Source of the DNA: Trichococcus pasteurii
Lineage (GTDB): Bacteria; Bacillota; Bacilli; Lactobacillales; Aerococcaceae
DNA length: 64,000 bases
Reading direction: 5' to 3'
Assembly: GCF_900112935.1 (NCBI RefSeq)
Contig: NZ_FONM01000002.1
Coordinates: 62,001 to 126,000 of the forward strand
Positions 1 through 64,000 of the stretch are shown piece after piece. Numbering within the stretch: the first letter of the stretch is position 1; every line of letters begins with the position of its first letter. A model generated the notes under the pieces. That model had not been told where the DNA came from. It searched no databases and saw only the letters and a list, made by a program, of their open reading frames with translations. Made by a program: the position numbers and the translations under genes.

Positions 1-1005
1 AGTGCATATGATTCATTGCAGAACAGCGAGGAAAACGGCATCGACAAAATCGGTCTCGGCATGGCGGCACTGGAAAAAGTTCAGGACATCAATCCTGTCT
101 ATCAGACAATCGCATCATCCGTCTCGGCAGCGTATTATCAACTGCAGGAATGCGCGGGTGACATCCTGTCGGAAATCGAGCAATTGTCCTACGATGAAGG
201 CCGCTTGAACGAAATCGAAAACAGGTTGGAATTGATCCGCCAGTTGAAGCGGAAATACGGAAACACAATCAGCGAAGTGATTGGGCATTACGGTAAAATT
301 TCCCAGGAACTGGACCTGATCGAAAACCGGGAAAGCTACCTTGAGAAACTCAACGTGGACTATAACAAGGCAAAAGCAGAGGTTATGGCTATCGGCAAAC
401 AACTGACTGCGATCCGGAGGGAAGCTGCAGTCGTTCTTGAAGAACAGATCCAATTGCAGTTAAAGGAACTGTATATGGATAAAGTTCTCTTCAAGACTGT
501 TTTCCATGAACAATCGGGGAAGACCGCGATAACGGATAACGGCTTGGATCAGGTGGAATTCTATATTGCGACGAACGTCGGCGAACCTCTGAAAGCATTG
601 GCGAAGGTGGCCAGCGGTGGCGAACTTTCCCGGATGATGTTGGCGATGAAAGCCATTTTCACCAAAACCCAAGGCATCACCAGCATCATCTTTGATGAAG
701 TGGATACTGGTGTATCGGGCAGGGTAGCGCAAGCGATAGCCAATAAGATCCACTTGGTGGCCAGCTACTCGCAGGTGCTGTGCATCACCCATCTGCCGCA
801 AGTGGCAGCGATGGCAGATCAGCACCTCTATATAGAAAAAGAAATCATCGCCGATCGGACAAAGACACATGTCAAACCGCTGTTCGGGGCTGAACGGATC
901 AACGAAGTCGCGCGCATGTTGGCAGGCACCGATATCACGGAACTCTCACTGGCTCACGCGAAAGAACTGCTGGAGTTGGCCGATACCGAAAAAAACAAAG
1001 CGTAA
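1..1005 (+). CDS. recN: DNA repair protein RecN, C-terminal part
   Basis: RecN is an SMC-like ATPase that acts early in double-strand break repair. The reading frame is open from the first base, so the N-terminal half with the Walker A motif lies outside the window. What remains is the end of the coiled coil (rich in Glu, Lys and Leu) and the C-terminal ATPase half: the ABC signature ASGGELSRMM near residue 200 of the visible part, the Walker B segment SIIFDEVDTGVSG, and the switch region ITHLPQVAAMAD. The match to the family is close and the stop codon is normal. The downstream gene follows after about 40 bases. Family assignment is firm; only the 5' end is missing. Confidence 0.95.
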   Translation, partial: SAYDSLQNSEENGIDKIGLGMAALEKVQDINPVYQTIASSVSAAYYQLQECAGDILSEIEQLSYDEGRLNEIENRLELIRQLKRKYGNTISEVIGHYGKISQELDLIENRESYLEKLNVDYNKAKAEVMAIGKQLTAIRREAAVVLEEQIQLQLKELYMDKVLFKTVFHEQSGKTAITDNGLDQVEFYIATNVGEPLKALAKVASGGELSRMMLAMKAIFTKTQGITSIIFDEVDTGVSGRVAQAIANKIHLVASYSQVLCITHLPQVAAMADQHLYIEKEIIADRTKTHVKPLFGAERINEVARMLAGTDITELSLAHAKELLELADTEKNKA

Positions 1006-1048
1006 AAGAAAAACTGCGCAGTAGAGCAGACCGGAAGGATTGAGGAGA

Positions 1049-1789
1049 TTGGCATACACTAAAATCATCGCTCACAGGGGCAGTCGCGGAACCCGGCCAG
1101 AAAATACGCTGGAGGCTTTTCAGGAAGCTCTGAAAGTTGCAAGCGACGGCATAGAGTTGGACGTCCATTTGAGCAAAGATGGTGAGGTCGTGGTCATCCA
1201 TGACGAGACCGTGGACCGCACGACATCCGGAAAAGGCTACATCAAAGACATGACGCTGCAGCAATTGAAGGAATTGGACGCCGGCAGCTGGTTCGATCCG
1301 AAATACAGTGACGCCCGCATCCCGACACTTCAAGAGGTATTGAACCTATTGGCGGATAATCATTTTACAGGCGTCCTCAACATCGAATTGAAGACGGATG
1401 TGTTCCAGTATCCCGCAATCGAAGAAAAGGTGCTTGCTTTGGCAGAACCCTATCTTGCCCAGTTTTCGGTCATCTACTCCAGTTTTCATTATGAAACCTT
1501 GAAAAGAATCAAAGCGCTGCGCGGGGAATCGGAAATTGCCTTGCTTTTCAGCAAGAAAGGGAAGCAGCAAATGAATCTTGGTGAAGGGATTGCCGTGGAA
1601 GGCTGGCATCCAAAATTCTCGATACTGCGCAGTTTGCCCCCTTTCGAACAATCAAAGATCCCGCTTCGCGTTTGGACGGTGAACCGGAAGGTCGAAATGC
1701 AGGTCTGTCTGCGAAAAAATATCGATTCGATGATCACGGATTATCCGGAACGCGCACTGCAAATGAGAAAGGTGATTCAGGGTGTCTGA
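1049..1789 (+). CDS. Glycerophosphodiester phosphodiesterase family protein
   Basis: It is expected to hydrolyse glycerophosphodiesters to glycerol 3-phosphate and an alcohol. The N-terminus carries the GDPD signature IAHRGSRGTRPENT, with the catalytic His and the Glu, followed by GIELDVHLSKDGEVVVIHD, which supplies the metal-binding Glu/Asp and second His. About 246 residues, normal for the short cytoplasmic GDPD type; there is no signal peptide. The start is uncertain: TTG at 1049 has GGAAGGA at 1033-1039 with 9-base spacing, while an in-frame TTG at 1040 would abut that site. The end overlaps miaA by 8 bases, so translation is probably coupled. Confidence 0.85.
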   Translation: MAYTKIIAHRGSRGTRPENTLEAFQEALKVASDGIELDVHLSKDGEVVVIHDETVDRTTSGKGYIKDMTLQQLKELDAGSWFDPKYSDARIPTLQEVLNLLADNHFTGVLNIELKTDVFQYPAIEEKVLALAEPYLAQFSVIYSSFHYETLKRIKALRGESEIALLFSKKGKQQMNLGEGIAVEGWHPKFSILRSLPPFEQSKIPLRVWTVNRKVEMQVCLRKNIDSMITDYPERALQMRKVIQGV

Positions 1790-2732
1790 AACAACAAAGA
1801 AAAAGTTAGAGAAAATCATGGTCATTGTCGGTCCGACAGCAGTGGGGAAAACTGCACTGAGCATCCGACTGGCAAAAAAATACAATGGTGAAATCATCAA
1901 TGGTGATTCCATGCAAGTATACGCTGGGTTGGACATCGGGACGGCGAAAGTGACCGAGGAAGAGGCGGAAGGCATCCCGCATCATCTTTTGGATATCATT
2001 CCGGTGGAGCAGGACTACACTGCGTCCGATTTCAAAAGGGACGCGAGACAGGCCATCGAGTCGATTCTGGCAAGAGGCAAGCTTCCGATTGTCGTCGGAG
2101 GTTCGGGACTTTATATAGAAGGACTTTTGTTTGATATGCAGTTCGGCGGGGTGGCTGCCGAAGATCCTCACTACCGGAAACAACTGGAAGCTGAACTGGA
2201 ACGGACCGATGCCATGCATATATGGAGGCAATTGCAGGAGAAGGATCCCAAAGCGGCTGAACAGATCCATCCGAACAACAGCAGAAGGGTGATCCGCGCT
2301 TTGGAAGTGATCCACTTCAGCGGGAAACGCTTCTCGGATCAGGCCGACCGGGAGGCAGACCCTCATTATGATGCGCTGCTGATCGGACTTGACACCGAGC
2401 GCAGCATCCTTTACGATCGCATCAACCGACGCGTGGATCTGATGGTCGCTAATGGTCTGGTTGAAGAAGCGAACGCTCTTTTTGACAGGCAATTGCCCGC
2501 CAAGACGCAGGCTACAAGAGGGATCGGCTACAAAGAATGGTTCGGTTATTTCAATGGTGAAGTCACATTTGCAGAAGCCGCAGAGCAGCTGAAGCAAAAT
2601 TCAAGGCGCTATGCCAAACGGCAGTTGACCTGGTTCCGGAACAGAATGAGCGGCATCCATTGGTTTGACTTGGTTCAGAATGACCACGAGATGCAGAAAA
2701 TCGAAGAATTAGTCGAGTCGTTCTTAGCCTAA
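1782..2732 (+). CDS. miaA: tRNA dimethylallyltransferase MiaA
   Basis: MiaA transfers a dimethylallyl group to N6 of A37 in tRNAs that read UNN codons. The protein is 316 residues with the P-loop GPTAVGKTAL near residue 17, the DSMQVY motif (NGDSMQVYAGLDIGTAK), the HHLLDI segment and a C-terminal tRNA-binding region with RYAKRQLTWFRN. GTG start with AGGTGA about 7 bases upstream, overlapping the previous gene by 8 bases. It is followed by hflX, an order also seen in other Firmicutes. No unusual features. Confidence 0.95.
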   Translation: MSETTKKKLEKIMVIVGPTAVGKTALSIRLAKKYNGEIINGDSMQVYAGLDIGTAKVTEEEAEGIPHHLLDIIPVEQDYTASDFKRDARQAIESILARGKLPIVVGGSGLYIEGLLFDMQFGGVAAEDPHYRKQLEAELERTDAMHIWRQLQEKDPKAAEQIHPNNSRRVIRALEVIHFSGKRFSDQADREADPHYDALLIGLDTERSILYDRINRRVDLMVANGLVEEANALFDRQLPAKTQATRGIGYKEWFGYFNGEVTFAEAAEQLKQNSRRYAKRQLTWFRNRMSGIHWFDLVQNDHEMQKIEELVESFLA

Positions 2733-2770
2733 TAGATGAGAAAGAACGAATAAAGAAAGTTGGAAATTCT

Positions 2771-4030
2771 ATGGAAAATACGAAAGAAAAAGTAATTCTG
2801 GTGAACGTTCAGACGAATCAAACAGATGAAGCCTTTGAATATGAACTGAGGGAACTGGCTGAATTGACCGAAACCGCGTTAGGGGAAGTTGTCGGCGTAT
2901 TGACCCAAAAGAGGGAACGTAAAGATTCGCGGACCGTCATCGGCAAAGGGAAAGTGGAAGAGCTGGTGAATTTGTGTGCAGAACTTGAGGCGGATACCGT
3001 CATTTTCCAGCAGGAGCTCTCTTCTAAGCAGGTACGCAACATCCAAGAGACTGTCGACTGTAAGGTCATCGACCGGGTCCAGTTGATATTGGACATTTTT
3101 GCGATGCGCGCCCGCAGTAAAGAAGGGAAACTTCAGGTTGCCTTAGCGCAGTTGAGTTACCTGTTGCCGCGTTTGATGGGTCAAGGCGTTAATTTATCCC
3201 GTCTGGGCGGGGGGATCGGAACAAGAGGACCAGGTGAGACAAAACTCGAGACCGACCGCAGACACATCCACAGTCAGATGCAGGAAATCAAAAAAACATT
3301 GGAAGAAACAGAGTTGCACCGCCAAAGGGCAAGAGAAAAACGCCATGCCAGCGAAGTCTTCCAGATCGGATTGATCGGTTACACGAATGCAGGCAAATCG
3401 ACGATCATCAACCGTTTGACCGATGCAGCAACGTTGGAAGAGGACAAGCTGTTTGCGACTCTGGATCCTTTGACAAGGAAGCTGACGCTGCCGAACCAAT
3501 TCCAGGCTACCATAACCGATACCGTAGGCTTTATCCAGGATCTTCCGACACAGTTGATCCATGCCTTCCATTCGACCTTGGAAGAGAGCCGCAATATGGA
3601 TGTGTTTTTGCACGTGGTGGATGCTTCGACTTCCTTCATCGATCAGCATGAAAAAACCGTCTTGGCGCTGCTGAAGGATCTGGATATGGACAAAACACCG
3701 ATGTTGACGATCTACAACAAACGGGATCTTGCCGGTCCGGATTTCCAGCCGCGACTCTTCCCGAACATCGTTATTTCCGCGCTTGATGATGGCGACATCA
3801 ACCGATTGAAGGACTTCCTCTGGGATGAAATCGCCAAAATGTTGGTCCCATATACAAAGGACATCGATGCAAGCGGCCCTGAAGCCCGGACGATGAATAA
3901 GATGCAGCAAGAGACCTTTGTAGAATCGATCGAATACATAGAAGAAACCAACGCATACCGCTTAAGAGGGTACGCTAAAAGCAATTCAAAGTGGTTAGGA
4001 GACAAAGCAACGGATGCAAGTGACGAATAA
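2771..4030 (+). CDS. hflX: Ribosome-associated GTPase HflX
   Basis: HflX is a GTPase that binds the large ribosomal subunit and rescues stalled ribosomes under stress. It has 419 residues: an N-terminal domain with the glycine-rich GGGIGTRGPGETKLE loop, a helical linker, then a G domain with G1 GYTNAGKST near residue 205, G3 DTVGFIQDLP and G4 NKRD. The C-terminal tail is short. The Shine-Dalgarno sequence before the ATG is weak (AAGTTGG region). The 3' end overlaps the next gene by 17 bases, which suggests coupled translation. Confidence 0.93.
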   Translation: MENTKEKVILVNVQTNQTDEAFEYELRELAELTETALGEVVGVLTQKRERKDSRTVIGKGKVEELVNLCAELEADTVIFQQELSSKQVRNIQETVDCKVIDRVQLILDIFAMRARSKEGKLQVALAQLSYLLPRLMGQGVNLSRLGGGIGTRGPGETKLETDRRHIHSQMQEIKKTLEETELHRQRAREKRHASEVFQIGLIGYTNAGKSTIINRLTDAATLEEDKLFATLDPLTRKLTLPNQFQATITDTVGFIQDLPTQLIHAFHSTLEESRNMDVFLHVVDASTSFIDQHEKTVLALLKDLDMDKTPMLTIYNKRDLAGPDFQPRLFPNIVISALDDGDINRLKDFLWDEIAKMLVPYTKDIDASGPEARTMNKMQQETFVESIEYIEETNAYRLRGYAKSNSKWLGDKATDASDE

Positions 4031-5270
4031 AGAAGAAATGCTGGCGGAATTAGTCGGAAAAGTGGACAACAAAATCCAGCCCGTTTTTAAAGAGATACAG
4101 GAGAAGGCTTTATCGAATCAAGGCAAGGTGCTGGAAGCTTTCCGGAAGCACCGTGTCAGCGATTACCATTTTAACCCGAGCACCGGCTATGGCTATGACG
4201 ATGACGGCCGCGATACGCTGGAGAAAGTCTATGCGGAGGTTTTTCAGGCTGAAGCCGCTTTGGTCAGGCCACAAATCATTTCCGGAACACACGCTATCTC
4301 GACTGCGCTCTTCGGAGTTCTGCGCCCCGGAGATGAATTGATGTACGTGACCGGAACGCCATATGATACGCTATTGGATATTGTTGGTCTTACCGGGAAC
4401 GGGATCGGCTCCCTGAAAGAGTACAATATCGCATATCAGCATATCGATCTGTGTGCGGACGGCAAAGTGGACATTCCGACGGTCCTGGAAAAAATCAGCC
4501 CAAAAACAAAAATGATCGCGATTCAACGCTCCCGCGGCTATGCAGCAAGACCCTCCTTTACAATAAACGAAATTAAGGAGATGATTGCAGCAATCCGACC
4601 GCATGTGGGTCCGGAAACCGTCTTTTTTGTCGACAATTGCTATGGGGAATTTGTCGAAACACTGGAGCCGATTGAAGTCGGAGCCGACCTGATTGCCGGC
4701 TCCCTCATCAAAAATCCGGGCGGCGGCATCGTAAAGATGGGCGGTTACCTCGCCGGCCGGGAAGACCTGATCGAACGGTGTGCGTACCGTTTGACAACTC
4801 CGGGTATCGGCCGTGAAGCGGGAGCCTCACTCTACAGCCTTTTGGAGATGTACCAAGGTTTGTTTTTGGCGCCCCATGTTGTCGGTGAAGCGGTGAAGGG
4901 CGCTGTCTATACAGCTGGATTGCTGGAGGAGTGCGGCGTATCGTCCACCCCTGCTTGGGACAGCCCACGCACTGATCTGATCCAGATGGTCGCATTGCCG
5001 AGCAAGGAAGCTATGATTGCTTTTGCTCAGACGATACAGAAATATTCCCCGGTGAACGCAACGGTCAAACCGATTCCGGCCTATATGCCCGGTTACGAAG
5101 ATGATGTCATCATGGCCGCCGGAACCTTCATTCAGGGCGCAAGCTTGGAATTGACGGCAGATGGCCCGATCCGACCGCCTTATCTGCTCTACGTGCAGGG
5201 CGGACTGACCTATGAACACGTCAAATTGGCAGTAACAGCAGCAGTGAAGGATACGTTTTTCGCACAATGA
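4014..5270 (+). CDS. PLP-dependent methionine gamma-lyase/aluminium resistance family protein (YnbB-like)
   Basis: This belongs to the fold-type I PLP enzymes annotated as aluminium resistance protein or methionine gamma-lyase family; the true substrate is not settled. The protein has 418 residues with the segment TVFFVDNCYGEFVE (likely the Asp that contacts the cofactor) and GSLIKNPGGGI, whose Lys is the probable Schiff-base residue. The ATG lies inside the end of hflX; a GGAG at 3998-4001 is about 12 bases upstream. In Bacillus the homologous hflX-ynbB pair precedes glnR-glnA; here a strong terminator follows directly and glnRA are absent. Confidence 0.85.
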   Translation: MQVTNKEEMLAELVGKVDNKIQPVFKEIQEKALSNQGKVLEAFRKHRVSDYHFNPSTGYGYDDDGRDTLEKVYAEVFQAEAALVRPQIISGTHAISTALFGVLRPGDELMYVTGTPYDTLLDIVGLTGNGIGSLKEYNIAYQHIDLCADGKVDIPTVLEKISPKTKMIAIQRSRGYAARPSFTINEIKEMIAAIRPHVGPETVFFVDNCYGEFVETLEPIEVGADLIAGSLIKNPGGGIVKMGGYLAGREDLIERCAYRLTTPGIGREAGASLYSLLEMYQGLFLAPHVVGEAVKGAVYTAGLLEECGVSSTPAWDSPRTDLIQMVALPSKEAMIAFAQTIQKYSPVNATVKPIPAYMPGYEDDVIMAAGTFIQGASLELTADGPIRPPYLLYVQGGLTYEHVKLAVTAAVKDTFFAQ

Positions 5271-5273
5271 GTT

Positions 5274-5323
5274 GTGATTTCGGGCTGAGTTTAATGTACA
5301 CTCAGCCCGAAAATCACTTTTTT
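5274..5323 (+). terminator. Terminator of the miaA-hflX-ynbB operon
   Basis: GTGATTTCGGGCTGAGT pairs with ACTCAGCCCGAAAATCAC almost perfectly across a short loop, followed by a run of T. It begins a few bases after the stop codon. Confidence 0.9.
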
Positions 5324-5378
5324 GGAAATAAGGAACTCAAAAAGCAGCAAAAACTCAGAACCTTCCTGCGAAATAGTA

Positions 5379-5407
5379 TTGACTTTGAGCTGGTTATCGC
5401 CTATACT
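5379..5407 (+). promoter_or_regulatory. Promoter of the first tRNA-Arg
   Basis: TTGACT at 5379-5384, a 17-base spacer and TATACT at 5402-5407. The tRNA begins 38 bases downstream, so a short 5' leader is expected. Confidence 0.8.
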
Positions 5408-5445
5408 GTTAAATGTTGTGAGTCGTTCTGATGGCTCAAAATTTT

Positions 5446-5519
5446 GTCTCAATAGCTCAGCCGGATAGAGCATTCGCCTTCTAAGCGAACGGTCGGGAGT
5501 TCGAATCTCTCTTGAGACG
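5446..5519 (+). tRNA. tRNA-Arg (anticodon TCT), copy 1
   Basis: A full cloverleaf can be drawn: acceptor stem GTCTCAA with TTGAGAC, D arm with AGCTC and GGATAGAGC, anticodon stem TTCGC with GCGAA around the loop CTTCTAA (anticodon TCT, reading AGA/AGG), T arm with GTTCGAATC, discriminator G. Length is 74 bases and CCA is not encoded. It is identical to the copy at 5788-5861. Confidence 0.95.
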
Positions 5520-5561
5520 TCATATCTGTTTTCAGGATCATAAGTCCATGACAGAGAAACG

Positions 5562-5598
5562 GTTGCATTCGTGATGAAGCGGATGCGACGTTTTTTTT
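5562..5598 (+). terminator. Terminator after the first tRNA-Arg
   Basis: GTTGCATTCG pairs with CGGATGCGAC (ten pairs, two G-U) over an eight-base loop, followed by eight T. It separates the two tRNA copies into independent units. Confidence 0.75.
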
Positions 5599-5699
5599 CT
5601 CAGGGCAGCCTGATGGTCCGGGCAGTGGATGAAGAACGCGATAAAATTGTCTCTTTGTTGCAACAGTGAAATATTTTTTGGGAAATAGTCAAAATTATG

Positions 5700-5728
5700 G
5701 TGACAACTTAAATGGTTTGCTGTATAAT
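5700..5728 (+). promoter_or_regulatory. Promoter of the second tRNA-Arg
   Basis: GTGACA at 5700-5705, a 17-base spacer and a perfect TATAAT at 5723-5728. It differs from the promoter of copy 1, so the two copies are expressed separately. Confidence 0.75.
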
Positions 5729-5787
5729 CATTTCTTGTGACACCGGTTTGAAACTGCTCCAAATTTGTTTTGCCGAATATGAATTTT

Positions 5788-5861
5788 GTCTCAATAGCTC
5801 AGCCGGATAGAGCATTCGCCTTCTAAGCGAACGGTCGGGAGTTCGAATCTCTCTTGAGACG
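5788..5861 (+). tRNA. tRNA-Arg (anticodon TCT), copy 2
   Basis: Identical over all 74 bases to the copy at 5446-5519, with the same acceptor stem, TCT anticodon and G discriminator; about five bases upstream (ATTTT) are also shared. A strong terminator follows. Confidence 0.95.
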
Positions 5862-5874
5862 TATAAAAAAAATT

Positions 5875-5918
5875 AAAAAGCCCGCTGCAAGGATCTGATC
5901 CTTGCAACGGGCTTTTTC
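5875..5918. terminator. Terminator after the second tRNA-Arg, probably bidirectional
   Basis: AAAAAGCCCGCTGCAAGGATC pairs with the mirrored segment ending in GGGCTTTTT. Poly-A on one flank and poly-T on the other let it serve both the tRNA and the convergent minus-strand gene ending at 5948. Confidence 0.85.
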
Positions 5919-5947
5919 TGTGGCAATGATTTTGAAGTTTCATGAAA

Positions 5948-6253
5948 TCAATCCAGATATTCAAAGACGTTTTTTGTCGTTTCGTCGAAAACAACCTCAT
6001 GCGAATCGCTGTTCTCAATTTTTTTCAACGGGAAGTTGGTGCGGTAGATGCTCTGGTCTGGGAACTGCTCCAAATAAATGACAAAATTTTTGGGATAAAA
6101 ACTTACCATTTTCGTGAATACATGATCCTGGTCGATGATGACAGTCTTCACTTCAGACATGCTCTTTACCCAGTAAGTATCCACATTGAAATATTCCCCT
6201 GGATGAACCGTGTATTCATATTTCAGTATTGTAATAAGATCATTCAACATCAT
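5948..6253 (-). CDS. Hypothetical protein, 101 residues
   Basis: I do not recognise a family. The protein is soluble by appearance, with no signal peptide or membrane segment, and is acidic with many aromatic residues (HPGEYFNVDTYWVKS, VSFYPKNFVIYLEQFP), perhaps a small beta-rich domain. It is probably real: on the minus strand an AGGAGGG lies just before a double ATG (6251-6253 and 6248-6250), and a TATAAT box sits at 6294-6299. It shares the terminator at 5875-5918 with the convergent tRNA. A plus-strand frame over the same bases (5942-6307) has no such signals. Confidence 0.65.
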   Translation of the reverse strand: MMLNDLITILKYEYTVHPGEYFNVDTYWVKSMSEVKTVIIDQDHVFTKMVSFYPKNFVIYLEQFPDQSIYRTNFPLKKIENSDSHEVVFDETTKNVFEYLD

Positions 6254-6482
6254 AAATCCCTCCTAAACAGAATGTTAAAATCTTCACATCCTCATTATAC
6301 CTCATAGCGAGCAGATAATTAATACCTATTTAGAATGAAATTGCGGGCACCAGTCAATAATTTGAAAGATATATTCCGATGTTAAAGGCAATAATTGGAA
6401 ATTTAGGCTAAATTACGGAAAGTGTGGTATACTACTACTTGTAAGTCTGTTGTAGTTCCTGGTTCTTAAAAGTGAGGCGATA

Positions 6483-6827
6483 ATGGAAATGGTACGAAAT
6501 ATTACTAACGAAACGAAAACCATGATTGAGAGCGAATTACGTAAGGGTACGAGCAACTCACGTATTGCGAATCTGCTTGGCGTGTCGTATGAGCAGGCTT
6601 TGGAGGTCGTCGATGCCATCAAGGAATCTATACGGCCTGAAATCGGTGATGAAATAAAATTTACCTTCCGCAAGCAGGAAATGGTAGGGGTAATCCGGAA
6701 ATTATTGACAAATAGCGCCGTCGTAGAAATTTATTGGGATTTATCCTCCGGCACAATGAAGGACATCTGTGAGGATAAAACGATTGTGAATTTCAAAGAC
6801 ATTGAAGAATTTGTTAAAGTTGACTAA
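6483..6827 (+). CDS. Small protein with N-terminal HTH-like segment and DUF2187-like domain
   Basis: The 114-residue protein has two parts. Residues about 1-50 contain a helix-turn-helix-like stretch (SNSRIANLLGVSYEQALEVV). Residues about 52-112 (IGDEIKFTFRKQEMVGVIRK to VNFKDIEEF) resemble the DUF2187/YkvS family of small SH3-like Firmicute proteins of unknown function; this family call is from memory and moderate. It stands alone: an extended -10 (TGG-TATACT, 6425-6433) lies upstream and a terminator follows. A DNA- or RNA-linked role is possible but not shown. Confidence 0.65.
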   Translation: MEMVRNITNETKTMIESELRKGTSNSRIANLLGVSYEQALEVVDAIKESIRPEIGDEIKFTFRKQEMVGVIRKLLTNSAVVEIYWDLSSGTMKDICEDKTIVNFKDIEEFVKVD

Positions 6828-6840
6828 TACATATATGAAA

Positions 6841-6870
6841 AGGAGCGGCGATCATCGCCGCTTCTTTTTG
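6841..6870 (+). terminator. Terminator after the DUF2187-like gene
   Basis: GAGCGGCGAT pairs with ATCGCCGCTT as an almost loop-free inverted repeat, followed by CTTTTTG. It insulates the fatty acid operon from the upstream gene. Confidence 0.85.
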
Positions 6871-6993
6871 TTGCAGAAGTCCGTATCAGGCGGCTTTTTC
6901 ATCCCGCAGATTGCCGCAACCAGTTTGACTTGGGAAGAATCAATGAATCTTGCAACACCGGAAGATATTAGAGAAAAATTATTATCGAAATGC

Positions 6994-7022
6994 TTGACAG
7001 GTTGTATAAAATTTTATATAGT
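6994..7022 (+). promoter_or_regulatory. Promoter of the fatty acid synthesis operon
   Basis: Perfect TTGACA at 6994-6999, a 17-base spacer and TATAGT at 7017-7022. The -10 runs into the first FabT-like operator, so repressor binding would block RNA polymerase. It lies 88 bases before the chosen fabT start. Confidence 0.85.
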
Positions 7023-7067
7023 TTGAAAGTCGAAAGGTTTGAACATCAAACTATTTTGACCTTCAAA
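7020..7067 (+). promoter_or_regulatory. Three tandem FabT-like operators
   Basis: Three copies of a TTTGA-N-TCAAA-type palindrome follow one another: 7021-7035 (GTTTGAAAGTCGAAA, imperfect), 7037-7051 (GTTTGAACATCAAAC) and 7055-7067 (TTTGACCTTCAAA). Centre spacing is about 16-17 bases. The known FabT box of streptococci and lactococci has the same TTTGA...TCAAA form. The first copy overlaps the -10. A possible weak fourth half-site (GTTTGATT) lies at 7076-7083. Confidence 0.8.
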
Positions 7068-7109
7068 CTAATGCGGTTTGATTGGGCGTCGAAAGGGGGA
7101 GTGATATCT

Positions 7110-7571
7110 TTGGATCATTCCATAGATAAAATTAACTCATATCTCGTAGCTGTCTTCAATGAAGTGCTGGATATCGAAGAAGGTGCATTGCGTGTCAGTT
7201 CATTTTCTGATCTATCCATAAAGGAGATGCATACTGTCGAGGCAATCGGCATGTATCAAGAACACACAACTTCTGAAGTAGCAAAAAAATTGAACATAAC
7301 TGCGGGAACTTTGACGGTGGCCATAAACGCTCTGGTAAAAAAGGGGTATGTCGAACGCATTCGGATGGAGAAAGACCGCAGAGTCGTAAAACTAGGATTA
7401 ACCAAAAAAGGACGCTTACTGTATCGTCTTCATGATAAGTTCCATAGAGAGATGGTAAAAAATACCATTCGCGATATGGAAGATCAGGAAGTGAAAGTTT
7501 TGCTGAAAGGCCTAAACAATCTTCACGGTTTCTTATTTGGGTTAGTTCAAAATATCAAGGAACAGGGTTGA
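7110..7571 (+). CDS. fabT: MarR-family fatty acid repressor FabT
   Basis: FabT represses fatty acid synthesis genes when bound to long-chain acyl-ACP. The protein has 153 residues and a winged helix-turn-helix: TTSEVAKKLNITAGTLTVAINALVKKGYV around residues 50-80, then the wing with RMEKDRRVVKLGLTKKG. The start is TTG at 7110 with AAAGGGGGA 9 bases upstream; an in-frame GTG at 7101 would touch that site. The frame is open further upstream through the operators but without a start signal. It heads the fab operon four bases before fabH, which fits autoregulation. Confidence 0.9.
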   Translation: MDHSIDKINSYLVAVFNEVLDIEEGALRVSSFSDLSIKEMHTVEAIGMYQEHTTSEVAKKLNITAGTLTVAINALVKKGYVERIRMEKDRRVVKLGLTKKGRLLYRLHDKFHREMVKNTIRDMEDQEVKVLLKGLNNLHGFLFGLVQNIKEQG

Positions 7572-7575
7572 TAAA

Positions 7576-8553
7576 ATGGGTTCAAAAATTAGCGCAACGG
7601 GACATTATCTTCCTGAACAGATCATCACAAATGATGATCTTGCTAAAATCATGGATACAAGCGATGAATGGATCAGCAAGAGAACTGGCATCCGCCAAAG
7701 GCATATTTCGAAGGATGAGAACACTTCGGATTTAGCCAGCAAAGCCGCTCTTAACATCCTGAAGGATAGAAATATTACTGCGGATCAAATCGATTTCATC
7801 ATCGTGGCAACAATGACAGCGGACGCTGGAAGTCCATCGACTGCCTGCCTGGTTCAAGAGAAAATTGGTGCTTCAAAGGCCTTTTGTTTTGACATCAATG
7901 CAGCCTGTTCGGGATTTGTTTATTCTTTATCCACCGGGATCCATTTGATGCAAAGCAATTTATATCAATATGGCTTGATCATTGGTGCAGAAACAATGTC
8001 GAAAGCAGTCAATTGGGAAGATCGATCGACGGCTGTCCTGTTTGGAGACGGTGCAGGTGGCATATTGTTGGAAAGAACGGAAGACGACTGTTTTGTTGCA
8101 GAAGACATCCATTCTGATGGCGGACGCCATGGAGCCTTGGTGTCGGATACAAAAAAACTTAAAAGTCCGTTTAGCGGAACCGCGGAAGAGGAGCAGTCCT
8201 ACCTTACGATGGATGGCAGAGCAATTTTTGATTTTGCAATCCGGAGTGTGCCGGATATGATCCGGGACGTAATGCTGAAAGGCAATCTCGTCGAAGGCGA
8301 TTTGAAGAAAATCATAGCTCATCAAGCCAATATCCGCTTATTGGAAGCAATCAGCAAAAAGGTAAAATTACCTTTCTCATTGTTTGCCAGCAACATTGCG
8401 GATACGGGTAATACTTCGGCGGCCAGTATACCTATTTTGTTTGACCAGCTCGTTCAATCTAAAGAAATTCAACTCGGCACCAAAGATAAGGTGCTGATGA
8501 CAGGATTTGGTGGCGGCCTCACTTGGGGAGCCATCGTAGTATCATTAAACTAA
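7576..8553 (+). CDS. fabH: 3-oxoacyl-ACP synthase III FabH
   Basis: FabH starts fatty acid synthesis by condensing an acyl-CoA with malonyl-ACP. The protein has 325 residues; the nucleophile is Cys111 in NAACSGF, and the His and Asn of the triad lie in AHQANIR and DTGNTSAAS. The C-terminal GFGGGLTWGA motif is typical. Substrate choice (acetyl or branched primers) cannot be read with confidence. It follows fabT by four bases and precedes acpP. Confidence 0.95.
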   Translation: MGSKISATGHYLPEQIITNDDLAKIMDTSDEWISKRTGIRQRHISKDENTSDLASKAALNILKDRNITADQIDFIIVATMTADAGSPSTACLVQEKIGASKAFCFDINAACSGFVYSLSTGIHLMQSNLYQYGLIIGAETMSKAVNWEDRSTAVLFGDGAGGILLERTEDDCFVAEDIHSDGGRHGALVSDTKKLKSPFSGTAEEEQSYLTMDGRAIFDFAIRSVPDMIRDVMLKGNLVEGDLKKIIAHQANIRLLEAISKKVKLPFSLFASNIADTGNTSAASIPILFDQLVQSKEIQLGTKDKVLMTGFGGGLTWGAIVVSLN

Positions 8554-8577
8554 AAAACATATTTGGAGGAATTTATT

Positions 8578-8805
8578 ATGACATTCGAAAAAATTCAAGC
8601 TATTATCGTGGACCAATTGGACAAAGAAGTAGAAGAAGTACAATTAGCAACTAACTTCAGAGAAGACTTGGATGCAGACAGCTTAGACTTATTCCAAATC
8701 ATCAACGACATCGAAGACGAATTCGACATCAAAATTGAATCAGACGAAGGCATCAACACTGTTGAAGATTTAGTAAAATACGTTGACGCTCAATTAGCAG
8801 AATAA
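8578..8805 (+). CDS. acpP: Acyl carrier protein
   Basis: This is the carrier on which acyl chains are elongated. It is a 75-residue, strongly acidic, four-helix protein with the phosphopantetheine attachment serine in DADSLD (Ser35). The ATG at 8578 has TTGGAGGA upstream; an in-frame TTG at 8563 inside that site is unlikely. Codon choice is AT-rich compared with flanking genes, consistent with high expression. Confidence 0.95.
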
Positions 8806-8830
8806 GCAGTAGAAGGAAAGTAGGCCTTGT

Positions 8831-9790
8831 ATGAAATCAGAATTATGTGAACTATTAGGTATTCAATATCCCATCATTCAAGGGGCAATGGCGTGGGTAG
8901 CGGATGCTGATTTGGCAAGTGCCGTTTCCAATGCTGGTGGATTGGGTCTTATCGGGACTGGACATGATAGTGTGGATGTAGCGAATGAAAAAATTTCGAA
9001 AATGAAAGCATTGACGGATAAGCCTTTTGGTGTAAACATCATGCTTTTGAATCCGCATGTCGATGCTATTGTTGAAGCAGTGATCGCTGCCGGCGTTAAG
9101 GTTGTCACAACCGGCGCCGGAAGTCCAGCCCGTTATATGAACCAATTCAAAGAAGCAGGCATCACAGTCATTCCGGTTGTGGCTTCAGTAGCTTTAGCGA
9201 GAAGAATGGAGAAAGATGGCGCACACGCTGTCGTCGTCGAAGGTATGGAATCCGGTGGACACATCGGAAAAACAACGACACTTGCCCTGGTTCCTCAGGT
9301 TGTCGATGCCGTTTCCATTCCAGTCATCGCTGCCGGCGGTATCGGAGATGGACGCGGGATGGCAGCTGCTTTCATGTTGGGCGCATCTGCTGTTCAAGTG
9401 GGTACCCGTTTTGTAGTTGCCAAAGAATCCAATGCACATCAAAATTTTAAGAATGCCATCCTTAGAGCGAAAGACATCGATACAGTCATTACCGGTCAGA
9501 TTACCGGACATCCTGTTCGTGTGTTGCGCAATAAATTGACCAGAGAATATCTGCAAGTCGAAAAAGAAGAGACAAGCAAGGAAAATCCGGACTTGGCAAA
9601 ACTTGAAGAAATGGGCAAAGGCGCTCTGAGAAGAGCGACTGTCGATGGTGATAAAGACTACGGTTCGATGATGGCTGGACAAATTGCCGGTTTGATTTCG
9701 AAGGAACAAACGTGTCACGATATCATACAAGAGTATATGACGGAATGCGAACAAGTTATTTTGGCTCAAGCTAAATTGTGGGCTGAGTAA
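8831..9790 (+). CDS. fabK: FMN-dependent enoyl-ACP reductase II FabK
   Basis: FabK performs the last, NAD(P)H-dependent reduction of each elongation cycle and replaces FabI in many Lactobacillales. The protein has 319 residues of the nitronate monooxygenase/FabK flavin-barrel type: PIIQGAMAWVADADLASAVSNAGGLG at the N-terminus, the GMESGGHIG loop with the conserved His, and the FMN phosphate site IPVIAAGGIGDGRG plus GASAVQVGTRF. No fabI is in the cluster. FabK enzymes are naturally insensitive to triclosan, a family property not tested here. Confidence 0.93.
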   Translation: MKSELCELLGIQYPIIQGAMAWVADADLASAVSNAGGLGLIGTGHDSVDVANEKISKMKALTDKPFGVNIMLLNPHVDAIVEAVIAAGVKVVTTGAGSPARYMNQFKEAGITVIPVVASVALARRMEKDGAHAVVVEGMESGGHIGKTTTLALVPQVVDAVSIPVIAAGGIGDGRGMAAAFMLGASAVQVGTRFVVAKESNAHQNFKNAILRAKDIDTVITGQITGHPVRVLRNKLTREYLQVEKEETSKENPDLAKLEEMGKGALRRATVDGDKDYGSMMAGQIAGLISKEQTCHDIIQEYMTECEQVILAQAKLWAE

Positions 9791-9811
9791 CAAATTTATA
9801 GAGGTGAAATA

Positions 9812-10738
9812 ATGGCAACAGCTTTTGTCTATAGTGGTCAAGGTGCACAATATTTCGGCATGGGTCAAGAACTTTATAACGAGTATGCCGTTGTGCGCAC
9901 TGTTTTTGAAGAAGCCTCTGCAACTCTTGGTTACGATGTTGCAGAACTATGTTTCCAAGAGAATGACAAGCTTCATTTAACTGAATATACACAACCAGCA
10001 ATCTTAACGGTTAGCTACGCCCTTGATCAATTACTAGCTGAAAAGGGAATTCAGCCAGATTTTGTTGCAGGATTGAGCCTCGGAGAATATACAGCACTGG
10101 TGAAAGCCAATGCTTTTTCTTTTAATGAGGCTATTTCGCTCGTAGCGAAACGCGGCAAATATATGAGCGAGGCAGTGCCGGCAGGCCGTGGCAAAATGGC
10201 TGCCGTCATGAATGCGGAACGTTCCGTCATCGAAGAATCTTGCCGGGAAGCAAGCGAGACAGCTTATGTCGCGCCTGCCAACTACAATATGCCGACACAG
10301 ATCGTCATCGGCGGGGAAATCGAAGGCGTAGATAAAGCTATCGAGATTCTTGAGTCCAAAGGCGTGAAACGCATCATCCCGTTGAACGTCAGCGGTCCTT
10401 TCCATACGGCTCTGTTGCATCCTGCAGCGGAAAAATTGGAAGTGGCTTTGTCTGAAGTGATTGTCGATGAGCCTAAGATTCCTGTCGTAGGCAATACCGA
10501 AGCGACCATCGTAGCAAGAGACGCCATCAAGGGTCTTTTGGTGCGTCAGATCGAATCGCCGGTATTATGGGAAGACAGCGTCCGCAAGCTGGTTGAACTG
10601 GGTGTGGACACTTTCGTGGAAGTCGGCCCGGGCACGACTTTAAGCAAATTCATCAAAAAAATCAATAAAGAGGTCGCTGTATACAATGTGGAGGATTTGA
10701 AATCCCTCAACAAGACCCTTGAAGCATTACAAAAATGA
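9812..10738 (+). CDS. fabD: Malonyl-CoA:ACP transacylase FabD
   Basis: FabD loads malonyl groups onto ACP. The protein has 308 residues with the GQGAQ motif near the N-terminus, the nucleophile Ser89 in GLSLGEY, and the catalytic His in SGPFHTALL about residue 195. ATG start with GAGGTGAAAT just upstream. It lies between fabK and fabG in the usual order. Confidence 0.95.
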   Translation: MATAFVYSGQGAQYFGMGQELYNEYAVVRTVFEEASATLGYDVAELCFQENDKLHLTEYTQPAILTVSYALDQLLAEKGIQPDFVAGLSLGEYTALVKANAFSFNEAISLVAKRGKYMSEAVPAGRGKMAAVMNAERSVIEESCREASETAYVAPANYNMPTQIVIGGEIEGVDKAIEILESKGVKRIIPLNVSGPFHTALLHPAAEKLEVALSEVIVDEPKIPVVGNTEATIVARDAIKGLLVRQIESPVLWEDSVRKLVELGVDTFVEVGPGTTLSKFIKKINKEVAVYNVEDLKSLNKTLEALQK

Positions 10739-10767
10739 GAAGATCAGACAAGAAATGAGGGATAGTC

Positions 10768-11499
10768 TTGGATTTAAAAGGAAAGACGGTCATCGTCACT
10801 GGTAGTTCAAGAGGAATCGGGGAAGCCATCGCTGAAGCGTATGCGAAGCGTGGAGCCAATATCGTTCTTAATGCACGCAAACCGATTGCTGAAGAAAAAG
10901 TTGCGCATCTGGAGTCATACGGCGTAACTGTCAAAACGCTCCTGGGCGATGTCAGCGATTTTGAGACTGCCAAAGAAATCGTCAGCCAAGCCAAAGAACT
11001 GTTCGGTTCCGTTGATGTTTTGGTTAACAATGCAGGTATCACCCGCGACAAATTGATCATGCGCATGGATGAAGAGGACTTTGATGCCACTTATCAAGTG
11101 AATCTGAAGGGCACCTTCAACATGATCCGCCACGCTTTGCCGCTGATGCTGAAGCAACGAGCCGGCAGCATCATCAATATTTCAAGCGTCGTCGGTGAAA
11201 CAGGAAATACAGGGCAGGCCAACTACGCTGCCAGCAAAGCCGGCATCATCGGATTGACGAAATCTGTCGCCCGTGAAGCTGCAACAAGGGGCATTACTTG
11301 TAATGCCATTGCTCCAGGATTCATCGAAACGGAAATGACGGATGTTCTTTCAGAGAAGATTCAGGAACAGATGTTGACGCAAATCCCATTGAAACGATTT
11401 GGAAAAGCCGAAGAAGTGGCAAACACAGCTGTCTTCTTGAGTGAGAATACTTACATTACCGGCCAGACCATCAGTGTCAATGGCGGCATGTACATGTAA
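10768..11499 (+). CDS. fabG: 3-oxoacyl-ACP reductase FabG
   Basis: FabG is the NADPH-dependent reductase of the elongation cycle. It is a 243-residue short-chain dehydrogenase with the Rossmann motif TGSSRGIG at residues 11-18, NNAG, the catalytic Ser in NISSVVGETG and the YAASK motif. Translation starts at TTG (10768) with GAGGGA about five bases upstream; no closer ATG fits the family N-terminus. Confidence 0.95.
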   Translation: MDLKGKTVIVTGSSRGIGEAIAEAYAKRGANIVLNARKPIAEEKVAHLESYGVTVKTLLGDVSDFETAKEIVSQAKELFGSVDVLVNNAGITRDKLIMRMDEEDFDATYQVNLKGTFNMIRHALPLMLKQRAGSIINISSVVGETGNTGQANYAASKAGIIGLTKSVAREAATRGITCNAIAPGFIETEMTDVLSEKIQEQMLTQIPLKRFGKAEEVANTAVFLSENTYITGQTISVNGGMYM

Positions 11500-11514
11500 G
11501 ACAGGAGGATAATT

Positions 11515-12750
11515 ATGAATCGCGTTGTTATTACAGGTATGGGTGCTATCACACCTTTAGGAAATACAGTCACTGAATATTGGGACGGCATCAAAAACGG
11601 TAAAAACGGTATTACGTCCATCACTAAATTTGATGCAAGCGAAACGGGCATTTCTGTCGCAGGCGAAGTCAAGGACTTCGATGCGACCTTATATATGGAC
11701 CGTAAAGAATACAAGCGTATGGATCTGTTTTCGCAATATGCGGTAGCAGCCTCAGCTCAAGCCGTGGAACAAAGCGGCATCGATATGGAGAAAATCGATG
11801 CGGACCGTTTTGGTGTTACCATCGGGTCTGGTGTCGGAGGTTTCATCACGATGGAATCCGGCATCATCAAAATGCATGAAAAAGGGCCGAAACGCGTACC
11901 GCCTATGTTCGTACCGATGGCGATCGGAAACATGGCGGCAGGAAATACTGCCATCAAATTCGGGGCTAAAGGACCGAGCATGGACATCGTTACTGCTTGT
12001 GCTTCCGCGACAAACTCAATCGGAGAAGCGTTCCGCAGCATCAAACATGGTTATGCGGACTTGATGCTTGCAGGCGGATCGGAAGCTACAGTCTGCGAAA
12101 TCGGCATCGCTGGTTTTGCGGCATTGACGGCTTTATCCACAAACACTGATCCGGACCGTGCATCCATTCCTTTCGATAAAGAAAGAGATGGTTTTGTCAT
12201 GGGCGAAGGTGCGGGAATCTTGATGCTTGAAAATCTTGATCACGCACTGGCACGCGGCGCAAACATCTTGGCTGAAGTTGTCGGATACGGCGTCACCTGT
12301 GATGCTTATCATATGACGGCTCCATCAGCTGACGGAAGCGGTGCTGGCAAAGCGATGATCCAAGCGATGAAAGAAGCGGGCATCACTCCGGCGCAAGTTG
12401 ATTACATCAACGCTCACGGAACAAGCACACCTGCAAATGATTCAGGCGAAACGGCTGCAATCAAGTATGCATTCGGCGAAGAAGCGTACAACGTTGCTAT
12501 CTCAAGTACAAAGAGCATGACTGGACATCTACTGGGCGCTGCCGGCGGTATTGAAGCGGTTGCCTGTGTCAAAGCCATCCAGGATAATTTTATGCCTCCT
12601 ACAATCGGATTCCAAACTGCTGATGAAAATTGCGACCTGGACTACATTCCGAATGTTGGACGTGAAAAAGAAGTCACCTACACATTGAGCAACTCGTTGG
12701 GCTTCGGCGGCCATAATGCCGTACTATGTTTCAAAAAATGGGAGGCTTAA
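11515..12750 (+). CDS. fabF: 3-oxoacyl-ACP synthase II FabF
   Basis: FabF condenses malonyl-ACP with growing acyl-ACP. The protein has 411 residues with the nucleophile Cys162 in VTACASATN and the two catalytic His residues in NAHGTSTPAND and SMTGHLLGAAG. The SD AGGAGG precedes the ATG. As the only elongating synthase in the cluster, it would serve both saturated and unsaturated chains unless a paralogue exists elsewhere. Confidence 0.95.
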   Translation: MNRVVITGMGAITPLGNTVTEYWDGIKNGKNGITSITKFDASETGISVAGEVKDFDATLYMDRKEYKRMDLFSQYAVAASAQAVEQSGIDMEKIDADRFGVTIGSGVGGFITMESGIIKMHEKGPKRVPPMFVPMAIGNMAAGNTAIKFGAKGPSMDIVTACASATNSIGEAFRSIKHGYADLMLAGGSEATVCEIGIAGFAALTALSTNTDPDRASIPFDKERDGFVMGEGAGILMLENLDHALARGANILAEVVGYGVTCDAYHMTAPSADGSGAGKAMIQAMKEAGITPAQVDYINAHGTSTPANDSGETAAIKYAFGEEAYNVAISSTKSMTGHLLGAAGGIEAVACVKAIQDNFMPPTIGFQTADENCDLDYIPNVGREKEVTYTLSNSLGFGGHNAVLCFKKWEA

Positions 12751-12753
12751 TAC

Positions 12754-13215
12754 GTGAATATTGAAGATGTAAAAAGCCTGATTTCCTTGATCGATGAATC
12801 GACCTTGACTGAGTTGCATTATCAGACAGGCGACTTTCAACTCTTGTTGTCCAAAAATAAGTTGGTTCAATCTAACCAGCAGTCAAGCGACAGCATTCCG
12901 GCAGCAGCTCCAACTCCAGCAGTGACTGCTCCGGTCCAAAACATCAAGGAGGCCGTTTCTGAAGCGGCTGCTGCAAAAGAAGGAAAGATCATCACTTCTC
13001 CGATTGTCGGCGTTGTATACTTGGCACCGACTCCTGATGCAAAACCTTACGCCATTAAAGGCCAGAGCATCGCAAAAGGCGACGTCGTCTGCTTGGTGGA
13101 AGCAATGAAACTTATGAATGAAATCAAAAGCGAATTTGATGGGGAAATCGTTGAAGTGTTGGTTGAAAACGAACAAATCGTTGAGTACAACCAACCGCTG
13201 TTCCGCATCGTCTAA
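12754..13215 (+). CDS. accB: Biotin carboxyl carrier protein of acetyl-CoA carboxylase
   Basis: AccB carries CO2 on biotin between the AccC and AccAD active sites. The 153-residue protein has a short N-terminal domain, an Ala/Pro-rich linker (about residues 48-75) and the biotinyl domain with the target Lys119 in EAMKLMN. GTG start four bases after fabF, using GGGAGG within the fabF end as ribosome-binding site. Confidence 0.95.
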   Translation: MNIEDVKSLISLIDESTLTELHYQTGDFQLLLSKNKLVQSNQQSSDSIPAAAPTPAVTAPVQNIKEAVSEAAAAKEGKIITSPIVGVVYLAPTPDAKPYAIKGQSIAKGDVVCLVEAMKLMNEIKSEFDGEIVEVLVENEQIVEYNQPLFRIV

Positions 13216-13233
13216 TAAAAGGAGACTAATAAA

Positions 13234-13665
13234 ATGAGTTTATTAAGCGCACAAGAAGTAATGGATATCATCCCAAACCGCTATCCGATTTTCTTCATCG
13301 ATAAAGTTGAAGAATTGACACCAGGCGAACACATCGTCTGCTACAAAAATGTAACAATCAACGAGCCTTTCTTCCAAGGCCACTTCCCTGGAGAACCAGT
13401 AATGCCAGGCGTATTGATCGTTGAGGCGTTGGCTCAAGCTGGTTCTATTCCTTTGTTGACATTACCTGATTTCAAGGGACAAACAGCTTACTTAGGCGGA
13501 TTGAATAAAGTCAAATTCCGTCAAAAAGTTGTTCCTGGAGACGTTTTACGCCTTCAAGTTGATATCGTCAAATTGAAAAAATTTGCAGGTATCGGTTATG
13601 GACAAGCTTTTGTCGGAGACAAAAAAGTTTGTGAAGTTGAAATGACATTCATCATTGGTAGATAA
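13234..13665 (+). CDS. fabZ: 3-hydroxyacyl-ACP dehydratase FabZ
   Basis: FabZ removes water from 3-hydroxyacyl-ACP. The 143-residue hot-dog protein has the active His50 in [13 protein letters not shown] and Glu64 in [10 protein letters not shown]. In enterococci a FabZ paralogue (FabN) also isomerises the double bond; no fabM isomerase is in this cluster, so such dual activity is possible but cannot be read from the motif. The gene is AT-rich, like acpP. Confidence 0.93.
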
Positions 13666-13666
13666 T

Positions 13667-15043
13667 ATGTTTACTAAGGTATTGATCGCAAACAGAGGAG
13701 AAATTGCTGTCAGGATCATTCGTGCTTGTCATGAGTTAGGAATCCAAACGGTAGCGGTCTATTCTGAAGCTGACCGCGAAGCGTTGCATACACAGCTGGC
13801 CACTCAGGCTATTTGTATCGGTCCTGCAAAAGCGAGCGATTCCTATCTGAATATGACAAGCATCTTGAGCGCAGCAGTCGTTACAGGAGCCCAAGCCATC
13901 CATCCAGGCTTCGGGTTCCTCTCGGAAAACAGCGCATTCGCCACAATGTGCGAAGAAATGAATATCCGATTCATCGGACCTTCTTCCACCATCATCGACC
14001 TGATGGGCAACAAAGCAAATGCCCGCAAAACGATGATAGCAGCAGGCGTACCTGTCACTCCGGGAAGCGAAGGCTACATCTCTTCATACGAAGAGGCAGT
14101 GGCACAAGCAGAGAAGATCGGTTATCCGGTCATCCTGAAAGCTGCCGCTGGTGGTGGCGGTAAAGGGATGCGTAAAGTCTACCAAGAAAACGGTCTGGAG
14201 GCAGCCTTCAGCCAAGCGAAAGCGGAAGCAAAGGCAGCCTTCGGGGACGACCGCATGTACCTTGAAAAGATCATCACTCCGGCTCGTCATATCGAAGTGC
14301 AGATTTTAGGCGATTCGTTCGGCAATGTCGTCCATCTGGGCGAGCGCGATTGCTCCCTTCAGCGCAATCATCAGAAAGTGTTGGAAGAAAGCCCGTCCAC
14401 ATTCATTTCTGAGGAAACACGCAAAGCCATGGGGGACGTCGCCATCCGAGCGGCCAAACATGTCGGCTATACCAATGCTGGCACGATCGAGTTCCTCGTC
14501 GATACGGAACAACGTTTCTATTTCATGGAAATGAACACGCGTATCCAAGTTGAGCACCCGGTAACCGAAATGGCGACTGGCATTGATATCGTCAAAGAAC
14601 AATTGCGCATTGCGAGCGGTGAGCCTTTGTCCTTTACGCAAGATGAGGTTGTCATCACCGGTCATACGATCGAATGCCGTATCAACGCTGAAAATCCGGC
14701 TTTGGGCTTCCGACCTTCGTCCGGTAAAATCGACTACCTGTTCTTGCCTAGCGGCGGGAATGGACTGCGTGTCGAAAGCGCCATGTATGGCGGATATATG
14801 ATTCCGCCATTCTATGACTCGATGATCGCCAAAATCATCACAAAAGGCGACGACAGAAGTGAAGCAATCGCCAAAATGAGGCGTGCGCTGCAGGAACTGG
14901 TCATCGAGGGAGTCGACACGAACCAATTCTTCCAGGAAGATATTCTGCAGGATCCCAACTTCATTTCCGGAGATTACGATACGGAATATCTCCAGAATGT
15001 GTTCCTTAAGACTTGGGCCCCTGAAGAAGAGGAAAGTGTATAA
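13667..15043 (+). CDS. accC: Biotin carboxylase subunit AccC
   Basis: AccC carboxylates biotin on AccB using ATP and bicarbonate. The 458-residue protein has the N-terminal domain MFTKVLIANRGEIAVR, the ATP-grasp glycine-rich loop KAAAGGGGKGM, and the catalytic region FMEMNTRIQVEHPVTE. The ATG at 13667 lies one base after the fabZ stop; a TTG at 13655 would add four residues not seen in the family. A 116-residue plus-strand frame inside it is only a shadow. Confidence 0.95.
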   Translation: MFTKVLIANRGEIAVRIIRACHELGIQTVAVYSEADREALHTQLATQAICIGPAKASDSYLNMTSILSAAVVTGAQAIHPGFGFLSENSAFATMCEEMNIRFIGPSSTIIDLMGNKANARKTMIAAGVPVTPGSEGYISSYEEAVAQAEKIGYPVILKAAAGGGGKGMRKVYQENGLEAAFSQAKAEAKAAFGDDRMYLEKIITPARHIEVQILGDSFGNVVHLGERDCSLQRNHQKVLEESPSTFISEETRKAMGDVAIRAAKHVGYTNAGTIEFLVDTEQRFYFMEMNTRIQVEHPVTEMATGIDIVKEQLRIASGEPLSFTQDEVVITGHTIECRINAENPALGFRPSSGKIDYLFLPSGGNGLRVESAMYGGYMIPPFYDSMIAKIITKGDDRSEAIAKMRRALQELVIEGVDTNQFFQEDILQDPNFISGDYDTEYLQNVFLKTWAPEEEESV

Positions 15044-15079
15044 ATCAATTAGTCAAGAAGTCACACTAGAGGTGAGGAA

Positions 15080-15955
15080 ATGAAATTATTTCGTAAGCGT
15101 CCTTACATTCCGATAGCTCAAGTTCCCGCTTCAAAAGCAGGCGATCAGAAACCGATTGTTCCTGAAGGCTTATGGGAAAAATGCCCGAATTGTCAAAAAA
15201 CGATCTACAGCAAGGATTTAGGGAAAGATAAAGTATGTCCGCATTGTGCCTATAATTTCAGGATTTCGGCATATGAACGCATTTCCAATATCGTTGATGA
15301 AGGTTCTTTTGATGAATGGAACGCCCAAATGCCCGAAGAAAATCCATTGGCTTTTCCGGGATATGAGAACAAATTGAAGATCGCCAAAGAAAAAACGGGA
15401 CTTGACGAAGCGGTTGTAACCGGCGCGGCATTCATCAATAAGCATAAAGTTGCTTTGTGTGTGATGGATTCGAACTTTATCATGGCAAGCATGGGGAAAG
15501 TGGTCGGCGAGAAACTGACGCTCGCGTTTGAACGCGCAACGGTTGAAAAGCTCCCAATCATTGTCTTCACTGCTTCAGGCGGCGCCAGAATGCAGGAGGG
15601 CATCATGTCCTTGATGCAGATGGCGAAAGTCAGCGTTGCGGTCTCCAACCACAGTAAAGCAGGGCTGTTGTACATCACGGTCCTGACCGATCCGACTACT
15701 GGGGGCGTGACGGCCAGCTTTGCGATGCAAGGGGATATCATCCTTGCGGAAACAGGGGCGACTGTCGGTTTCGCCGGCAAGCGCGTCATCGAGCAGACAA
15801 TCAAAGCGAAATTGCCTGAAGGTTTCCAGACAGCCGAAAAGGTGCTGGAAAACGGCTTTATCGACAAAATTGTGGCCAGAAAAGATTTGAAGAGGGCATT
15901 GCAGCATATCCTGCTGATCCATGCTCCTGCAGAAAAGGCGGGTGAAGTGCAGTGA
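15080..15955 (+). CDS. accD: Acetyl-CoA carboxylase carboxyltransferase beta subunit
   Basis: AccD with AccA transfers the carboxyl group from biotin to acetyl-CoA. The 291-residue protein has an N-terminal four-cysteine zinc ribbon (CPNC at 35-38, CPHC at 53-56) and a crotonase-type core with FTASGGARMQEG and DPTTGGVTASFA. AGAGGTGAGG precedes the ATG, 36 bases after accC. The stop overlaps accA by four bases. Confidence 0.95.
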   Translation: MKLFRKRPYIPIAQVPASKAGDQKPIVPEGLWEKCPNCQKTIYSKDLGKDKVCPHCAYNFRISAYERISNIVDEGSFDEWNAQMPEENPLAFPGYENKLKIAKEKTGLDEAVVTGAAFINKHKVALCVMDSNFIMASMGKVVGEKLTLAFERATVEKLPIIVFTASGGARMQEGIMSLMQMAKVSVAVSNHSKAGLLYITVLTDPTTGGVTASFAMQGDIILAETGATVGFAGKRVIEQTIKAKLPEGFQTAEKVLENGFIDKIVARKDLKRALQHILLIHAPAEKAGEVQ

Positions 15956-16734
15956 AGGATGTCAAAGAAATTATCACCGCTGCAAGAAGCATCTCCCGTC
16001 TGACGGCTACAGAAATGATACATGCCATCTGCGATGGTTTTGTTGAATTCCACGGTGACCGAAAGTTCGGGGACGACCCTGCTATCGTGGGCGGGATCGC
16101 ACTGCTGGATGACATGCCGGTAACCGTCATCGGAACGCAAAAAGGCCATGATGTGACTGAAAATGTCTATCGGAATTTCGGATCACCGCATCCGGAAGGC
16201 TATCGTAAAGCGATCCGTTTGATGAAACAGGCGGAAAAATTCAATCGCCCAATCGTTACTTTCATCAATACTTCAGGTGCTTTTTGCGATGTCGACTCTG
16301 AGGACCGAGGTATCGGTGAAGCAATCGCTGAATCGCTTTTGGTGATGAGTCAGCTGACGGTTCCTTTCATCGCCATCTTCATCGGCGAGGGCGGCAGCGG
16401 CGGTGCCTTGGCGCTGGCGATGGGCAACGAGGTGTGGATGTTGGAGAATACCATGTATTCTGTTCTGTCCCCGGAAGGCTTTGCATCGATTTTGTGGAAA
16501 GATTCCTCGCGATCCGATGAAGCAGCCAAAGTAATGAAGTTGACGCCGGATGACCTTTTTGCACTCGACGTCATCGACAAAATCGTTATGGAAACCCGCA
16601 GGAAAGTGGCCCGCAAATCGGATGATGTCATGCTTGAACTGAAGCGGGAGTTAAGTGCCAAGCTGAAAGAGCTGAAGCAACTGACTCCAGCGGAATTGAT
16701 CGAGCAACGCCAGAAGCGATTCCGGAACTATTGA
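15952..16734 (+). CDS. accA: Acetyl-CoA carboxylase carboxyltransferase alpha subunit
   Basis: AccA is the partner of AccD. The 260-residue crotonase-fold protein carries RLTATEMIHAICDGFVEFHGDR near the start and the oxyanion-hole glycines in GEGGSGGALALAMG. It is shorter at the N-terminus than the E. coli subunit (319), as is common in Lactobacillales. The GTG start overlaps the accD stop (GTGA), and GGGTGAAG lies just upstream inside accD. It ends the operon before a strong terminator. Confidence 0.95.
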   Translation: MKDVKEIITAARSISRLTATEMIHAICDGFVEFHGDRKFGDDPAIVGGIALLDDMPVTVIGTQKGHDVTENVYRNFGSPHPEGYRKAIRLMKQAEKFNRPIVTFINTSGAFCDVDSEDRGIGEAIAESLLVMSQLTVPFIAIFIGEGGSGGALALAMGNEVWMLENTMYSVLSPEGFASILWKDSSRSDEAAKVMKLTPDDLFALDVIDKIVMETRRKVARKSDDVMLELKRELSAKLKELKQLTPAELIEQRQKRFRNY

Positions 16735-16751
16735 TTCAAGAACTGTTATGG

Positions 16752-16789
16752 ACCGCCCACACAGCTGATGCTGTATGGGCGGTTTTTTT
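16752..16789 (+). terminator. Terminator of the fatty acid operon
   Basis: ACCGCCCACACAGC pairs with GCTGTATGGGCGGT over a TGAT loop, with seven T after it. Confidence 0.9.
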
Positions 16790-16803
16790 CGCGTTCGCTT
16801 TTG

Positions 16804-16812
16804 TGTTATAAT
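16804..16812 (+). promoter_or_regulatory. Extended -10 promoter of the TPR gene
   Basis: TGTTATAAT, an extended -10 with a perfect TATAAT at 16807-16812. No convincing -35 is seen, since the upstream bases are the T tract of the terminator. Confidence 0.55.
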
Positions 16813-16851
16813 GACCTAACAGGAAAATCAGCTTAGATTGGGGTGATGGAA

Positions 16852-17823
16852 ATGGGAGAAAAAATTGTTTTTCCATTAAATTACGAGGGATACTTGAAAA
16901 AAGGACTGTTGGCATTCGAAGAGGGAAATCTGCAGCTTGCGGAAGAATGGATCGGCAAAGCCATAGCGATCAAGAAGGCGGACGACATCCTCCCGCTTTA
17001 CCTCATGTTGCTGCAGGAGACCGATCAAGCAGAAAAAAGCCTGGCGATGATAACCGAAATGCGGCCGGACATAGCAGCCTCCATTTCTGTGGATGACATC
17101 GATTTTCTGTACTTAAAAGGATTGATGCAGTCCGGGGCTTTCGATTCGGCCCGTGAACAAATTGAAGCGCGAAAAAATACTTTCGGTCTGTCGATGGAAC
17201 ACCAATTCGCCTTGGAGCAATTGGAAGCTGAAGTCGAAAAAGTAGAACTGAAGAATTTAGAGAAGAAGCTGAAAAAAAGTTCAGAAATACTCAAGGCAGA
17301 AAAAAGCATCGATACGCAGCCTTTCCATAAGCAACAAGCCTATGCGCAACAGTTGAAGGATTTGGAGGATGACCAATTCAGCAAGATCGCGCAACGCTTG
17401 CTTATGAACAACAGTCTCCATCGGATGCTCAAGACAGAGATCATCCATCAATTTCTTGCGCGCGGGCTGCATCCATCGCTGACTGTCAGATTGGACGGAG
17501 CCGAAGAAAAAGTCGATCTGGCTGGAGTTGTTCCGTTGATCGAGTCAAAAACCTACAGAGAAGGAATGGCGTACATCCGGGAAGAAATCGCCAATAAAAA
17601 TCCTACTTTGGCGGATGCCATGGAGAATGCCTTCTTCATGCAACTTTCCCTCCTTTATCCGTTCGAAGACAGGACGATCCCATCCGTTTCAGAGTGGTTG
17701 GATGTGCTCTACCGCATTTACAACGGAGCAGAGTGGACGGGGGAAGCAAGCGAACAAAGCATCCGCGATAAAATCGGACAATTGGAAAATAAGCTGGCCG
17801 ATTTTTTTGGTTTTTTTGAATGA
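16852..17823 (+). CDS. Uncharacterised TPR-like protein
   Basis: The 323-residue protein is probably cytoplasmic and alpha-helical. Residues about 10-90 look like tetratricopeptide repeats (YLKKGLLAFEEGNLQLAEEWIGKAI is the clearest), residues 115-160 are Lys/Glu-rich and may form a coiled coil, and the C-terminal half has further helical segments. I do not recognise a more specific family. The ATG at 16852 is favoured because GGGGTGA sits six bases upstream; a GTG and an ATG nearer that site (16843, 16846) are less likely. It seems monocistronic and may mediate protein contacts. Confidence 0.7.
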   Translation: MGEKIVFPLNYEGYLKKGLLAFEEGNLQLAEEWIGKAIAIKKADDILPLYLMLLQETDQAEKSLAMITEMRPDIAASISVDDIDFLYLKGLMQSGAFDSAREQIEARKNTFGLSMEHQFALEQLEAEVEKVELKNLEKKLKKSSEILKAEKSIDTQPFHKQQAYAQQLKDLEDDQFSKIAQRLLMNNSLHRMLKTEIIHQFLARGLHPSLTVRLDGAEEKVDLAGVVPLIESKTYREGMAYIREEIANKNPTLADAMENAFFMQLSLLYPFEDRTIPSVSEWLDVLYRIYNGAEWTGEASEQSIRDKIGQLENKLADFFGFFE

Positions 17824-17837
17824 GCTCATCGGAATAA

Positions 17838-17866
17838 TTGACTCGATTGGGTTTCCTCTCTATAAT
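17838..17866 (+). promoter_or_regulatory. Promoter of the cold-shock gene
   Basis: TTGACT at 17838-17843, 17-base spacer, perfect TATAAT at 17861-17866. The leader to the ATG is only about 55 bases, short for a cold-induced csp gene. Confidence 0.85.
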
Positions 17867-17927
17867 GAGAGTAACCCGTCTTTGTGAAAGCAGTTCCAAA
17901 GAATTGAGTGTTGAAGGAGGATGTACA

Positions 17928-18140
17928 ATGGAATTTGGCAAAGTAAAGTGGTTCAATAATGATAAGGGATATGGTTTTATTGAACTCGAGCAACAGGATG
18001 ACGACATTTTCGTACATTTTACCGGTATAGCTGGAGAAGGCTTCAAAAGACTTGAAGAAGGGCAACGCGTTCAGTTCGATATTGCTGAAGGCGTAAGGGG
18101 ACCACAGGCTACAAATGTGATGGTCGTGGCAGAAACATAA
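17928..18140 (+). CDS. Cold-shock domain protein (CspA family)
   Basis: A 70-residue single OB-fold RNA/DNA-binding protein with RNP1 KGYGFIE and RNP2 DIFVHF; it begins [17 protein letters not shown]. Members act as RNA chaperones. GAAGGAGGA precedes the ATG; the open frame extends upstream but without support. The short leader suggests constitutive rather than strongly cold-induced expression, an inference. Confidence 0.93.
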
Positions 18141-18158
18141 AAAAAGCACAGTAAACCG

Positions 18159-18206
18159 CAAAGGTGAAGGGAATCCGTTCAGGATTTCCTTTCACCTTTG
18201 TTTTTT
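18159..18206 (+). terminator. Terminator between csp and the RNase HI-like gene
   Basis: CAAAGGTGAAGGGAATCC pairs with GGATTTCCTTTCACCTTTG, followed by TTTTTT. It ends only a few bases before the next start codon. Confidence 0.85.
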
Positions 18207-18220
18207 AGGATGTGGAACAG

Positions 18221-18631
18221 GTGATAAAATTATTTGTGGATGGGGCGGCCACCGGAAGAGAAGGGTATGCTGCCATCGGGATTTTGATCGTAGAGGACGG
18301 CGTACAGGAGCAGATAGGTCTGCCTTTAGAAGACAGAATGGATAATCATCGTGCCGAATTCGAAGCGCTCCTGTATGGATTGCGTCATCTGAAAGCACAC
18401 AACAAACAGGACCAGCTCGTTTTTTGTTACACTGACAGTAAACTTGTTGCCGAATCGATCAGGAAAAAGTATACCAAAAAAGCGGAGCATAAGCTTTTGC
18501 TGGAAGAGGCTTTGCGGGAATTGCCTGCGTTCACCAATTTTTACTTGGAATGGATTCCGGAAAAGGAAAACAAAGGAGCCGATAATCTCGCCAGAAAAGC
18601 GCTATATCAGCTCACCAAAAAGAGAAAATGA
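18221..18631 (+). CDS. RNase HI-like protein
   Basis: An RNase H-fold protein of the short Firmicute type often annotated as reverse transcriptase-like or YpeP/YpdQ. About 136 residues with all four acidic positions visible: Asp in LFVDGAATG, Glu in HRAEFEALLYGL, Asp in CYTDSKLV and Asp in KGADNLARKAL. It probably cuts RNA in RNA-DNA hybrids. The start is uncertain: GTG 18221 gives an N-terminus matching the family, while GTG 18212 lies only one base after AGGA. No promoter is seen between the csp terminator and the start, so expression may depend on read-through. Confidence 0.8.
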   Translation: MIKLFVDGAATGREGYAAIGILIVEDGVQEQIGLPLEDRMDNHRAEFEALLYGLRHLKAHNKQDQLVFCYTDSKLVAESIRKKYTKKAEHKLLLEEALRELPAFTNFYLEWIPEKENKGADNLARKALYQLTKKRK

Positions 18632-18673
18632 TGATATGTTTTTTCTGCAGAAACATGGAAAACATTTCATCAA

Positions 18674-18722
18674 ACAAAAAAGGCTATCTCCTATTTCGTA
18701 CTGAAACTGAGATGGCCTTTTT
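18674..18722 (+). terminator. Terminator after the RNase HI-like gene
   Basis: AAAAAGGCTATCTC pairs with GAGATGGCCTTTTT over a loop of about 20 bases. Confidence 0.8.
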
Positions 18723-18768
18723 GCGCGCCTCCATCCGCTGCTTCGTGCAATCAAGTTGTTGGTTAGAC

Positions 18769-18799
18769 TTGACTTGGAGTTCACTTCAAGGAGTATGCT
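18769..18799 (+). promoter_or_regulatory. MerR-type promoter of the aldo/keto reductase gene
   Basis: TTGACT at 18769-18774 and TATGCT at 18794-18799 are separated by 19 bases, and the spacer holds the palindrome CTTGGAGTTCACTTCAAGG. Overlong spacers filled by a dyad are the hallmark of MerR-family activation. Two sister sites lie at 20835-20865 and 20993-21023. Confidence 0.75.
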
Positions 18800-18854
18800 A
18801 TCAGCAACATAGGAAACTGCTATGTCATCAAATTGAAACTGGAGGGATATGTTA

Positions 18855-19835
18855 ATGGATTACGTAAAATTTGGCAATACAGGTATGGATATTTCGCAGA
18901 TTTGCCTAGGGGCCATGGGATTCGGCGATCCGAACAGCGGTTTCCATAATTGGGTACTGGAAGAAGAAGAGAGCAGAAAAGTCATCAAAAGTGCGTTGGA
19001 TCTGGGGATCAATTTCTTCGATACGGCCAACATCTACTCATACGGAGCCAGTGAGAGCATCCTTGGGAAAGCTTTGAACGAGTACGCCAACCGTGATGAG
19101 ATTGTGGTGGCTACAAAAGTACATCAGAAGATGCGCCAAGCACCGAACGGAGGAGGCCTTTCCCGTAAAGCGATCCTGAGCGAAATCGATCACAGCCTGA
19201 AGCGGCTGGACATGGACTACGTCGACCTTTATATCATCCACCGCTGGGACTACAACACTCCGATCGAGGAAACGATGGAAGCCCTGCATGATGTCGTGAA
19301 ATCCGGCAAAGCCCGTTATATCGGCGCATCCGCAATGTTCGCGTGGCAATTCGCCAAAGCGCAGTCGACTGCCGAAAAACTAGGGTTGACAAAGTTCGTT
19401 TCGATGCAGAATCACTTGAATCTTTTGTACAGGGAGGAAGAGCGGGAAATGCTGCCGTTGTGCGCCGATCAAAAGATTGCCGTGACGCCTTACAGTCCAC
19501 TGGCTTCAGGCAGGCTTACAAGGGATTGGTCGGCCACTACGAAACGCTTCGAAACGGATCAAGTGGCGAAACATAAGTATGATACGACCGAGGCACAGGA
19601 CCGCGTCATTGTGGAGCGGGTTGCAGCGATTGCCAAAAAATATGGCGTTGAAAGGGTTCAGGTTGCCTTGGCTTGGCTACTGCAAAAAGATCAAGTCGTT
19701 GCTCCGATCATCGGGGCCACCAAGGAAAGCCATCTGATCAGCGCCATTTCTGCTCTTGACTTCAAACTTTCTGCGGAGGATATTCTGACTCTGGAAGAAC
19801 CATACATCCCTCATCATATTATGGGGCACAACTGA
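18855..19835 (+). CDS. Aldo/keto reductase
   Basis: An NADPH-dependent (alpha/beta)8 oxidoreductase expected to reduce aldehydes or ketones; the substrate is unknown. The 326-residue protein has the catalytic Asp and Tyr in NFFDTANIYSYGASE, the Lys in VVATKVHQK and His in YIIHRWD, plus the C-terminal cofactor site APIIGATKESHL. The ATG at 18855 has GGAGGG eight bases upstream; the ATG at 18849 is too close. Its MerR-like promoter is shared in type with the convergent SDR gene and the next NAD(P)H-binding gene, which points to a common electrophile or redox stimulus. Confidence 0.88.
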   Translation: MDYVKFGNTGMDISQICLGAMGFGDPNSGFHNWVLEEEESRKVIKSALDLGINFFDTANIYSYGASESILGKALNEYANRDEIVVATKVHQKMRQAPNGGGLSRKAILSEIDHSLKRLDMDYVDLYIIHRWDYNTPIEETMEALHDVVKSGKARYIGASAMFAWQFAKAQSTAEKLGLTKFVSMQNHLNLLYREEEREMLPLCADQKIAVTPYSPLASGRLTRDWSATTKRFETDQVAKHKYDTTEAQDRVIVERVAAIAKKYGVERVQVALAWLLQKDQVVAPIIGATKESHLISAISALDFKLSAEDILTLEEPYIPHHIMGHN

Positions 19836-19868
19836 AAAATTCGGAATTGAAAATCAATAGACAATGAA

Positions 19869-19915
19869 TAAGCCCGCTTGGATTCCTGTTGCCAGGAGTT
19901 TCAAGCGGGCTTGAT
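19869..19915. terminator. Bidirectional terminator between convergent reductase genes
   Basis: AAGCCCGCTTG pairs with CAAGCGGGCTT; a T-rich tail follows on the plus strand and an A-rich flank precedes it. Confidence 0.75.
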
Positions 19916-19970
19916 TTTCGTATCATGATGAATGTGATAATCAGTATTGCCTTATTTTAGGCCACAGGGA

Positions 19971-20804
19971 TTATTCCTTGTAGTCCGTTGAGGCTGCCAG
20001 TTCCGCTTGCGTCCGGAAATCGGCTAAGCGGTTCTCAAGCGTAGAAATGGTGCTGGCCAGCGCTTGCGAACCAAGCACCATGCGAAGCGGTGCCGGTGTG
20101 ATATCCACGCTTTCGATGATTCGTTTTGCCATCTCCGCAGGATTTCCGGGTGCCAGTACCTTTGTTGAATCAAGCATCGCAAGAAAGCTGTGCGCTGGAT
20201 TGCCGTCGTACTCAGGCATCAGTTCAGCGACTTGCGCGCTGCCGTAGCGGAATTCAGTCCGTGCTCCGCCAGGCTCTACAATGGTTACGCCGATATTGAA
20301 GGGTCCCACTTCCTGAGCGACGGATTCGCAAAAACCTTCGATCCCGAATTTCGTGGCATGGTACATGGAATTGCCCGGGAAAGCGACTTGTCCGCCATAG
20401 GAAGAGATTTGGATGATGCGGCCGTGACCTTGTTTGCGTAAGAACGGAAGGGCGGAGCGGATCATCTGGATGGATCCGGTCAAATTGGTTGCGATGATGA
20501 GATCCACTTGCTCATCGCTCAACTCCTCAGCCGCGCCGAACAGCCCGTAGCCAGCATTATTGATGATGACATCGATTTCTCCATGTTTTTCAAAAGATTC
20601 CTTCACCACCTGATGGACAGCTGAGGTATCTGTCACATCAAGGATCTGACAATCGAACAGCGTCGGGTACTCCGCAATCAAATCGGAAATTTTAGCTTTA
20701 TTACGCACCGTTCCGATCACCTTGTCGCCTTTGTCCAGCAACTGTCTTGTCAGTTCGTAGCCGAAGCCACTGCTTACCCCTGTAATCATCCATATTTTGC
20801 TCAT
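19971..20804 (-). CDS. Short-chain dehydrogenase/reductase
   Basis: A classical SDR oxidoreductase of 277 residues, substrate unknown. It has the cofactor motif GVSSGFG near the N-terminus, NNAGYG, the catalytic Ser in IQISSYGG and Tyr/Lys in YHATKFG. The start is the ATG whose complement is at 20802-20804, with GGAGGT eight bases upstream; an ATG at 20819 would place that site inside the gene. It converges with the aldo/keto reductase and has its own 19-bp-spacer promoter. Confidence 0.88.
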   Translation of the reverse strand: MSKIWMITGVSSGFGYELTRQLLDKGDKVIGTVRNKAKISDLIAEYPTLFDCQILDVTDTSAVHQVVKESFEKHGEIDVIINNAGYGLFGAAEELSDEQVDLIIATNLTGSIQMIRSALPFLRKQGHGRIIQISSYGGQVAFPGNSMYHATKFGIEGFCESVAQEVGPFNIGVTIVEPGGARTEFRYGSAQVAELMPEYDGNPAHSFLAMLDSTKVLAPGNPAEMAKRIIESVDITPAPLRMVLGSQALASTISTLENRLADFRTQAELAASTDYKE

Positions 20805-20834
20805 CAATCTTACCTCCATTTCATTTCTGTTCTG

Positions 20835-20865
20835 ACTATAGCTCTTGGAGTGAACTCCAAGTCAA
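20835..20865 (-). promoter_or_regulatory. MerR-type promoter of the SDR gene
   Basis: Read on the minus strand, TTGACT (20860-20865) and TATAGT (20835-20840) are 19 bases apart, with CTTGGAGTTCACTCCAAG as a nearly perfect dyad between them. Same architecture as at 18769-18799. Confidence 0.8.
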
Positions 20866-20992
20866 GCGCTTTGTGTATGAAATTTGGATTAGGCTTCATT
20901 TGCTTTGATTGAGTATATTATACCGTTACGTTTCCGCATTGACTATGTAAAGGCTATGTTTTATGCCCGGAAAAAAAGATGTCTGTTCATGG

Positions 20993-21023
20993 TTGAATTT
21001 GAGTGAACTCCAAGTGATACCAT
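20993..21023 (+). promoter_or_regulatory. MerR-type promoter of the NAD(P)H-binding gene
   Basis: TTGAAT at 20993-20998, a 19-base spacer and TACCAT at 21018-21023, with TTGAGTGAACTCCAAG in the spacer. The -10 is weak, which would fit dependence on an activator. The bases between this site and 20866 hold no other clear signal. Confidence 0.65.
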
Positions 21024-21056
21024 ACTCATATCAACACGAAATATGAGGTGGAAATG

Positions 21057-21713
21057 ATGACGAAAATAGTTATTATCGGCGCAACTGGTTCAGTTGGTCG
21101 CGTAGCAAGACAGATGTTCCTTGAAAAAACCAACGATGAATTGACGCTTTTTTCACGGCGTCCGGATAGGCTCAAGCCAGTCGATTCAACGAGAGAAATT
21201 GCCGTTTCTGGCGATGTGATGAATGCATCCGAACTGGACAAAGTCATTTCGGGCCAGGATGTAGTCTTTGCATCTTTGACAGGGAACTTAGGGAAAATGG
21301 CCAGAGCGATTGTGGAATCGATGAAACGTGTTGGAGTCAATCGTTTGATATTCATTACTTCGATGGGTATCTATAACGAAATCCCGGCTTCAGTCGGCTC
21401 TTCCGGCAATCTTCGCTCCAATCCGGTATTGCAGACGTACCGTGACGCGGCTGACGTCATTGAAGCTTCCGGTCTGGATTATACGATCATCCGTCCGGGT
21501 TGGTTCGACAGCAGCAACGATACGGATTATGAAATAATAGGGTTACTAACCAAAAAAAGCAATCCGAATACCTCGCATCAGCGGGGTATTCGGATTGCTT
21601 TTATTTTTAAAAATTATTTTTCTTTGCTTTCGTTGGCATCAATCTCTTTTTTGATTCTTGGCGGGCGCGTTCCCCAATACTGGAAGAAATCGGTACGCAA
21701 TCTGCCGTTGTAG
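21057..21713 (+). pseudogene. Truncated NAD(P)H-binding (atypical SDR) gene
   Basis: The first about 163 residues match an intact NAD(P)H-binding family member: GATGSVGRVAR Rossmann motif, FITSMGIYNE, then YTIIRPGWFDSSNDTDYE. The usual C-terminal third after this is missing. From about base 21545 the frame runs through the rlmL terminator and antisense into the end of rlmL, giving a tail (SNPNTSHQRGIRIAFIFK and on) unlike any family member. Start ATG at 21057 or 21048-21054; GAGGTG precedes. Most likely a 3' deletion; whether the product folds is unknown. Confidence 0.7.
21559..21603. terminator. Terminator of the rlmL-like gene, bidirectional
   Basis: GCAATCCGAATACCTCGC pairs with GCGGGGTATTCGGATTGC. 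The minus strand continues into seven T, the plus strand into CTTTTATTTTT. Confidence 0.85.
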
Positions 21714-22786
21714 AGTTTGCGTTTTTTCGTGGCTCTTTCGCCGTAGAATTCTTCGAAAAGCAATTCGCTCGTCAGGATGTATTTGCTCCATGTCTTCAAC
21801 GGACGGAAAACTTGGCCCATCTCTTTGTAGAGGATCTCGATCTCTTCCTGATCGGAAAGACGTTCACCGTAAGGCGGGTTGCAGACGATCGTGCCGTATT
21901 CCTTGGTTGTCGTGAAGTCAGCCAAAGCCAATTGTTTGAAAGTGACATACTCCGCAACGCCTGCTTTTTTGGCATTGCTCTTCGCGATGGCAATCACATG
22001 CGGATCGATGTCCGAACCGCCGATGTCCAACTTCACATCAAAGTTCGCGGCAGCTTTTGCTTCATTGCGGATGCGATCCCATAAGCCTTCTTCAAAAATG
22101 TTCCATTCTTCGGAAGGGAAAGAGCGTTTCAACCCCGGAGCAATATTCAGGCCGATCAGAGCCGCTTCGATCGGAATCGTACCGGAACCGCAAGTCGGGT
22201 CATAGAAGGGACGGTCAGGGAACCAATTGGTCAACATCACCAAAGCGGCTGCCATATTTTCCTTCAATGGTGCGCCGCCTTTTTCGGAACGGTAACCGCG
22301 TTTGAAAAGGCTGAAACCGCTCGTGTCGATCGTCAGGATCACTTCATCCTTGTTGATGGCCACTTCGATCGGATAGAGTGCGCCGGATTCAGGCAAACGG
22401 GTACGGCGGTGGTAGTATTCGCTCAGACGGTTGACGATAGCCTTCTTGACGATTGCTTGGCAATCGGGGACACTGTACAAAGTCGATTTTTGCGATTTGC
22501 CGGAAACCGGGAATTCCGCATCCATCGGAAGGATTTGTTCCCATGGCAAAGCTTTCGTTTGCTCGAAAAGGTCATCGAATGTTTTTGCTTCGAACTTGCC
22601 GAACACGATTTTGATGCGGTCAGCGGTGCGCAGCCATAGGTTGGTTGTGATGATGTCCGCTTCTGTACCGGTGAAGTAGGCTTTGCCGTTCTCTACCTGG
22701 ACGTTGTAGCCCATTTTCTTCAGCTCGTTGCCGGTGATGGCTTCGATGCCGCTTGCGGCCGTAGCCACTAATTGATATGTTCTCAT
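21614..22786 (-). CDS. THUMP-domain rRNA (guanine-N2)-methyltransferase, RlmL/YpsC family
   Basis: Expected to methylate guanine in 23S rRNA, with G2445 the target of the E. coli relative. The 390-residue protein has an N-terminal ferredoxin-like plus THUMP region (residues 1-160) and a C-terminal SAM domain with DPTCGSGTIPIEAAL, the SAM acidic motif GGSDIDPHVIAIA and the catalytic NPPYGERL. ATG start at 22786 with AAGGAG upstream; the frame extends to 22846 without support. It follows rnpB and gpsB on the minus strand, a conserved order in this group. Confidence 0.9.
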   Translation of the reverse strand: MRTYQLVATAASGIEAITGNELKKMGYNVQVENGKAYFTGTEADIITTNLWLRTADRIKIVFGKFEAKTFDDLFEQTKALPWEQILPMDAEFPVSGKSQKSTLYSVPDCQAIVKKAIVNRLSEYYHRRTRLPESGALYPIEVAINKDEVILTIDTSGFSLFKRGYRSEKGGAPLKENMAAALVMLTNWFPDRPFYDPTCGSGTIPIEAALIGLNIAPGLKRSFPSEEWNIFEEGLWDRIRNEAKAAANFDVKLDIGGSDIDPHVIAIAKSNAKKAGVAEYVTFKQLALADFTTTKEYGTIVCNPPYGERLSDQEEIEILYKEMGQVFRPLKTWSKYILTSELLFEEFYGERATKKRKLYNGRLRTDFFQYWGTRPPRIKKEIDANESKEK

Positions 22787-22832
22787 TGATAACTCCTTAT
22801 TGTTTTGCCTTAGAAATTGCCGGATAATGCAC

Positions 22833-22863
22833 GAAAAATGGGACAAAAATTAGCTTGTCCCAT
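22833..22863 (-). terminator. Hairpin with T tract between rnpB and the rlmL-like gene
   Basis: On the minus strand ATGGGACAA pairs with TTGTCCCAT over a short loop, followed by TTTTT. It lies about 47 bases before the methyltransferase start, so it may end rnpB read-through or attenuate the downstream gene. Confidence 0.7.
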
Positions 22864-22891
22864 CCTCGATCGTATTCTTTTGAAGAAAAAA

Positions 22892-23281
22892 AGCCTGATT
22901 TGTAAATTTCTGTAAGCCATGTTCTGTCGCGCCATCTGAGCCAGGCCTCTGATGGCGGAGGTAATTATCTATCTGCATTTCTGCCTCTTTCCCTCGTTCA
23001 TTTCCTTGGAAAGAGTGCCCCTACCAAAGTTTGGGTTGCTCGCTCGAGGGGTTTACCGCGTTCCACCAGAAAGGTTTCCCCGTCTGCTTCGTCACTGTGG
23101 CACTTTCAAGAATACTCAGGCATAGGCAGAGCCCTTAGCCTTTTTTTCTGCCGTCAATCTATCGATTGCCTTAGCTTATTGTTTCGCTAAGCACGAACAC
23201 TACAAGCATCTCAGCTTGTGCGAGCATGGACTTTCCTCAGCCTCCATAAAGGAGACCGCAATTACCCGAAATTTACAAATG
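22892..23281 (-). ncRNA. rnpB: RNase P RNA, type B
   Basis: The RNA subunit of RNase P matures tRNA 5' ends. On the minus strand the conserved GAGGAAAGTCCATGCTCGCA lies near the 5' end (complement at 23217-23236). The outer P1 helix is visible as ATTTGTAAATTTC at the 5' end (about 23268-23280) pairing with GAAATTTACAAAT at the 3' end (about 22898-22910). The conserved GATAATTACC-type segment is at about 22960-22970. A T tract follows the 3' end. Exact ends are estimated to within about five bases. Neighbours gpsB and rlmL are typical. Confidence 0.93.
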
Positions 23282-23291
23282 TCTTTTGATG

Positions 23292-23633
23292 CTAGTTTGC
23301 TTCTTCGTTTGTTTCATCCAATTTTGAACCGAATACATGTTTCTCCAAGTTGGAAAGGCGTTTCAGAATATCAAAATTCGTTACACCGCTGCCGACTGAA
23401 GATACATTCGACTGGGTCGGCTTAGCTAAAACTGCTTGCTTCGTCAACTCGTCCACACGGCTCATCAAACGCTCATTTTCGCTTTGAAGATAAGAAAGGT
23501 CTTTTTGATAGGATTCATAATCTCTTATGATCATATCCAGATATTCATCGACTTCTGCAACATTATAGCCTCTCATAGCGCTTTTGAATTCTTTTTGCAG
23601 AATATCTTTAGTTGTTAGATTTTTATCTGCCAT
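23292..23633 (-). CDS. gpsB: Cell-cycle protein GpsB
   Basis: GpsB is a DivIVA-like scaffold that directs penicillin-binding proteins to the septum. The 113-residue protein begins with the DivIVA-type domain (LTTKDILQKEFKSAMRGYNVAEVDEYLD core with the typical RGYNVAEVDEYLD), has a coiled coil about residues 35-70 (QKDLSYLQSENERLMSRVDEL), a variable linker, and the C-terminal NFDILKRLSNLEKHVFG module. AGGTG precedes the ATG. A TATACT box lies upstream at about 23674-23679 on the minus strand. Confidence 0.93.
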   Translation of the reverse strand: MADKNLTTKDILQKEFKSAMRGYNVAEVDEYLDMIIRDYESYQKDLSYLQSENERLMSRVDELTKQAVLAKPTQSNVSSVGSGVTNFDILKRLSNLEKHVFGSKLDETNEEAN

Positions 23634-23802
23634 ATTTGCACACCTCGTTAGTTGTCCTTGTTACCTAAACAGTATAGCATAAAAAAGTAATATTAATAAG
23701 CAAATATTCTAATCAACATCATATCAGGCTTTTCGCATAAACTCAACTTAATTTTTTATTGCCCCAGCCGATGATCATGAAGGCCCTGCGTGAATGGAAA
23801 GC

Positions 23803-24177
23803 TTAATAGGGCAAGGCTCCTTGGAAATTGATGATGATGTATTGCTTATCGCCTGATTTAGTTGTCGTGATGGATAAATTTTCATTAAGGACCGGCTGCT
23901 TACCGAATATCTCCAACAAAAAGCTTTTGAAGACCTTATCCGTTTTGGATTGCAGGACCTCTTTGAAGAGTTCACTTTTTACCGCCGGATCGATTCCATC
24001 CTCAAAAATGATTTTTTCATCCGATGAGAGGTAATCATCGGCCAACAGTATTTCAGCCCTTCGACCGAATGGAATCTGGACTTTTAAGCGGTCTTTGTAT
24101 TCTTCTTTCTGGTAATCACGTGCTATGCGGGTCACTAAGTAATCGATGGATTGTCTGATTTCTGCTTGTTCTGTCAT
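23803..24177 (-). CDS. Hypothetical protein, 124 residues
   Basis: I do not recognise the family. The protein is soluble, rich in charged residues, with predicted helices over residues 1-25 and 60-90 and a strand-rich C-terminal end (LSITTTKSGDKQYIIINFQG). The ATG at 24177 has TTGGAGGG upstream, good evidence of translation; the open frame beyond it (to 24276) lacks a signal. It is divergent from the DUF3013-like gene. The 169 bases to gpsB hold only AT-rich DNA with the gpsB promoter. Confidence 0.65.
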   Translation of the reverse strand: MTEQAEIRQSIDYLVTRIARDYQKEEYKDRLKVQIPFGRRAEILLADDYLSSDEKIIFEDGIDPAVKSELFKEVLQSKTDKVFKSFLLEIFGKQPVLNENLSITTTKSGDKQYIIINFQGALPY

Positions 24178-24401
24178 GAAATATCCCTCCAACTTTTTGC
24201 CTAGACTAAATATATCACAAACCGACCTTTTTAGAAATCGTTCCCCCATGTTGCGTGCCGGTTTTCGGTAAATCATTTGTCGTTTGACAGCCCAGAATAT
24301 ATATTTTTATCATTATTTGCTACAATGGATTGAGAGCTTCGAACGATGCGGTACACAGCTATAATGGCCATGCCGAAACGAATAAAACGAGGAGGAAGAA
24401 A

Positions 24402-24884
24402 ATGGACAAAAGTATGATCGACAAAATCCACGAGGAATTGGAAGAACAGCACTTGCCTTGCGAATGGCGATTGGAGTGGCATAAACCCTTCCATACAGTC
24501 GAAATTGTGTTATTATTAGAAGTCAGTTATCCTCCAGACAATAGTATTTCTGATATATTTGGCCACTCGAATCACGAAGATCGGTTCATTTTTGAAGATT
24601 CTGTTTTGTTTTATGATCGCGCATCCTCAAAAATCAAGACTGAGGAGTATTTGACCGGCATCCCATTTGACCGGAAAAAAGGGATTCAAGGCGGATTGGC
24701 CGAAGCGGTGGTCAAGAATATTCGCCTGACGGTCGGCGAAGCTAACAGCAAGCTCAGGGATTTTCTGAAAAATGAGGGCGACTCCAGCTTCGAATTGCAT
24801 TGGAATGAGCTGAATTTTATGCAGACAATCGAAACACTGAAGGAATTAGGAAGATTTGATGAAACGTATTATCGTTATCCTTGA
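24402..24884 (+). CDS. DUF3013 family protein
   Basis: A 160-residue cytoplasmic protein of unknown function. The segment EEQHLPCEWRLEWHKPFHTVEI and the location immediately before prmA fit the DUF3013 family of Lactobacillales, recalled rather than searched. It is acidic, without membrane segments. GAGGAGG precedes the ATG at 24402. It probably forms an operon with prmA, 21 bases downstream. Confidence 0.75.
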   Translation: MDKSMIDKIHEELEEQHLPCEWRLEWHKPFHTVEIVLLLEVSYPPDNSISDIFGHSNHEDRFIFEDSVLFYDRASSKIKTEEYLTGIPFDRKKGIQGGLAEAVVKNIRLTVGEANSKLRDFLKNEGDSSFELHWNELNFMQTIETLKELGRFDETYYRYP

Positions 24885-24905
24885 TGATAGGAAAGGTGAT
24901 TGTAA

Positions 24906-25856
24906 ATGGAATGGAATGAAGTGAAGGTTGTGACTGCTACCGAAGCGGTTGAGGCTGTATCGAATATATTGATGGAAGCCGGTGCGAAAGGCGTTGCCAT
25001 AGATGACGAATTGGACTTCGTCAATCTGCAGGATGATGGTTTCGGCCAGATCAAAGAGGAACGGGCCTTGCCTGAGGAAGGGCATTCCGTCTATATCATG
25101 GCTTATTATCCGAACAACGCGGGTTTCCAGGACACCGTGTTGTTCATCAAAGAACAGCTTGCAGAGTTGGAAAAAATTGATCTGAAGATCGGGAAGAATG
25201 AGTTGCAGATCAACCATGTGAAAGAAGAGGATTGGGAAAATTCCTGGAAAGAATATTTCCATCCGATCCGCCTTACTCGCTTTTTGACGATCGTACCCTA
25301 TTGGGAAGAATACACCCCTGAAGATGAAAAAGAAATGCTGATTCAGTTGGATCCCGGGATGGCCTTCGGTACCGGCACGCATCCAACGACACGTCTGTCC
25401 ATCGAAGCGCTCGAAGCAGTGATGCGCGGCGGCGAAAAAGTGATCGATGTCGGAACCGGGTCAGGCGTGCTGAGCATCGCAGCCAAGGCAATGGGTGCGG
25501 AAACTGTCTATGCCTACGATATCGACGAAATCGCAACACGTGTTTCCAAAGAGAACATCGCTTATAATGCTTATGCTTCGGATGTCATCGTCAAAGAGAA
25601 CAACCTTTTGGTGGGGATTGCCGATCAGGAAGCCGATATCATTGTTGCGAATATCCTGGCGGAAATCCTACTGCTGTTGCTTCCCGATGCCTACAGGAAC
25701 CTGAAGGACGATGGCTATTTCATCCTTTCGGGCATCATCGATTCGAAGAAAGAGGAACTGATCGCAGTTTTGATCAGCAACGGCTTTGAAATCGAGCAAG
25801 AAAAGCAAATGAAAGATTGGGTTTGCCTGATCTGCACAAAAAATCTGGAGGATTAA
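24906..25856 (+). CDS. prmA: Ribosomal protein L11 methyltransferase PrmA
   Basis: PrmA trimethylates ribosomal protein L11. The 316-residue protein has an N-terminal substrate-recognition domain (residues 1-100) and a SAM domain with MAFGTGTHPTTRLS, VIDVGTGSGVLSIAA, and the catalytic-site segment IIVANILAEILLLLLP. GGTGATTGTAAATG gives the start. rsmE begins four bases after the stop. Confidence 0.95.
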   Translation: MEWNEVKVVTATEAVEAVSNILMEAGAKGVAIDDELDFVNLQDDGFGQIKEERALPEEGHSVYIMAYYPNNAGFQDTVLFIKEQLAELEKIDLKIGKNELQINHVKEEDWENSWKEYFHPIRLTRFLTIVPYWEEYTPEDEKEMLIQLDPGMAFGTGTHPTTRLSIEALEAVMRGGEKVIDVGTGSGVLSIAAKAMGAETVYAYDIDEIATRVSKENIAYNAYASDVIVKENNLLVGIADQEADIIVANILAEILLLLLPDAYRNLKDDGYFILSGIIDSKKEELIAVLISNGFEIEQEKQMKDWVCLICTKNLED

Positions 25857-25859
25857 AGC

Positions 25860-26636
25860 ATGCAGCGATACATCATTCCACCTCTAACAAAAGATTATCA
25901 AACGCAGCCGATCATCTTGTCGGATGATTTCCATCACCATATGCTCCATGTGATGCGCATGAAGCAGGGGGAGCAGGTCTATTTGGCCGACAACTCCGGC
26001 ATTTCATTCGTAGCGGAAATCATCGATGTGACTGCAGATACGGTCAGCTTGAAGTGGGTGGCCGATGAAGACCGCTCAACGGAACTGCCGGTCAACATTG
26101 CGATCGCCTGTGGACTGCCGAAGGGCGACAAACTGGAATACATCGTACAGAAGGGCACTGAGTTGGGCGCGGTAGCCTTCATTCCTTTCGCAGCAAAAAA
26201 TGCGGTTGTAAAGTGGACATCGGATAAAAGCGCAAAGAAACAGCAGCGCCTGCAGAAAATCGCGAAAGAGGCAGCCGAGCAATCGCACCGCCAAAAAGAA
26301 CCTTACGTCCATCCTGTCCATAACCTCAAGGAGTTGCTGGCGGAAGCAGAAAAATACAGCAAAGTGCTGATTGCCTATGAAGAAGATGCAAAGGCCGGTG
26401 AAGGCAGCATCTTGGTGAACACGTTGGAAAATCTTGAACCAGGCGATTCCTTATTGTTTGTGTTCGGTCCTGAAGGCGGGTTGGCTCCGGAAGAGCTGAC
26501 GGCTTTCAGACAAGCCGGCCACAAGAGCTGTGCGTTGGGACCGAGGATTTTACGAGCAGAAACAGCGCCCTTGTATGCATTGGCGGCAGTATCCTATGAA
26601 ATGGAATTAAGAAAAGGAGCGGATAAAAATGGTTGA
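25860..26636 (+). CDS. rsmE: 16S rRNA m3U1498 methyltransferase RsmE
   Basis: RsmE methylates U1498 of 16S rRNA. The 258-residue protein has an N-terminal PUA-like domain and a SPOUT domain with the knot motifs [14 protein letters not shown] and [16 protein letters not shown], which bind SAM. GGAGG lies just upstream of the ATG, inside the prmA end. The 3' end overlaps deoC by eight bases. Confidence 0.95.
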
Positions 26637-27294
26637 AAGTTTAAACAAATACATCGATCACACTTTATTAAGACAAGACGCGACAGAGGCGGAAATCAAA
26701 TCCCTTTGCGAAGAAGCGAAGGAATACGACTTCAAATCAGTCTGCGTACAGCCATACTGGGTCAAAAAGGTTGAAGCCTTCCTGACCGGTTCGGATGTGC
26801 TCGTCTGCACTGTCGTCGGTTTTCCGCATGGCGCCAATACGGCAGAAGTGAAGACTTTCGAAGCGAAACAGGCGGTTCAGAACGGTGCCGATGAAGTTGA
26901 TATGGTCATCAACATCGGAGCCTTGAAGGATGGCGATTACCAAACAGTCGAGCATGAAATCGCGGCTTTGGTCGAAGCAGTCAAAGGCAAGGCAATCCTG
27001 AAGGTCATCATCGAGACTTGCCTGTTGACCGACGAAGAGAAAGTGATCGCTTGCCAGTTGGCACAAAAGGCGGGTGCCGACTTTGTCAAGACATCCACCG
27101 GTTTTTCAACTGGTGGAGCAACATTGGAAGATGTTGCACTGATGCGCAAGACAGTTGGACCTGTAACGGATGTAAAAGCAAGCGGAGGTGTGCGTTCGTA
27201 TGAAGATGCCTTGGCTTTCATTGCAGCCGGCGCAACTCGTCTGGGCACTTCCAGCGGCAAGAAAATCGTTGAAGGTTGGCTTGCGGCAAAATAA
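26629..27294 (+). CDS. deoC: Deoxyribose-phosphate aldolase
   Basis: DeoC splits 2-deoxyribose 5-phosphate to glyceraldehyde 3-phosphate and acetaldehyde. The 221-residue TIM-barrel protein has [11 protein letters not shown] at the start, the Schiff-base Lys in [14 protein letters not shown], and the second Lys in [13 protein letters not shown]. It is normally found with other deoxyribonucleoside genes, so its place at the end of a methyltransferase operon is mildly unusual. AAAAGGAG precedes the ATG. Confidence 0.95.
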
Positions 27295-27337
27295 GAGTGA
27301 GGGATGCTCCGTTTGCATCCGTTTGGATCAATAATCA

Positions 27338-27388
27338 GGAAAACCTTGAGGGACTTCTTTTTACGAAGCTGCCCTTCAAGGTTTTTTG
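27338..27388 (+). terminator. Terminator after deoC
   Basis: AAAACCTTGAGGG pairs with CCCTTCAAGGTTTT around a longer loop that itself pairs (CTTC/GAAG), followed by TTTTT. The remaining bases to 27568 hold a TATAAT box at 27447-27452 without a clear -35. Confidence 0.8.
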
Positions 27389-27568
27389 CTGCTTTGAGGA
27401 TGTGAACAGAGGATAATTGTTGATGGCGCATTGTTCCGATTTAAAGTATAATAAAGGGAAATATATTCACTTTTTTGTTTGCAGAATAGGATATATTCAG
27501 CAACTTTTTCGTTTTTGAACGGAATCGCAGTAAGTAAATACATAATCTTAAGAGTCAGGAGTGACAAC

Positions 27569-29779
27569 ATGCCGAAAATCAAAACCTATTCGCCTGAAGA
27601 GGTTGTGCAGCTATGCGCGGAATATATGAATGAAACCCATGTGGCATTTGTCCAAAAAGCGTGTGATTTTGCCAGGGTGGCTCATAGCGGACAGATGCGG
27701 AAGTCCGGTGAGGAGTACTTCGTTCATCCGACCCAAGTCGCAGCGATATTGGCAGATTTGAAATTAGATCCGGAAACGATTGCAACGGGATTTTTGCATG
27801 ATGTTGTGGAAGATACAGAATATACTTTGGAGGATATCGAACGGGAATTTTCCAAAACCGTAGCCATCCTGGTCGATGGCGTCACCAAGTTGGGGAAGAT
27901 CGAATACAAGTCGCATGAAGAGCAACAGGCCGAAAATCACCGCAAAATGTTGATGGCCATGGCGAAGGATCTGCGGATCATTATGGTGAAATTGGCGGAC
28001 AGATTGCACAATATGCGGACATTGAAATACCATAAGCCGGAAAAACAACGGACCATATCCAATGAAACGTTGGAGATATACGCACCCTTAGCCCACCGCT
28101 TAGGGATGAACCGGATCAAATGGGAATTGGAGGATACGTCGCTCAGGTATCTGAACCCACAGCAATATTACCGGATTGTTCATCTGATGAACAGCAAACG
28201 AGATGAACGGGAACTCTACATCAAGGATACGATCAACAAAATCAAAGAGTCGATCGATGAATTGGAGATTGAGGCCGACATCTACGGCAGGCCGAAGCAC
28301 ATCAACTCCATTTACCGAAAAATGAAGGACCAAAAGAAACAATTCACGGAAATCTATGATCTGTTGGCTATCCGCGTCATCGTCCATTCCATCAAAGACT
28401 GCTACGCCGTTTTGGGTGCCATCCATACAAAATGGAAACCAATGCCTGGCCGATTCAAAGACTATATCGCCATGCCCAAGGCGAATATGTATCAGTCGCT
28501 GCACACGACCGTCATCGGCACGCAGGGAACGCCTGTGGAAATCCAGATCCGGACAATCGAAATGCACCAAGTCGCGGAATACGGGGTTGCGGCTCACTGG
28601 GCATACAAAGAGGGCATAACCAAAAAAATCGATCCGGAAAAGATGCCCCATCAGATCGACTGGTTCCGCGATCTGATCGATCTGCAGGATGATTCCAAGA
28701 ACGCCAGCGAGTTTGTGGAAAGCGTCAAAGAGGACATCTTCAAGGACAAAGTGTATGTCTTCACTCCGAAAGGCGATGTCGTTGAATTGCCATCGGGTGC
28801 CGGTCCTTTGGATTTCGCCTATAACATCCATACCGAAATCGGACACAAAACCATCGGCGCCAAAGTCAACGGGAAAATCGTCCCTTTGAATTACAAGCTT
28901 CAGAACGGTGACATCATCGAAGTGATGACGTCACCGAACTCATTCGGCCCAAGCAGGGACTGGGTCAACCTGGTTTCCACCAGCAAAGCAAAAAATAAAA
29001 TCAAACGCTATTTCAAGCTGCAGGACCGCGACGAACATGTCATCAAAGGCCGGGATATGCTGGAAAAACAACTGACGGAAATGGAATTCTCGCCAAAGGA
29101 ATTCCTGACAAAACAAGGGATCAAAGATTTGTTGAATCGCTTCAATGTCAATTCGGAAGATGATCTTTATGCCGCCATCGGGTTCGGCGAACTGTCTGCC
29201 TTCATTGTTTCGAACCGTTTGACCGAGAAAGCTCGCCGTGAGCGGGATAAACACAAAGCGGAACAACAGCTGGACACGATCGAGCAAAAAACGAAAAAAG
29301 ATAATCCTAAAATGAAGATCCGTCATGAAGGGGGCGTAGTCATTCAAGGAGTGGATAATCTGCTCATACGCATCAGCCATTGCTGCAATCCGGTTCCGGG
29401 GGATGAAATTGTCGGCTACATCACAAAAGGGCGCGGGATCTCGGTCCATCGGAAAGATTGCCCGAATGTGCAGGTGTCCGGAGAACATGGCGACCGGTTG
29501 ATCGATGTCGAATGGGAAGATACAGGTACTTCCAATATCGATTACGAAACCGAGTTGACGGTCGAGGGCTACAATCGCTCCGGTCTCCTGAACGAAATCT
29601 TGCATGTCGTGAACACAATGACCAAAAATCTCAGTAGCGTAAACGGGAAAGTCGACAGCAATAAAATTGCTGTCATAACGTTGAAAATCGGGATCCAAAA
29701 TTTGAGCCAACTGGATAAAATCGTCGATAAAATCAAAAATATCCCGGATGTTTACACAGTCAGAAGGGTCACATCCTAA
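27569..29779 (+). CDS. rel: Bifunctional (p)ppGpp synthetase/hydrolase Rel
   Basis: Rel makes and degrades the stringent-response signal (p)ppGpp. The 736-residue protein shows the HD hydrolase domain (HPTQVAAIL, FLHDVVEDT), the synthetase domain (GRPKHINSIYRKM, EIQIRTIEMHQVAEYG), a TGS domain (VYVFTPKGDVVELPSGAG), the zinc-finger-like segment with ISHCCNPVPGDEI, and a C-terminal ACT domain. HD and synthetase residues both look intact. ATG 27569 has AGGAG upstream; the frame is open back to 27479 without a start signal. Confidence 0.95.
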   Translation: MPKIKTYSPEEVVQLCAEYMNETHVAFVQKACDFARVAHSGQMRKSGEEYFVHPTQVAAILADLKLDPETIATGFLHDVVEDTEYTLEDIEREFSKTVAILVDGVTKLGKIEYKSHEEQQAENHRKMLMAMAKDLRIIMVKLADRLHNMRTLKYHKPEKQRTISNETLEIYAPLAHRLGMNRIKWELEDTSLRYLNPQQYYRIVHLMNSKRDERELYIKDTINKIKESIDELEIEADIYGRPKHINSIYRKMKDQKKQFTEIYDLLAIRVIVHSIKDCYAVLGAIHTKWKPMPGRFKDYIAMPKANMYQSLHTTVIGTQGTPVEIQIRTIEMHQVAEYGVAAHWAYKEGITKKIDPEKMPHQIDWFRDLIDLQDDSKNASEFVESVKEDIFKDKVYVFTPKGDVVELPSGAGPLDFAYNIHTEIGHKTIGAKVNGKIVPLNYKLQNGDIIEVMTSPNSFGPSRDWVNLVSTSKAKNKIKRYFKLQDRDEHVIKGRDMLEKQLTEMEFSPKEFLTKQGIKDLLNRFNVNSEDDLYAAIGFGELSAFIVSNRLTEKARRERDKHKAEQQLDTIEQKTKKDNPKMKIRHEGGVVIQGVDNLLIRISHCCNPVPGDEIVGYITKGRGISVHRKDCPNVQVSGEHGDRLIDVEWEDTGTSNIDYETELTVEGYNRSGLLNEILHVVNTMTKNLSSVNGKVDSNKIAVITLKIGIQNLSQLDKIVDKIKNIPDVYTVRRVTS

Positions 29780-29805
29780 TGAATCAAAATGAATAGAGGA
29801 AATAT

Positions 29806-30252
29806 ATGCGTGTAGTCGTACAGAAAGTGACGGAAGCATCCGTCTCGGTTGATGGGGAAATCATAGGAGAAATTGGTATGGGCTTCATGCTTTTGGTCGG
29901 CATCGGTAAGGACGATGCACAAGAAGATGTGCACTACCTTGCCCGTAAAGTTTCGAATCTCAGGGTTTTCGAGGATGAAGAAGGCAAAATGAATCGCTCT
30001 TTGAAGGATGTGGACGGAGCCATCCTTTCCATATCCCAATTCACCTTGTTCGCTGATACCAAAAAAGGCAATCGCCCAAGCTTCACCAATGCGGCCGCTT
30101 CCGAAATCGGGGAGGCGCTCTATCAAGAGTTCAATGAACTTTTAAGAGCGGAAGGTTTCTCAGTGGCCTCGGGAAAGTTTGGGGCGCACATGGCTGTGAC
30201 TTTGATCAACGATGGGCCCGTAACCATCCTCATCGATTCCAAAAACAAATAA
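29806..30252 (+). CDS. dtd: D-aminoacyl-tRNA deacylase
   Basis: Dtd removes D-amino acids and glycine mischarged on tRNA. The 148-residue protein has the active-site motifs SQFTLFADTKKGNRPSF and the C-terminal NDGPVTILIDS containing the Gly-Pro dipeptide. AGAGGAAA lies before the ATG. It follows rel by 26 bases, the usual rel-dtd pairing in Firmicutes. Confidence 0.95.
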   Translation: MRVVVQKVTEASVSVDGEIIGEIGMGFMLLVGIGKDDAQEDVHYLARKVSNLRVFEDEEGKMNRSLKDVDGAILSISQFTLFADTKKGNRPSFTNAAASEIGEALYQEFNELLRAEGFSVASGKFGAHMAVTLINDGPVTILIDSKNK

Positions 30253-30308
30253 AAGAGCCGGCAGCTTGAACCATGAATGGTTCGAACTGCCGACTCTTTT
30301 ATTTTATT
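30249..30308. terminator. Bidirectional terminator between dtd and the amidase gene
   Basis: AAAAGAGCCGGCAG pairs with CTGCCGACTCTTTT, with an inner stem GAACCA/TGGTTC, followed by ATTTTATT on the plus strand and A/T-rich flank on the minus strand. Confidence 0.85.
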
Positions 30309-30321
30309 CCGATTTTCTGGT

Positions 30322-31638
30322 TTATTGGAAATATTCGGTCAATGCTTCGTAGATGCTTTCTGCCACCAATGAGCGATAGTAATCGGAGTTGAAGGTCTTG
30401 ACATCCGAGTCATTGTTCATATACCCAAGCTCCAACAATAAGGCGGGCTGATCGTTTTCGCGTGTGACCAAAAAATCGCCGAATTTGGAACCATTGTCCT
30501 GCAACGGCAAAGTGTCAGCCAGGTGATCATCAACGAGATTTGCCAACGGAATATCCGCATCCGCATAATAATAAGTCGTGAATCCTGTCGCGGAAGTACC
30601 GCTTGCGGTTGAATCATAATGCAGACTGATGAACAGATCAGCATTGTTGACATTACTCATTTCTGCGCGATCTTCCAAAGTGACATAGACATCGGAGGTG
30701 CGCGTCAATATGACGTTTGCTCCGGCACTGCGCAATTTTTCCGCCACCGCTTGAGCGGTTTTGAGTGTTACTTCCTTCTCGTAAATATAAGTACCTTCCG
30801 CACCTGGATCTTCTCCTCCGTGGCCCGGATCGATTACGATGGTCGCTTCGGCAAGCGTGGTGGTTGAGGACGCAGTGACCGGCGTATTGAGCGATTCGGA
30901 TGTTTCCACCAGCCAGGAGGCGACGTAGCCTTCCTTGTTCCCTTCGTAAATGATCTTATAAAAATCACCGGATTCGCTGATCAGTTCGTACTCTTCGTCT
31001 TTTTCGGCAATGAACAGAATTTCGCTGCCTGTCGAAGGACCGCTGCGGACATTTACGCCATCCATCGTGATGATGACCTTCGGATTAGCATCGTCCACAA
31101 CAACTGCTGTGGTATCGACTGTTTCCGGCGCCAATTGGATGCTGCCTGGTGAAATTTCGATCAGCTCAGACAAAATCCATGCGACTTTGTTATTGTACTG
31201 GATTTGACTCCAGCCGTTCTCTTCGTATAGGAGAGCGAATTTTTCGCCCTCACTGGCCGTTCCGATGACTTCAGCTGTTTCATTGTTCTCTTGCCGGACG
31301 TTGGCGGAGGGCACCAGGACTGTAGCCAGTAATTCGGATGTTGCCGCGATTTCGGTGTTGTTGATCAGCCAACTGGCAACCCAACCGATTCTTCCATCCG
31401 AAAGCCTGACTTTGTACCATTCATTCTTTTCGGCCAAAACATTGACAGAGGAACCGCCTTGAATTTGCGTCATGATGTCGTAGGATAAGCCTGGACCGGA
31501 CCGGACATTTACGATGCTGGCGGAGATGCTGACTGTAGTATAGTTAGCTAATGCTACCGTACCGAAGGAGCCCAATCCGACAAATAGCAAAACAAGCGTC
31601 AGGAAGAATAGATGTCTATTTTTTGCGATAGTCTTCAC
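30322..31638 (-). CDS. Secreted N-acetylmuramoyl-L-alanine amidase with SH3b domains
   Basis: A cell-wall hydrolase that cuts between muramic acid and the stem peptide. The 438-residue protein has an N-terminal signal or anchor (FFLTLVLLFVGLGSFGTVALA), three SH3b wall-binding repeats each with a VRSGPG- or VRQEN-type core and a GWVASWL/AWILSEL-type end (about residues 35-100, 105-165, 185-245), and a C-terminal Amidase_3 domain with zinc ligands in VIDPGHGGEDPG, Glu in YEKEVTL, SLHYDS and the final Glu in LLELGYMN. GTG start at 31638 with AAGGAG upstream. Confidence 0.92.
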   Translation of the reverse strand: MKTIAKNRHLFFLTLVLLFVGLGSFGTVALANYTTVSISASIVNVRSGPGLSYDIMTQIQGGSSVNVLAEKNEWYKVRLSDGRIGWVASWLINNTEIAATSELLATVLVPSANVRQENNETAEVIGTASEGEKFALLYEENGWSQIQYNNKVAWILSELIEISPGSIQLAPETVDTTAVVVDDANPKVIITMDGVNVRSGPSTGSEILFIAEKDEEYELISESGDFYKIIYEGNKEGYVASWLVETSESLNTPVTASSTTTLAEATIVIDPGHGGEDPGAEGTYIYEKEVTLKTAQAVAEKLRSAGANVILTRTSDVYVTLEDRAEMSNVNNADLFISLHYDSTASGTSATGFTTYYYADADIPLANLVDDHLADTLPLQDNGSKFGDFLVTRENDQPALLLELGYMNNDSDVKTFNSDYYRSLVAESIYEALTEYFQ

Positions 31639-31700
31639 TGGTTGTCTCCTTTCTGGTTTGGGGTGCATAAAATTTACAAAAATTGTTCAATTCTTCTATC

Positions 31701-31730
31701 ATTATAGCAAAGATGCGGCATCCATTGCAA
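31701..31730 (-). promoter_or_regulatory. Promoter of the amidase gene
   Basis: On the minus strand TTGCAA (31725-31730), 18-base spacer and perfect TATAAT (31701-31706), about 60 bases before the start codon. Confidence 0.75.
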
Positions 31731-31775
31731 AGCCTTTTCAGAAATTGTGAAAGTGAAAGTTTGATGAAAACAGTA

Positions 31776-31804
31776 TTGACAATTCGGGGCTTATCTTGTA
31801 TCGT
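31776..31804 (+). promoter_or_regulatory. Promoter of the hisS-aspS operon
   Basis: Perfect TTGACA at 31776-31781, 17-base spacer, TATCGT at 31799-31804, just upstream of the T-box leader. Confidence 0.8.
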
Positions 31805-31811
31805 TAAGGAA

Positions 31812-32046
31812 ATTATAAATGTCCAGTGAAGATCGAAGTAGAATAGATTGGTTTGATTCAGAGAGGATTGCCGCGGCTGAGAGCACTCCCAAACGTTTAT
31901 TTGAAAGACAGGTTGGAGGATTAATAGTGAAAAGCTATTACGCCACGAACGTTACTCGTTAAAGGGAAGCTATGCTTTCGAATAAAGGTGGCACCACGTC
32001 TGACTAATCGTCCTTTTCCATGATGGAAAGAGGGCTATTTTTTTGC
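31812..32046 (+). promoter_or_regulatory. T-box leader of hisS-aspS, apparent Asp (GAC) specifier
   Basis: The leader contains the conserved T-box motif GGTGGCACCACG at 31987-31998 followed by an intrinsic terminator (GTCCTTTTCCA pairs with TGGAAAGAGGGC, then TTTTTTT, 32010-32044). In stem I an AGTA (about 31834-31837) on the 5' side and GAAA before GAC (31907-31909) on the 3' side match a specifier loop. The glyQS leader in this window shows the same GAAA followed by GGC, supporting GAC, that is tRNA-Asp, as the sensed species. The 5' end is approximate. Confidence 0.85.
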
Positions 32047-32091
32047 TTTTTTTCAGACAGAAGACAGTATGAAGCTTAAGGAGTGATAAAA

Positions 32092-33414
32092 ATGATACAA
32101 AAACCAAAAGGGACTGCCGACATTTTTTTGCAGGAAGCAGAAATTTGGCAATACGTGGAAGAAACAGCCCGGATTTTATTGCATGACTATCAATTTTCAG
32201 AAATCCGCACCCCGATGTTCGAAAGTTATGAACTGTTTTCCAGAGGGGTCGGCGATACGAGCGATATCGTATCGAAGGAAATGTATGATTTCTACGACAA
32301 AGGTGACAGGCACATTGCATTGAAACCGGAAGGAACGGCTCCAGTAGTTCGGGCCTACGTCGAAAACAAACTTTTCGGTCCTGAACACCCGAAACCACTG
32401 AAAGTCTATTACATCAGCCCAATGTTCCGCTATGAAAGACCACAAGGCGGAAGAATGCGTCAATTCCACCAATTGGGTGTGGAAGTTTTCGGAAGCGTCA
32501 ATCCTGCGACCGATGTCGAAACGATGGCATTGGCATGGGATATACTGAAAGAATTGGAATTGAGCGATCTGAAATTGGTCATCAATTCGTTGGGGAAGAC
32601 GGAAGACCGGATCAGATACCGCGAGGCGCTTATCGCCTACCTGGAACCTTTCCATGATGAACTGAGCAAAGATTCGCAGACCCGTCTGCATAAGAACCCA
32701 TTGCGTGTGCTGGACAGCAAAGACAAGCGCGACAAGGAAATCGTTGCCCAAGCTCCAAGCATCTTGGAGTTCCTTTCGGAAGATTCAAGGAAACATTTTG
32801 AGGCGGTTCAGGAAATGCTTCAGGCATTGGAAATTCCTTTCACGATCAACAGCAACATGGTCCGTGGGCTCGATTATTATCAGGATACCATTTTTGAAAT
32901 CATGACTTCATCCGCAGTTTTCGGGGCGGAAACGACCATCTGCGGCGGCGGCCGTTATGACGGCTTGGTCCAGGAAATCGGCGGGCCGGAAGTGCCTGGT
33001 TTTGGCTTCGGGATGGGCTTGGAAAGACTGATCCTTTTGATCAAGGATCAGCAAGTCGATGTGCCGAAACTATCCGAGTTGGATGTCTATGTCGTCGGCC
33101 TGGGAGAAGTTACGAACATCGAAAGCTTGAAATTGGTCCAAAATGCGCGCCAAGCAGGGTATTCGGCGGATCGGGACTTCCATGACCGCAAAGCCAAAGC
33201 CCAATTCAAAACCGCCACGAAAAACGGAGCCAAAGTAGTGCTGACCATCGGCGAAGACGAAATAAAGAACAAACAAGTGCAATTCAAAGTGATGTCGACC
33301 GGCAAAGAACAGACGTTGTCGCTGGCTGAAATTTATGCTGATTTTGATAAAGTGTACAAAACACAGACAGCCGATATGACAGCTTTTAATGAATTTTTCG
33401 GAAAAGAAGACTAG
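32092..33414 (+). CDS. hisS: Histidyl-tRNA synthetase
   Basis: Class II synthetase that charges tRNA-His. The 440-residue protein begins [11 protein letters not shown] and shows motif 2 ([20 protein letters not shown]), the histidine-binding segment [15 protein letters not shown] and motif 3 [11 protein letters not shown], then an anticodon-binding domain. ATG 32092 has AAGGAG nine bases upstream; GTG 32083 overlaps that site. It is followed by aspS after 24 bases. Confidence 0.95.
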
Positions 33415-33438
33415 AACATACAGAAGAGGGTAGTGAAA

Positions 33439-35205
33439 ATGGAAAGAAGAACAGAGTATTGCGGATTATTGACGGAAGCATCCGTTGGACAGACAGTCGT
33501 AGCCAATGGTTGGGTTAACAAAAGAAGGGACTTAGGCGGATTGATTTTTATCCACCTGCGTGACCGCGAAGGCATCGTCCAAGTCGTTTTCAATACAGAA
33601 TTCAGCGAAGAAGCCTTCCGCATTGCGGAAACGATCCGTGGGGAATATGTACTGCAGGTCAAAGGTAAAGTGGTCCTTCGCGAAGCAAACCAGATCAACC
33701 CGAACATCGGCACGGGCACAATCGAAATCGAAGCGGAATCCGTGGAAATTCTGGCTAAAGCAAAGACGCCTCCTTTCTATATCGAAGGCGACCTGAACGT
33801 ATCCGATGAATTGCGTATGAAATACCGCTACATCGATTTGAGAAGAGACAAAATGATGAACAATATGAAAATTCGCCACCAAACGACGCGCACTGTCCGC
33901 AACTATTTGGATGACTTGAATTTCATGGACATCGAAACACCTTATTTGACGAAATCAACCCCGGAAGGTGCACGTGACTATATCGTTCCATCCCGTGTAC
34001 ACCAAGGCGAATTTTATGCACTGCCGCAATCGCCGCAACTGTTCAAACAGATGCTGATGGGCGCAGGCTTTGACCGCTATTACCAGATCGTTCGTTGCTT
34101 CCGCGATGAAGATTTGCGCGGTGACAGACAGCCTGAGTTTACGCAAGTGGATATCGAAACCAGTTTCCTGTCTGCTGAGGAAATCCAGAAAATCACCGAA
34201 AACATGCTGCAGAAAGTCATGAAGGACGTATTGGGCAAAGACATTCCGGCTCCATTCCCTCGCATCTCCTACGATGAAGCGATGAACCGTTTCGGCAGCG
34301 ATAAGCCGGATACCCGTTTCGCTTTGGAACTGATCGATATGAATGAATTTGCGAAAACTTCTTCATTCAACGTGTTCAAAGCGACAAGCGAAAACGGCGG
34401 ACAAGTCCGTGGATTGAATGTCAAAGGCAAAGCCGATGCCTATTCGCGCAAAGACATGGATAATCTGATCGAATATGCCAAGCAATACGGCGCAAAAGGC
34501 ATGGCATGGATGAAAGTCGAAGAGGACGGGCTGAAAGGTGCCGTGGCGAAATTCTTCACTGAAGACAGCGAAGAATTGATCAGACTGATGGATGCGGAGC
34601 CTGGCGACTTGCTCGTGTTTGTTGCGGATAAAAAAGAAATCGTCTATCAAGCTTTAGGAGAGCTTCGTCTGAAGTTCGGCCGTGACCTTGATCTGATCGA
34701 CAAATCCCAGTTTGCTTTCGTTTGGGTTGTGGACTGGCCATTGCTTGAGTACGATGCGGATGCAAAACGTTATACTGCTATGCATCATCCATTCACTCGT
34801 CCAAACGATGAGGATCTTGCCAAATTAGCTGATCATCCGGAAGATGTCTATGCACAAGCCTATGATATCGTCTTGAACGGCTATGAAATCGGCGGCGGAT
34901 CTTTGCGTATCTACACAAGAGAAGTGCAGGAGCAGATGTTTGCGGCACTTGGCTTCAGTAAAGAAGATGCCGAAGAGGAGTTCGGTTTCTTGTTGGATGC
35001 TTTCGACTACGGCTTCCCACCGCATGGCGGCATCGCTTTAGGGCTGGATCGTTTGGTCATGTTGTTGGCTGGCGAATCGAATATCCGCGAAGTGATCGCG
35101 TTCCCTAAAAACGGAAAAGCTTTCGATCCGATGACTAACGCACCAAGTGAAGTAAGCGCAGCTCAGTTGAAAGAATTGAGCCTAAGAATCGCTTCATTGG
35201 ACTAA
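33439..35205 (+). CDS. aspS: Aspartyl-tRNA synthetase
   Basis: Class IIb synthetase that charges tRNA-Asp. The 588-residue bacterial-type protein has an N-terminal OB anticodon domain ([19 protein letters not shown]), motif 2 ([20 protein letters not shown]), the GAD insertion domain and motif 3 ([15 protein letters not shown]). ATG 33439 has AGAGGG eight bases upstream; GTG 33433 is too near. Whether it also charges tRNA-Asn cannot be judged here. Confidence 0.95.
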
Positions 35206-35238
35206 CAATCGGACCAAAAAGAGCATCTGATGGTAAGG

Positions 35239-35286
35239 AAAACAAGCCTTATGATACAATAAACGTATCATAAGGCTTGTTTTTTC
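35239..35286 (+). terminator. Terminator after aspS
   Basis: ACAAGCCTTATGATAC pairs perfectly with GTATCATAAGGCTTGT over a seven-base loop, then TTTTT. Confidence 0.9.
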
Positions 35287-35349
35287 GTCTCAGGCTTTAC
35301 TGAAGGCGAAACTGCTTTTTAGGATAATACACAATAAAAGGGTGAAGAT

Positions 35350-36243
35350 ATGTTAAAGATAGGTTCACATGTTTCTATGGGCGGTAAAAAAATGCTGTTG
35401 GGTTCAGCGGAAGAGGCAGCATCCTACGGTTCTTCGGTGTTTATGATCTACACAGGCGCTCCGCAGAATACCCGGAGAAAAAGCGTTGATGAGATGAATA
35501 TTCCGGAAGGCATGGATTATATGGCGAAGCACGGTTTGGTCGAACTGGTCGTTCATGCTCCCTACATCATCAACTTGGCAAATACTACAAAACCGGAGCA
35601 TTTTGAATTCGCGATCGGATTTTTGCGCGATGAAATCGTGCGGGCGCAAGCGCTTGGCGCAAAACAGATTACGCTGCACCCGGGTTCTCATGTCGGCGCC
35701 GGTTCTGAGGTTGGCATCAAACAGATCATCAAGGGTCTGAATGAAGTGCTGGAGCCTAGTCAGACTGCACAGATTGCGTTGGAAACGATGGCCGGAAAAG
35801 GCACGGAAATCGGCCGGACATTTGAAGAGTTGGCCGCCATCATGGATGGCGTAGTCCATAACGACAAACTTTCGGTGACGTTGGATACGTGCCATACGAA
35901 CGATGCGGGCTATAACGTCAAAGAGGACTTCGACGGTGTTTTGGAAGAATTCGACCGCGTGATCGGACTGGAACGTTTGAAAATGGTCCATATCAACGAC
36001 TCGAAAAACGAAAGAGGAACCCACAAAGACAGACATGCTAACATCGGTTTGGGCACCATCGGCTTTGAAACTTTGAACAAAATTGTCCATCACCCGCAAT
36101 TGCAGGATTTGCCGAAAATATTGGAAACTCCGTTCGTCGGCGAGGATAAAAAGAACAAGAAGGCGCCTTACCGATTTGAATTGGATATGCTGAAGTCGCA
36201 AACATTCAATCCGCGATTATTGGAAGATATACTGAATCAGTGA
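35350..36243 (+). CDS. nfo: Endonuclease IV (apurinic/apyrimidinic endonuclease)
   Basis: Nfo cuts DNA at abasic sites in base excision repair. The 297-residue TIM-barrel protein begins [11 protein letters not shown] and carries metal ligands in [30 protein letters not shown] and the [20 protein letters not shown] block. ATG start with GGGTGA upstream. It is flanked by a terminator and the lemA genes, so it is probably transcribed alone. Confidence 0.95.
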
Positions 36244-36332
36244 GAAATACATCTTTGGATGGATGCCATTTCGGGTAAAATCAGGGATAATACTATTCAA
36301 GCACAAAATGAAAGAATAAAGGAGATGGGAAG

Positions 36333-36911
36333 ATGAAAGGTTGGTTGAAGGGCTTAATTGGTGTTTTTATTGCAGTGCTGCTGTTGGGAGTGCCATTGAT
36401 CAGCTCCTATAACGGTTTGGTGACGGAGGAGAGCAATGTCGATGTCCAATGGGCGAATGTTGAAACCAAGCTCCAAAGACGTTATGATCTGATCCCTAAC
36501 TTGGTGGAATCAGTAAAAGGAGCCATGGAACAGGAACAGGAAGTTTTCGGGGCAATAGCTGATGCCCGCGCAAGAATCGGCAGTGCCCAGACGACCGAAG
36601 AACAGGTTACAGCCAGCAACGAAATGGAATCTGCACTTTCGCGTCTGCTGGTGATTGTCGAGAACTATCCGGAATTGAAATCGAATGAGCAAGTGACGGC
36701 TTTGATGGATGAGTTGGCGGGCACCGAAAACAGAATTTCGGTCGAAAGGGATCGTTACAATGAAGCGGTCCAACAATACAACAACAAAGTCAAACGGTTC
36801 CCGGGATCGCTCATGGCCGGCCTCTTCGGATTTGATGAAAAATCTTATTTTGAAGCGGTCAGCGGTGCTGAAACCGCTCCTAGTGTGGATCTGAATACTG
36901 ACGATGAATAA
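36333..36911 (+). CDS. LemA family protein
   Basis: A 192-residue membrane-anchored protein of poorly known function. One N-terminal transmembrane helix (LIGVFIAVLLLGVPLISSYNGLV) is followed by a four-helix coiled-coil ectodomain with VQWANVETKLQRRYDLIPNLVESVKG and YNEAVQQYNNKVKRFPG, both diagnostic of LemA. GGAGATGGGAAG precedes the ATG. It is paired with a TPM-domain protein, an arrangement common in bacteria. Confidence 0.93.
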   Translation: MKGWLKGLIGVFIAVLLLGVPLISSYNGLVTEESNVDVQWANVETKLQRRYDLIPNLVESVKGAMEQEQEVFGAIADARARIGSAQTTEEQVTASNEMESALSRLLVIVENYPELKSNEQVTALMDELAGTENRISVERDRYNEAVQQYNNKVKRFPGSLMAGLFGFDEKSYFEAVSGAETAPSVDLNTDDE

Positions 36912-36930
36912 TTGAGGGGCTGATGATGCT

Positions 36931-37788
36931 TTGTTTCAAATGAGGAAAAAAGCGCGATGGCAATCGCTTGCGGTTTTGGGACTGTTCTTCTTTGCGATGG
37001 CGTTCGCACCTTCCAAACAGGCGCAAGCGTTGCCTGATCCGACAACCGAGTTTTATGTCTATGATCCAAGCGGCACGCTCTCCGAAGAAACGAAAACATT
37101 CATCCTGAGCGTGAATGAGCAATATGAATTGACGGAAGAAAAGCCCCAAGTTGTTGTGGCGGTTGTCGATTCGCTGCAGGGCGAGACAATCGAGGAGTAT
37201 TCCGTTGACCTGTTCGAAAAGTGGGGAATTGGCCAGGCAGATGCCGATAACGGTGTGCTGATTTTGTTGGCTCTTGAAGAAAGGGAAATCCGCTTCGAAA
37301 TCGGATACGGTCTGGAAGGTGCCCTAACGGACAGCCGGACCGGCAGGATCCTGGACAATCATCTGGATTATCTTTCGGCTAATGATTTCGACGGTGGGTT
37401 GAAAGAAATCTTTACGGAGGCTGCTGTTGTCGTAAATGAAGAATATCAATATGATGACGAAGTGATTTTCTCTGGCTATCCTGTCGATACAACGCAATAC
37501 GCGGAAGGCGATTCATCGTTCTTCGCCGATCTGGTCCAATTCCTGTTCATCCTCTTGCTGTTGTCCTTCTTTTTTGGTGGTCGAGGCAGAGGCGGACGCG
37601 GTGGACGCGGCGGCGGAATGAACCCGTTGTGGTGGCTGCTGCTTAGCGGTGGTGGCGGTGGTTACCGCGGCAACGATCATCGCGGAGGATATGGCGGTGG
37701 TGGTTTCGGAGGCGGAGGCTTCGGCGGAGGAGGCGGCTTCGGAGGCGGTGGTTCTTCCGGAGGCGGCGGATCCAGCAGAGGGTTCTAA
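36931..37788 (+). CDS. TPM-domain (YgcG family) membrane protein
   Basis: A secreted or membrane protein of 285 residues. It has a signal peptide (LAVLGLFFFAMAFAPSKQAQA), a TPM domain about residues 35-165 (DNGVLILLALEEREIRFEIG is the core), a transmembrane helix near 195-215 (LVQFLFILLLLSFFFGG) and a long Gly/Arg then Gly/Ser tail. The start is uncertain: TTG 36931 is 11 bases after GAGGGG, while ATG 36940 is 20 bases away. It lies 19 bases after lemA. The biochemical role is unknown; membrane integrity or stress has been suggested for the family. Confidence 0.85.
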   Translation: MFQMRKKARWQSLAVLGLFFFAMAFAPSKQAQALPDPTTEFYVYDPSGTLSEETKTFILSVNEQYELTEEKPQVVVAVVDSLQGETIEEYSVDLFEKWGIGQADADNGVLILLALEEREIRFEIGYGLEGALTDSRTGRILDNHLDYLSANDFDGGLKEIFTEAAVVVNEEYQYDDEVIFSGYPVDTTQYAEGDSSFFADLVQFLFILLLLSFFFGGRGRGGRGGRGGGMNPLWWLLLSGGGGGYRGNDHRGGYGGGGFGGGGFGGGGGFGGGGSSGGGGSSRGF

Positions 37789-37817
37789 CGGAGCTGCTGC
37801 GGCAAACGAATTGAAGA

Positions 37818-37858
37818 ATAGAAAGAGGGCCCGAATTAAATCCGGGTCCTCTTCTTTT
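37818..37858. terminator. Bidirectional terminator between the TPM gene and ppsR
   Basis: GAAAGAGGGCCCGAATT and its partner AATCCGGGTCCTCTTC form a stem with short loop, flanked by T on the plus strand and an A/T-rich run on the other. Confidence 0.75.
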
Positions 37859-37862
37859 GATA

Positions 37863-38699
37863 TCAGGGTATAATGGTCGTATCAGAAATTTCGATGCTGC
37901 TCATGATGATGGCGGCTGTTTCTTCTATAGAACGTTTGGATACATTGATGACGATGCAACCCAATTTGTTGTACAATTCATAGGCGTATTCCAGCTCAGC
38001 ACGGATCCGGTCCATGTCCGAATAGATGGTTTCCGGCGATAATCCATAGGCAATCATCCGTTCCTTGCGGAAATTATTCAATACTTCGGCATCATTGGTC
38101 AATCCGACGATTTTCTTAGGGTCCACTTGCCAAATTTCGTCAGGCACTGAGGCTTCCGGCATAATCGGCAGGTTCGCTACTTTGATGTTCTTGTTCGCCA
38201 AAAACATGGAGAGCGGCGTTTTTGAAGTGCGGGAAACGCCCAACAGGACCAAATCCGCATCCAAGAAACCCTTTGGATCTTTCCCGTCATCGTACTTGAC
38301 GGCGAACTCGATGGCGCTGATCCGGTTAAAGTATTCATCATCCAAACGATGCAAGGCGCCTGCTCTTCGGATGGGCTGCTGTCCGGTCGTTTCGGAGATA
38401 TCCCTGACCAGATCTTTCAATATATTATAGCAAGGCAGGTCCTCTGCAACGCAAAAATTGTCCGTGTATTCACTCAAATTTTCGACGACCAGAGTATGAA
38501 TGACAAATGCTTTCAGCTCTTTGGCCTCTTCCAATACAGGCTCCAAGTCTTTCATTTTTCTGATGAACGGATAATGATACATATGAACGGTTACCGATGG
38601 GAATTGTGCCAAGACGGCCTGAAGGACTTTCCTGGCGGTGTCCCCTACTGAATCGGATATGATGACAAAATGTAGGTCCTGTTGCTCTTGTTGTTCCAT
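37863..38699 (-). CDS. Pyruvate, phosphate dikinase/PEP synthase regulatory protein (PpsR, YqfL family)
   Basis: This DUF299 family has ADP-dependent kinase and phosphorylase activity that switches pyruvate, phosphate dikinase or PEP synthase. The 278-residue protein has HFVIISDSVGDTA at the start and the P-loop-like motif LLGVSRTSKTPLSMFLA near residue 150. The start at 38699 has AGGAAGGA nine bases upstream; an earlier ATG at 38729 is unsupported. In Bacillus the gene lies near dnaG and rpoD; here it is divergent from zur. The target enzyme is not in the window. Confidence 0.9.
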   Translation of the reverse strand: MEQQEQQDLHFVIISDSVGDTARKVLQAVLAQFPSVTVHMYHYPFIRKMKDLEPVLEEAKELKAFVIHTLVVENLSEYTDNFCVAEDLPCYNILKDLVRDISETTGQQPIRRAGALHRLDDEYFNRISAIEFAVKYDDGKDPKGFLDADLVLLGVSRTSKTPLSMFLANKNIKVANLPIMPEASVPDEIWQVDPKKIVGLTNDAEVLNNFRKERMIAYGLSPETIYSDMDRIRAELEYAYELYNKLGCIVINVSKRSIEETAAIIMSSIEISDTTIIP

Positions 38700-38791
38700 A
38701 TAATTTCGTCCTTCCTGAATCTTAATCATTGCAATCTCACTAATAATATACTATAGTCAATTTGAAATTGATAGAGTCGGGAGGGAAAATG

Positions 38792-39223
38792 ATGCCGGTA
38801 GATACCGTGACCATTGCACTGCAGCAATTAAAGAAACAGGGATATAAATATACCCAAAAAAGAGAAGATATCATTACGGTTTTTGTGGAAGCTAACCGCT
38901 ATCTGTCCGCAAAAGCTGTCCTTCATGCGTTGGAGGATGAATATCCGACCCTCAGCTATGACACGATATACCGCAATCTGTATACTTTTGTTGAAGTTGG
39001 GATATTGGAAGAAACAGAATTGAACAACGAAAAACTGTTCCGGATCACTTGTTTGCATGAGGGGCACCATCATCATCACTTTATTTGTCAACAATGCGGA
39101 ATGACGATTGCTCTGCAGATGTGCCCGATGGATTTCTTTGAGCAACAGTTGGAAGGATGCCAGATTACTTCCCATCGCTTCGAAATATTTGGTGTTTGCA
39201 AGAATTGTCTGGCTGCTGGATAG
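38792..39223 (+). CDS. zur: Zinc-responsive Fur-family repressor Zur
   Basis: Zur represses zinc uptake genes. The 143-residue protein has the winged helix (YKYTQKREDIITVF, TIYRNLYTFVEVGILEE) and a dimer domain with the His-rich EGHHHHHFICQQCG, CPMDFFEQQL and the C-terminal CKNC. The run HHHHHFIC and CPMD closely match B. subtilis Zur as remembered, which favours Zur over PerR or Fur. Structural zinc would bind the two CxxC pairs. GGGAGGG lies six bases before ATG 38792. Confidence 0.9.
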   Translation: MPVDTVTIALQQLKKQGYKYTQKREDIITVFVEANRYLSAKAVLHALEDEYPTLSYDTIYRNLYTFVEVGILEETELNNEKLFRITCLHEGHHHHHFICQQCGMTIALQMCPMDFFEQQLEGCQITSHRFEIFGVCKNCLAAG

Positions 39224-39295
39224 TGCTGAGGGCAGAACGGAGAACCCAGGTTTTCCCCAAGGATACAATTCCTATTATTGTTTTGCAATAAAACG

Positions 39296-39323
39296 TTGCA
39301 ATTGCTTTCGCCTATGATATAAT
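39296..39323 (+). promoter_or_regulatory. Promoter of rpsU
   Basis: TTGCAA at 39296-39301, a 16-base spacer and TATAAT at 39318-39323, with TG just upstream of the -10. Confidence 0.75.
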
Positions 39324-39403
39324 ATCAAAAGAACAATTTCATTTTGATTACTTACTTTCAAAAGGAAACGTTACTTTTAATGCTCGGAGGGAGGGAATAT
39401 TTA

Positions 39404-39577
39404 ATGTCAAAAACAGTTGTTCGTAAAAACGAATCTCTTGATGATGCTCTTCGTCGCTTTAAACGTACTGTTTCAAAAACTGGAACTCTACAAGACGCTC
39501 GTAAACATGAATTTTATGAAAAGCCAAGTGTGAGACGCAAGAAAAAATCTGAAGCTGCCAGAAAACGTAAATTCTAA
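39404..39577 (+). CDS. rpsU: 30S ribosomal protein S21
   Basis: A 57-residue, strongly basic ribosomal protein, needed for translation initiation. It has the S21 pattern [16 protein letters not shown] and the Lys/Arg-rich tail [25 protein letters not shown] precedes the ATG at 39404. Its own promoter and terminator flank it. Confidence 0.95.
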
Positions 39578-39621
39578 CAGCCAGATGCTCACTTTCTAAA
39601 ATTCTTAGAGACTAATCGATA

Positions 39622-39657
39622 AAGAATGGGATGATCTCCGTATCATTCCATTTTTTT
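39622..39657 (+). terminator. Terminator after rpsU
   Basis: GAATGGGATGAT pairs with ATCATTCCATT (one G-U) over a six-base loop, then seven T. Confidence 0.8.
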
Positions 39658-39779
39658 GTCGTCCTGAAGAATCACCGTGCACGCAAGGGGATAAATATTT
39701 TCATAAGCCATGCCGCTTTATGTTATACTATTAGCAATAAGCAGTGAAAAAAATCCCCAAAAAGAGGAGTGTAGCTTGT

Positions 39780-40766
39780 TTGACCGATAAAGTGAATAAA
39801 ACAGAGAAAATTGAAGTGATGGACGCATCCGTTTTGCCTCAATTATTTGGATCGCAAGACAAGCATCTGAAGATGCTGGAAGATGCTTTGCATGTGACCA
39901 TTACAAGCCGCGGCATGAAAATCGAAATCAGTGGCGAAGAGCTGGCTGTCGACAAGGCCCGCTCCCTGTTGAAGCAACTATTGGAATTGTTAGCGCGCGG
40001 CATCCCTATTTCACAAACAGATATCGTCACAGCTATAAAAATGTCGGAACGCGGAAGCCTCGACTTCTTCATTAACCTTTATGAGGAGGAAATCGGCAGG
40101 TCATACGCAGGCAAGCCTATCCGGGCGAAAAATTTCGGCCAAAGACAATATGTGCAGGCCGTCAAGAAAAAAGATGTTGTATTCGGAATAGGCCCTGCCG
40201 GAACCGGAAAAACCTTTTTGGCCGTAGTGATGGCTGTCGAGGCTCTGAAGAATGGTAAGGTAAAGAAAATCATCCTGACTCGTCCGGCTGTTGAAGCTGG
40301 TGAAAATCTAGGGTTCCTGCCCGGCGATCTGAAGGAAAAAGTTGATCCTTATCTGCGCCCGGTCTATGATGCGCTTTATGCCATCTACGGCGTCGAGCAC
40401 ACGACCCGCTTGATGGACAGGGGTGTCATCGAAATTGCGCCGCTTGCCTACATGCGCGGACGGACGCTGGAAGATGCCTTCATCATCCTTGATGAAGCGC
40501 AGAACACAACTGTAGCACAGATGAAGATGTTCTTGACAAGGCTCGGCTTCGGTTCAAAAATGATCGTCAACGGCGACAAGACCCAAATCGATTTGCCGAA
40601 AGGCGCTCTATCAGGATTGATTGATGCCGAGAAGAAGCTTCAGGGCATCCCGGATATCACTTTTGTCACCTTTGATACTTATGATGTCGTGCGCCACCCG
40701 GTCGTTGCGAGCATCATCAAAGCATATGACGTCAAAGAGGAAACAAAACACAACATAGAAAAGTGA
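39780..40766 (+). CDS. PhoH family ATPase
   Basis: PhoH-like NTPase of 328 residues, linked to RNA metabolism through its constant neighbour ybeY. An N-terminal KH-like region (residues 20-75) precedes the ATPase with Walker A GIGPAGTGKTFLAV, LTRPAVEAGENLGFLPGD and Walker B FIILDEAQNTT. TTG at 39780 is chosen because GAGGAG is ten bases upstream; an in-frame GTG at 39744 would place that site inside the gene. A TATACT box at 39724-39729 is the likely -10. The stop overlaps ybeY. Confidence 0.9.
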   Translation: MTDKVNKTEKIEVMDASVLPQLFGSQDKHLKMLEDALHVTITSRGMKIEISGEELAVDKARSLLKQLLELLARGIPISQTDIVTAIKMSERGSLDFFINLYEEEIGRSYAGKPIRAKNFGQRQYVQAVKKKDVVFGIGPAGTGKTFLAVVMAVEALKNGKVKKIILTRPAVEAGENLGFLPGDLKEKVDPYLRPVYDALYAIYGVEHTTRLMDRGVIEIAPLAYMRGRTLEDAFIILDEAQNTTVAQMKMFLTRLGFGSKMIVNGDKTQIDLPKGALSGLIDAEKKLQGIPDITFVTFDTYDVVRHPVVASIIKAYDVKEETKHNIEK

Positions 40767-41257
40767 GCGATTATATGGAAATAGATATTTTTGATGAAAC
40801 CGAATCTGTACAGAAAGAGCACACTGAATTGGTCCATTCCCTGATCTCCTTTGCGGGGGAGTATTTGAAGTTGGCGCCCGATACCGAATTGTCGATCACT
40901 TTTGTGGACAACGACCGCATCAGGGAGATCAATCGTGAATACCGGAACAAAGATCAAGCGACGGATGTCATCAGCTTTGCGCTGAATGATGACATGGATG
41001 ATGACTTCCCGATCAATATGGAAAGCATAACCGGCTCCTTTCCCACCAACATTGGTGATATCATCATTTCGACCGACAAGACCGCCGAGCAAGCGGAGTC
41101 CTATGGCCACAGTTTCGAAAGAGAACTAGGCTTCCTTGCTTTGCACGGTTTCCTGCATTTGAATGGTTATGATCACATGACGGAAGAAGACGAAAAGGAA
41201 ATGTTCGGTCTTCAGAAAGAGATACTGGATGCTTATGGACTTAAAAGGGACGAGTAG
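40763..41257 (+). CDS. ybeY: Endoribonuclease YbeY
   Basis: YbeY is a zinc-dependent RNase involved in 16S rRNA 3' processing and ribosome quality control. The 164-residue protein has the conserved NREYRNKDQATDVISFAL and the metal motif LHGFLHLNGYDH (HxxxHxxxxxH). The GTG start overlaps the phoH stop (GTGA); ATG at 40775 is an alternative. It sits in the common phoH-ybeY-dgkA-era order. Confidence 0.93.
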   Translation: MSDYMEIDIFDETESVQKEHTELVHSLISFAGEYLKLAPDTELSITFVDNDRIREINREYRNKDQATDVISFALNDDMDDDFPINMESITGSFPTNIGDIIISTDKTAEQAESYGHSFERELGFLALHGFLHLNGYDHMTEEDEKEMFGLQKEILDAYGLKRDE

Positions 41258-41264
41258 GGAAAAA

Positions 41265-41654
41265 ATGGGGAAAATCGGAAAGAATCCAAATTTTTTTGCT
41301 TCAGTGAAGCATGCTTTGGATGGCATCGGCATTATCCTCAAAGAGGAAAAAAACATGCGCAGTCATGCCTTGTTGGGCTTGATACCGCTCTTGTTGGCAT
41401 GGTTTTTCGAATCGAGCACAATGGAATGGATCGTGATCATCTTCTGCATCTTCTTGGTCATCATCATGGAGTTTTTGAATACGATATTTGAAAATGTGGT
41501 CGATTTGGTGACTGATTACGAATATCACCCTCTGGCAAAGAAAGCAAAAGATATCGCTGCCGGAGCGGTCTTGGTTACGGTGTTCTTTACGATCCTTATT
41601 GCGGCCATCATCTTTTTGCCCGAGTTTGTGGAATTATATTATAAGTTAATTTGA
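41265..41654 (+). CDS. dgkA: Diacylglycerol/undecaprenol kinase, DgkA family
   Basis: A small integral membrane kinase; in Gram-positive bacteria it mainly phosphorylates undecaprenol for cell-wall lipid recycling. About 129 residues with [12 protein letters not shown], then three transmembrane helices and the signature [15 protein letters not shown] with the catalytic Glu and Asn. ATG 41265 follows the ybeY stop with TAGGGA upstream; an ATG at 41229 inside ybeY is less likely. Confidence 0.9.
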
Positions 41655-41664
41655 GGAGTTTTTT

Positions 41665-42576
41665 ATGAATAAAAAAGAAGGTTTCAAATCAGGGTTCGTC
41701 TCCATCATCGGGAGACCGAACGTAGGAAAATCGACACTTTTGAACCGCATCGTCGGTCAAAAGGTCGCCATCATGAGCGATGTCCCGCAAACTACCCGGA
41801 ACAAAATCCAAGGAGTAGTCACTTCGGATGATTCTCAGATCGTGTTCATCGACACGCCCGGAATCCACAAACCACAGACGCGTTTGAATGATTTCATGTT
41901 GAAGAGCGCATACAGCACCTTTAATGAAGTGGATTTGGTTCTGTTCATGGTGAACGCAACAGAAAAAAGAGGAGCGGGCGATAATTTTATTCTTGAAAAA
42001 CTCAAGAATCTGCGCACTCCGAAATTTTTGATCATCAACAAAATTGATCAGATCAAACCGGAAGAATTGCTGAAAATTATCATGGACTATACTTCCGACA
42101 ATGAATTCAATGAAGTGATCCCAATTTCTGCCATTCAAGGGAACAATGTGGATGAAATGATGGTCACCATCAAAAAATACATGCCGGAAGGACCCCAATT
42201 CTATCCGGACGATCAAGTGACGGACCATCCGGAATACTTCGTCGTGTCCGAATTCATCCGCGAAAAGATCCTCCAATTGACCAAAGAAGAAGTACCGCAT
42301 TCCGTGGCTGTCGTCGTTGAATCGATGCAGCGCAACGAGGACGACAAAGTCCACGTCCATGCAACCATCATCGTGGATCGGGCCAGTCAAAAAGGCATCA
42401 TCATCGGAAAAGGCGGGAAAATGCTGAAAGAAATCGGTGTCCGATCACGCCGCGATATCGAAGCGATGCTTGGTGATAAAATTTACCTCGAGCTTTGGGT
42501 GAAGGTTCAAAAAGATTGGCGCGACAAGCAGAGTTATCTGCAGGACTACGGTTACCGCCAAAAAGATTACGATTGA
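41665..42576 (+). CDS. era: GTPase Era
   Basis: Era binds the 3' end of 16S rRNA and helps 30S maturation. The 303-residue protein has G1 [10 protein letters not shown]2 region with TTRNKI, G3 DTPGIHKP, G4 NKID and a C-terminal KH domain ([15 protein letters not shown]). GAGGAG precedes the ATG, ten bases after dgkA. Confidence 0.95.
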
Positions 42577-42614
42577 TCAGCTAGTGCGCTAAAGATACTT
42601 GAATAGCAATCAGA

Positions 42615-42652
42615 AAGAGTTTGGGAGGTTTCCTTCCGGACTCTTCTCTTTT
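42615..42652 (+). terminator. Terminator between era and recO
   Basis: AAGAGTTTGGGAGG pairs with CCTTCCGGACTCTT (14 pairs, three G-U) over a three-base loop, followed by CTCTTTT. The tail is imperfect, so read-through into recO is likely. Confidence 0.65.
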
Positions 42653-42666
42653 CGAAAGGGTGCGAC

Positions 42667-43506
42667 ATGGAGACATATCAGGAATTTGATGGCATCGTCT
42701 TATCGATCCGAAAACACAGGGAAAAGGATGCTTTGGTAAAAATATTTACGCGTGAACATGGAAAACGGATGTTTTTTGTGAAGAACATCAAAAACCCGAA
42801 CCATTCCTTGAAAGCAGCGCTCCTGCCCTTCACAAAAGCGACGTATCTTGGCCGCATCAAGGATGACGGACTCAGCTTCCTGCAGGATAGCCGCGAAATC
42901 ATCCACTTTTCCAAAATGCAGACGGACATCCACCTGAATGCCTATGCGACTTATTTGAACAACCTGGCCGATGCGGCGATCAATGATGCCATCAAGGCCG
43001 CCGATCTCTTCGATTTGTTGGAGGAATCACTGGTCGCCATGCAGAACGGGATGGATGCGGAAATCGTAGTGAACATTTTCGAAATGCGGGTATTGAAATA
43101 TTTTGGAGCAGCTCCGCAATTGCAGGAATGCGTCATCTGTCACAGCAAGCAGGAACCTTTCGATTTTTCGGTCAAATATTCCGGTGCGCTGTGCCAGAAG
43201 CATTACGGGGAGGACCCCAGAAGGTCGCATGCAAGCCCGGCGGCTGTCCATTTTGCGAGGATTTTCCAAGTGGTAACGCCAAAGCAAGTCGGGAATATCA
43301 AAATCAAACCGGCGACGAAACAGGCGCTCAGAGCCTTCATTGACGAATTATATGAAGAATATGTCGGGATCCGCCTGAAAAGCAAGAGCTTCATCGATCA
43401 GATGTTCGCTTGGGAGACAAAGGTGGAGATTCCTTTCCGTTCTGTTGCGGAACCAGAGCCGAACAAGCCGAGCGAAAGCGGGCAGTCCGATTCAAGTAGT
43501 TCTTGA
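42667..43506 (+). CDS. recO: DNA repair protein RecO
   Basis: RecO loads RecA with RecF and RecR in gap repair. The 279-residue protein has an N-terminal OB fold (DGIVLSIRKHREKDALVKIFTR core with HREKDALVKIF), a helical domain, and a CxxC zinc pair (CVICHS) with a second Cys at ALCQKH. The C-terminal tail is Ser/Glu-rich. Its stop codon overlaps the -35 box of the glyQS promoter. Confidence 0.92.
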   Translation: METYQEFDGIVLSIRKHREKDALVKIFTREHGKRMFFVKNIKNPNHSLKAALLPFTKATYLGRIKDDGLSFLQDSREIIHFSKMQTDIHLNAYATYLNNLADAAINDAIKAADLFDLLEESLVAMQNGMDAEIVVNIFEMRVLKYFGAAPQLQECVICHSKQEPFDFSVKYSGALCQKHYGEDPRRSHASPAAVHFARIFQVVTPKQVGNIKIKPATKQALRAFIDELYEEYVGIRLKSKSFIDQMFAWETKVEIPFRSVAEPEPNKPSESGQSDSSSS

Positions 43507-43531
43507 CATTCTGCAGGAACAAGGCTACTAT
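43503..43531 (+). promoter_or_regulatory. Promoter of glyQS
   Basis: TTGACA at 43503-43508, overlapping the recO stop, a 17-base spacer and TACTAT at 43526-43531. Confidence 0.8.
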
Positions 43532-43537
43532 TGAGAA

Positions 43538-43747
43538 GAACTAAATACTGGACGTTGAAGATAAAAGTACCTCTGGTCAGTACCGAAAAGCGAATTTGGG
43601 ATAGTGTGAGCCAAAGCGGGAGACTATTGCGGAAAGGCGTATCCGAGTCTTGTAACGAAGTGCCGGCATTTGCCGGAATTAGGGTGGAACCGCGAAAATA
43701 TTCGTCCCTATGTTTCAAGGAGACTTGATGCATAGGGACTTTTTTTA
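43538..43747 (+). promoter_or_regulatory. T-box leader of glyQS, Gly (GGC) specifier
   Basis: The T-box motif GGGTGGAACCGCG lies at 43682-43694 and the terminator (GTCCCTATG pairs with CATAGGGAC, then TTTTTTT) at about 43704-43746. Stem I shows AGTA on the 5' side and GAAA followed by GGC at 43636-43638 as specifier. Uncharged tRNA-Gly is expected to favour the antiterminator. Confidence 0.9.
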
Positions 43748-43773
43748 TGTATTATTTCAAGTGGAGGAGATTT

Positions 43774-44688
43774 ATGATGGAAAACAAATTAACTGTGCAA
43801 AAAATGATTCAAGCGCTACAAAATTTTTGGGCAGATCAAGGCTGCCTTTTGATGCAGTCCTATGATACTGAAAAGGGTGCCGGAACAATGAGCCCGTATA
43901 CTTTCTTGCGCGCAATCGGCCCTGAACCCTGGAACGCGGCCTATGTGGAGCCTTCCCGTCGTCCGGCTGACGGCCGTTACGGTGAAAATCCCAACCGCCT
44001 TTACCAACATCACCAATTCCAGGTGGTCATGAAGCCATCACCGGACAATATCCAGGAACTTTATCTGGAAAGCTTGAAGGTATTGGGAATCGATCCGATC
44101 GAACATGATATCCGCTTTGTCGAAGACAACTGGGAAAACCCTTCACTGGGTTGCGCCGGTTTGGGTTGGGAGGTTTGGTTGGATGGGATGGAAGTCACCC
44201 AGTTCACCTATTTCCAACAGGTAGGCGGTTTGGAATGCAGTCCTGTCACGAGCGAAATCACCTATGGTTTGGAGCGCTTGGCTTCATACATCCAAGACGT
44301 GAACAGTGTCTATGACCTTGAATGGACCAAGGGCGTGAAATACGGTGAAATCTTCGGCCAACCGGAATTCGAACATTCCAAATATTCATTTGAAGAAAGC
44401 AACGTCGACCTGTTGTTCCAGCTGTTTGATTCGTTTGAAGCGGAAGCGACAAAACAAATCGAGAACGGTCTCGTGCATCCAGCCTATGACTATGTCCTGA
44501 AGAGTTCGCATGCCTTTAACCTGTTGGATGCAAGAGGGGTCATTTCTGCTACAGATCGCGCAGGTTATCTCGCGCGTATCCGCAATATGGCGCGCCAACT
44601 GGCGAAAGCTTTTGTCCAAAAGAGAAAAGAACTGGGATTCCCTTTGCTTTCGGATGATCAAAAAGAACTTGCCCTGAAGGAGGACTAA
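43774..44688 (+). CDS. glyQ: Glycyl-tRNA synthetase alpha subunit
   Basis: Catalytic subunit of the bacterial alpha2beta2 glycyl-tRNA synthetase. About 304 residues with [29 protein letters not shown]-type start ([11 protein letters not shown]), [16 protein letters not shown] and motif [17 protein letters not shown] lies six bases before the double ATG at 43774/43777. glyS starts five bases after the stop. Confidence 0.95.
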
Positions 44689-44692
44689 TGTG

Positions 44693-46756
44693 ATGAGTCA
44701 AACTGTATTATTAGAAATCGGACTTGAAGAAATGCCTGCGAAATATGTGCGCAGCAGCAGTATCCAACTGAAAGAAAAAATGGCCGCTTTTTTGGAAGAT
44801 AACCGCATCAATTTCGATGCGATCGAAATGTATGCGACACCGAGACGTTTGGCGGTCATCGCCAGTGGAGTCAGCGATAAACAGGCTGATTTGGCCGAGG
44901 TCGTCAAAGGACCCGCAAAAAAAATTGCTTTGCAGGCTGACGGGAGTTGGTCAAAAGCTGCACTGGGCTTCGTCCGCGGGCAAGGCTTGACGCCTGAAGA
45001 CATCTTCTTTGATGAACTGAATGGTGTAGAGTATGTTTTCGTCAAGAAGGAAACGAGCGGAAAAGCTACCTCGGAAGTCCTGAAGGAATTGAACACAGTG
45101 GTTGAGTCGATGACTTTCCCTGTTTCGATGCATTGGGGCAACCATCACTTCAAGTACATCCGTCCGATCCATTGGATTGCGGCATTGGCTGATGATGAAA
45201 TCATCCCGTTCCAGGTGCTGGATGTCGTTTCAGGCCGGACCACGCGCGGACACCGTTTCTTGGGCGAAGAAGTGACGCTCGCGCATGCGGAGGAGTACGC
45301 GGAGAAATTGGCGGAACAACATGTCATCGCCGACCAGGACAAAAGAAAAAACATGATCCGGGCCCAATTCCAGGCGATTGAAGCTGAAAATGGCTGGATC
45401 ATCCCTAACGATGAAACCTTATTGGAGGAAGTCACTTCATTGGTGGAATACCCGACTGCCTTCTTCGGTGAATACGACAGCAAATATTTGACGTTGCCGG
45501 CAGATGTATTGATCACATCGATGAAGGACCACCAACGCTATTTCGAAGTGAAGGACAAAACCGGAAAATTATTGCCGTACTTCATTTCCGTGCGCAACGG
45601 GAATGGCGCATTCATCGATAACGTTAAGAAAGGGAACGAGAAAGTCCTGACAGCAAGACTTGAGGACGGCCTATTCTTCTTCAACGAAGATCAACGCATC
45701 ACCATTGCGCAGTCGGTCGAAAAATTGAAGAAAGTCACATTCCATTCGAAAATCGGCTCCATTCATGATAAGATGGACAACACAGCGAAAATTGCTGCCC
45801 ATCTTTCTGATGTGCTTGATCTGGCAGAGGACGACAAAACGCAATTGTTGCGTGCGGCCTCCATCTACAAATTTGATTTGGTGACGAACATGGTTTCCGA
45901 ATTTACGGAATTGCAAGGGATTATGGGTGAAGTCTATGCGTTGCAGCAAGGTGAAACTGCTGCTGTAGCTGCTGCCATCCGCGAACACTATCTGCCGGTA
46001 TCCAGTGAAGGCGAATTGCCGGAAACCCAAGTCGGAGCTGTCTTGGCGATGGCGGACAAACTGGACAGCATCATCAGTTTCTTCCTGCAGGGAATGGTTC
46101 CGACAGGATCGAATGACCCGTATGCTTTGCGACGCCAAATGATCGGGGTCATCCAGATCGTCGAGAAGTACCAATGGTCGTTTTCATTGGAAGAGTTGCT
46201 TTCAAGCTTGTTGACAGAGGTCTATGCGGTTGAAGATGCAGAATTGTTCGATAAAACGATGAATGAACTTGCCGTTTTTGCAAACGCCCGGATCCAACAG
46301 AAACTTCAAACCTACGGCATCCGATATGATATAGTGGAAGCTGTGCTGCAATCCGGCGAAAAAGATGTCAATACTTTGTTCGCAAACGCAAAAGTCTTGC
46401 AGGCTCACAGTGAAGAGGAGTCATTCAAGGCAATCATGGAAGCTCTTGCGCGCGTCGTTAACATTTCCGGGAATCCTGATGAATCGATTCCTGTTCAGAA
46501 AGAGCTGCTGGAAACAGCCAGCGAGAAGAATCTGTACGTGCAGATCAACCATCTCGATTTGGCACTTTCCCACGGCGATCCGGAAGCGGATTACGCCGCA
46601 TTGGCTGCCATTGCGCCATACATTGAAGCTTATTTCGATGAAAATATGGTCATGGTAGAGGATATCGCTATCCGCAGCAACCGTTTGAATACGCTGGGTA
46701 ATCTGACCTTGAGCATTCTGCAGTTTGCTGATGTCAGAAAATTGATCCTTAAATAG
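44693..46756 (+). CDS. glyS: Glycyl-tRNA synthetase beta subunit
   Basis: The tRNA-binding subunit that pairs with GlyQ. The 687-residue protein begins LLEIGLEEMPAKYV, has KGPAKK, the central MHWGNHHFKYIRPIHWI and an HD-like segment, then a C-terminal anticodon-binding region. The ATG at 44693 has GAAGGAGGA nine bases upstream; a GTG at 44690 is less likely. Confidence 0.95.
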   Translation: MSQTVLLEIGLEEMPAKYVRSSSIQLKEKMAAFLEDNRINFDAIEMYATPRRLAVIASGVSDKQADLAEVVKGPAKKIALQADGSWSKAALGFVRGQGLTPEDIFFDELNGVEYVFVKKETSGKATSEVLKELNTVVESMTFPVSMHWGNHHFKYIRPIHWIAALADDEIIPFQVLDVVSGRTTRGHRFLGEEVTLAHAEEYAEKLAEQHVIADQDKRKNMIRAQFQAIEAENGWIIPNDETLLEEVTSLVEYPTAFFGEYDSKYLTLPADVLITSMKDHQRYFEVKDKTGKLLPYFISVRNGNGAFIDNVKKGNEKVLTARLEDGLFFFNEDQRITIAQSVEKLKKVTFHSKIGSIHDKMDNTAKIAAHLSDVLDLAEDDKTQLLRAASIYKFDLVTNMVSEFTELQGIMGEVYALQQGETAAVAAAIREHYLPVSSEGELPETQVGAVLAMADKLDSIISFFLQGMVPTGSNDPYALRRQMIGVIQIVEKYQWSFSLEELLSSLLTEVYAVEDAELFDKTMNELAVFANARIQQKLQTYGIRYDIVEAVLQSGEKDVNTLFANAKVLQAHSEEESFKAIMEALARVVNISGNPDESIPVQKELLETASEKNLYVQINHLDLALSHGDPEADYAALAAIAPYIEAYFDENMVMVEDIAIRSNRLNTLGNLTLSILQFADVRKLILK

Positions 46757-46762
46757 TGAAGT

Positions 46763-46808
46763 GATGGAGGCGGGGCTAACATTGTTTACTCCCGGCTCCA
46801 TCATTTTG
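46763..46808 (+). terminator. Terminator after glyS
   Basis: GATGGAG pairs with CTCCATC and an inner GCGGGG with CTCCCGG around the loop, followed by ATTTTG. Confidence 0.7.
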
Positions 46809-47001
46809 TCTTTCGCCGGGCGATGGTTGGATCAAGACCTCCCATACTGTATTTTCTTTTCGTTTTTTGGTTAATATGGTAAATTAAGAGGGAAGAATGA
46901 GCGGTTCAAAAGAAAGAAGCGCAAATTATTTGTTAAAGATAACTGTCCAACTTTTTGACTGCGGAAGCGCATTTGAAAAATTTGGGCCAATCGAATCATT
47001 T

Positions 47002-47025
47002 TGTTCGGCATATAGAGTGCCGAAC
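47002..47025 (+). other. Hairpin in the obg leader
   Basis: GTTCGGCA pairs with TGCCGAAC over a seven-base loop, ten bases before the AAGGGGG ribosome-binding site. The tail AGTTTTCC is a poor terminator. The rest of 46809-47047 shows no gene with start signals and no clear promoter beyond AT-rich DNA near 46870. Confidence 0.5.
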
Positions 47026-47047
47026 AGTTTTCCAAGGGGGAAAAAAG

Positions 47048-48355
47048 ATGTCAATGTTTTTAGATCATGCAAAAGTGCATGTAAAAGCCGGTAAAGGCGG
47101 CGACGGAATGGTAGCGTTCCGTCGCGAAAAGTATGTTCCCGATGGGGGTCCTGCAGGTGGCGATGGCGGCCGTGGAGGAAGCATCATATTTGAAGTGGAT
47201 CCAGGTCTGCGCACGTTATTGGATTTCCGTTATAACCGCAATTTCAGAGGTAAGCCCGGCGAAAACGGCATGAGCAAGAGCATGTTCGGCCGCGGAGCAA
47301 AAGACACAATAGTCAGAGTTCCGCCAGGTACGATTGTGCGCAATGCGGAAACAAAAGAACTCATCGCTGATCTGACGGAAGCTGGACAACAGGCTGTAGT
47401 CGCAAAAGGCGGACGTGGCGGTCGCGGGAATAACCGTTTTGCCACTGCGAGGAACCCTGCACCCGAAATCGCCGAAAACGGTGAACCTGGGCAAGAGCTG
47501 GAGTTGGAGCTTGAGCTGAAAATCATCGCGGATGTCGGTTTGGTAGGCTTCCCGTCAGTAGGTAAATCGACATTGCTGTCGATCGTGTCAAAAGCTAAAC
47601 CAAAAATCGCAGCCTATCACTTCACTACCCTTGTGCCCAATTTAGGTATGGTCCAAACACGCAGTGGAGAAGAGTTTGTCATGGCCGATTTGCCGGGGTT
47701 GATCGAGGGCGCGTCCCAAGGCGTCGGTCTGGGAATCCAATTTTTGCGCCACATCGAGCGCACAAGAGTCATTCTGCATGTCATCGATATGGGGGGCACG
47801 GAAGGCAGAGATCCTTTCGATGACTATGAAAAAATCAACAAAGAATTGGAAAGTTACCAATTGCGTTTGCTGGAAAGACCGACAGTCATTGTAGCCAACA
47901 AAATGGATGTGGCGGAAGCGGAAGAAAATCTTGAAGTCTTCAAACAGAAAATCGCCGAAAAGTTTGGTGATGCCGAAGCGCCAAGAATTTTCCCGATTTC
48001 AGCCTGGTCAACGACCGGCGTAGCCGAATTGTTGGATTACACTGCTGAAGTTCTGAAGGAAACGCCTGAGTTCCCATTATTCGACGAAGAAGAAGTCGAA
48101 ACATCCGTCCTTTACAAATTCGAAGAAAATCAAGAACAATTCACTATCGGACGCGATCCTGATTCCACATGGGTATTGGGCGGCGAAAGATTAGAAAAAT
48201 TATTCAACATGACCAATTTTGCTCATGACGAAAGCATCATGCGTTTCGCGCGTCAATTGCGTCAAATGGGCGTGGATGAAAAACTGAGGGCTAAGGGAGC
48301 GAAAGATGGCGACATGGTCCGCATCATGACCTACCATTTTGAGTTCGTCGATTAA
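47048..48355 (+). CDS. obg: GTPase Obg
   Basis: Obg is a ribosome-associated GTPase for 50S maturation and stress control. The 435-residue protein has the glycine-rich Obg fold (residues 1-158, with [13 protein letters not shown]), a G domain with [20 protein letters not shown] and NKMD, and the C-terminal OCT domain seen mainly in Gram-positive Obg. ATG 47048 has AAGGGGG upstream; the open frame to 46955 is unsupported. Confidence 0.95.
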
Positions 48356-48393
48356 AAAGCATCACCAGTATCAATAAATGGGGGATAATTATC

Positions 48394-50253
48394 GTGACAT
48401 TACAGAAACGCTCCATTCCATTGGATGGGATGCGGGCGCTTGCGATTATTGCCATCATTTTCTATCATTTGATGCCTCATGTTTTGCCTGGCGGCTACTT
48501 GGCTGTTAACATTTTTTTCGTCCTGACCGGTTTTTTCATCACATCGTCGGTGATTGAAGAATACGGCCAAAAGGGTAAAATGGCTTACAAGCGCTATTTG
48601 GCCAGAAGGTTTCACAGGCTGTTCCTTCCGTTGTTATGGATGTTGATAGCGGTGACCGCATATATCACTTTGTTCCAAAGGGACCTCTTGCTGAATTTGC
48701 GGCCCTGGCTCCTTTCGTCATTGGGGATGGTCAACAACTGGTGGCAAATTTCCGTTGGTGGTTCGTATTTTGAACAATTCTATGTGCAGTCACCGTTCAT
48801 GCATCTCTGGTTCTTTTCGGTCGTAAGCCAATTCTATGTCATCTGGCCACTGATTGTGTTGTTGCTGTTGGCGTTGTACAAAGATAAACGGATAATCCTC
48901 TACACAGCGGTCGGACTTTCTTTGTTTTCTGCCCTTGCGATGGCGATGCTGTATGTACCTGGAGAGGACGCTTCGCGCGTCTATTTTGGGACGGACACGC
49001 GCCTGTTTTCGTTTATGATCGGCAGTGCGCTTTCGGTTGTGTGGCCGTTAGAGAGGCTGGATGAACCGGTGCCGAAGCAGCTTGTCCGAAGATTGACGTT
49101 CGCCGGTTTGTTGAGCTACGCTGTTCTCGGCGTAATGTTCAGCAATATGCTGGATAGCCAGACATTCACTTACAGAGGCGGGATGTATCTCAACAGCGTC
49201 ATCATCGGCGTTGCAGTTGCCTTAACAGCACATCCGGCAACAGGCATTTCAAGAATGATGAGGTTCAAACCGATTCAGTGGCTCGGCAGGCGGAGTTTCC
49301 TGCTGTATCTCTGGTACTATCCTGTCATTGCCCTTTATCAAGCAAAAGTAGTCGATACGAGCGTTGATCCCGGTCGCCATGTTTTGATTCAGCTGGTACT
49401 CATCCTCAGTCTTTCCGAAACAGGTTACCAATTATTCGAAAAAGAGCGTTGGAAAGTCCCGTTTGTGCAGTCTTGGCGACTTGCCGATACTTTTGCCCGA
49501 ATGAAACTTTCAGGATCCCGGGGTTTTACTGGGCATTTGCCGGAAAAACTCGCTGCAATCATCAGTTTCTGTCTGCTGATGATTGCTCTGACGGGATTTG
49601 CCCAAGCAAAATCCGGCGAAAATGCCGCAGTGCAGCAATTGCGTGAGCAGATCGCAGCCAGCCAGAGCAAAATGGAAGAAATCAATCGTGACGATTCCGC
49701 CCGCAGCAGGGCCATCAACAATATCGAAGGGCTCGAACGAGAGACCGTGTTGTTCGCCCATGATGCGGATATTACCTTCATAGGCGACTCCGTGTTGCTC
49801 TCCGTCGCGGATCAACTGGTGACGATATTCGGTCAAGCGGTTGTGGAGGGTGCCGTCAGCAGACAACTTTACCAAACTCCTGCTGTGATTGCTGACTTGG
49901 AAAAAAGGGAAAAATTGCAGGATACGGTTGTGGTCTTTCTGGGTTCCAACGGGACTTTCACTCAGAGGCAAATGGAAACTTTCATAAAGGAAGTCGGGAC
50001 TTCCCGGAATCTGTTCTTCCTCACGACGAATGTACCGAGAATCTGGAAGGACAGCGTTAACGAGCAGTTGGCGCTTGCCGAAAGCAACCATTCCAATGTC
50101 CATATTCTGGATTGGAACGCCTACAGCAGCGGACACGATGAGTGGCTTCTGGAGGATCAAGTCCATCCGAATCCGACTGGCGCGCAACAATTAGCTCTTT
50201 TTGTGGCAGAGGAAATCTATCAAGAATTAAATGATGAAAATGGGAGCAATTGA
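48394..50253 (+). CDS. OatA-like membrane O-acyltransferase with SGNH domain
   Basis: A cell-surface O-acetyltransferase of 619 residues. An acyltransferase-3 domain with about ten transmembrane helices (residues 1-400, starting [17 protein letters not shown]) is followed by an extracellular SGNH esterase-like domain with the Ser in [12 protein letters not shown] and the Asp-x-x-His in [10 protein letters not shown]. OatA of this design O-acetylates muramic acid and gives lysozyme resistance; the substrate here is inferred. GTG start with GGGGGA upstream, 38 bases after obg. Confidence 0.88.
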
Positions 50254-50255
50254 TT

Positions 50256-51191
50256 ATGAAAATTCAATTTTTAGGCACCGGAGCCGGTGTTCCTTCCACC
50301 AGCAGAAATCTTTCCAGCATCGCGTTAAAACTGTTGGATGAACGCAATGCCATCTGGCTTTTTGACTGCGGGGAAGGGACACAGCAACGTGTGCTCAAAA
50401 CAACCATCCGACCCAGGAAAGTTGAAAAGATCTTCATCACCCATCTGCATGGAGATCATATATTCGGACTGCCGGGATTTTTGAGCAGCAGGGCTTTTCA
50501 AGGCGGCAATACTCCCTTGAACATCTATGGCCCTGTCGGAATCAAGGAATTTGTGCTGACCAGTCTGCGCATATCCCAGTCCCACTTGCGCTATCCGATC
50601 TTTTTTCACGAAATAACTGAAGATGGCGTTGTGTTTGAAGATGAGCAGTTCCGTGTGAGTTGCGCAAAACTGAATCACGGCATCGTTTCTTACGGGTACC
50701 GTGTCGAAGAGGCCGACTACCCAGGCGAATTGCAGGCCGATAAGCTCAAAGAGATGGATGTTCCCGCAGGACCGCTCTACGGGAAACTTAAAAACGGGGA
50801 GACTGTTGTTTTGCCGGATGGGAGAACCATCAACGGGCTGGACTTTATCGGAAAAACGACTAAAGGACGCGTCGTAACGATTTTGGGCGACACAAGAAGA
50901 ACGAAAAATACGGTCGTTTTGGCCAGAAATGCCGATGTGCTGGTTCACGAGAGCACCTTCGGGAAAGAAGACCAAGCGATCGCGTCGGATTATTTCCATT
51001 CTACGTGCATCGACGCGGCCAACGTAGCCAAAGAAGCAAACGCCGACCAGCTTTATTTGACCCACATCAGTGCCCGTTACCTGAACGGCAATGCGCATCA
51101 GTTGCAGCGGGATGCCCGCAAAGTCTTTCCGAATACGAAACTCGTCAATGATTATGATGAGTTCGAGATAGCCTTAACGAAACAATCGTAG
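50256..51191 (+). CDS. rnz: Ribonuclease Z
   Basis: RNase Z trims tRNA 3' ends, especially those without encoded CCA such as the tRNA-Arg genes in this window. The 311-residue metallo-beta-lactamase protein has [14 protein letters not shown], the exosite region with long insertion, LGDTRRTKN and HISARY. ATG 50256 has GGGAG upstream; TTG 50250 is less likely. It begins three bases after the acyltransferase stop. Confidence 0.94.
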
Positions 51192-51304
51192 AAAGTTAAG
51201 TTGTTTTGAGAATCGGATTGCATCTAAGCGCTATAAGTTGACTAGGGAACTGCAAAAAGATGATAATAAGAGTGGGAAATATCAAAATGAGTGGGGCGAT
51301 TAGT

Positions 51305-51715
51305 ATGAAAAATCAATGGAGATTAGTAGCGGGCATTATTTTGATCATCATCATTGTGCTGTTTGCCGTTTTCAATGTCGATTCTGTGCCGGTCAATTTT
51401 GGTTTCGCCGTTGTCGATGGGCCTCTGATCATCGTCATTCTGGTTTCACTCCTGATGGGCTCGCTCATCACTTTATTGGTTGCGACAGGCAGTGCGACGA
51501 AGAAGAACAAAGAGTTCAAACAGATGCGCGCTGAAATCGATGCAAAAGGGAAAGAAATCCAAAAAGCAGTCGATGCGACGAAAGCCGGGTATGAACAGCA
51601 ACTCACCGATCTGAGGGCGCAATTGACTCAGAAGGACAGCAAAATCAATTCGCTTGAAGAAGAATTGATCAAAAAGTTTACAGTTGGCAATCCGGATCAA
51701 CCGAGCAAAGTATGA
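51305..51715 (+). CDS. LapA-domain (DUF1049) membrane protein
   Basis: A 136-residue membrane protein with two transmembrane helices (LVAGIILIIIIVLFAVFNVD and IVILVSLLMGSLITLLVATG) separated by the VPVNFGF turn typical of LapA-type proteins, then a cytoplasmic coiled coil (residues 70-125). In Gram-negatives LapA aids LPS assembly; its role in Firmicutes is unknown. ATG 51305 has GTGGGG eight bases upstream; ATG 51287 has no good site. Confidence 0.85.
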   Translation: MKNQWRLVAGIILIIIIVLFAVFNVDSVPVNFGFAVVDGPLIIVILVSLLMGSLITLLVATGSATKKNKEFKQMRAEIDAKGKEIQKAVDATKAGYEQQLTDLRAQLTQKDSKINSLEEELIKKFTVGNPDQPSKV

Positions 51716-51763
51716 TAAAAACAGCGCCGGAGATTCATTTGATGGCCACTTCAAGTTACAAAG

Positions 51764-51799
51764 AAAAGACTAGAACGATTTCAGCTTCTAGTCTTTTTT
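51764..51799 (+). terminator. Terminator after the LapA-like gene
   Basis: AAAAGACTAGAA pairs with TTCTAGTCTTTT over a ten-base loop, ending in TTTTTT. Confidence 0.85.
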
Positions 51800-51855
51800 G
51801 GATTAATGGGGGCCTCAGCGCGCTTATATAGTTTATAAAGTAAGGAGTCGGTAAA

Positions 51856-54186
51856 TTGTTATCGTCAAAGATGAATTGGAAAATACGCAAATCAGAAATT
51901 GATGACTCTGTAAGCAAGGAAATCAGTCAGGCTACAGGCTTATCAGAAAGATTCGTCATGCTTTGCATGCAGCGGGGACTGGAAACAAAAGAACAGATCA
52001 CAGCTTTCATCGATGGGGCCAAAATGGAATTCCATGATCCGTATCTGCTGCACGATATGGATAAAGCGATCCATCGCTTGACTGAAGCTATTGAAACGGG
52101 AGAGGAAATCGTCGTTTACGGGGACTACGATGCGGATGGTATCACAAGTACCAGCATACTTGTGGAAACGATCGAAGTGTTGGGCGGCAATGTCGGCTAT
52201 TATTTGCCGAATCGCTTCACGGATGGGTATGGCCCAAATGCTGCCGCATTCAAAAAATTGATCGAAAACGGGGCGCAACTGATCCTGACTTGCGATAACG
52301 GGGTTTCCGGCCACGAACCAATAGCGATGGCAAAAAAAATGGGGGTCGACGTCATTGTTTCCGACCATCACGAATTGCCGGCTGCCTTGCCGGATGCGTA
52401 CGCCGTCATCCACCCGAAACATCCTGCCGGAACGTATCCTTTCCCGGATCTTTCCGGAGCTGGCGTCGCCCTAAAAATTGCGGCAGCTCTGCTCGGAGAA
52501 ATGCCATACGAATCGCTTGATCTGGCCGCTATCGGTACCGTTGCGGACCTTGTGAGTTTGACAGGCGAAAATCGATGGATTGTGAAACAGGGACTGCAAG
52601 TCATGAAACAAACGCATCGGCTCGGTTTGGCTGCGTTGATGGAAGCCGCAGGAATAGATGCAGCCAATTTGGACGAAGAGAGCATCGGTTTTATCATCGG
52701 ACCGCGTTTGAACGCAGTCGGTCGGTTGGAGGATGCGGGTCCGGGCGCTGAACTGATGCTGTCATTCGACGAAGAAAAAATAGCTGAACTGGTTGCTTAC
52801 ATACAGGAAAAGAATGTCGAGAGACAAGGCATTGTCCAATCCATCCATGAAGAAGCCAGTGCCCAACTGGCGAAGAACGAAAACATGCCGGATGTTGTTG
52901 TGTTAGGCAACAAGCATTGGCACGAGGGCGTTCTCGGGATTGTGGCAAGCAAGCTGGTCGAGGAATTCGGGCGCCCGACTATCCTATTCCGCATCGATGA
53001 AAAAACCGGCATAGCGAAAGGGTCGGCCCGCAGCACTGAAGCGTTGGATATCTATGCTGCTTTGACCGATGCAAAAGACTTGCTTACGAAGTTCGGTGGG
53101 CACAAAATGGCAGCAGGCATGAGTCTCCCAGCCGCCGATTTATCCGCCTTCTCCGAAAAGATAAACAGCTATGCGGCTCACTACCATGATGCGATTGTAT
53201 TGGGCGAATCCATTTACATCGATGCCATCCTGCCTCTTGCCGATGTCACTTTGCAGTTTTTGAAGGAATTGGAATTGCTGAAACCGTATGGGACTGATAA
53301 TCCAAAGCCTATGTTCGGCTTCCAAAATGTGCCCTTGACGGACATCAGACAGATCGGTGCCGACAACAAGCATCTTAAATTTAAGCTCAAGGACAAGAAC
53401 CTCTTCCTGGATGTGATCGGCTTCAACAAGGGGAGCATCAGCAATCACTTGAACGAAGCGGATGTCGTTTCTCTCATCGGTGAACTTTCGATAAATGTTT
53501 GGCGGGACAGCGCGAAACCGCAGCTGCAGCTGAAGGACATCAAAAATAAACACGTCCAGTTTTTCGACAAAAGGAGTTCGGTCATTCAAGAATCGGCATT
53601 GGCTGTGGAAGATGCCTTGTATCTATTTTCGACTTCCGGCATCATGAAGCAATTTTATGAGCGCATCCCGAACAGTTCGAACGCTGCCTTACTCACCGAC
53701 AACACAGCGGACGCCTTGCAGGATGTCAGCGCCAAGAACCTTGTGCTCTTCGAATGTCCGTTGAAGATGGACCTGCTGGCGAATATCCTGAAGAGCAATC
53801 AGTTCGAAAACGTGTATGTCGTCTCTCATGAATCGAATAGCGTTTACGCGGATGGAGTCCCTCCTAAAGACCAGTTTGCAAGATTTTACCAGTATATCCG
53901 TTCCCATAAGGACATCGATGTGAGAAATCGGTTAGATGCCTTGGCAGATTACTTAAAAATCAAGAAAAATCTTGCCATTTTTATGATTCAAGTGTTTTTG
54001 GAGGCGGGATTTGTTACAATAGACGATGGTTTCATCAATGAGGTCAAGAATCCCGTCAAAAGGGCTTTAGACGATACGCAAGTATACAAAGATCGCCTGC
54101 AGAAAATGGAAGCTGAGAAGATATTCATCTACAGCCCGTTTTCACAACTGACGAAATGGTTGAATGAACAGATGATGGTACAATAA
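51856..54186 (+). CDS. recJ: Single-stranded-DNA-specific exonuclease RecJ
   Basis: RecJ is a 5'-3' exonuclease of recombination and repair. The 776-residue protein has the DHH core with VVYGDYDADGITSTS, DNGVSG and VSDHHELPAA, a DHHA1 region with GGHKMAAGMSL, an OB domain and the extra Firmicute C-terminal domain (about residues 570-776). TTG start at 51856 with AAGGAG nine bases upstream. apt follows after 16 bases, a frequent pair in Firmicutes. Confidence 0.94.
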   Translation: MLSSKMNWKIRKSEIDDSVSKEISQATGLSERFVMLCMQRGLETKEQITAFIDGAKMEFHDPYLLHDMDKAIHRLTEAIETGEEIVVYGDYDADGITSTSILVETIEVLGGNVGYYLPNRFTDGYGPNAAAFKKLIENGAQLILTCDNGVSGHEPIAMAKKMGVDVIVSDHHELPAALPDAYAVIHPKHPAGTYPFPDLSGAGVALKIAAALLGEMPYESLDLAAIGTVADLVSLTGENRWIVKQGLQVMKQTHRLGLAALMEAAGIDAANLDEESIGFIIGPRLNAVGRLEDAGPGAELMLSFDEEKIAELVAYIQEKNVERQGIVQSIHEEASAQLAKNENMPDVVVLGNKHWHEGVLGIVASKLVEEFGRPTILFRIDEKTGIAKGSARSTEALDIYAALTDAKDLLTKFGGHKMAAGMSLPAADLSAFSEKINSYAAHYHDAIVLGESIYIDAILPLADVTLQFLKELELLKPYGTDNPKPMFGFQNVPLTDIRQIGADNKHLKFKLKDKNLFLDVIGFNKGSISNHLNEADVVSLIGELSINVWRDSAKPQLQLKDIKNKHVQFFDKRSSVIQESALAVEDALYLFSTSGIMKQFYERIPNSSNAALLTDNTADALQDVSAKNLVLFECPLKMDLLANILKSNQFENVYVVSHESNSVYADGVPPKDQFARFYQYIRSHKDIDVRNRLDALADYLKIKKNLAIFMIQVFLEAGFVTIDDGFINEVKNPVKRALDDTQVYKDRLQKMEAEKIFIYSPFSQLTKWLNEQMMVQ

Positions 54187-54202
54187 TTAGGAGGAACATA
54201 AA

Positions 54203-54715
54203 ATGGATTTGAAACAATATATTGCTGACGTAAAAGATTTTCCGGAGCAAGGCATCATTTTCCGCGATATTTCGCCCTTGATGGCAAACGGCGAAGCCTA
54301 CCGCTATTCGATCAAAGAAATTGTGAAGTATGCCCAAGACTTGAATGTCGATAAAGTAGTCGGACCCGAAGCGCGTGGCTTTATGGTTGGCTGCCCGGTC
54401 GCTGTGGAATTAGGCTGCGGATTCGCGATGGCCCGCAAAAAAGGCAAATTGCCGCGCGAAACTGTAGAAGTATCCTACGGTCTGGAATACGGAAAAGCGA
54501 CACTGCAATTGCATCAAGACGCCATCCTGCCCGGTGACAAAGTGCTGGTTTGTGATGATTTGTTGGCAACTGGCGGTACTACAGCCGCAACCATCGAATT
54601 GGTGGAAAAATTAGGCGGAGAAGTGGTCGGTTTGGCGTTCCTGATCGAGCTGCTGGACTTGAAGGGCCGTGACCTGATTCAAGGGTACGACATCTTCACG
54701 CTGATGGAATACTGA
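54203..54715 (+). CDS. apt: Adenine phosphoribosyltransferase
   Basis: Apt converts adenine and PRPP to AMP. The 170-residue protein has the N-terminal [22 protein letters not shown] and the PRPP-binding motif [22 protein letters not shown] precedes the ATG. In Lactobacillales apt commonly follows recJ. Confidence 0.95.
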
Positions 54716-54746
54716 TAACAACAGCAATCCGAATTGGGATAAATAC

Positions 54747-54780
54747 GCAAAAAGGCTGCCGAGTTGGCAGCCTTTTTGCG
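54747..54780. terminator. Bidirectional terminator between apt and lexA
   Basis: GCAAAAAGGCTGCC pairs with GGCAGCCTTTTTGC over a GAGTT loop. A- and T-tracts on both sides let it work for both convergent genes. Confidence 0.9.
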
Positions 54781-54799
54781 TCAGTCGGGGGACTGTTCT

Positions 54800-55423
54800 T
54801 TAAATGATGTGATTCCGGTACAGACCGACTACTTTGCCCAGGATGAGGACAGAATCCAGAATGATCGGATCCATGCTCGCGTTCTCTGGCTGCAGGCGGT
54901 AGTAGTTGTTTTCTTTGTAGAATCGTTTGCAGGTCGCTTCATCATCGTCCGTCATGGCTATGACGATATCACCGTTTTCAGCCGTGGCTTGTTTTCTGAT
55001 GATGACTGAGTCGCCATCGAATATGCCGGCGTCGATCATGCTGTCTCCGCGGATCTTCAGCATGAACAAAGATCCGGAATTGGATTTCAGATCAGGGGGA
55101 ACCGGGAAATAATCGGTTGCCTCTTCCACGGCCAGTATGGGTGCACCGGCTGTGACGGTACCCAACAAAGGCATTTTATCCGACATGATCCCCAATTTAT
55201 CCAGACCAGCTTGAGTCAGTTCGATCGCACGGGGTTTTGTAGGGTCGCGCTGGATAAACCCATTTTTTTCAAGACGCGACAGATGGCCATGCACTGTAGA
55301 TGTAGAAGACAGTTTTACTGCATTCCCGATTTCCCTTACGGTCGGTGGATAGCCCTTTTCCTGGACTTCTTCATAAATGTATTGAAGCACTTCAATTTGG
55401 CGTGAATCTTTATTTTTAACCAT
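54800..55423 (-). CDS. lexA: SOS repressor LexA
   Basis: LexA represses SOS genes until RecA induces self-cleavage. The 207-residue protein has the winged helix ([20 protein letters not shown] core), the cleavage site Ala92-Gly93 in VTAGAPILA, the catalytic Ser128 in RGDSMIDAG and Lys166 in EATCKRF. The minus-strand ATG at 55423 follows GGAGATGATGATCTC-type sequence. It converges with apt and has its own SOS box. Confidence 0.95.
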
Positions 55424-55460
55424 GAGATCATCATCTCCGTAATCCTATATTTATAAGTTT

Positions 55461-55489
55461 AGGATACCATTAATCATCCAAAAAATCAA
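55461..55489 (-). promoter_or_regulatory. Promoter of lexA
   Basis: On the minus strand TTGATT (55484-55489), 17-base spacer, TATCCT (55461-55466). The -35 lies within the SOS box. Confidence 0.7.
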
Positions 55490-55500
55490 ACAGATGTTCG
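55487..55500 (-). promoter_or_regulatory. LexA box (SOS operator) of lexA
   Basis: Minus-strand CGAACATCTGTTTG matches the Gram-positive consensus CGAAC-N4-GTTCG at all but one position and overlaps the lexA -35, consistent with autorepression. Confidence 0.8.
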
Positions 55501-55665
55501 CATATTCTTAGGGATGACGCAAGAATATGCTCGGAATTGTCCCGAAACCGGCAACGGCTGTAGCGTTTTCGAAAAATTGCTAAATTTATCCGTGATTGCT
55601 ATTTCTTTTTCTCATAATCTTTAGTACAATTAATGAATGAATGCTTTGGAAAGGGGGATGAATAC

Positions 55666-55896
55666 GTGTCAACAACAGCATGGGTAATGATGGTCATTTT
55701 AGGAATAGTAATAGGCGCGGTTGGCGGATTTTTCCTTGCAAGACGTTATATGGTAAAATATTTTGAAGAAAATCCACCGATCAATGAAGAAATGTTGCGT
55801 TCTATGATGATGCAGATGGGTCAAAAACCATCCGAAAGAAAAGTAAAACAAATCATGGCTTCTATGAAAGCACAATCAACAAAGAAAAAGAAATAG
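55666..55896 (+). CDS. YneF family (UPF0154) membrane protein
   Basis: A 76-residue protein of unknown function with one N-terminal transmembrane helix (WVMMVILGIVIGAVGGFFLARRYM) and a basic cytoplasmic tail containing NPPINEEMLRSMMMQMGQKPSERK, diagnostic of the YneF/UPF0154 family. GTG start at 55666 with AAGGGGGA upstream. TACAAT at 55624-55629 is the probable -10. In B. subtilis it lies near SOS genes; here it sits just past lexA. Confidence 0.9.
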   Translation: MSTTAWVMMVILGIVIGAVGGFFLARRYMVKYFEENPPINEEMLRSMMMQMGQKPSERKVKQIMASMKAQSTKKKK

Positions 55897-55914
55897 ACTA
55901 ATGAAATAATATAC

Positions 55915-55950
55915 AAAATGTGGATCTTTACGGTTCCACATTTTTATTTT
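55915..55950 (+). terminator. Terminator after yneF
   Basis: AAAATGTGGA pairs with TCCACATTTT over a ten-base loop, followed by TATTTTG. It lies before the ABC transporter start. Confidence 0.75.
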
Positions 55951-55982
55951 GTCTGAATACAGGTAAGAAAGGGGTAATATAC

Positions 55983-57737
55983 GTGAGTATTTTCAAAAAG
56001 CTAAGTTGGTTTTTCCGTCAGGAATGGAAAGCTTATTTTGTGGGCGTCTTTTTCCTGATAATTGTCGCAATTCTTCAAGTCGTTTCGCCGCGGGTCGTCG
56101 GCATCATCATCGATGAAATTGCGCTGGGAACTTTAACGATGGCGTCTTTGTGGAAGTGGTCGGCGGTCATATTGGTCGCAGGTGTCCTGCAATACCTCTT
56201 CCGTTATATTTGGCGGATGAAGATTTGGGGGACTTCGGCAGAACTGGAAAAGATACTTCGTTCACGATTGTTCAAGCATTTCACCGAAATGGATGCTGTC
56301 TTCTTCCAAAAGTACAGGACCGGCGATTTGATGGCGCATGCAACGAATGACTTGAATGCAATACGCATGGTCGCCGGCGCAGGCATACTGACACTGGCGG
56401 ATTCGATTTCTTCAGGCGGTATTACGCTTTTTACAATGTTTTTCTTGATCGACTGGCGCTTGACGCTCATCGCCATGATTCCGTTGCCGGCTTTGACCTT
56501 GGTGTCGAGGATCCTCGGACAAAAGATGCACAAACGATTCCGCAAAGCGCAAGCGGCTTTCTCGAGTCTGAATGACAAAACGCAAGAGAGCGTATCCGGT
56601 GTCAAAGTCATCAAGACGTTCGGTGAAGAAGAAGAGGATATCCATGATTTCGAAGCGATGACGAAGGATGTCGTCGCGAAAAATAAGGCTGTCTACAGGG
56701 TCGACGCCTTATTTGATCCAGCGATTCAACTAATATTGGGACTTTCTTTTGCGCTGACAATCATCTTTGGTGGACGTTTTGTCGTGGAAGGCAGCATCAG
56801 CATCGGTCAGTTGGTCTCATTCATCAGTTACATCGGAATGATGGCATGGCCAATGTTGGCGGTAGGCAGATTGTTCAATGTGCTGGAACGGGGAAGTGCC
56901 AGTTACAGCAGGATCGATGAGCTTCTGAAGGAAAAATCAACGATTCAGGAGCAGAAGAATGCCATCCGGACTCCGGTAACAGGTGATCTGGATTTTCAAG
57001 TATCATCATTCAGTTACCCCAACAGCGAAGAAATCAGTCTCCAGGATGTCGGTTTCCATTTGGAGAAGGGACAAACATTAGGGATTGTAGGCAGAACCGG
57101 ATCTGGCAAAAGTACGATTTTCCGCCTGCTGTTGCGGGAGTATGACCAATATACCGGCAGCATCAACTACAACGGGATTGATATCCGTGATTATTCATTG
57201 GATGCATTATTGAGCGGAATCGGTTACGTTCCTCAGGACAACTTCTTGTTCTCTTCTGACGTCAGGGAAAACATCCGTTTCGCTGATCCGTCCATCAGCC
57301 AACAAAAGGTTGAAGAGGCTGCGCTTTTGACTGCCATCCATCATGATATTCTCGGGTTTCCCGATGGTTATGATACATTAGTCGGCGAAAGGGGCGTTTC
57401 CTTATCCGGTGGGCAAAAACAGCGGATAGCGATTGCGCGGGCTCTGGTGACCGAACCGGAGCTGCTCATTCTGGATGATTCCTTATCCGCGGTGGATGCG
57501 AAGACCGAAGAAGCAATCCTGACGGGGCTTAAGGAAAAAAGAGCCGACCAGACAACGATCATCGCAGCCCATCGGATCAGCAGCGTGATGCATGCGAATG
57601 AAATCATTGTCCTTGATGAAGGGCGCATCGTCGAACGCGGTACCCATCATGAGTTGATGGAATTGGACGGTTGGTACCGCAGGATGTATGAAAAACAGCA
57701 ACTCGAAACCAAATTGGAAGGGAAGGATGAAGCATGA
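55983..57737 (+). CDS. ABC exporter half-transporter, degenerate-site subunit
   Basis: One half of a heterodimeric multidrug-type ABC exporter (BmrC/LmrC/EfrA group). About 584 residues: a six-helix ABC transmembrane domain (residues 1-310) and an ATPase domain with Walker A GRTGSGKST, signature LSGGQKQR, Walker B LLILDDSLSAVD and H-loop AAHR. The catalytic Glu after Walker B is Asp, as in degenerate-site subunits, while the signature is canonical. GTG 55983 has AAGGGG upstream. Its stop overlaps the partner gene by four bases. Confidence 0.9.
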   Translation: MSIFKKLSWFFRQEWKAYFVGVFFLIIVAILQVVSPRVVGIIIDEIALGTLTMASLWKWSAVILVAGVLQYLFRYIWRMKIWGTSAELEKILRSRLFKHFTEMDAVFFQKYRTGDLMAHATNDLNAIRMVAGAGILTLADSISSGGITLFTMFFLIDWRLTLIAMIPLPALTLVSRILGQKMHKRFRKAQAAFSSLNDKTQESVSGVKVIKTFGEEEEDIHDFEAMTKDVVAKNKAVYRVDALFDPAIQLILGLSFALTIIFGGRFVVEGSISIGQLVSFISYIGMMAWPMLAVGRLFNVLERGSASYSRIDELLKEKSTIQEQKNAIRTPVTGDLDFQVSSFSYPNSEEISLQDVGFHLEKGQTLGIVGRTGSGKSTIFRLLLREYDQYTGSINYNGIDIRDYSLDALLSGIGYVPQDNFLFSSDVRENIRFADPSISQQKVEEAALLTAIHHDILGFPDGYDTLVGERGVSLSGGQKQRIAIARALVTEPELLILDDSLSAVDAKTEEAILTGLKEKRADQTTIIAAHRISSVMHANEIIVLDEGRIVERGTHHELMELDGWYRRMYEKQQLETKLEGKDEA

Positions 57738-59509
57738 GTGGATCAGCATGGTCTAAGACAATCCCATTGAAGGAGCAACTCCGGGTAACCAAAAGAATCT
57801 TCCGATTTGCCCATCCTTTCCGCTTTCAATTTTTGATCGCTTTGCTTTTCAGTATCGCGTTATCATTAGTGAATGTGGTGGCTCCGCGCATCATCCAAAT
57901 TTACATGGATGATTATCTTGCTGTGGGCAATGTCACGACCAACATCAGCGTATTTTTTGCGATGGCCTATCTGGGCTCCATCCTGTTGAAGATGTTGGTC
58001 ACGTATCTGCAGCGTTACATATTCAGCATGGCATCGGAACAAACCGTTGAGAATATCCGCAATGCCGTTTTCCGCAAGATCAATCAATTGGGGATGCGCT
58101 ATTACGATACGACGCCAGCCGGTTCGATCGTTTCGCGCGTCACCAATGACACAGAAACCATCAAGGAATTCTGGAATGTATTTTTGGCCTTGGCAGAAGG
58201 GATCTTCAGCATCGTCACTGTGTTCATCGCTATGTGGACATTGGATAAGCAGATTTCCCTTCTCTTCATCGTTTTTGTGCCGATAATGGCCGGTCTGATT
58301 TGGTATTATCAAAAATACAGCACGCGCGTTTACCGTACGATGCGCGAAAGGCTGAGCCAGCTGAACACGAAATTGAATGAATCGATTTCCGGCATGGCGA
58401 TCATCCAGCAGTTCCGTCAAGAAAAGCGGCTGCGCGCGGAATTTGATCAAATCAATGACGACTACAGCAAAGGTCGCGTAGCGATGGTTCAGATGAACGC
58501 TTTGATGTTGATGCCGGTCGTCAATCTGTTGCAGGCAATTGCTTTGGCGATCGTCCTTTGGTTGTTTGGCTATCAGACATTGAATGGCGTCGTGGAGCTG
58601 GGAGTCATCTATGCTTTCACTACCTATATCCAAAATTTCTTCCGTCCGATGGGGATGATGATGGATAACCTCAGCGCCCTTCAGGACGGCATCGTCTCCA
58701 GTTCACGGGTCCTGAGCGTTCTGGATAATGCCGAATTGGCGCCAAGCCAACCTGAAGATTCGGAATTGGAAATCATCCAGGGCAGGATCGAATTCAAAGA
58801 TGTTTCCTTCTCTTATGACGGCAAACAGGATGTGCTCAAAGACATCAGCTTTACAGCCAATCCGGGCGAGACGGTTGCGTTGGTTGGGCATACGGGCAGC
58901 GGCAAAAGCTCCATCATCAATGTGTTGCTGCGTTTTTACGAGTTCGAGAAAGGCGATATTTTGATTGACGGGAAATCCATCAAGACTTATCCGATCGACG
59001 AGATTCGCTCGAAAATAGGCTTGGTCCTGCAGGACTCCTTCCTTTTCTACGGCGACATCTCCCACAATATCCGTTTGATGAACAAAGGATACAGCGATCG
59101 GGACATTGAGGCCGCGGCAGCATTTGTGCATGCCGATTCATTCATCGAGTCGCTGCCGGGAGGCTACCATGCAAAAGTGATCGAACGCGGGGCCAGCTAT
59201 TCAAGCGGCGAAAGACAATTGATTTCGTTTGCCCGGACGATTTTGCGGGATCCGAAAGTGCTCATCCTTGACGAGGCGACTGCCAATATCGATACCGAAA
59301 CGGAGCTGCTGATCCAAGAAAGTATGCGCAAAATGCGTGAAGGTCGAACGACGATTGCAATCGCGCATCGCCTGTCCACTATTCGGGATGCTCATCTGAT
59401 TCTTGTGCTGGACAAAGGGCGCGTCATCGAAAGAGGCACGCATGAAGAACTGATCGCAAAACGGGGAACCTATTATGACATGTACATGCTGCAGTCGATG
59501 AACGATTGA
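57734..59509 (+). CDS. ABC exporter half-transporter, catalytic-site subunit
   Basis: The partner half-transporter of 591 residues (BmrD/LmrD/EfrB group). It has a six-helix transmembrane domain and an ATPase domain with Walker A GHTGSGKSS, Walker B VLILDEATANID with the catalytic Glu, and H-loop AIAHR, while its signature is altered (YSSGERQL instead of LSGGQ). With the partner this gives one canonical and one degenerate ATP site. Substrate unknown; drug or lipid export is typical. Confidence 0.9.
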   Translation: MSGSAWSKTIPLKEQLRVTKRIFRFAHPFRFQFLIALLFSIALSLVNVVAPRIIQIYMDDYLAVGNVTTNISVFFAMAYLGSILLKMLVTYLQRYIFSMASEQTVENIRNAVFRKINQLGMRYYDTTPAGSIVSRVTNDTETIKEFWNVFLALAEGIFSIVTVFIAMWTLDKQISLLFIVFVPIMAGLIWYYQKYSTRVYRTMRERLSQLNTKLNESISGMAIIQQFRQEKRLRAEFDQINDDYSKGRVAMVQMNALMLMPVVNLLQAIALAIVLWLFGYQTLNGVVELGVIYAFTTYIQNFFRPMGMMMDNLSALQDGIVSSSRVLSVLDNAELAPSQPEDSELEIIQGRIEFKDVSFSYDGKQDVLKDISFTANPGETVALVGHTGSGKSSIINVLLRFYEFEKGDILIDGKSIKTYPIDEIRSKIGLVLQDSFLFYGDISHNIRLMNKGYSDRDIEAAAAFVHADSFIESLPGGYHAKVIERGASYSSGERQLISFARTILRDPKVLILDEATANIDTETELLIQESMRKMREGRTTIAIAHRLSTIRDAHLILVLDKGRVIERGTHEELIAKRGTYYDMYMLQSMND

Positions 59510-59527
59510 TTGGCTGGTACAAAATAA

Positions 59528-59566
59528 AAAAAACAGCGCCGGAATTTTTTTCCGGTGCTGTTTTTG
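59528..59566. terminator. Bidirectional terminator between the ABC pair and plsC
   Basis: AAACAGCGCCGGA pairs with TCCGGTGCTGTTT around a T-rich loop, with A tract before and T tract after. Confidence 0.85.
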
Positions 59567-59608
59567 TATTTTTGTTATTGAATCGGAGATTGCCGATGTT
59601 GCTTGGCG

Positions 59609-60226
59609 TTATTTTGCTACGTAAACGAAATTCGGATCGATCTCCTGATCCAACTGGCGGAAGGTGGTTCCGAGCAATTCGTCGTAGGCAGCCAGTTCTT
59701 CTCTGGAAATCCTCTTTTCCTTCGGCAGATAGATTGGCTTGCCGAAGCGGACAGTCGCTTTTTTGCGTTTCAGCAGATCCTTGAATGTGAGCGGACCCTG
59801 ATAGACAACCGGAAGGATCGGAACATTGGCCAACCTGGCTATGGAAGAAGTTCCGCCTTTGATTTCCGCGGAATGTCTCGAACCGGTAGGGAAGATCAGC
59901 AGATTGGTTTTGCCCTCCTTCAAAATTGAAACAGGCTTTTTCAGGGCGCTCGGACCCGGGTTTTCACGATTGACAGGGAAGGCGTTCATGTGAGTGAGCA
60001 CCCAAGTAATGAATTTACCTTTGAAAAGTTCTTGCTTCGCCATCGAGGAAAATACATGCGGGTATACGCCAAACGAAATGAAAATGGGATCCAGCAGACT
60101 TCTGTGAGGTGCAGCAAGGATAAAAGCTGTATCTTTGGGAATATACTCTTTGTTTTGGATTTCAGTCTTCCCGTTCAGGATACGGAACAGAAATCTCACA
60201 ATGATAACGACTGTTTTAAAAAACAT
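59609..60226 (-). CDS. PlsC-like 1-acyl-sn-glycerol-3-phosphate acyltransferase
   Basis: Expected to acylate lysophosphatidic acid in phospholipid synthesis. The 205-residue protein has an N-terminal hydrophobic helix, the catalytic motif HRSLLD (HxxxxD) near residue 41, NAFPVNRE, and FPTGSRH in place of the usual EGTRS motif, then PILPVVYQG. The altered third motif is seen in some Firmicute PlsC proteins. AAAGGAG lies before the minus-strand ATG. Confidence 0.88.
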   Translation of the reverse strand: MFFKTVVIIVRFLFRILNGKTEIQNKEYIPKDTAFILAAPHRSLLDPIFISFGVYPHVFSSMAKQELFKGKFITWVLTHMNAFPVNRENPGPSALKKPVSILKEGKTNLLIFPTGSRHSAEIKGGTSSIARLANVPILPVVYQGPLTFKDLLKRKKATVRFGKPIYLPKEKRISREELAAYDELLGTTFRQLDQEIDPNFVYVAK

Positions 60227-60261
60227 GACAGGGCTCCTTTTGCTTTAGCATTATGCTAATT

Positions 60262-60290
60262 AGTATGGGATAGTTTGTGGAATATTTCAA
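60262..60290 (-). promoter_or_regulatory. Promoter of the plsC-like gene
   Basis: On the minus strand TTGAAA (60285-60290), 17-base spacer, CATACT (60262-60267), about 36 bases before the start. Confidence 0.65.
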
Positions 60291-60396
60291 GTTAAATATT
60301 ACGCTCTGGCCGGCGTTAAAGGGGAAGAAGGTATATTTTTCGACAGAATTGCAGTACAATAAAGGATGGACAGCAAGAAGCAGAGGAAGTGATTGC

Positions 60397-63300
60397 GTGA
60401 AATGGAGTATGCCGGACAAGTTGATACAAGAGGGACGCGAATATGTGAATGAGGATCGCGTGCTATCCGTACAACCGGATTTCCACAGCCAGGTTTGGCA
60501 TTGTGAGGTGCTCGGCAGTAAAATGTATCATGTCACCTTAGACGGGACAGCCAGAGAACAGGATGTATGTCAGTGCAAATACTGGAAAAATCACCAGTAT
60601 TGCAAGCATACGATCGCTGTTGAATTGTATCTGAAAGAGAAATGCGGCACCCGTATTTTGACGGAAAGCAGCGCTGAGCAGTTTCAGGTAGATGCGGAAA
60701 CTGCCGGTCAAGAATTTGTGAATGACTTGACGCAGATTTTCTTTCAAGAAAACAAAGGCGCCCAAAGTCTTACCACCCAAGCAGATTTTTTAGTGCAGTA
60801 TACGCTGCAGGTTCTGCGCATGAAGCCAAACAATCTGATGCAAAACACAGGTGAGCATGTATTGGCTCTGTCCTTGCGTGCAGGGGTCGATAAACCCTAC
60901 ATGGTCACCAATATCGAACAATTTACGGAACAATTCATCAAACAAGAAAAATGGGAATACCGCCTCGGTGATGTGATCGCTTTCCGGACAGTCAAGATAC
61001 AGGAATTGGACCAGCCTATCATCTACCGGTTGCATAAGTTACTGGAAGAGCAACCCGCTGCGTTAAATAAGCAATTGTTGAATGTCACGGCCAGAAAATT
61101 GGATTCCTATCTGATCCTTCCGCCGAGTTCAGCGCACTCCATTTTGGCTGATTTGATCCAAACCGGCAGGGTCGAATGGATTGCCGGCGATCAAACGTAT
61201 CCGGATGTGCAGATCAGTCCCGAAAAACCGGGCTATCAATTCCTGCTGGGAAAGAAAGGCAAAGGAATAGAGCTACGCATCCAGCGGGACAATATCATCC
61301 ATCTGTTGGATTATGACTGGTTGATTGAAGGCAACAAAGTCCATCCGCTCAGTGTGAAGCAGCATAAACTTTTGGGGTACCTCTCTTTCTTTGAAAAACG
61401 TTTTGAGGATGCAAGTGTGATCGGAATCGAAGAGACCGACGTATCGGATTTGCTGACCTATGTCATCCCATTGCTGAAACAGATCGGATCGGTGCACTTC
61501 AGCGAGGAACTGGAGCGCAACATCATCGATGAGCCGTTGACTGTCTCCATCCATTTCCGTGGACCTGCCAAGCGCATAAAAGGGGAAATTTTCTTCAAAT
61601 ACGGGGAAACGGTCTTCCTACAGAACCGCGCCTCCAAAGCAGAGTCGCAATTCCTGATCAGGGACACAATAGGCGAAGAAAGAATCCTGCAGGTATTGGA
61701 AAATTTGGAATTCAACATTATCGAAAACCAAATATCCTTCCTGGCCACAAAAGATGTCGACCTATTCAGCTTCCTTTACAGAAAAATACCAACTTTGCGC
61801 CGCTATGCAGAGGTCGAATTAAGTCCGGATCTGCAGAACCTGATAGTCGAGAACACAGCAGTTTCAACTTCAGTCCAACGCAGAACGAGGGATTCCTTCT
61901 TGGATATCCGTTTTGATGTCGGTGGCATTTCGGAAAATGAAATAGACAGATTATTGAACAGCCTCAAAAAAAATGATGCCTATTACAAAACAGAAGACGG
62001 GCGCATCCTGTCTCTGGAGACTGAAACAATGAGGGAGATGAATCGTTTCCTTTCGTTGATCAAAGATGAGTCTCAGCTTCACGATGGGACTCTCTCCATG
62101 CCGATGATCAAAAGCATGACGCTTGAAAAAGAAATCAATGATCTGAACCCTGAAGTCGGCAGCCAAGATTTCCTTAATGAGTTGTATCATTTCATCAAGC
62201 ACCCGAACGAGTTCCCGGCTGAACTGCCGAAAACGTTGCAGGCGGATTTGCGTCCGTACCAAGTCACCGGCTTCAAATGGCTGAAATTCCTTGCCAACTA
62301 TGGCTTAGGCGGTATTTTGGCCGATGAAATGGGACTGGGCAAAACGCTGCAGCTGATCACCTTCCTGCTCAGCGAAGTTGAGGAAGGGAAGAATGAAGGC
62401 AAACCCGCTTTGGTGATCGCGCCGGCTTCACTGATCTACAACTGGAAATACGAATTCCAAAAATTTGCGCCCTTGCTTGAGATAAGCGTCATCAGCGGCG
62501 TGAAAAAGGAACGGGAAGAGCAACTGTCACAGCTGCCGGAGAATGGCATTGCGATCACCTCATATCAAAGTTTCCGTCAGGACATCGAATCTTATCAAAA
62601 ATGTGATTTCTACGCGATGATTCTGGACGAATCCCAGTACGTCAACAACTATAATACGAAGACGTTCCGGGCGATAGCCAAAATGAATGCCCGGGTCAAT
62701 ATCGCTTTGAGCGGAACACCAATCGAGAACAGCGTGACGGAATTTTGGGCGATTTTCCAATTGATTTTGCCTGGGTTGTTCCCGAAACTGCAGGAATTCA
62801 AAAAAATGTCACTCGAAGACATTTCCAAAACAGCCAAACCCTTCATGTTGCGCAGGCTGAAGGCGGATGTGTTGGGCGACCTTCCCGAAAAATCGGAAGC
62901 GGATATCTACAGCAGCCTCAACCGTGACCAAAAAATCATGTATTTGGCTTATCTGCAGCAACTGCAGGAAAAGGTTTCTGATTATGACAGTGAAGATTTC
63001 CAACGGAACCGCATGGAAATTTTGGCCGGGCTGACCCGTCTGCGTCAAATCTGCTGCGATCCCCGCTTAGTGGATGTGGCCTACGAGGGCGGATCGGGTA
63101 AATTGGAACAACTGGTCGAGATTTTGAAGAACGCTCAAGAAAACAACCAGCACGTTTTGGTTTTTTCACAGTTCACTTCCATGCTGAAATTGATCGAAGC
63201 AGAGTTGGCCAAGGAAAATTTAAGTCATCTGTACCTCAGCGGGAAAACCCCTCCTGCCGAAAGGATTACGCTTGTCAACCAGTTCAATGAAGGCCAGACT

Positions 63301-63621
63301 GATGTCTTTTTGATTTCCCTGAAAGCGGGCGGAACCGGGTTGAATCTGACCGGCGCAGATACGGTGATCCTTTTTGATCTATGGTGGAATCCGGCAGTCG
63401 AAGAGCAAGCCGCAGGCAGAGCGCATCGCATCGGCCAAAAGAAAAACGTGCAAGTGTATCGATTCATCGCAGAAGGAACCATCGAAGAGAAAATCAATCA
63501 ACTCCAGCAAGACAAAAAAATGCTCTTTGATCAATTGATCGTATCGGAAGGGGAAGAGGCGCTCAGCAGACAAAGGTTGACGAACGATGATATCAAGCAG
63601 ATTCTGGGGATCCAATCCTGA
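60397..63621 (+). CDS. SWIM zinc-finger SNF2-family helicase
   Basis: A SWI2/SNF2-type ATPase of about 1074 residues, role unknown; such proteins often remodel transcription complexes or DNA-protein contacts. An N-terminal SWIM zinc finger (CQCKYWKNHQYCKH) is followed by a long variable region, then the ATPase: Walker A DEMGLGKTLQ, LVIAPASLIYNW, Walker B LDESQYVNN, SGTPIENS, and the helicase C end VFSQFTSM, SLKAGGTGLNLT, GRAHRIGQ. GTG 60397 has GAGGAAGTGA upstream; the frame is open back to 60277 without support. It stands alone, divergent from plsC. Confidence 0.9.
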   Translation: MKWSMPDKLIQEGREYVNEDRVLSVQPDFHSQVWHCEVLGSKMYHVTLDGTAREQDVCQCKYWKNHQYCKHTIAVELYLKEKCGTRILTESSAEQFQVDAETAGQEFVNDLTQIFFQENKGAQSLTTQADFLVQYTLQVLRMKPNNLMQNTGEHVLALSLRAGVDKPYMVTNIEQFTEQFIKQEKWEYRLGDVIAFRTVKIQELDQPIIYRLHKLLEEQPAALNKQLLNVTARKLDSYLILPPSSAHSILADLIQTGRVEWIAGDQTYPDVQISPEKPGYQFLLGKKGKGIELRIQRDNIIHLLDYDWLIEGNKVHPLSVKQHKLLGYLSFFEKRFEDASVIGIEETDVSDLLTYVIPLLKQIGSVHFSEELERNIIDEPLTVSIHFRGPAKRIKGEIFFKYGETVFLQNRASKAESQFLIRDTIGEERILQVLENLEFNIIENQISFLATKDVDLFSFLYRKIPTLRRYAEVELSPDLQNLIVENTAVSTSVQRRTRDSFLDIRFDVGGISENEIDRLLNSLKKNDAYYKTEDGRILSLETETMREMNRFLSLIKDESQLHDGTLSMPMIKSMTLEKEINDLNPEVGSQDFLNELYHFIKHPNEFPAELPKTLQADLRPYQVTGFKWLKFLANYGLGGILADEMGLGKTLQLITFLLSEVEEGKNEGKPALVIAPASLIYNWKYEFQKFAPLLEISVISGVKKEREEQLSQLPENGIAITSYQSFRQDIESYQKCDFYAMILDESQYVNNYNTKTFRAIAKMNARVNIALSGTPIENSVTEFWAIFQLILPGLFPKLQEFKKMSLEDISKTAKPFMLRRLKADVLGDLPEKSEADIYSSLNRDQKIMYLAYLQQLQEKVSDYDSEDFQRNRMEILAGLTRLRQICCDPRLVDVAYEGGSGKLEQLVEILKNAQENNQHVLVFSQFTSMLKLIEAELAKENLSHLYLSGKTPPAERITLVNQFNEGQTDVFLISLKAGGTGLNLTGADTVILFDLWWNPAVEEQAAGRAHRIGQKKNVQVYRFIAEGTIEEKINQLQQDKKMLFDQLIVSEGEEALSRQRLTNDDIKQILGIQS

Positions 63622-63667
63622 AATATCCGGTGAGGATGCTGCCGCTATTCATTTTCTGAAAAAACAC

Positions 63668-63696
63668 TTGCTTCTTTCAGCGTAATTCGATATAAT
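63668..63696 (+). promoter_or_regulatory. Promoter of rpsB
   Basis: TTGCTT at 63668-63673, 17-base spacer, perfect TATAAT at 63691-63696. It leaves a 5' leader of about 120 bases before rpsB, which contains GC-rich segments (GATACGGCGGACG, GTTTCTGCTG) that could fold, but I cannot assign a known leader motif. Confidence 0.8.
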
Positions 63697-63822
63697 TATC
63701 AACGGTGCAAAACCACATTTCACACCTTGATCGATACGGCGGACGTTGCTTATCGTAAGATGAGTTTCTGCTGTAGAAGAAATCAGGGGAGGAAAATAAA
63801 AACAAACTTGGAGGAAATAAAC

Positions 63823-64000
63823 ATGGCAGTAATTTCAATGAAACAATTATTGGAAGCAGGCGTACACTTCGGTCACCAGACTCGTCGTTGGAACCCAAAA
63901 ATGAAGAGATACATCTTCACAGAAAGAAACGGTATCTACATCATCGACTTGCAAAAAACTGTGAAATTAGTCGACGAAGCATACAAATATATGCTTAACG
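63823..64000 (+). CDS. rpsB: 30S ribosomal protein S2, N-terminal part
   Basis: The visible 59 residues contain the S2 signature [20 protein letters not shown] and [19 protein letters not shown], which is close to all bacterial S2 proteins. TTGGAGGAA precedes the ATG. The gene runs out of the window; tsf is the expected next gene. Confidence 0.95.

Follow-up and report, generated by a model that had tools for sequence, protein, structure and literature searches.

MerR-type promoters of three redox genes in Trichococcus pasteurii appear to belong to a dispersed regulon with an unlinked, cysteine-free candidate regulator

The window analysed here, a stretch of 64,000 nucleotides of Trichococcus pasteurii (bases 62001-126000 of contig C31 of a 3.2-Mb draft genome), holds an aldo/keto reductase (AKR) gene, a short-chain dehydrogenase/reductase (SDR) gene and the 5' remnant of a gene for an NAD(P)H-binding protein, each preceded by its own promoter. 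The features of the locus are as follows:

18769..18799, plus strand: MerR-type promoter of the AKR gene, with -35 TTGACT (18769-18774), 19-bp spacer TGGAGTTCACTTCAAGGAG and -10 TATGCT (18794-18799)
18846..18867, no strand: site at which relatives carry a further AKR gene (BLASTN against G001, G002 and G005; G010 too)
18855..19835, plus strand: aldo/keto reductase, 326 aa (PF00248)
19971..20804, minus strand: short-chain dehydrogenase/reductase (PF00106; NF005065, 354.2 bits against a cut-off of 291)
20835..20865, minus strand: MerR-type promoter of the SDR gene, with -35 TTGACT (20865-20860), 19-bp spacer TGGAGTTCACTCCAAGAGC and -10 TATAGT (20840-20835)
20993..21023, plus strand: decayed MerR-type promoter of the NAD(P)H-binding gene, with -35 TTGAAT, 19-bp spacer TTGAGTGAACTCCAAGTGA and -10 TACCAT
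21048..21535, plus strand: 5' remnant of the NAD(P)H-binding gene (PF13460)
21535..21553, no strand: deletion junction (BLASTN against G001, G002 and G005)

All three 19-bp spacers contain the dyad CTTGGAGT-N2-ACTCCAAG, in each case starting within the -35 hexamer, at its final two bases. Measured against CTTGGAGTNNACTCCAAG, the AKR-promoter dyad (18773-18790) has one mismatch, the SDR-promoter dyad (20844-20861) is a perfect match and the NAD(P)H-binding promoter dyad (20997-21014), which lies behind a weaker -35, has two. The window promoters agree with the definition of MerR-type promoters in the part of the source consulted, a -35/-10 spacer of 19-20 bp with a dyad inside it (PMC9909328). 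The dyad centre, read off the sites, lies 7 bp from the -35 box, within the rule of 7-8 bp from the 3' end of the -35 that is given for metal-sensing MerR proteins in the passages seen of PMC5045206, where a 7-bp centre distance is also used for 21-bp MerR-family sites. At up to two mismatches the dyad occurs three times in the window against 0.01 expected, none of 100 dinucleotide shuffles gave three, and the scan of the window returned no further place within four mismatches. The preliminary description of this DNA had reported these three promoters, named the three genes and noted that no MerR gene lies nearby; the direct reading and the counts bear out the first of these points, the PF00248, PF00106 and PF13460 matches the second, and the third extends to the whole of contig C31, on which a MerR gene is ruled out by the placement of all nine MerR_1 matches of the genome on other contigs.

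The same trio of sites is found at this locus in four other Trichococcus genomes (G001, G002, G005 and G010), and the AKR-promoter site is orthologous in these four and in G007, G008 and G009. In an alignment of the SDR/NAD(P)H-binding intergenic region from the window genome and the four relatives with the full trio, all 16 columns of the SDR dyad are invariant, as against 61 of the 116 columns between the two sites. The NAD(P)H-binding site is invariant (16/16) with a perfect dyad in the four relatives, present with one mismatch in G006 and decayed in the window genome, where the consensus -35 and part of one half-site are gone. The excess over expectation, together with this conservation, excludes a chance origin of the window dyads.

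The gene behind the decayed site was described beforehand as truncated, which comparison confirms: G001, G002, G005 and G006 have a version of 203-205 aa, and the open frame of the remnant continues to 21713 through sequence that is not common to the relatives' gene. At 21535-21553 the window genome lacks the end of the gene plus the sequence beyond, where G001 extends for about 1.8 kb further, a stretch that contains the 3' end of the gene, a frame related to AKRs and another of 363 aa, and where an AKR-like gene of 332 aa stands in G005 and G002. G010, too, has a broken NAD(P)H-binding gene, disrupted by another event, and its promoter is intact. Promoters may erode once their gene is cut, with the window genome as one case; erosion after gene breakage as a rule is rejected on the counter-case of G010. 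Behind the broken gene of G010 we observe an unrelated 388-aa frame (L116, 7600-9308), which resembles a TnpB-type transposon protein.

Between promoter and AKR, G001, G002, G005 and G010 have an additional AKR gene, called at 291 aa and spanning about 0.9 kb in G001, which is absent from the window genome, G007, G008 and G009. Because the last three lack it too, we claim no deletion in the window genome: either loss here or gain there may account for the difference. A dehydrogenase-like frame also lies close to the locus in relatives. Retention of the targets is uneven: the SDR is broken in G007, G008 and G009, which retain the AKR with its site, and of 295 genomes of the order six gave an SDR match at 1e-90. 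The locus is decaying in several Trichococcus genomes, and in the window genome the third gene is shortened and its promoter weakened.

Scanning the whole genome with CTTGGAGTNNACTCCAAG at up to three mismatches yielded 16 places, compared with three for the reversed pattern used as control. Thirteen of them are promoter-like with a 19-bp spacer, including all ten at up to two mismatches, and three lie in coding sequence, so that the wide occurrence outside promoters that would have spoken against the preliminary description is not seen. By contig, the places and the genes behind them are:

C31, three places, at most two mismatches: AKR, SDR and NAD(P)H-binding genes of the window
C30, at most two mismatches: AKR (290 aa)
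C18, at most two mismatches: SDR, with a weak -35 (TTCCCT)
C19, two divergent places, at most two mismatches: AKR and CMD-MerR operon
C21, one mismatch: MerR (MerR1)
C30, at most two mismatches: DUF4440/SnoaL-like protein
C30, at most two mismatches: NAD(P)H-binding protein
C30, three mismatches, promoter-like: MerR adjoining an AKR
C30 (L025, C30:49050), three mismatches, promoter-like: histidine phosphatase
C41, three mismatches, promoter-like: SDR, with a weak -35 (TTGCTG)
C29, C31:394381 and C37, three mismatches each: in coding frames

A weak -35 is confined to two of the 13 promoter-like places (C18 and C41). The sites of the C21 and C30 MerR genes lie under longer opposite-strand open frames, which we took as spurious, and on C41 the SDR frame as called covers the site; we took its true start to be an ATG downstream of the -10. 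The likely targets of the regulon are AKRs, SDRs, NAD(P)H-binding proteins, CMD, DUF4440 and three MerR genes. A small, possibly cyclophilin-like frame, called at 122-177 aa, stands behind the dyad in G001, G007 and G004 (L028, L035 and L051) and is likely a further member; the names given to this frame, to the histidine phosphatase and to the SDRs on C18 and C41 come from reading the sequence. Histidine phosphatases occur elsewhere too: in G006 (C31, L180) a related gene stands behind dyads and beside a cysteine-bearing MerR, and another precedes the AKR on C26 (L172).

Three of the nine MerR proteins have the dyad in their own or operon promoter, namely those on C21 (MerR1, 131 aa; one mismatch), C19 (118 aa; two mismatches) and C30 (152 aa; three mismatches), which supplies the MerR gene with a matching site that the preliminary description had proposed to look for. 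MerR genes overlapped by longer frames were omitted in picking open reading frames, and those of the window genome (L005, L006, L009, L010 and L011) were read separately. The helix-turn-helix of MerR1 matches PF13411 with 65.5 bits (cut-off 21.6) and PF00376 with 58.1 (28.2). Its nearest named relatives come from Trichococcus spp. (87-99% identity) and one contig labelled Sedimentibacter, and the dyad is found in the promoter of MerR1 itself in eight named relatives (L057-L064). On the contig labelled Sedimentibacter sp. SX930 (L058), the MerR shares 97% identity with its Trichococcus counterpart and has the same neighbours, so the label looks wrong. Across 30 MerR1 loci of the order, five of them from Trichococcus with the window genome among these, TTGA plus the dyad at up to three mismatches is present at 27 and lacking at three, as against 0 of 150 shuffled copies that kept two-base blocks only. 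Within the genus, MerR1 is present at no less than 87% identity in 11 of 13 genomes, the exceptions being G006 (estimated complete) and G011 (half a genome).

The operator itself is widely kept. A 22-base pattern of -35 and dyad has matches in 12 of the 13 Trichococcus genomes, compared with none in any of the 13 for the reversed control; the sole genome without it, G011, is 51% complete, and G012 has MerR1 with its own site and no other exact pattern match. Among the 295 genomes of the order, the dyad occurs in 31 of the 46 with MerR1 (a listed match at 61% identity or more) and in 25 of the 249 without it, counts uncorrected for kinship; the dyad is thus not specific to MerR1. Of 68 dyad places in the order, 39 precede an AKR match or adjoin a MerR match and 29 do neither among the matches listed, these being selected rows of AKR and MerR matches, with the MerR list reaching to E of about 3e-28. 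The notion of MerR1 as exclusive owner of the dyad is weakened by these co-occurrence and place counts, and by G006, which keeps sites without a detectable MerR1.

Outside Trichococcus, MerR1 is physically linked to the genes found in the window. In Enterococcaceae, an orthologue of MerR1 stands beside orthologues of the window AKR and SDR behind the dyad (0-3 mismatches). In four Enterococcus loci (L070-L073) the dyad (1-2 mismatches) is followed by an AKR that shares 75-77% identity with that of the window, by MerR1 (62-65%) and by a frame of 174-199 aa, which in two of the four weakly matches (26-27%) the C30 NAD(P)H-binding protein. The fullest cluster, in G038 (Enterococcaceae), places within 5 kb a DUF4440/SnoaL protein (67% identity), an SDR (72%) with its own dyad at three mismatches, MerR1 (67%), the dyad, CMD (75%), an AKR (81%), an NAD(P)H-binding protein (61%) and a second MerR. 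At four named Listeria loci the dyad precedes another SDR, 29-31% identical to that of the window, with MerR1 after it, and in Listeriaceae genomes such as G058 the dyad precedes an AKR, with MerR1 on another contig. We took family f3 as Enterococcaceae, since its AKR is identical in G247 and E. gallinarum and G224 matches Enterococcus sp. 5H, and family f7 as Listeriaceae, since G081 matches L. portnoyi. In two Enterococcaceae clusters (L106, 7814-8152, and L107, 7751-8089) we also observe a second, shorter MerR of 112 aa without the sensor cysteine discussed below.

The AKR gives the same picture from the other side. Among 17 AKR loci outside Trichococcus at 76% identity or above (L140-L156), the dyad precedes the gene in 15 and MerR1 adjoins it in 11; no such dyad was found at the AKR loci L154 and L155. 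In a midpoint-rooted tree, from which L139 was left out by choice and L151 because of its GTG start, the window AKR shares a clade with those Enterococcaceae AKRs that are linked to MerR1, as well as with some unlinked ones, and the Trichococcus paralogues on C26, C39 and C19 fall outside it. Because of this linkage to AKR and SDR orthologues, MerR1 is the best candidate regulator of the window genes.

The preliminary description had pointed to the electrophile-sensing NmlR/AdhR branch of the MerR family, in which one conserved cysteine is needed for the response to formaldehyde, according to the text seen of PMC4776306. MerR1 resembles NmlR of H. influenzae and AdhR/YraB of B. subtilis in its profile-based subfamily and in the size of the regulator (about 120-130 aa), and the AdhR regulon contains a CMD gene (yraC), as is found here (same portion of PMC4776306). 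The NmlR equivalog NF041849 is the best-scoring NCBIfam family for the C21, C19 and C30 proteins, all of which fall below its cut-off of 175 bits (161.1, 115.5 and 98.1, respectively). The sensor column (Cys54 in H. influenzae, Cys52 in B. subtilis), however, is Gln in MerR1, and the cysteine is absent from this column in all 44 alignment rows at 61% identity or higher (37 Q, 4 H, 2 K, 1 Y), PDB 3gp4 included; 43 of these 44 trimmed rows have no cysteine at all. Five rows at 51-54% identity have Cys, and of the 14 at 31-49% four have Cys and ten another residue. The alignment comprised 68 distinct trimmed rows (from 102 extracted) and two PDB fragments, five of the 70 being another kind of MerR or not MerR (21-23% identity). 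The C19 type, represented by three relatives (L125-L127), has Glu in the same column. The likely targets, AKR, SDR and NAD(P)H-binding genes, also set this system apart from NmlR/AdhR. Because the MerR1 clade lacks the sensor cysteine, thiol sensing by MerR1 is not supported by the sequences, and the earlier pointer to the NmlR/AdhR branch is not supported for this candidate.

The best PDB match of MerR1 is 3gp4 of Listeria monocytogenes, 67% identical over aligned rows and with the same cysteine-free site, whose locus name LMOf2365_2715 is given in the part consulted of PMC5045206; the literature search returned this structure entry and no functional study of the protein. A further comparable system is the NmlR regulon of lactic acid bacteria: NmlR is named, in a table and in the section on stress, among the reconstructed stress regulons of Lactobacillales (PMC3616900). 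A search of open-access literature at the level of abstracts turned up no account of a cysteine-free NmlR-like regulon, nor of the present operator in Trichococcus.

Could the dyads be a repeated element or a coincidence without regulatory role? The motif is short and three of its 16 places lie in coding sequence, yet all 13 promoter-like places have a -10-like hexamer at 19-bp spacing, and the dyad is conserved while adjacent sequence diverges. With C41 left out, the 12 remaining promoter-like places share 79% pairwise identity on average in the dyad, compared with 27% in the upstream and 32% in the downstream flanks, and all 12 have a -10 that fits TAnnnT. Unrelated flanks exclude a repeated element, and we regard an origin of this kind as extremely improbable. 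A thiol-based electrophile response through a cysteine-bearing MerR of the NmlR/AdhR type would draw on the two genes on C14 (L006 and L009, about 3 kb apart), both of which encode an IKCMR motif, and would fit the CMD gene of the AdhR regulon of B. subtilis (PMC4776306, in the part seen). The 19-bp promoter-like sites beside the C14 genes carry a different, CTTAA-type dyad, however, and the genome scan found no CTTGGAGT dyad at either locus, which makes control of the window by these proteins improbable.

A closer competitor is the C19 MerR, encoded in the CMD-MerR operon beside another AKR. The dyad stands in both the operon promoter and the divergent AKR promoter, and G006 (estimated 100% complete in 50 contigs) keeps the SDR and NAD(P)H-binding sites and has a C19-type MerR, while MerR1 was not found in that genome. 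Against this protein as the regulator in place of MerR1, the C19 type reaches at least 73% identity in nine of the 13 Trichococcus genomes only (at this level it is missing in G005, 63% complete, in G007, where a fragment remains, and in G011 and G012) and does not exceed 56% outside the genus (295 genomes of the order, E 1e-25), where in Enterococcaceae dyad, AKR and SDR lie beside MerR1. G007 retains mere remnants of C19 MerR and CMD, yet has dyads before the AKR, the small frame and a C19-type AKR. We therefore consider it unlikely that the C19 MerR acts instead of MerR1. The simplest reading of the sequences is that both probably recognise the same operator, since two near-complete relatives have no intact C19 MerR and one has no MerR1, G007 and G006 keeping dyads in the respective absence of each.

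Taken together, sequence and comparison indicate a real dispersed regulon of the MerR type, and we think it rather likely that the three window sites are operators of a MerR-family regulator, most likely MerR1, probably shared with the C19 MerR, that senses by other means than a thiol. A MerR-family dimer would bind inside the over-long 19-bp promoters and, once activated, would untwist the spacer so that RNA polymerase can use the promoter. The regulon would consist of the three window sites and about ten further promoters scattered over the Trichococcus genome. MerR1, unlinked on C21 and with the dyad in its own promoter, is a well-supported candidate that probably shares these sites with its paralogue from the CMD-MerR operon. 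As it has no cysteine, MerR1 would most likely bind its signal, a small molecule that is reactive or redox-linked, non-covalently rather than respond by thiol modification. The initial proposal that one unlinked MerR protein controls a dispersed regulon thus stands as to the MerR-type promoters, the scattered oxidoreductase genes and the unlinked regulator; that it is one protein is less certain, given the same operator at the C19 MerR and the lack of MerR1 in G006.

More tentatively, we suggest that a cysteine-free, NmlR-like branch of MerR proteins in Trichococcus, Enterococcus and Listeria may govern carbonyl-reducing enzymes through an intact metabolite or cofactor-like ligand, and that Trichococcus may have dispersed a regulon which is clustered in some Enterococcaceae, with its operators kept and two paralogous MerR proteins sharing them. 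Three odd promoters thereby lead to a regulon open to testing, for which a candidate regulator can be named and a relative of solved structure, 67% identical to that candidate, is available (3gp4); the regulon is clustered in one lineage and dispersed in another with a nearly unchanged operator. If MerR1 works without cysteine, it would represent a second sensing mode within the NmlR-like group, and the inducer of the AKR and SDR genes in its Enterococcaceae and Listeria relatives would be findable by a screen with one reporter.
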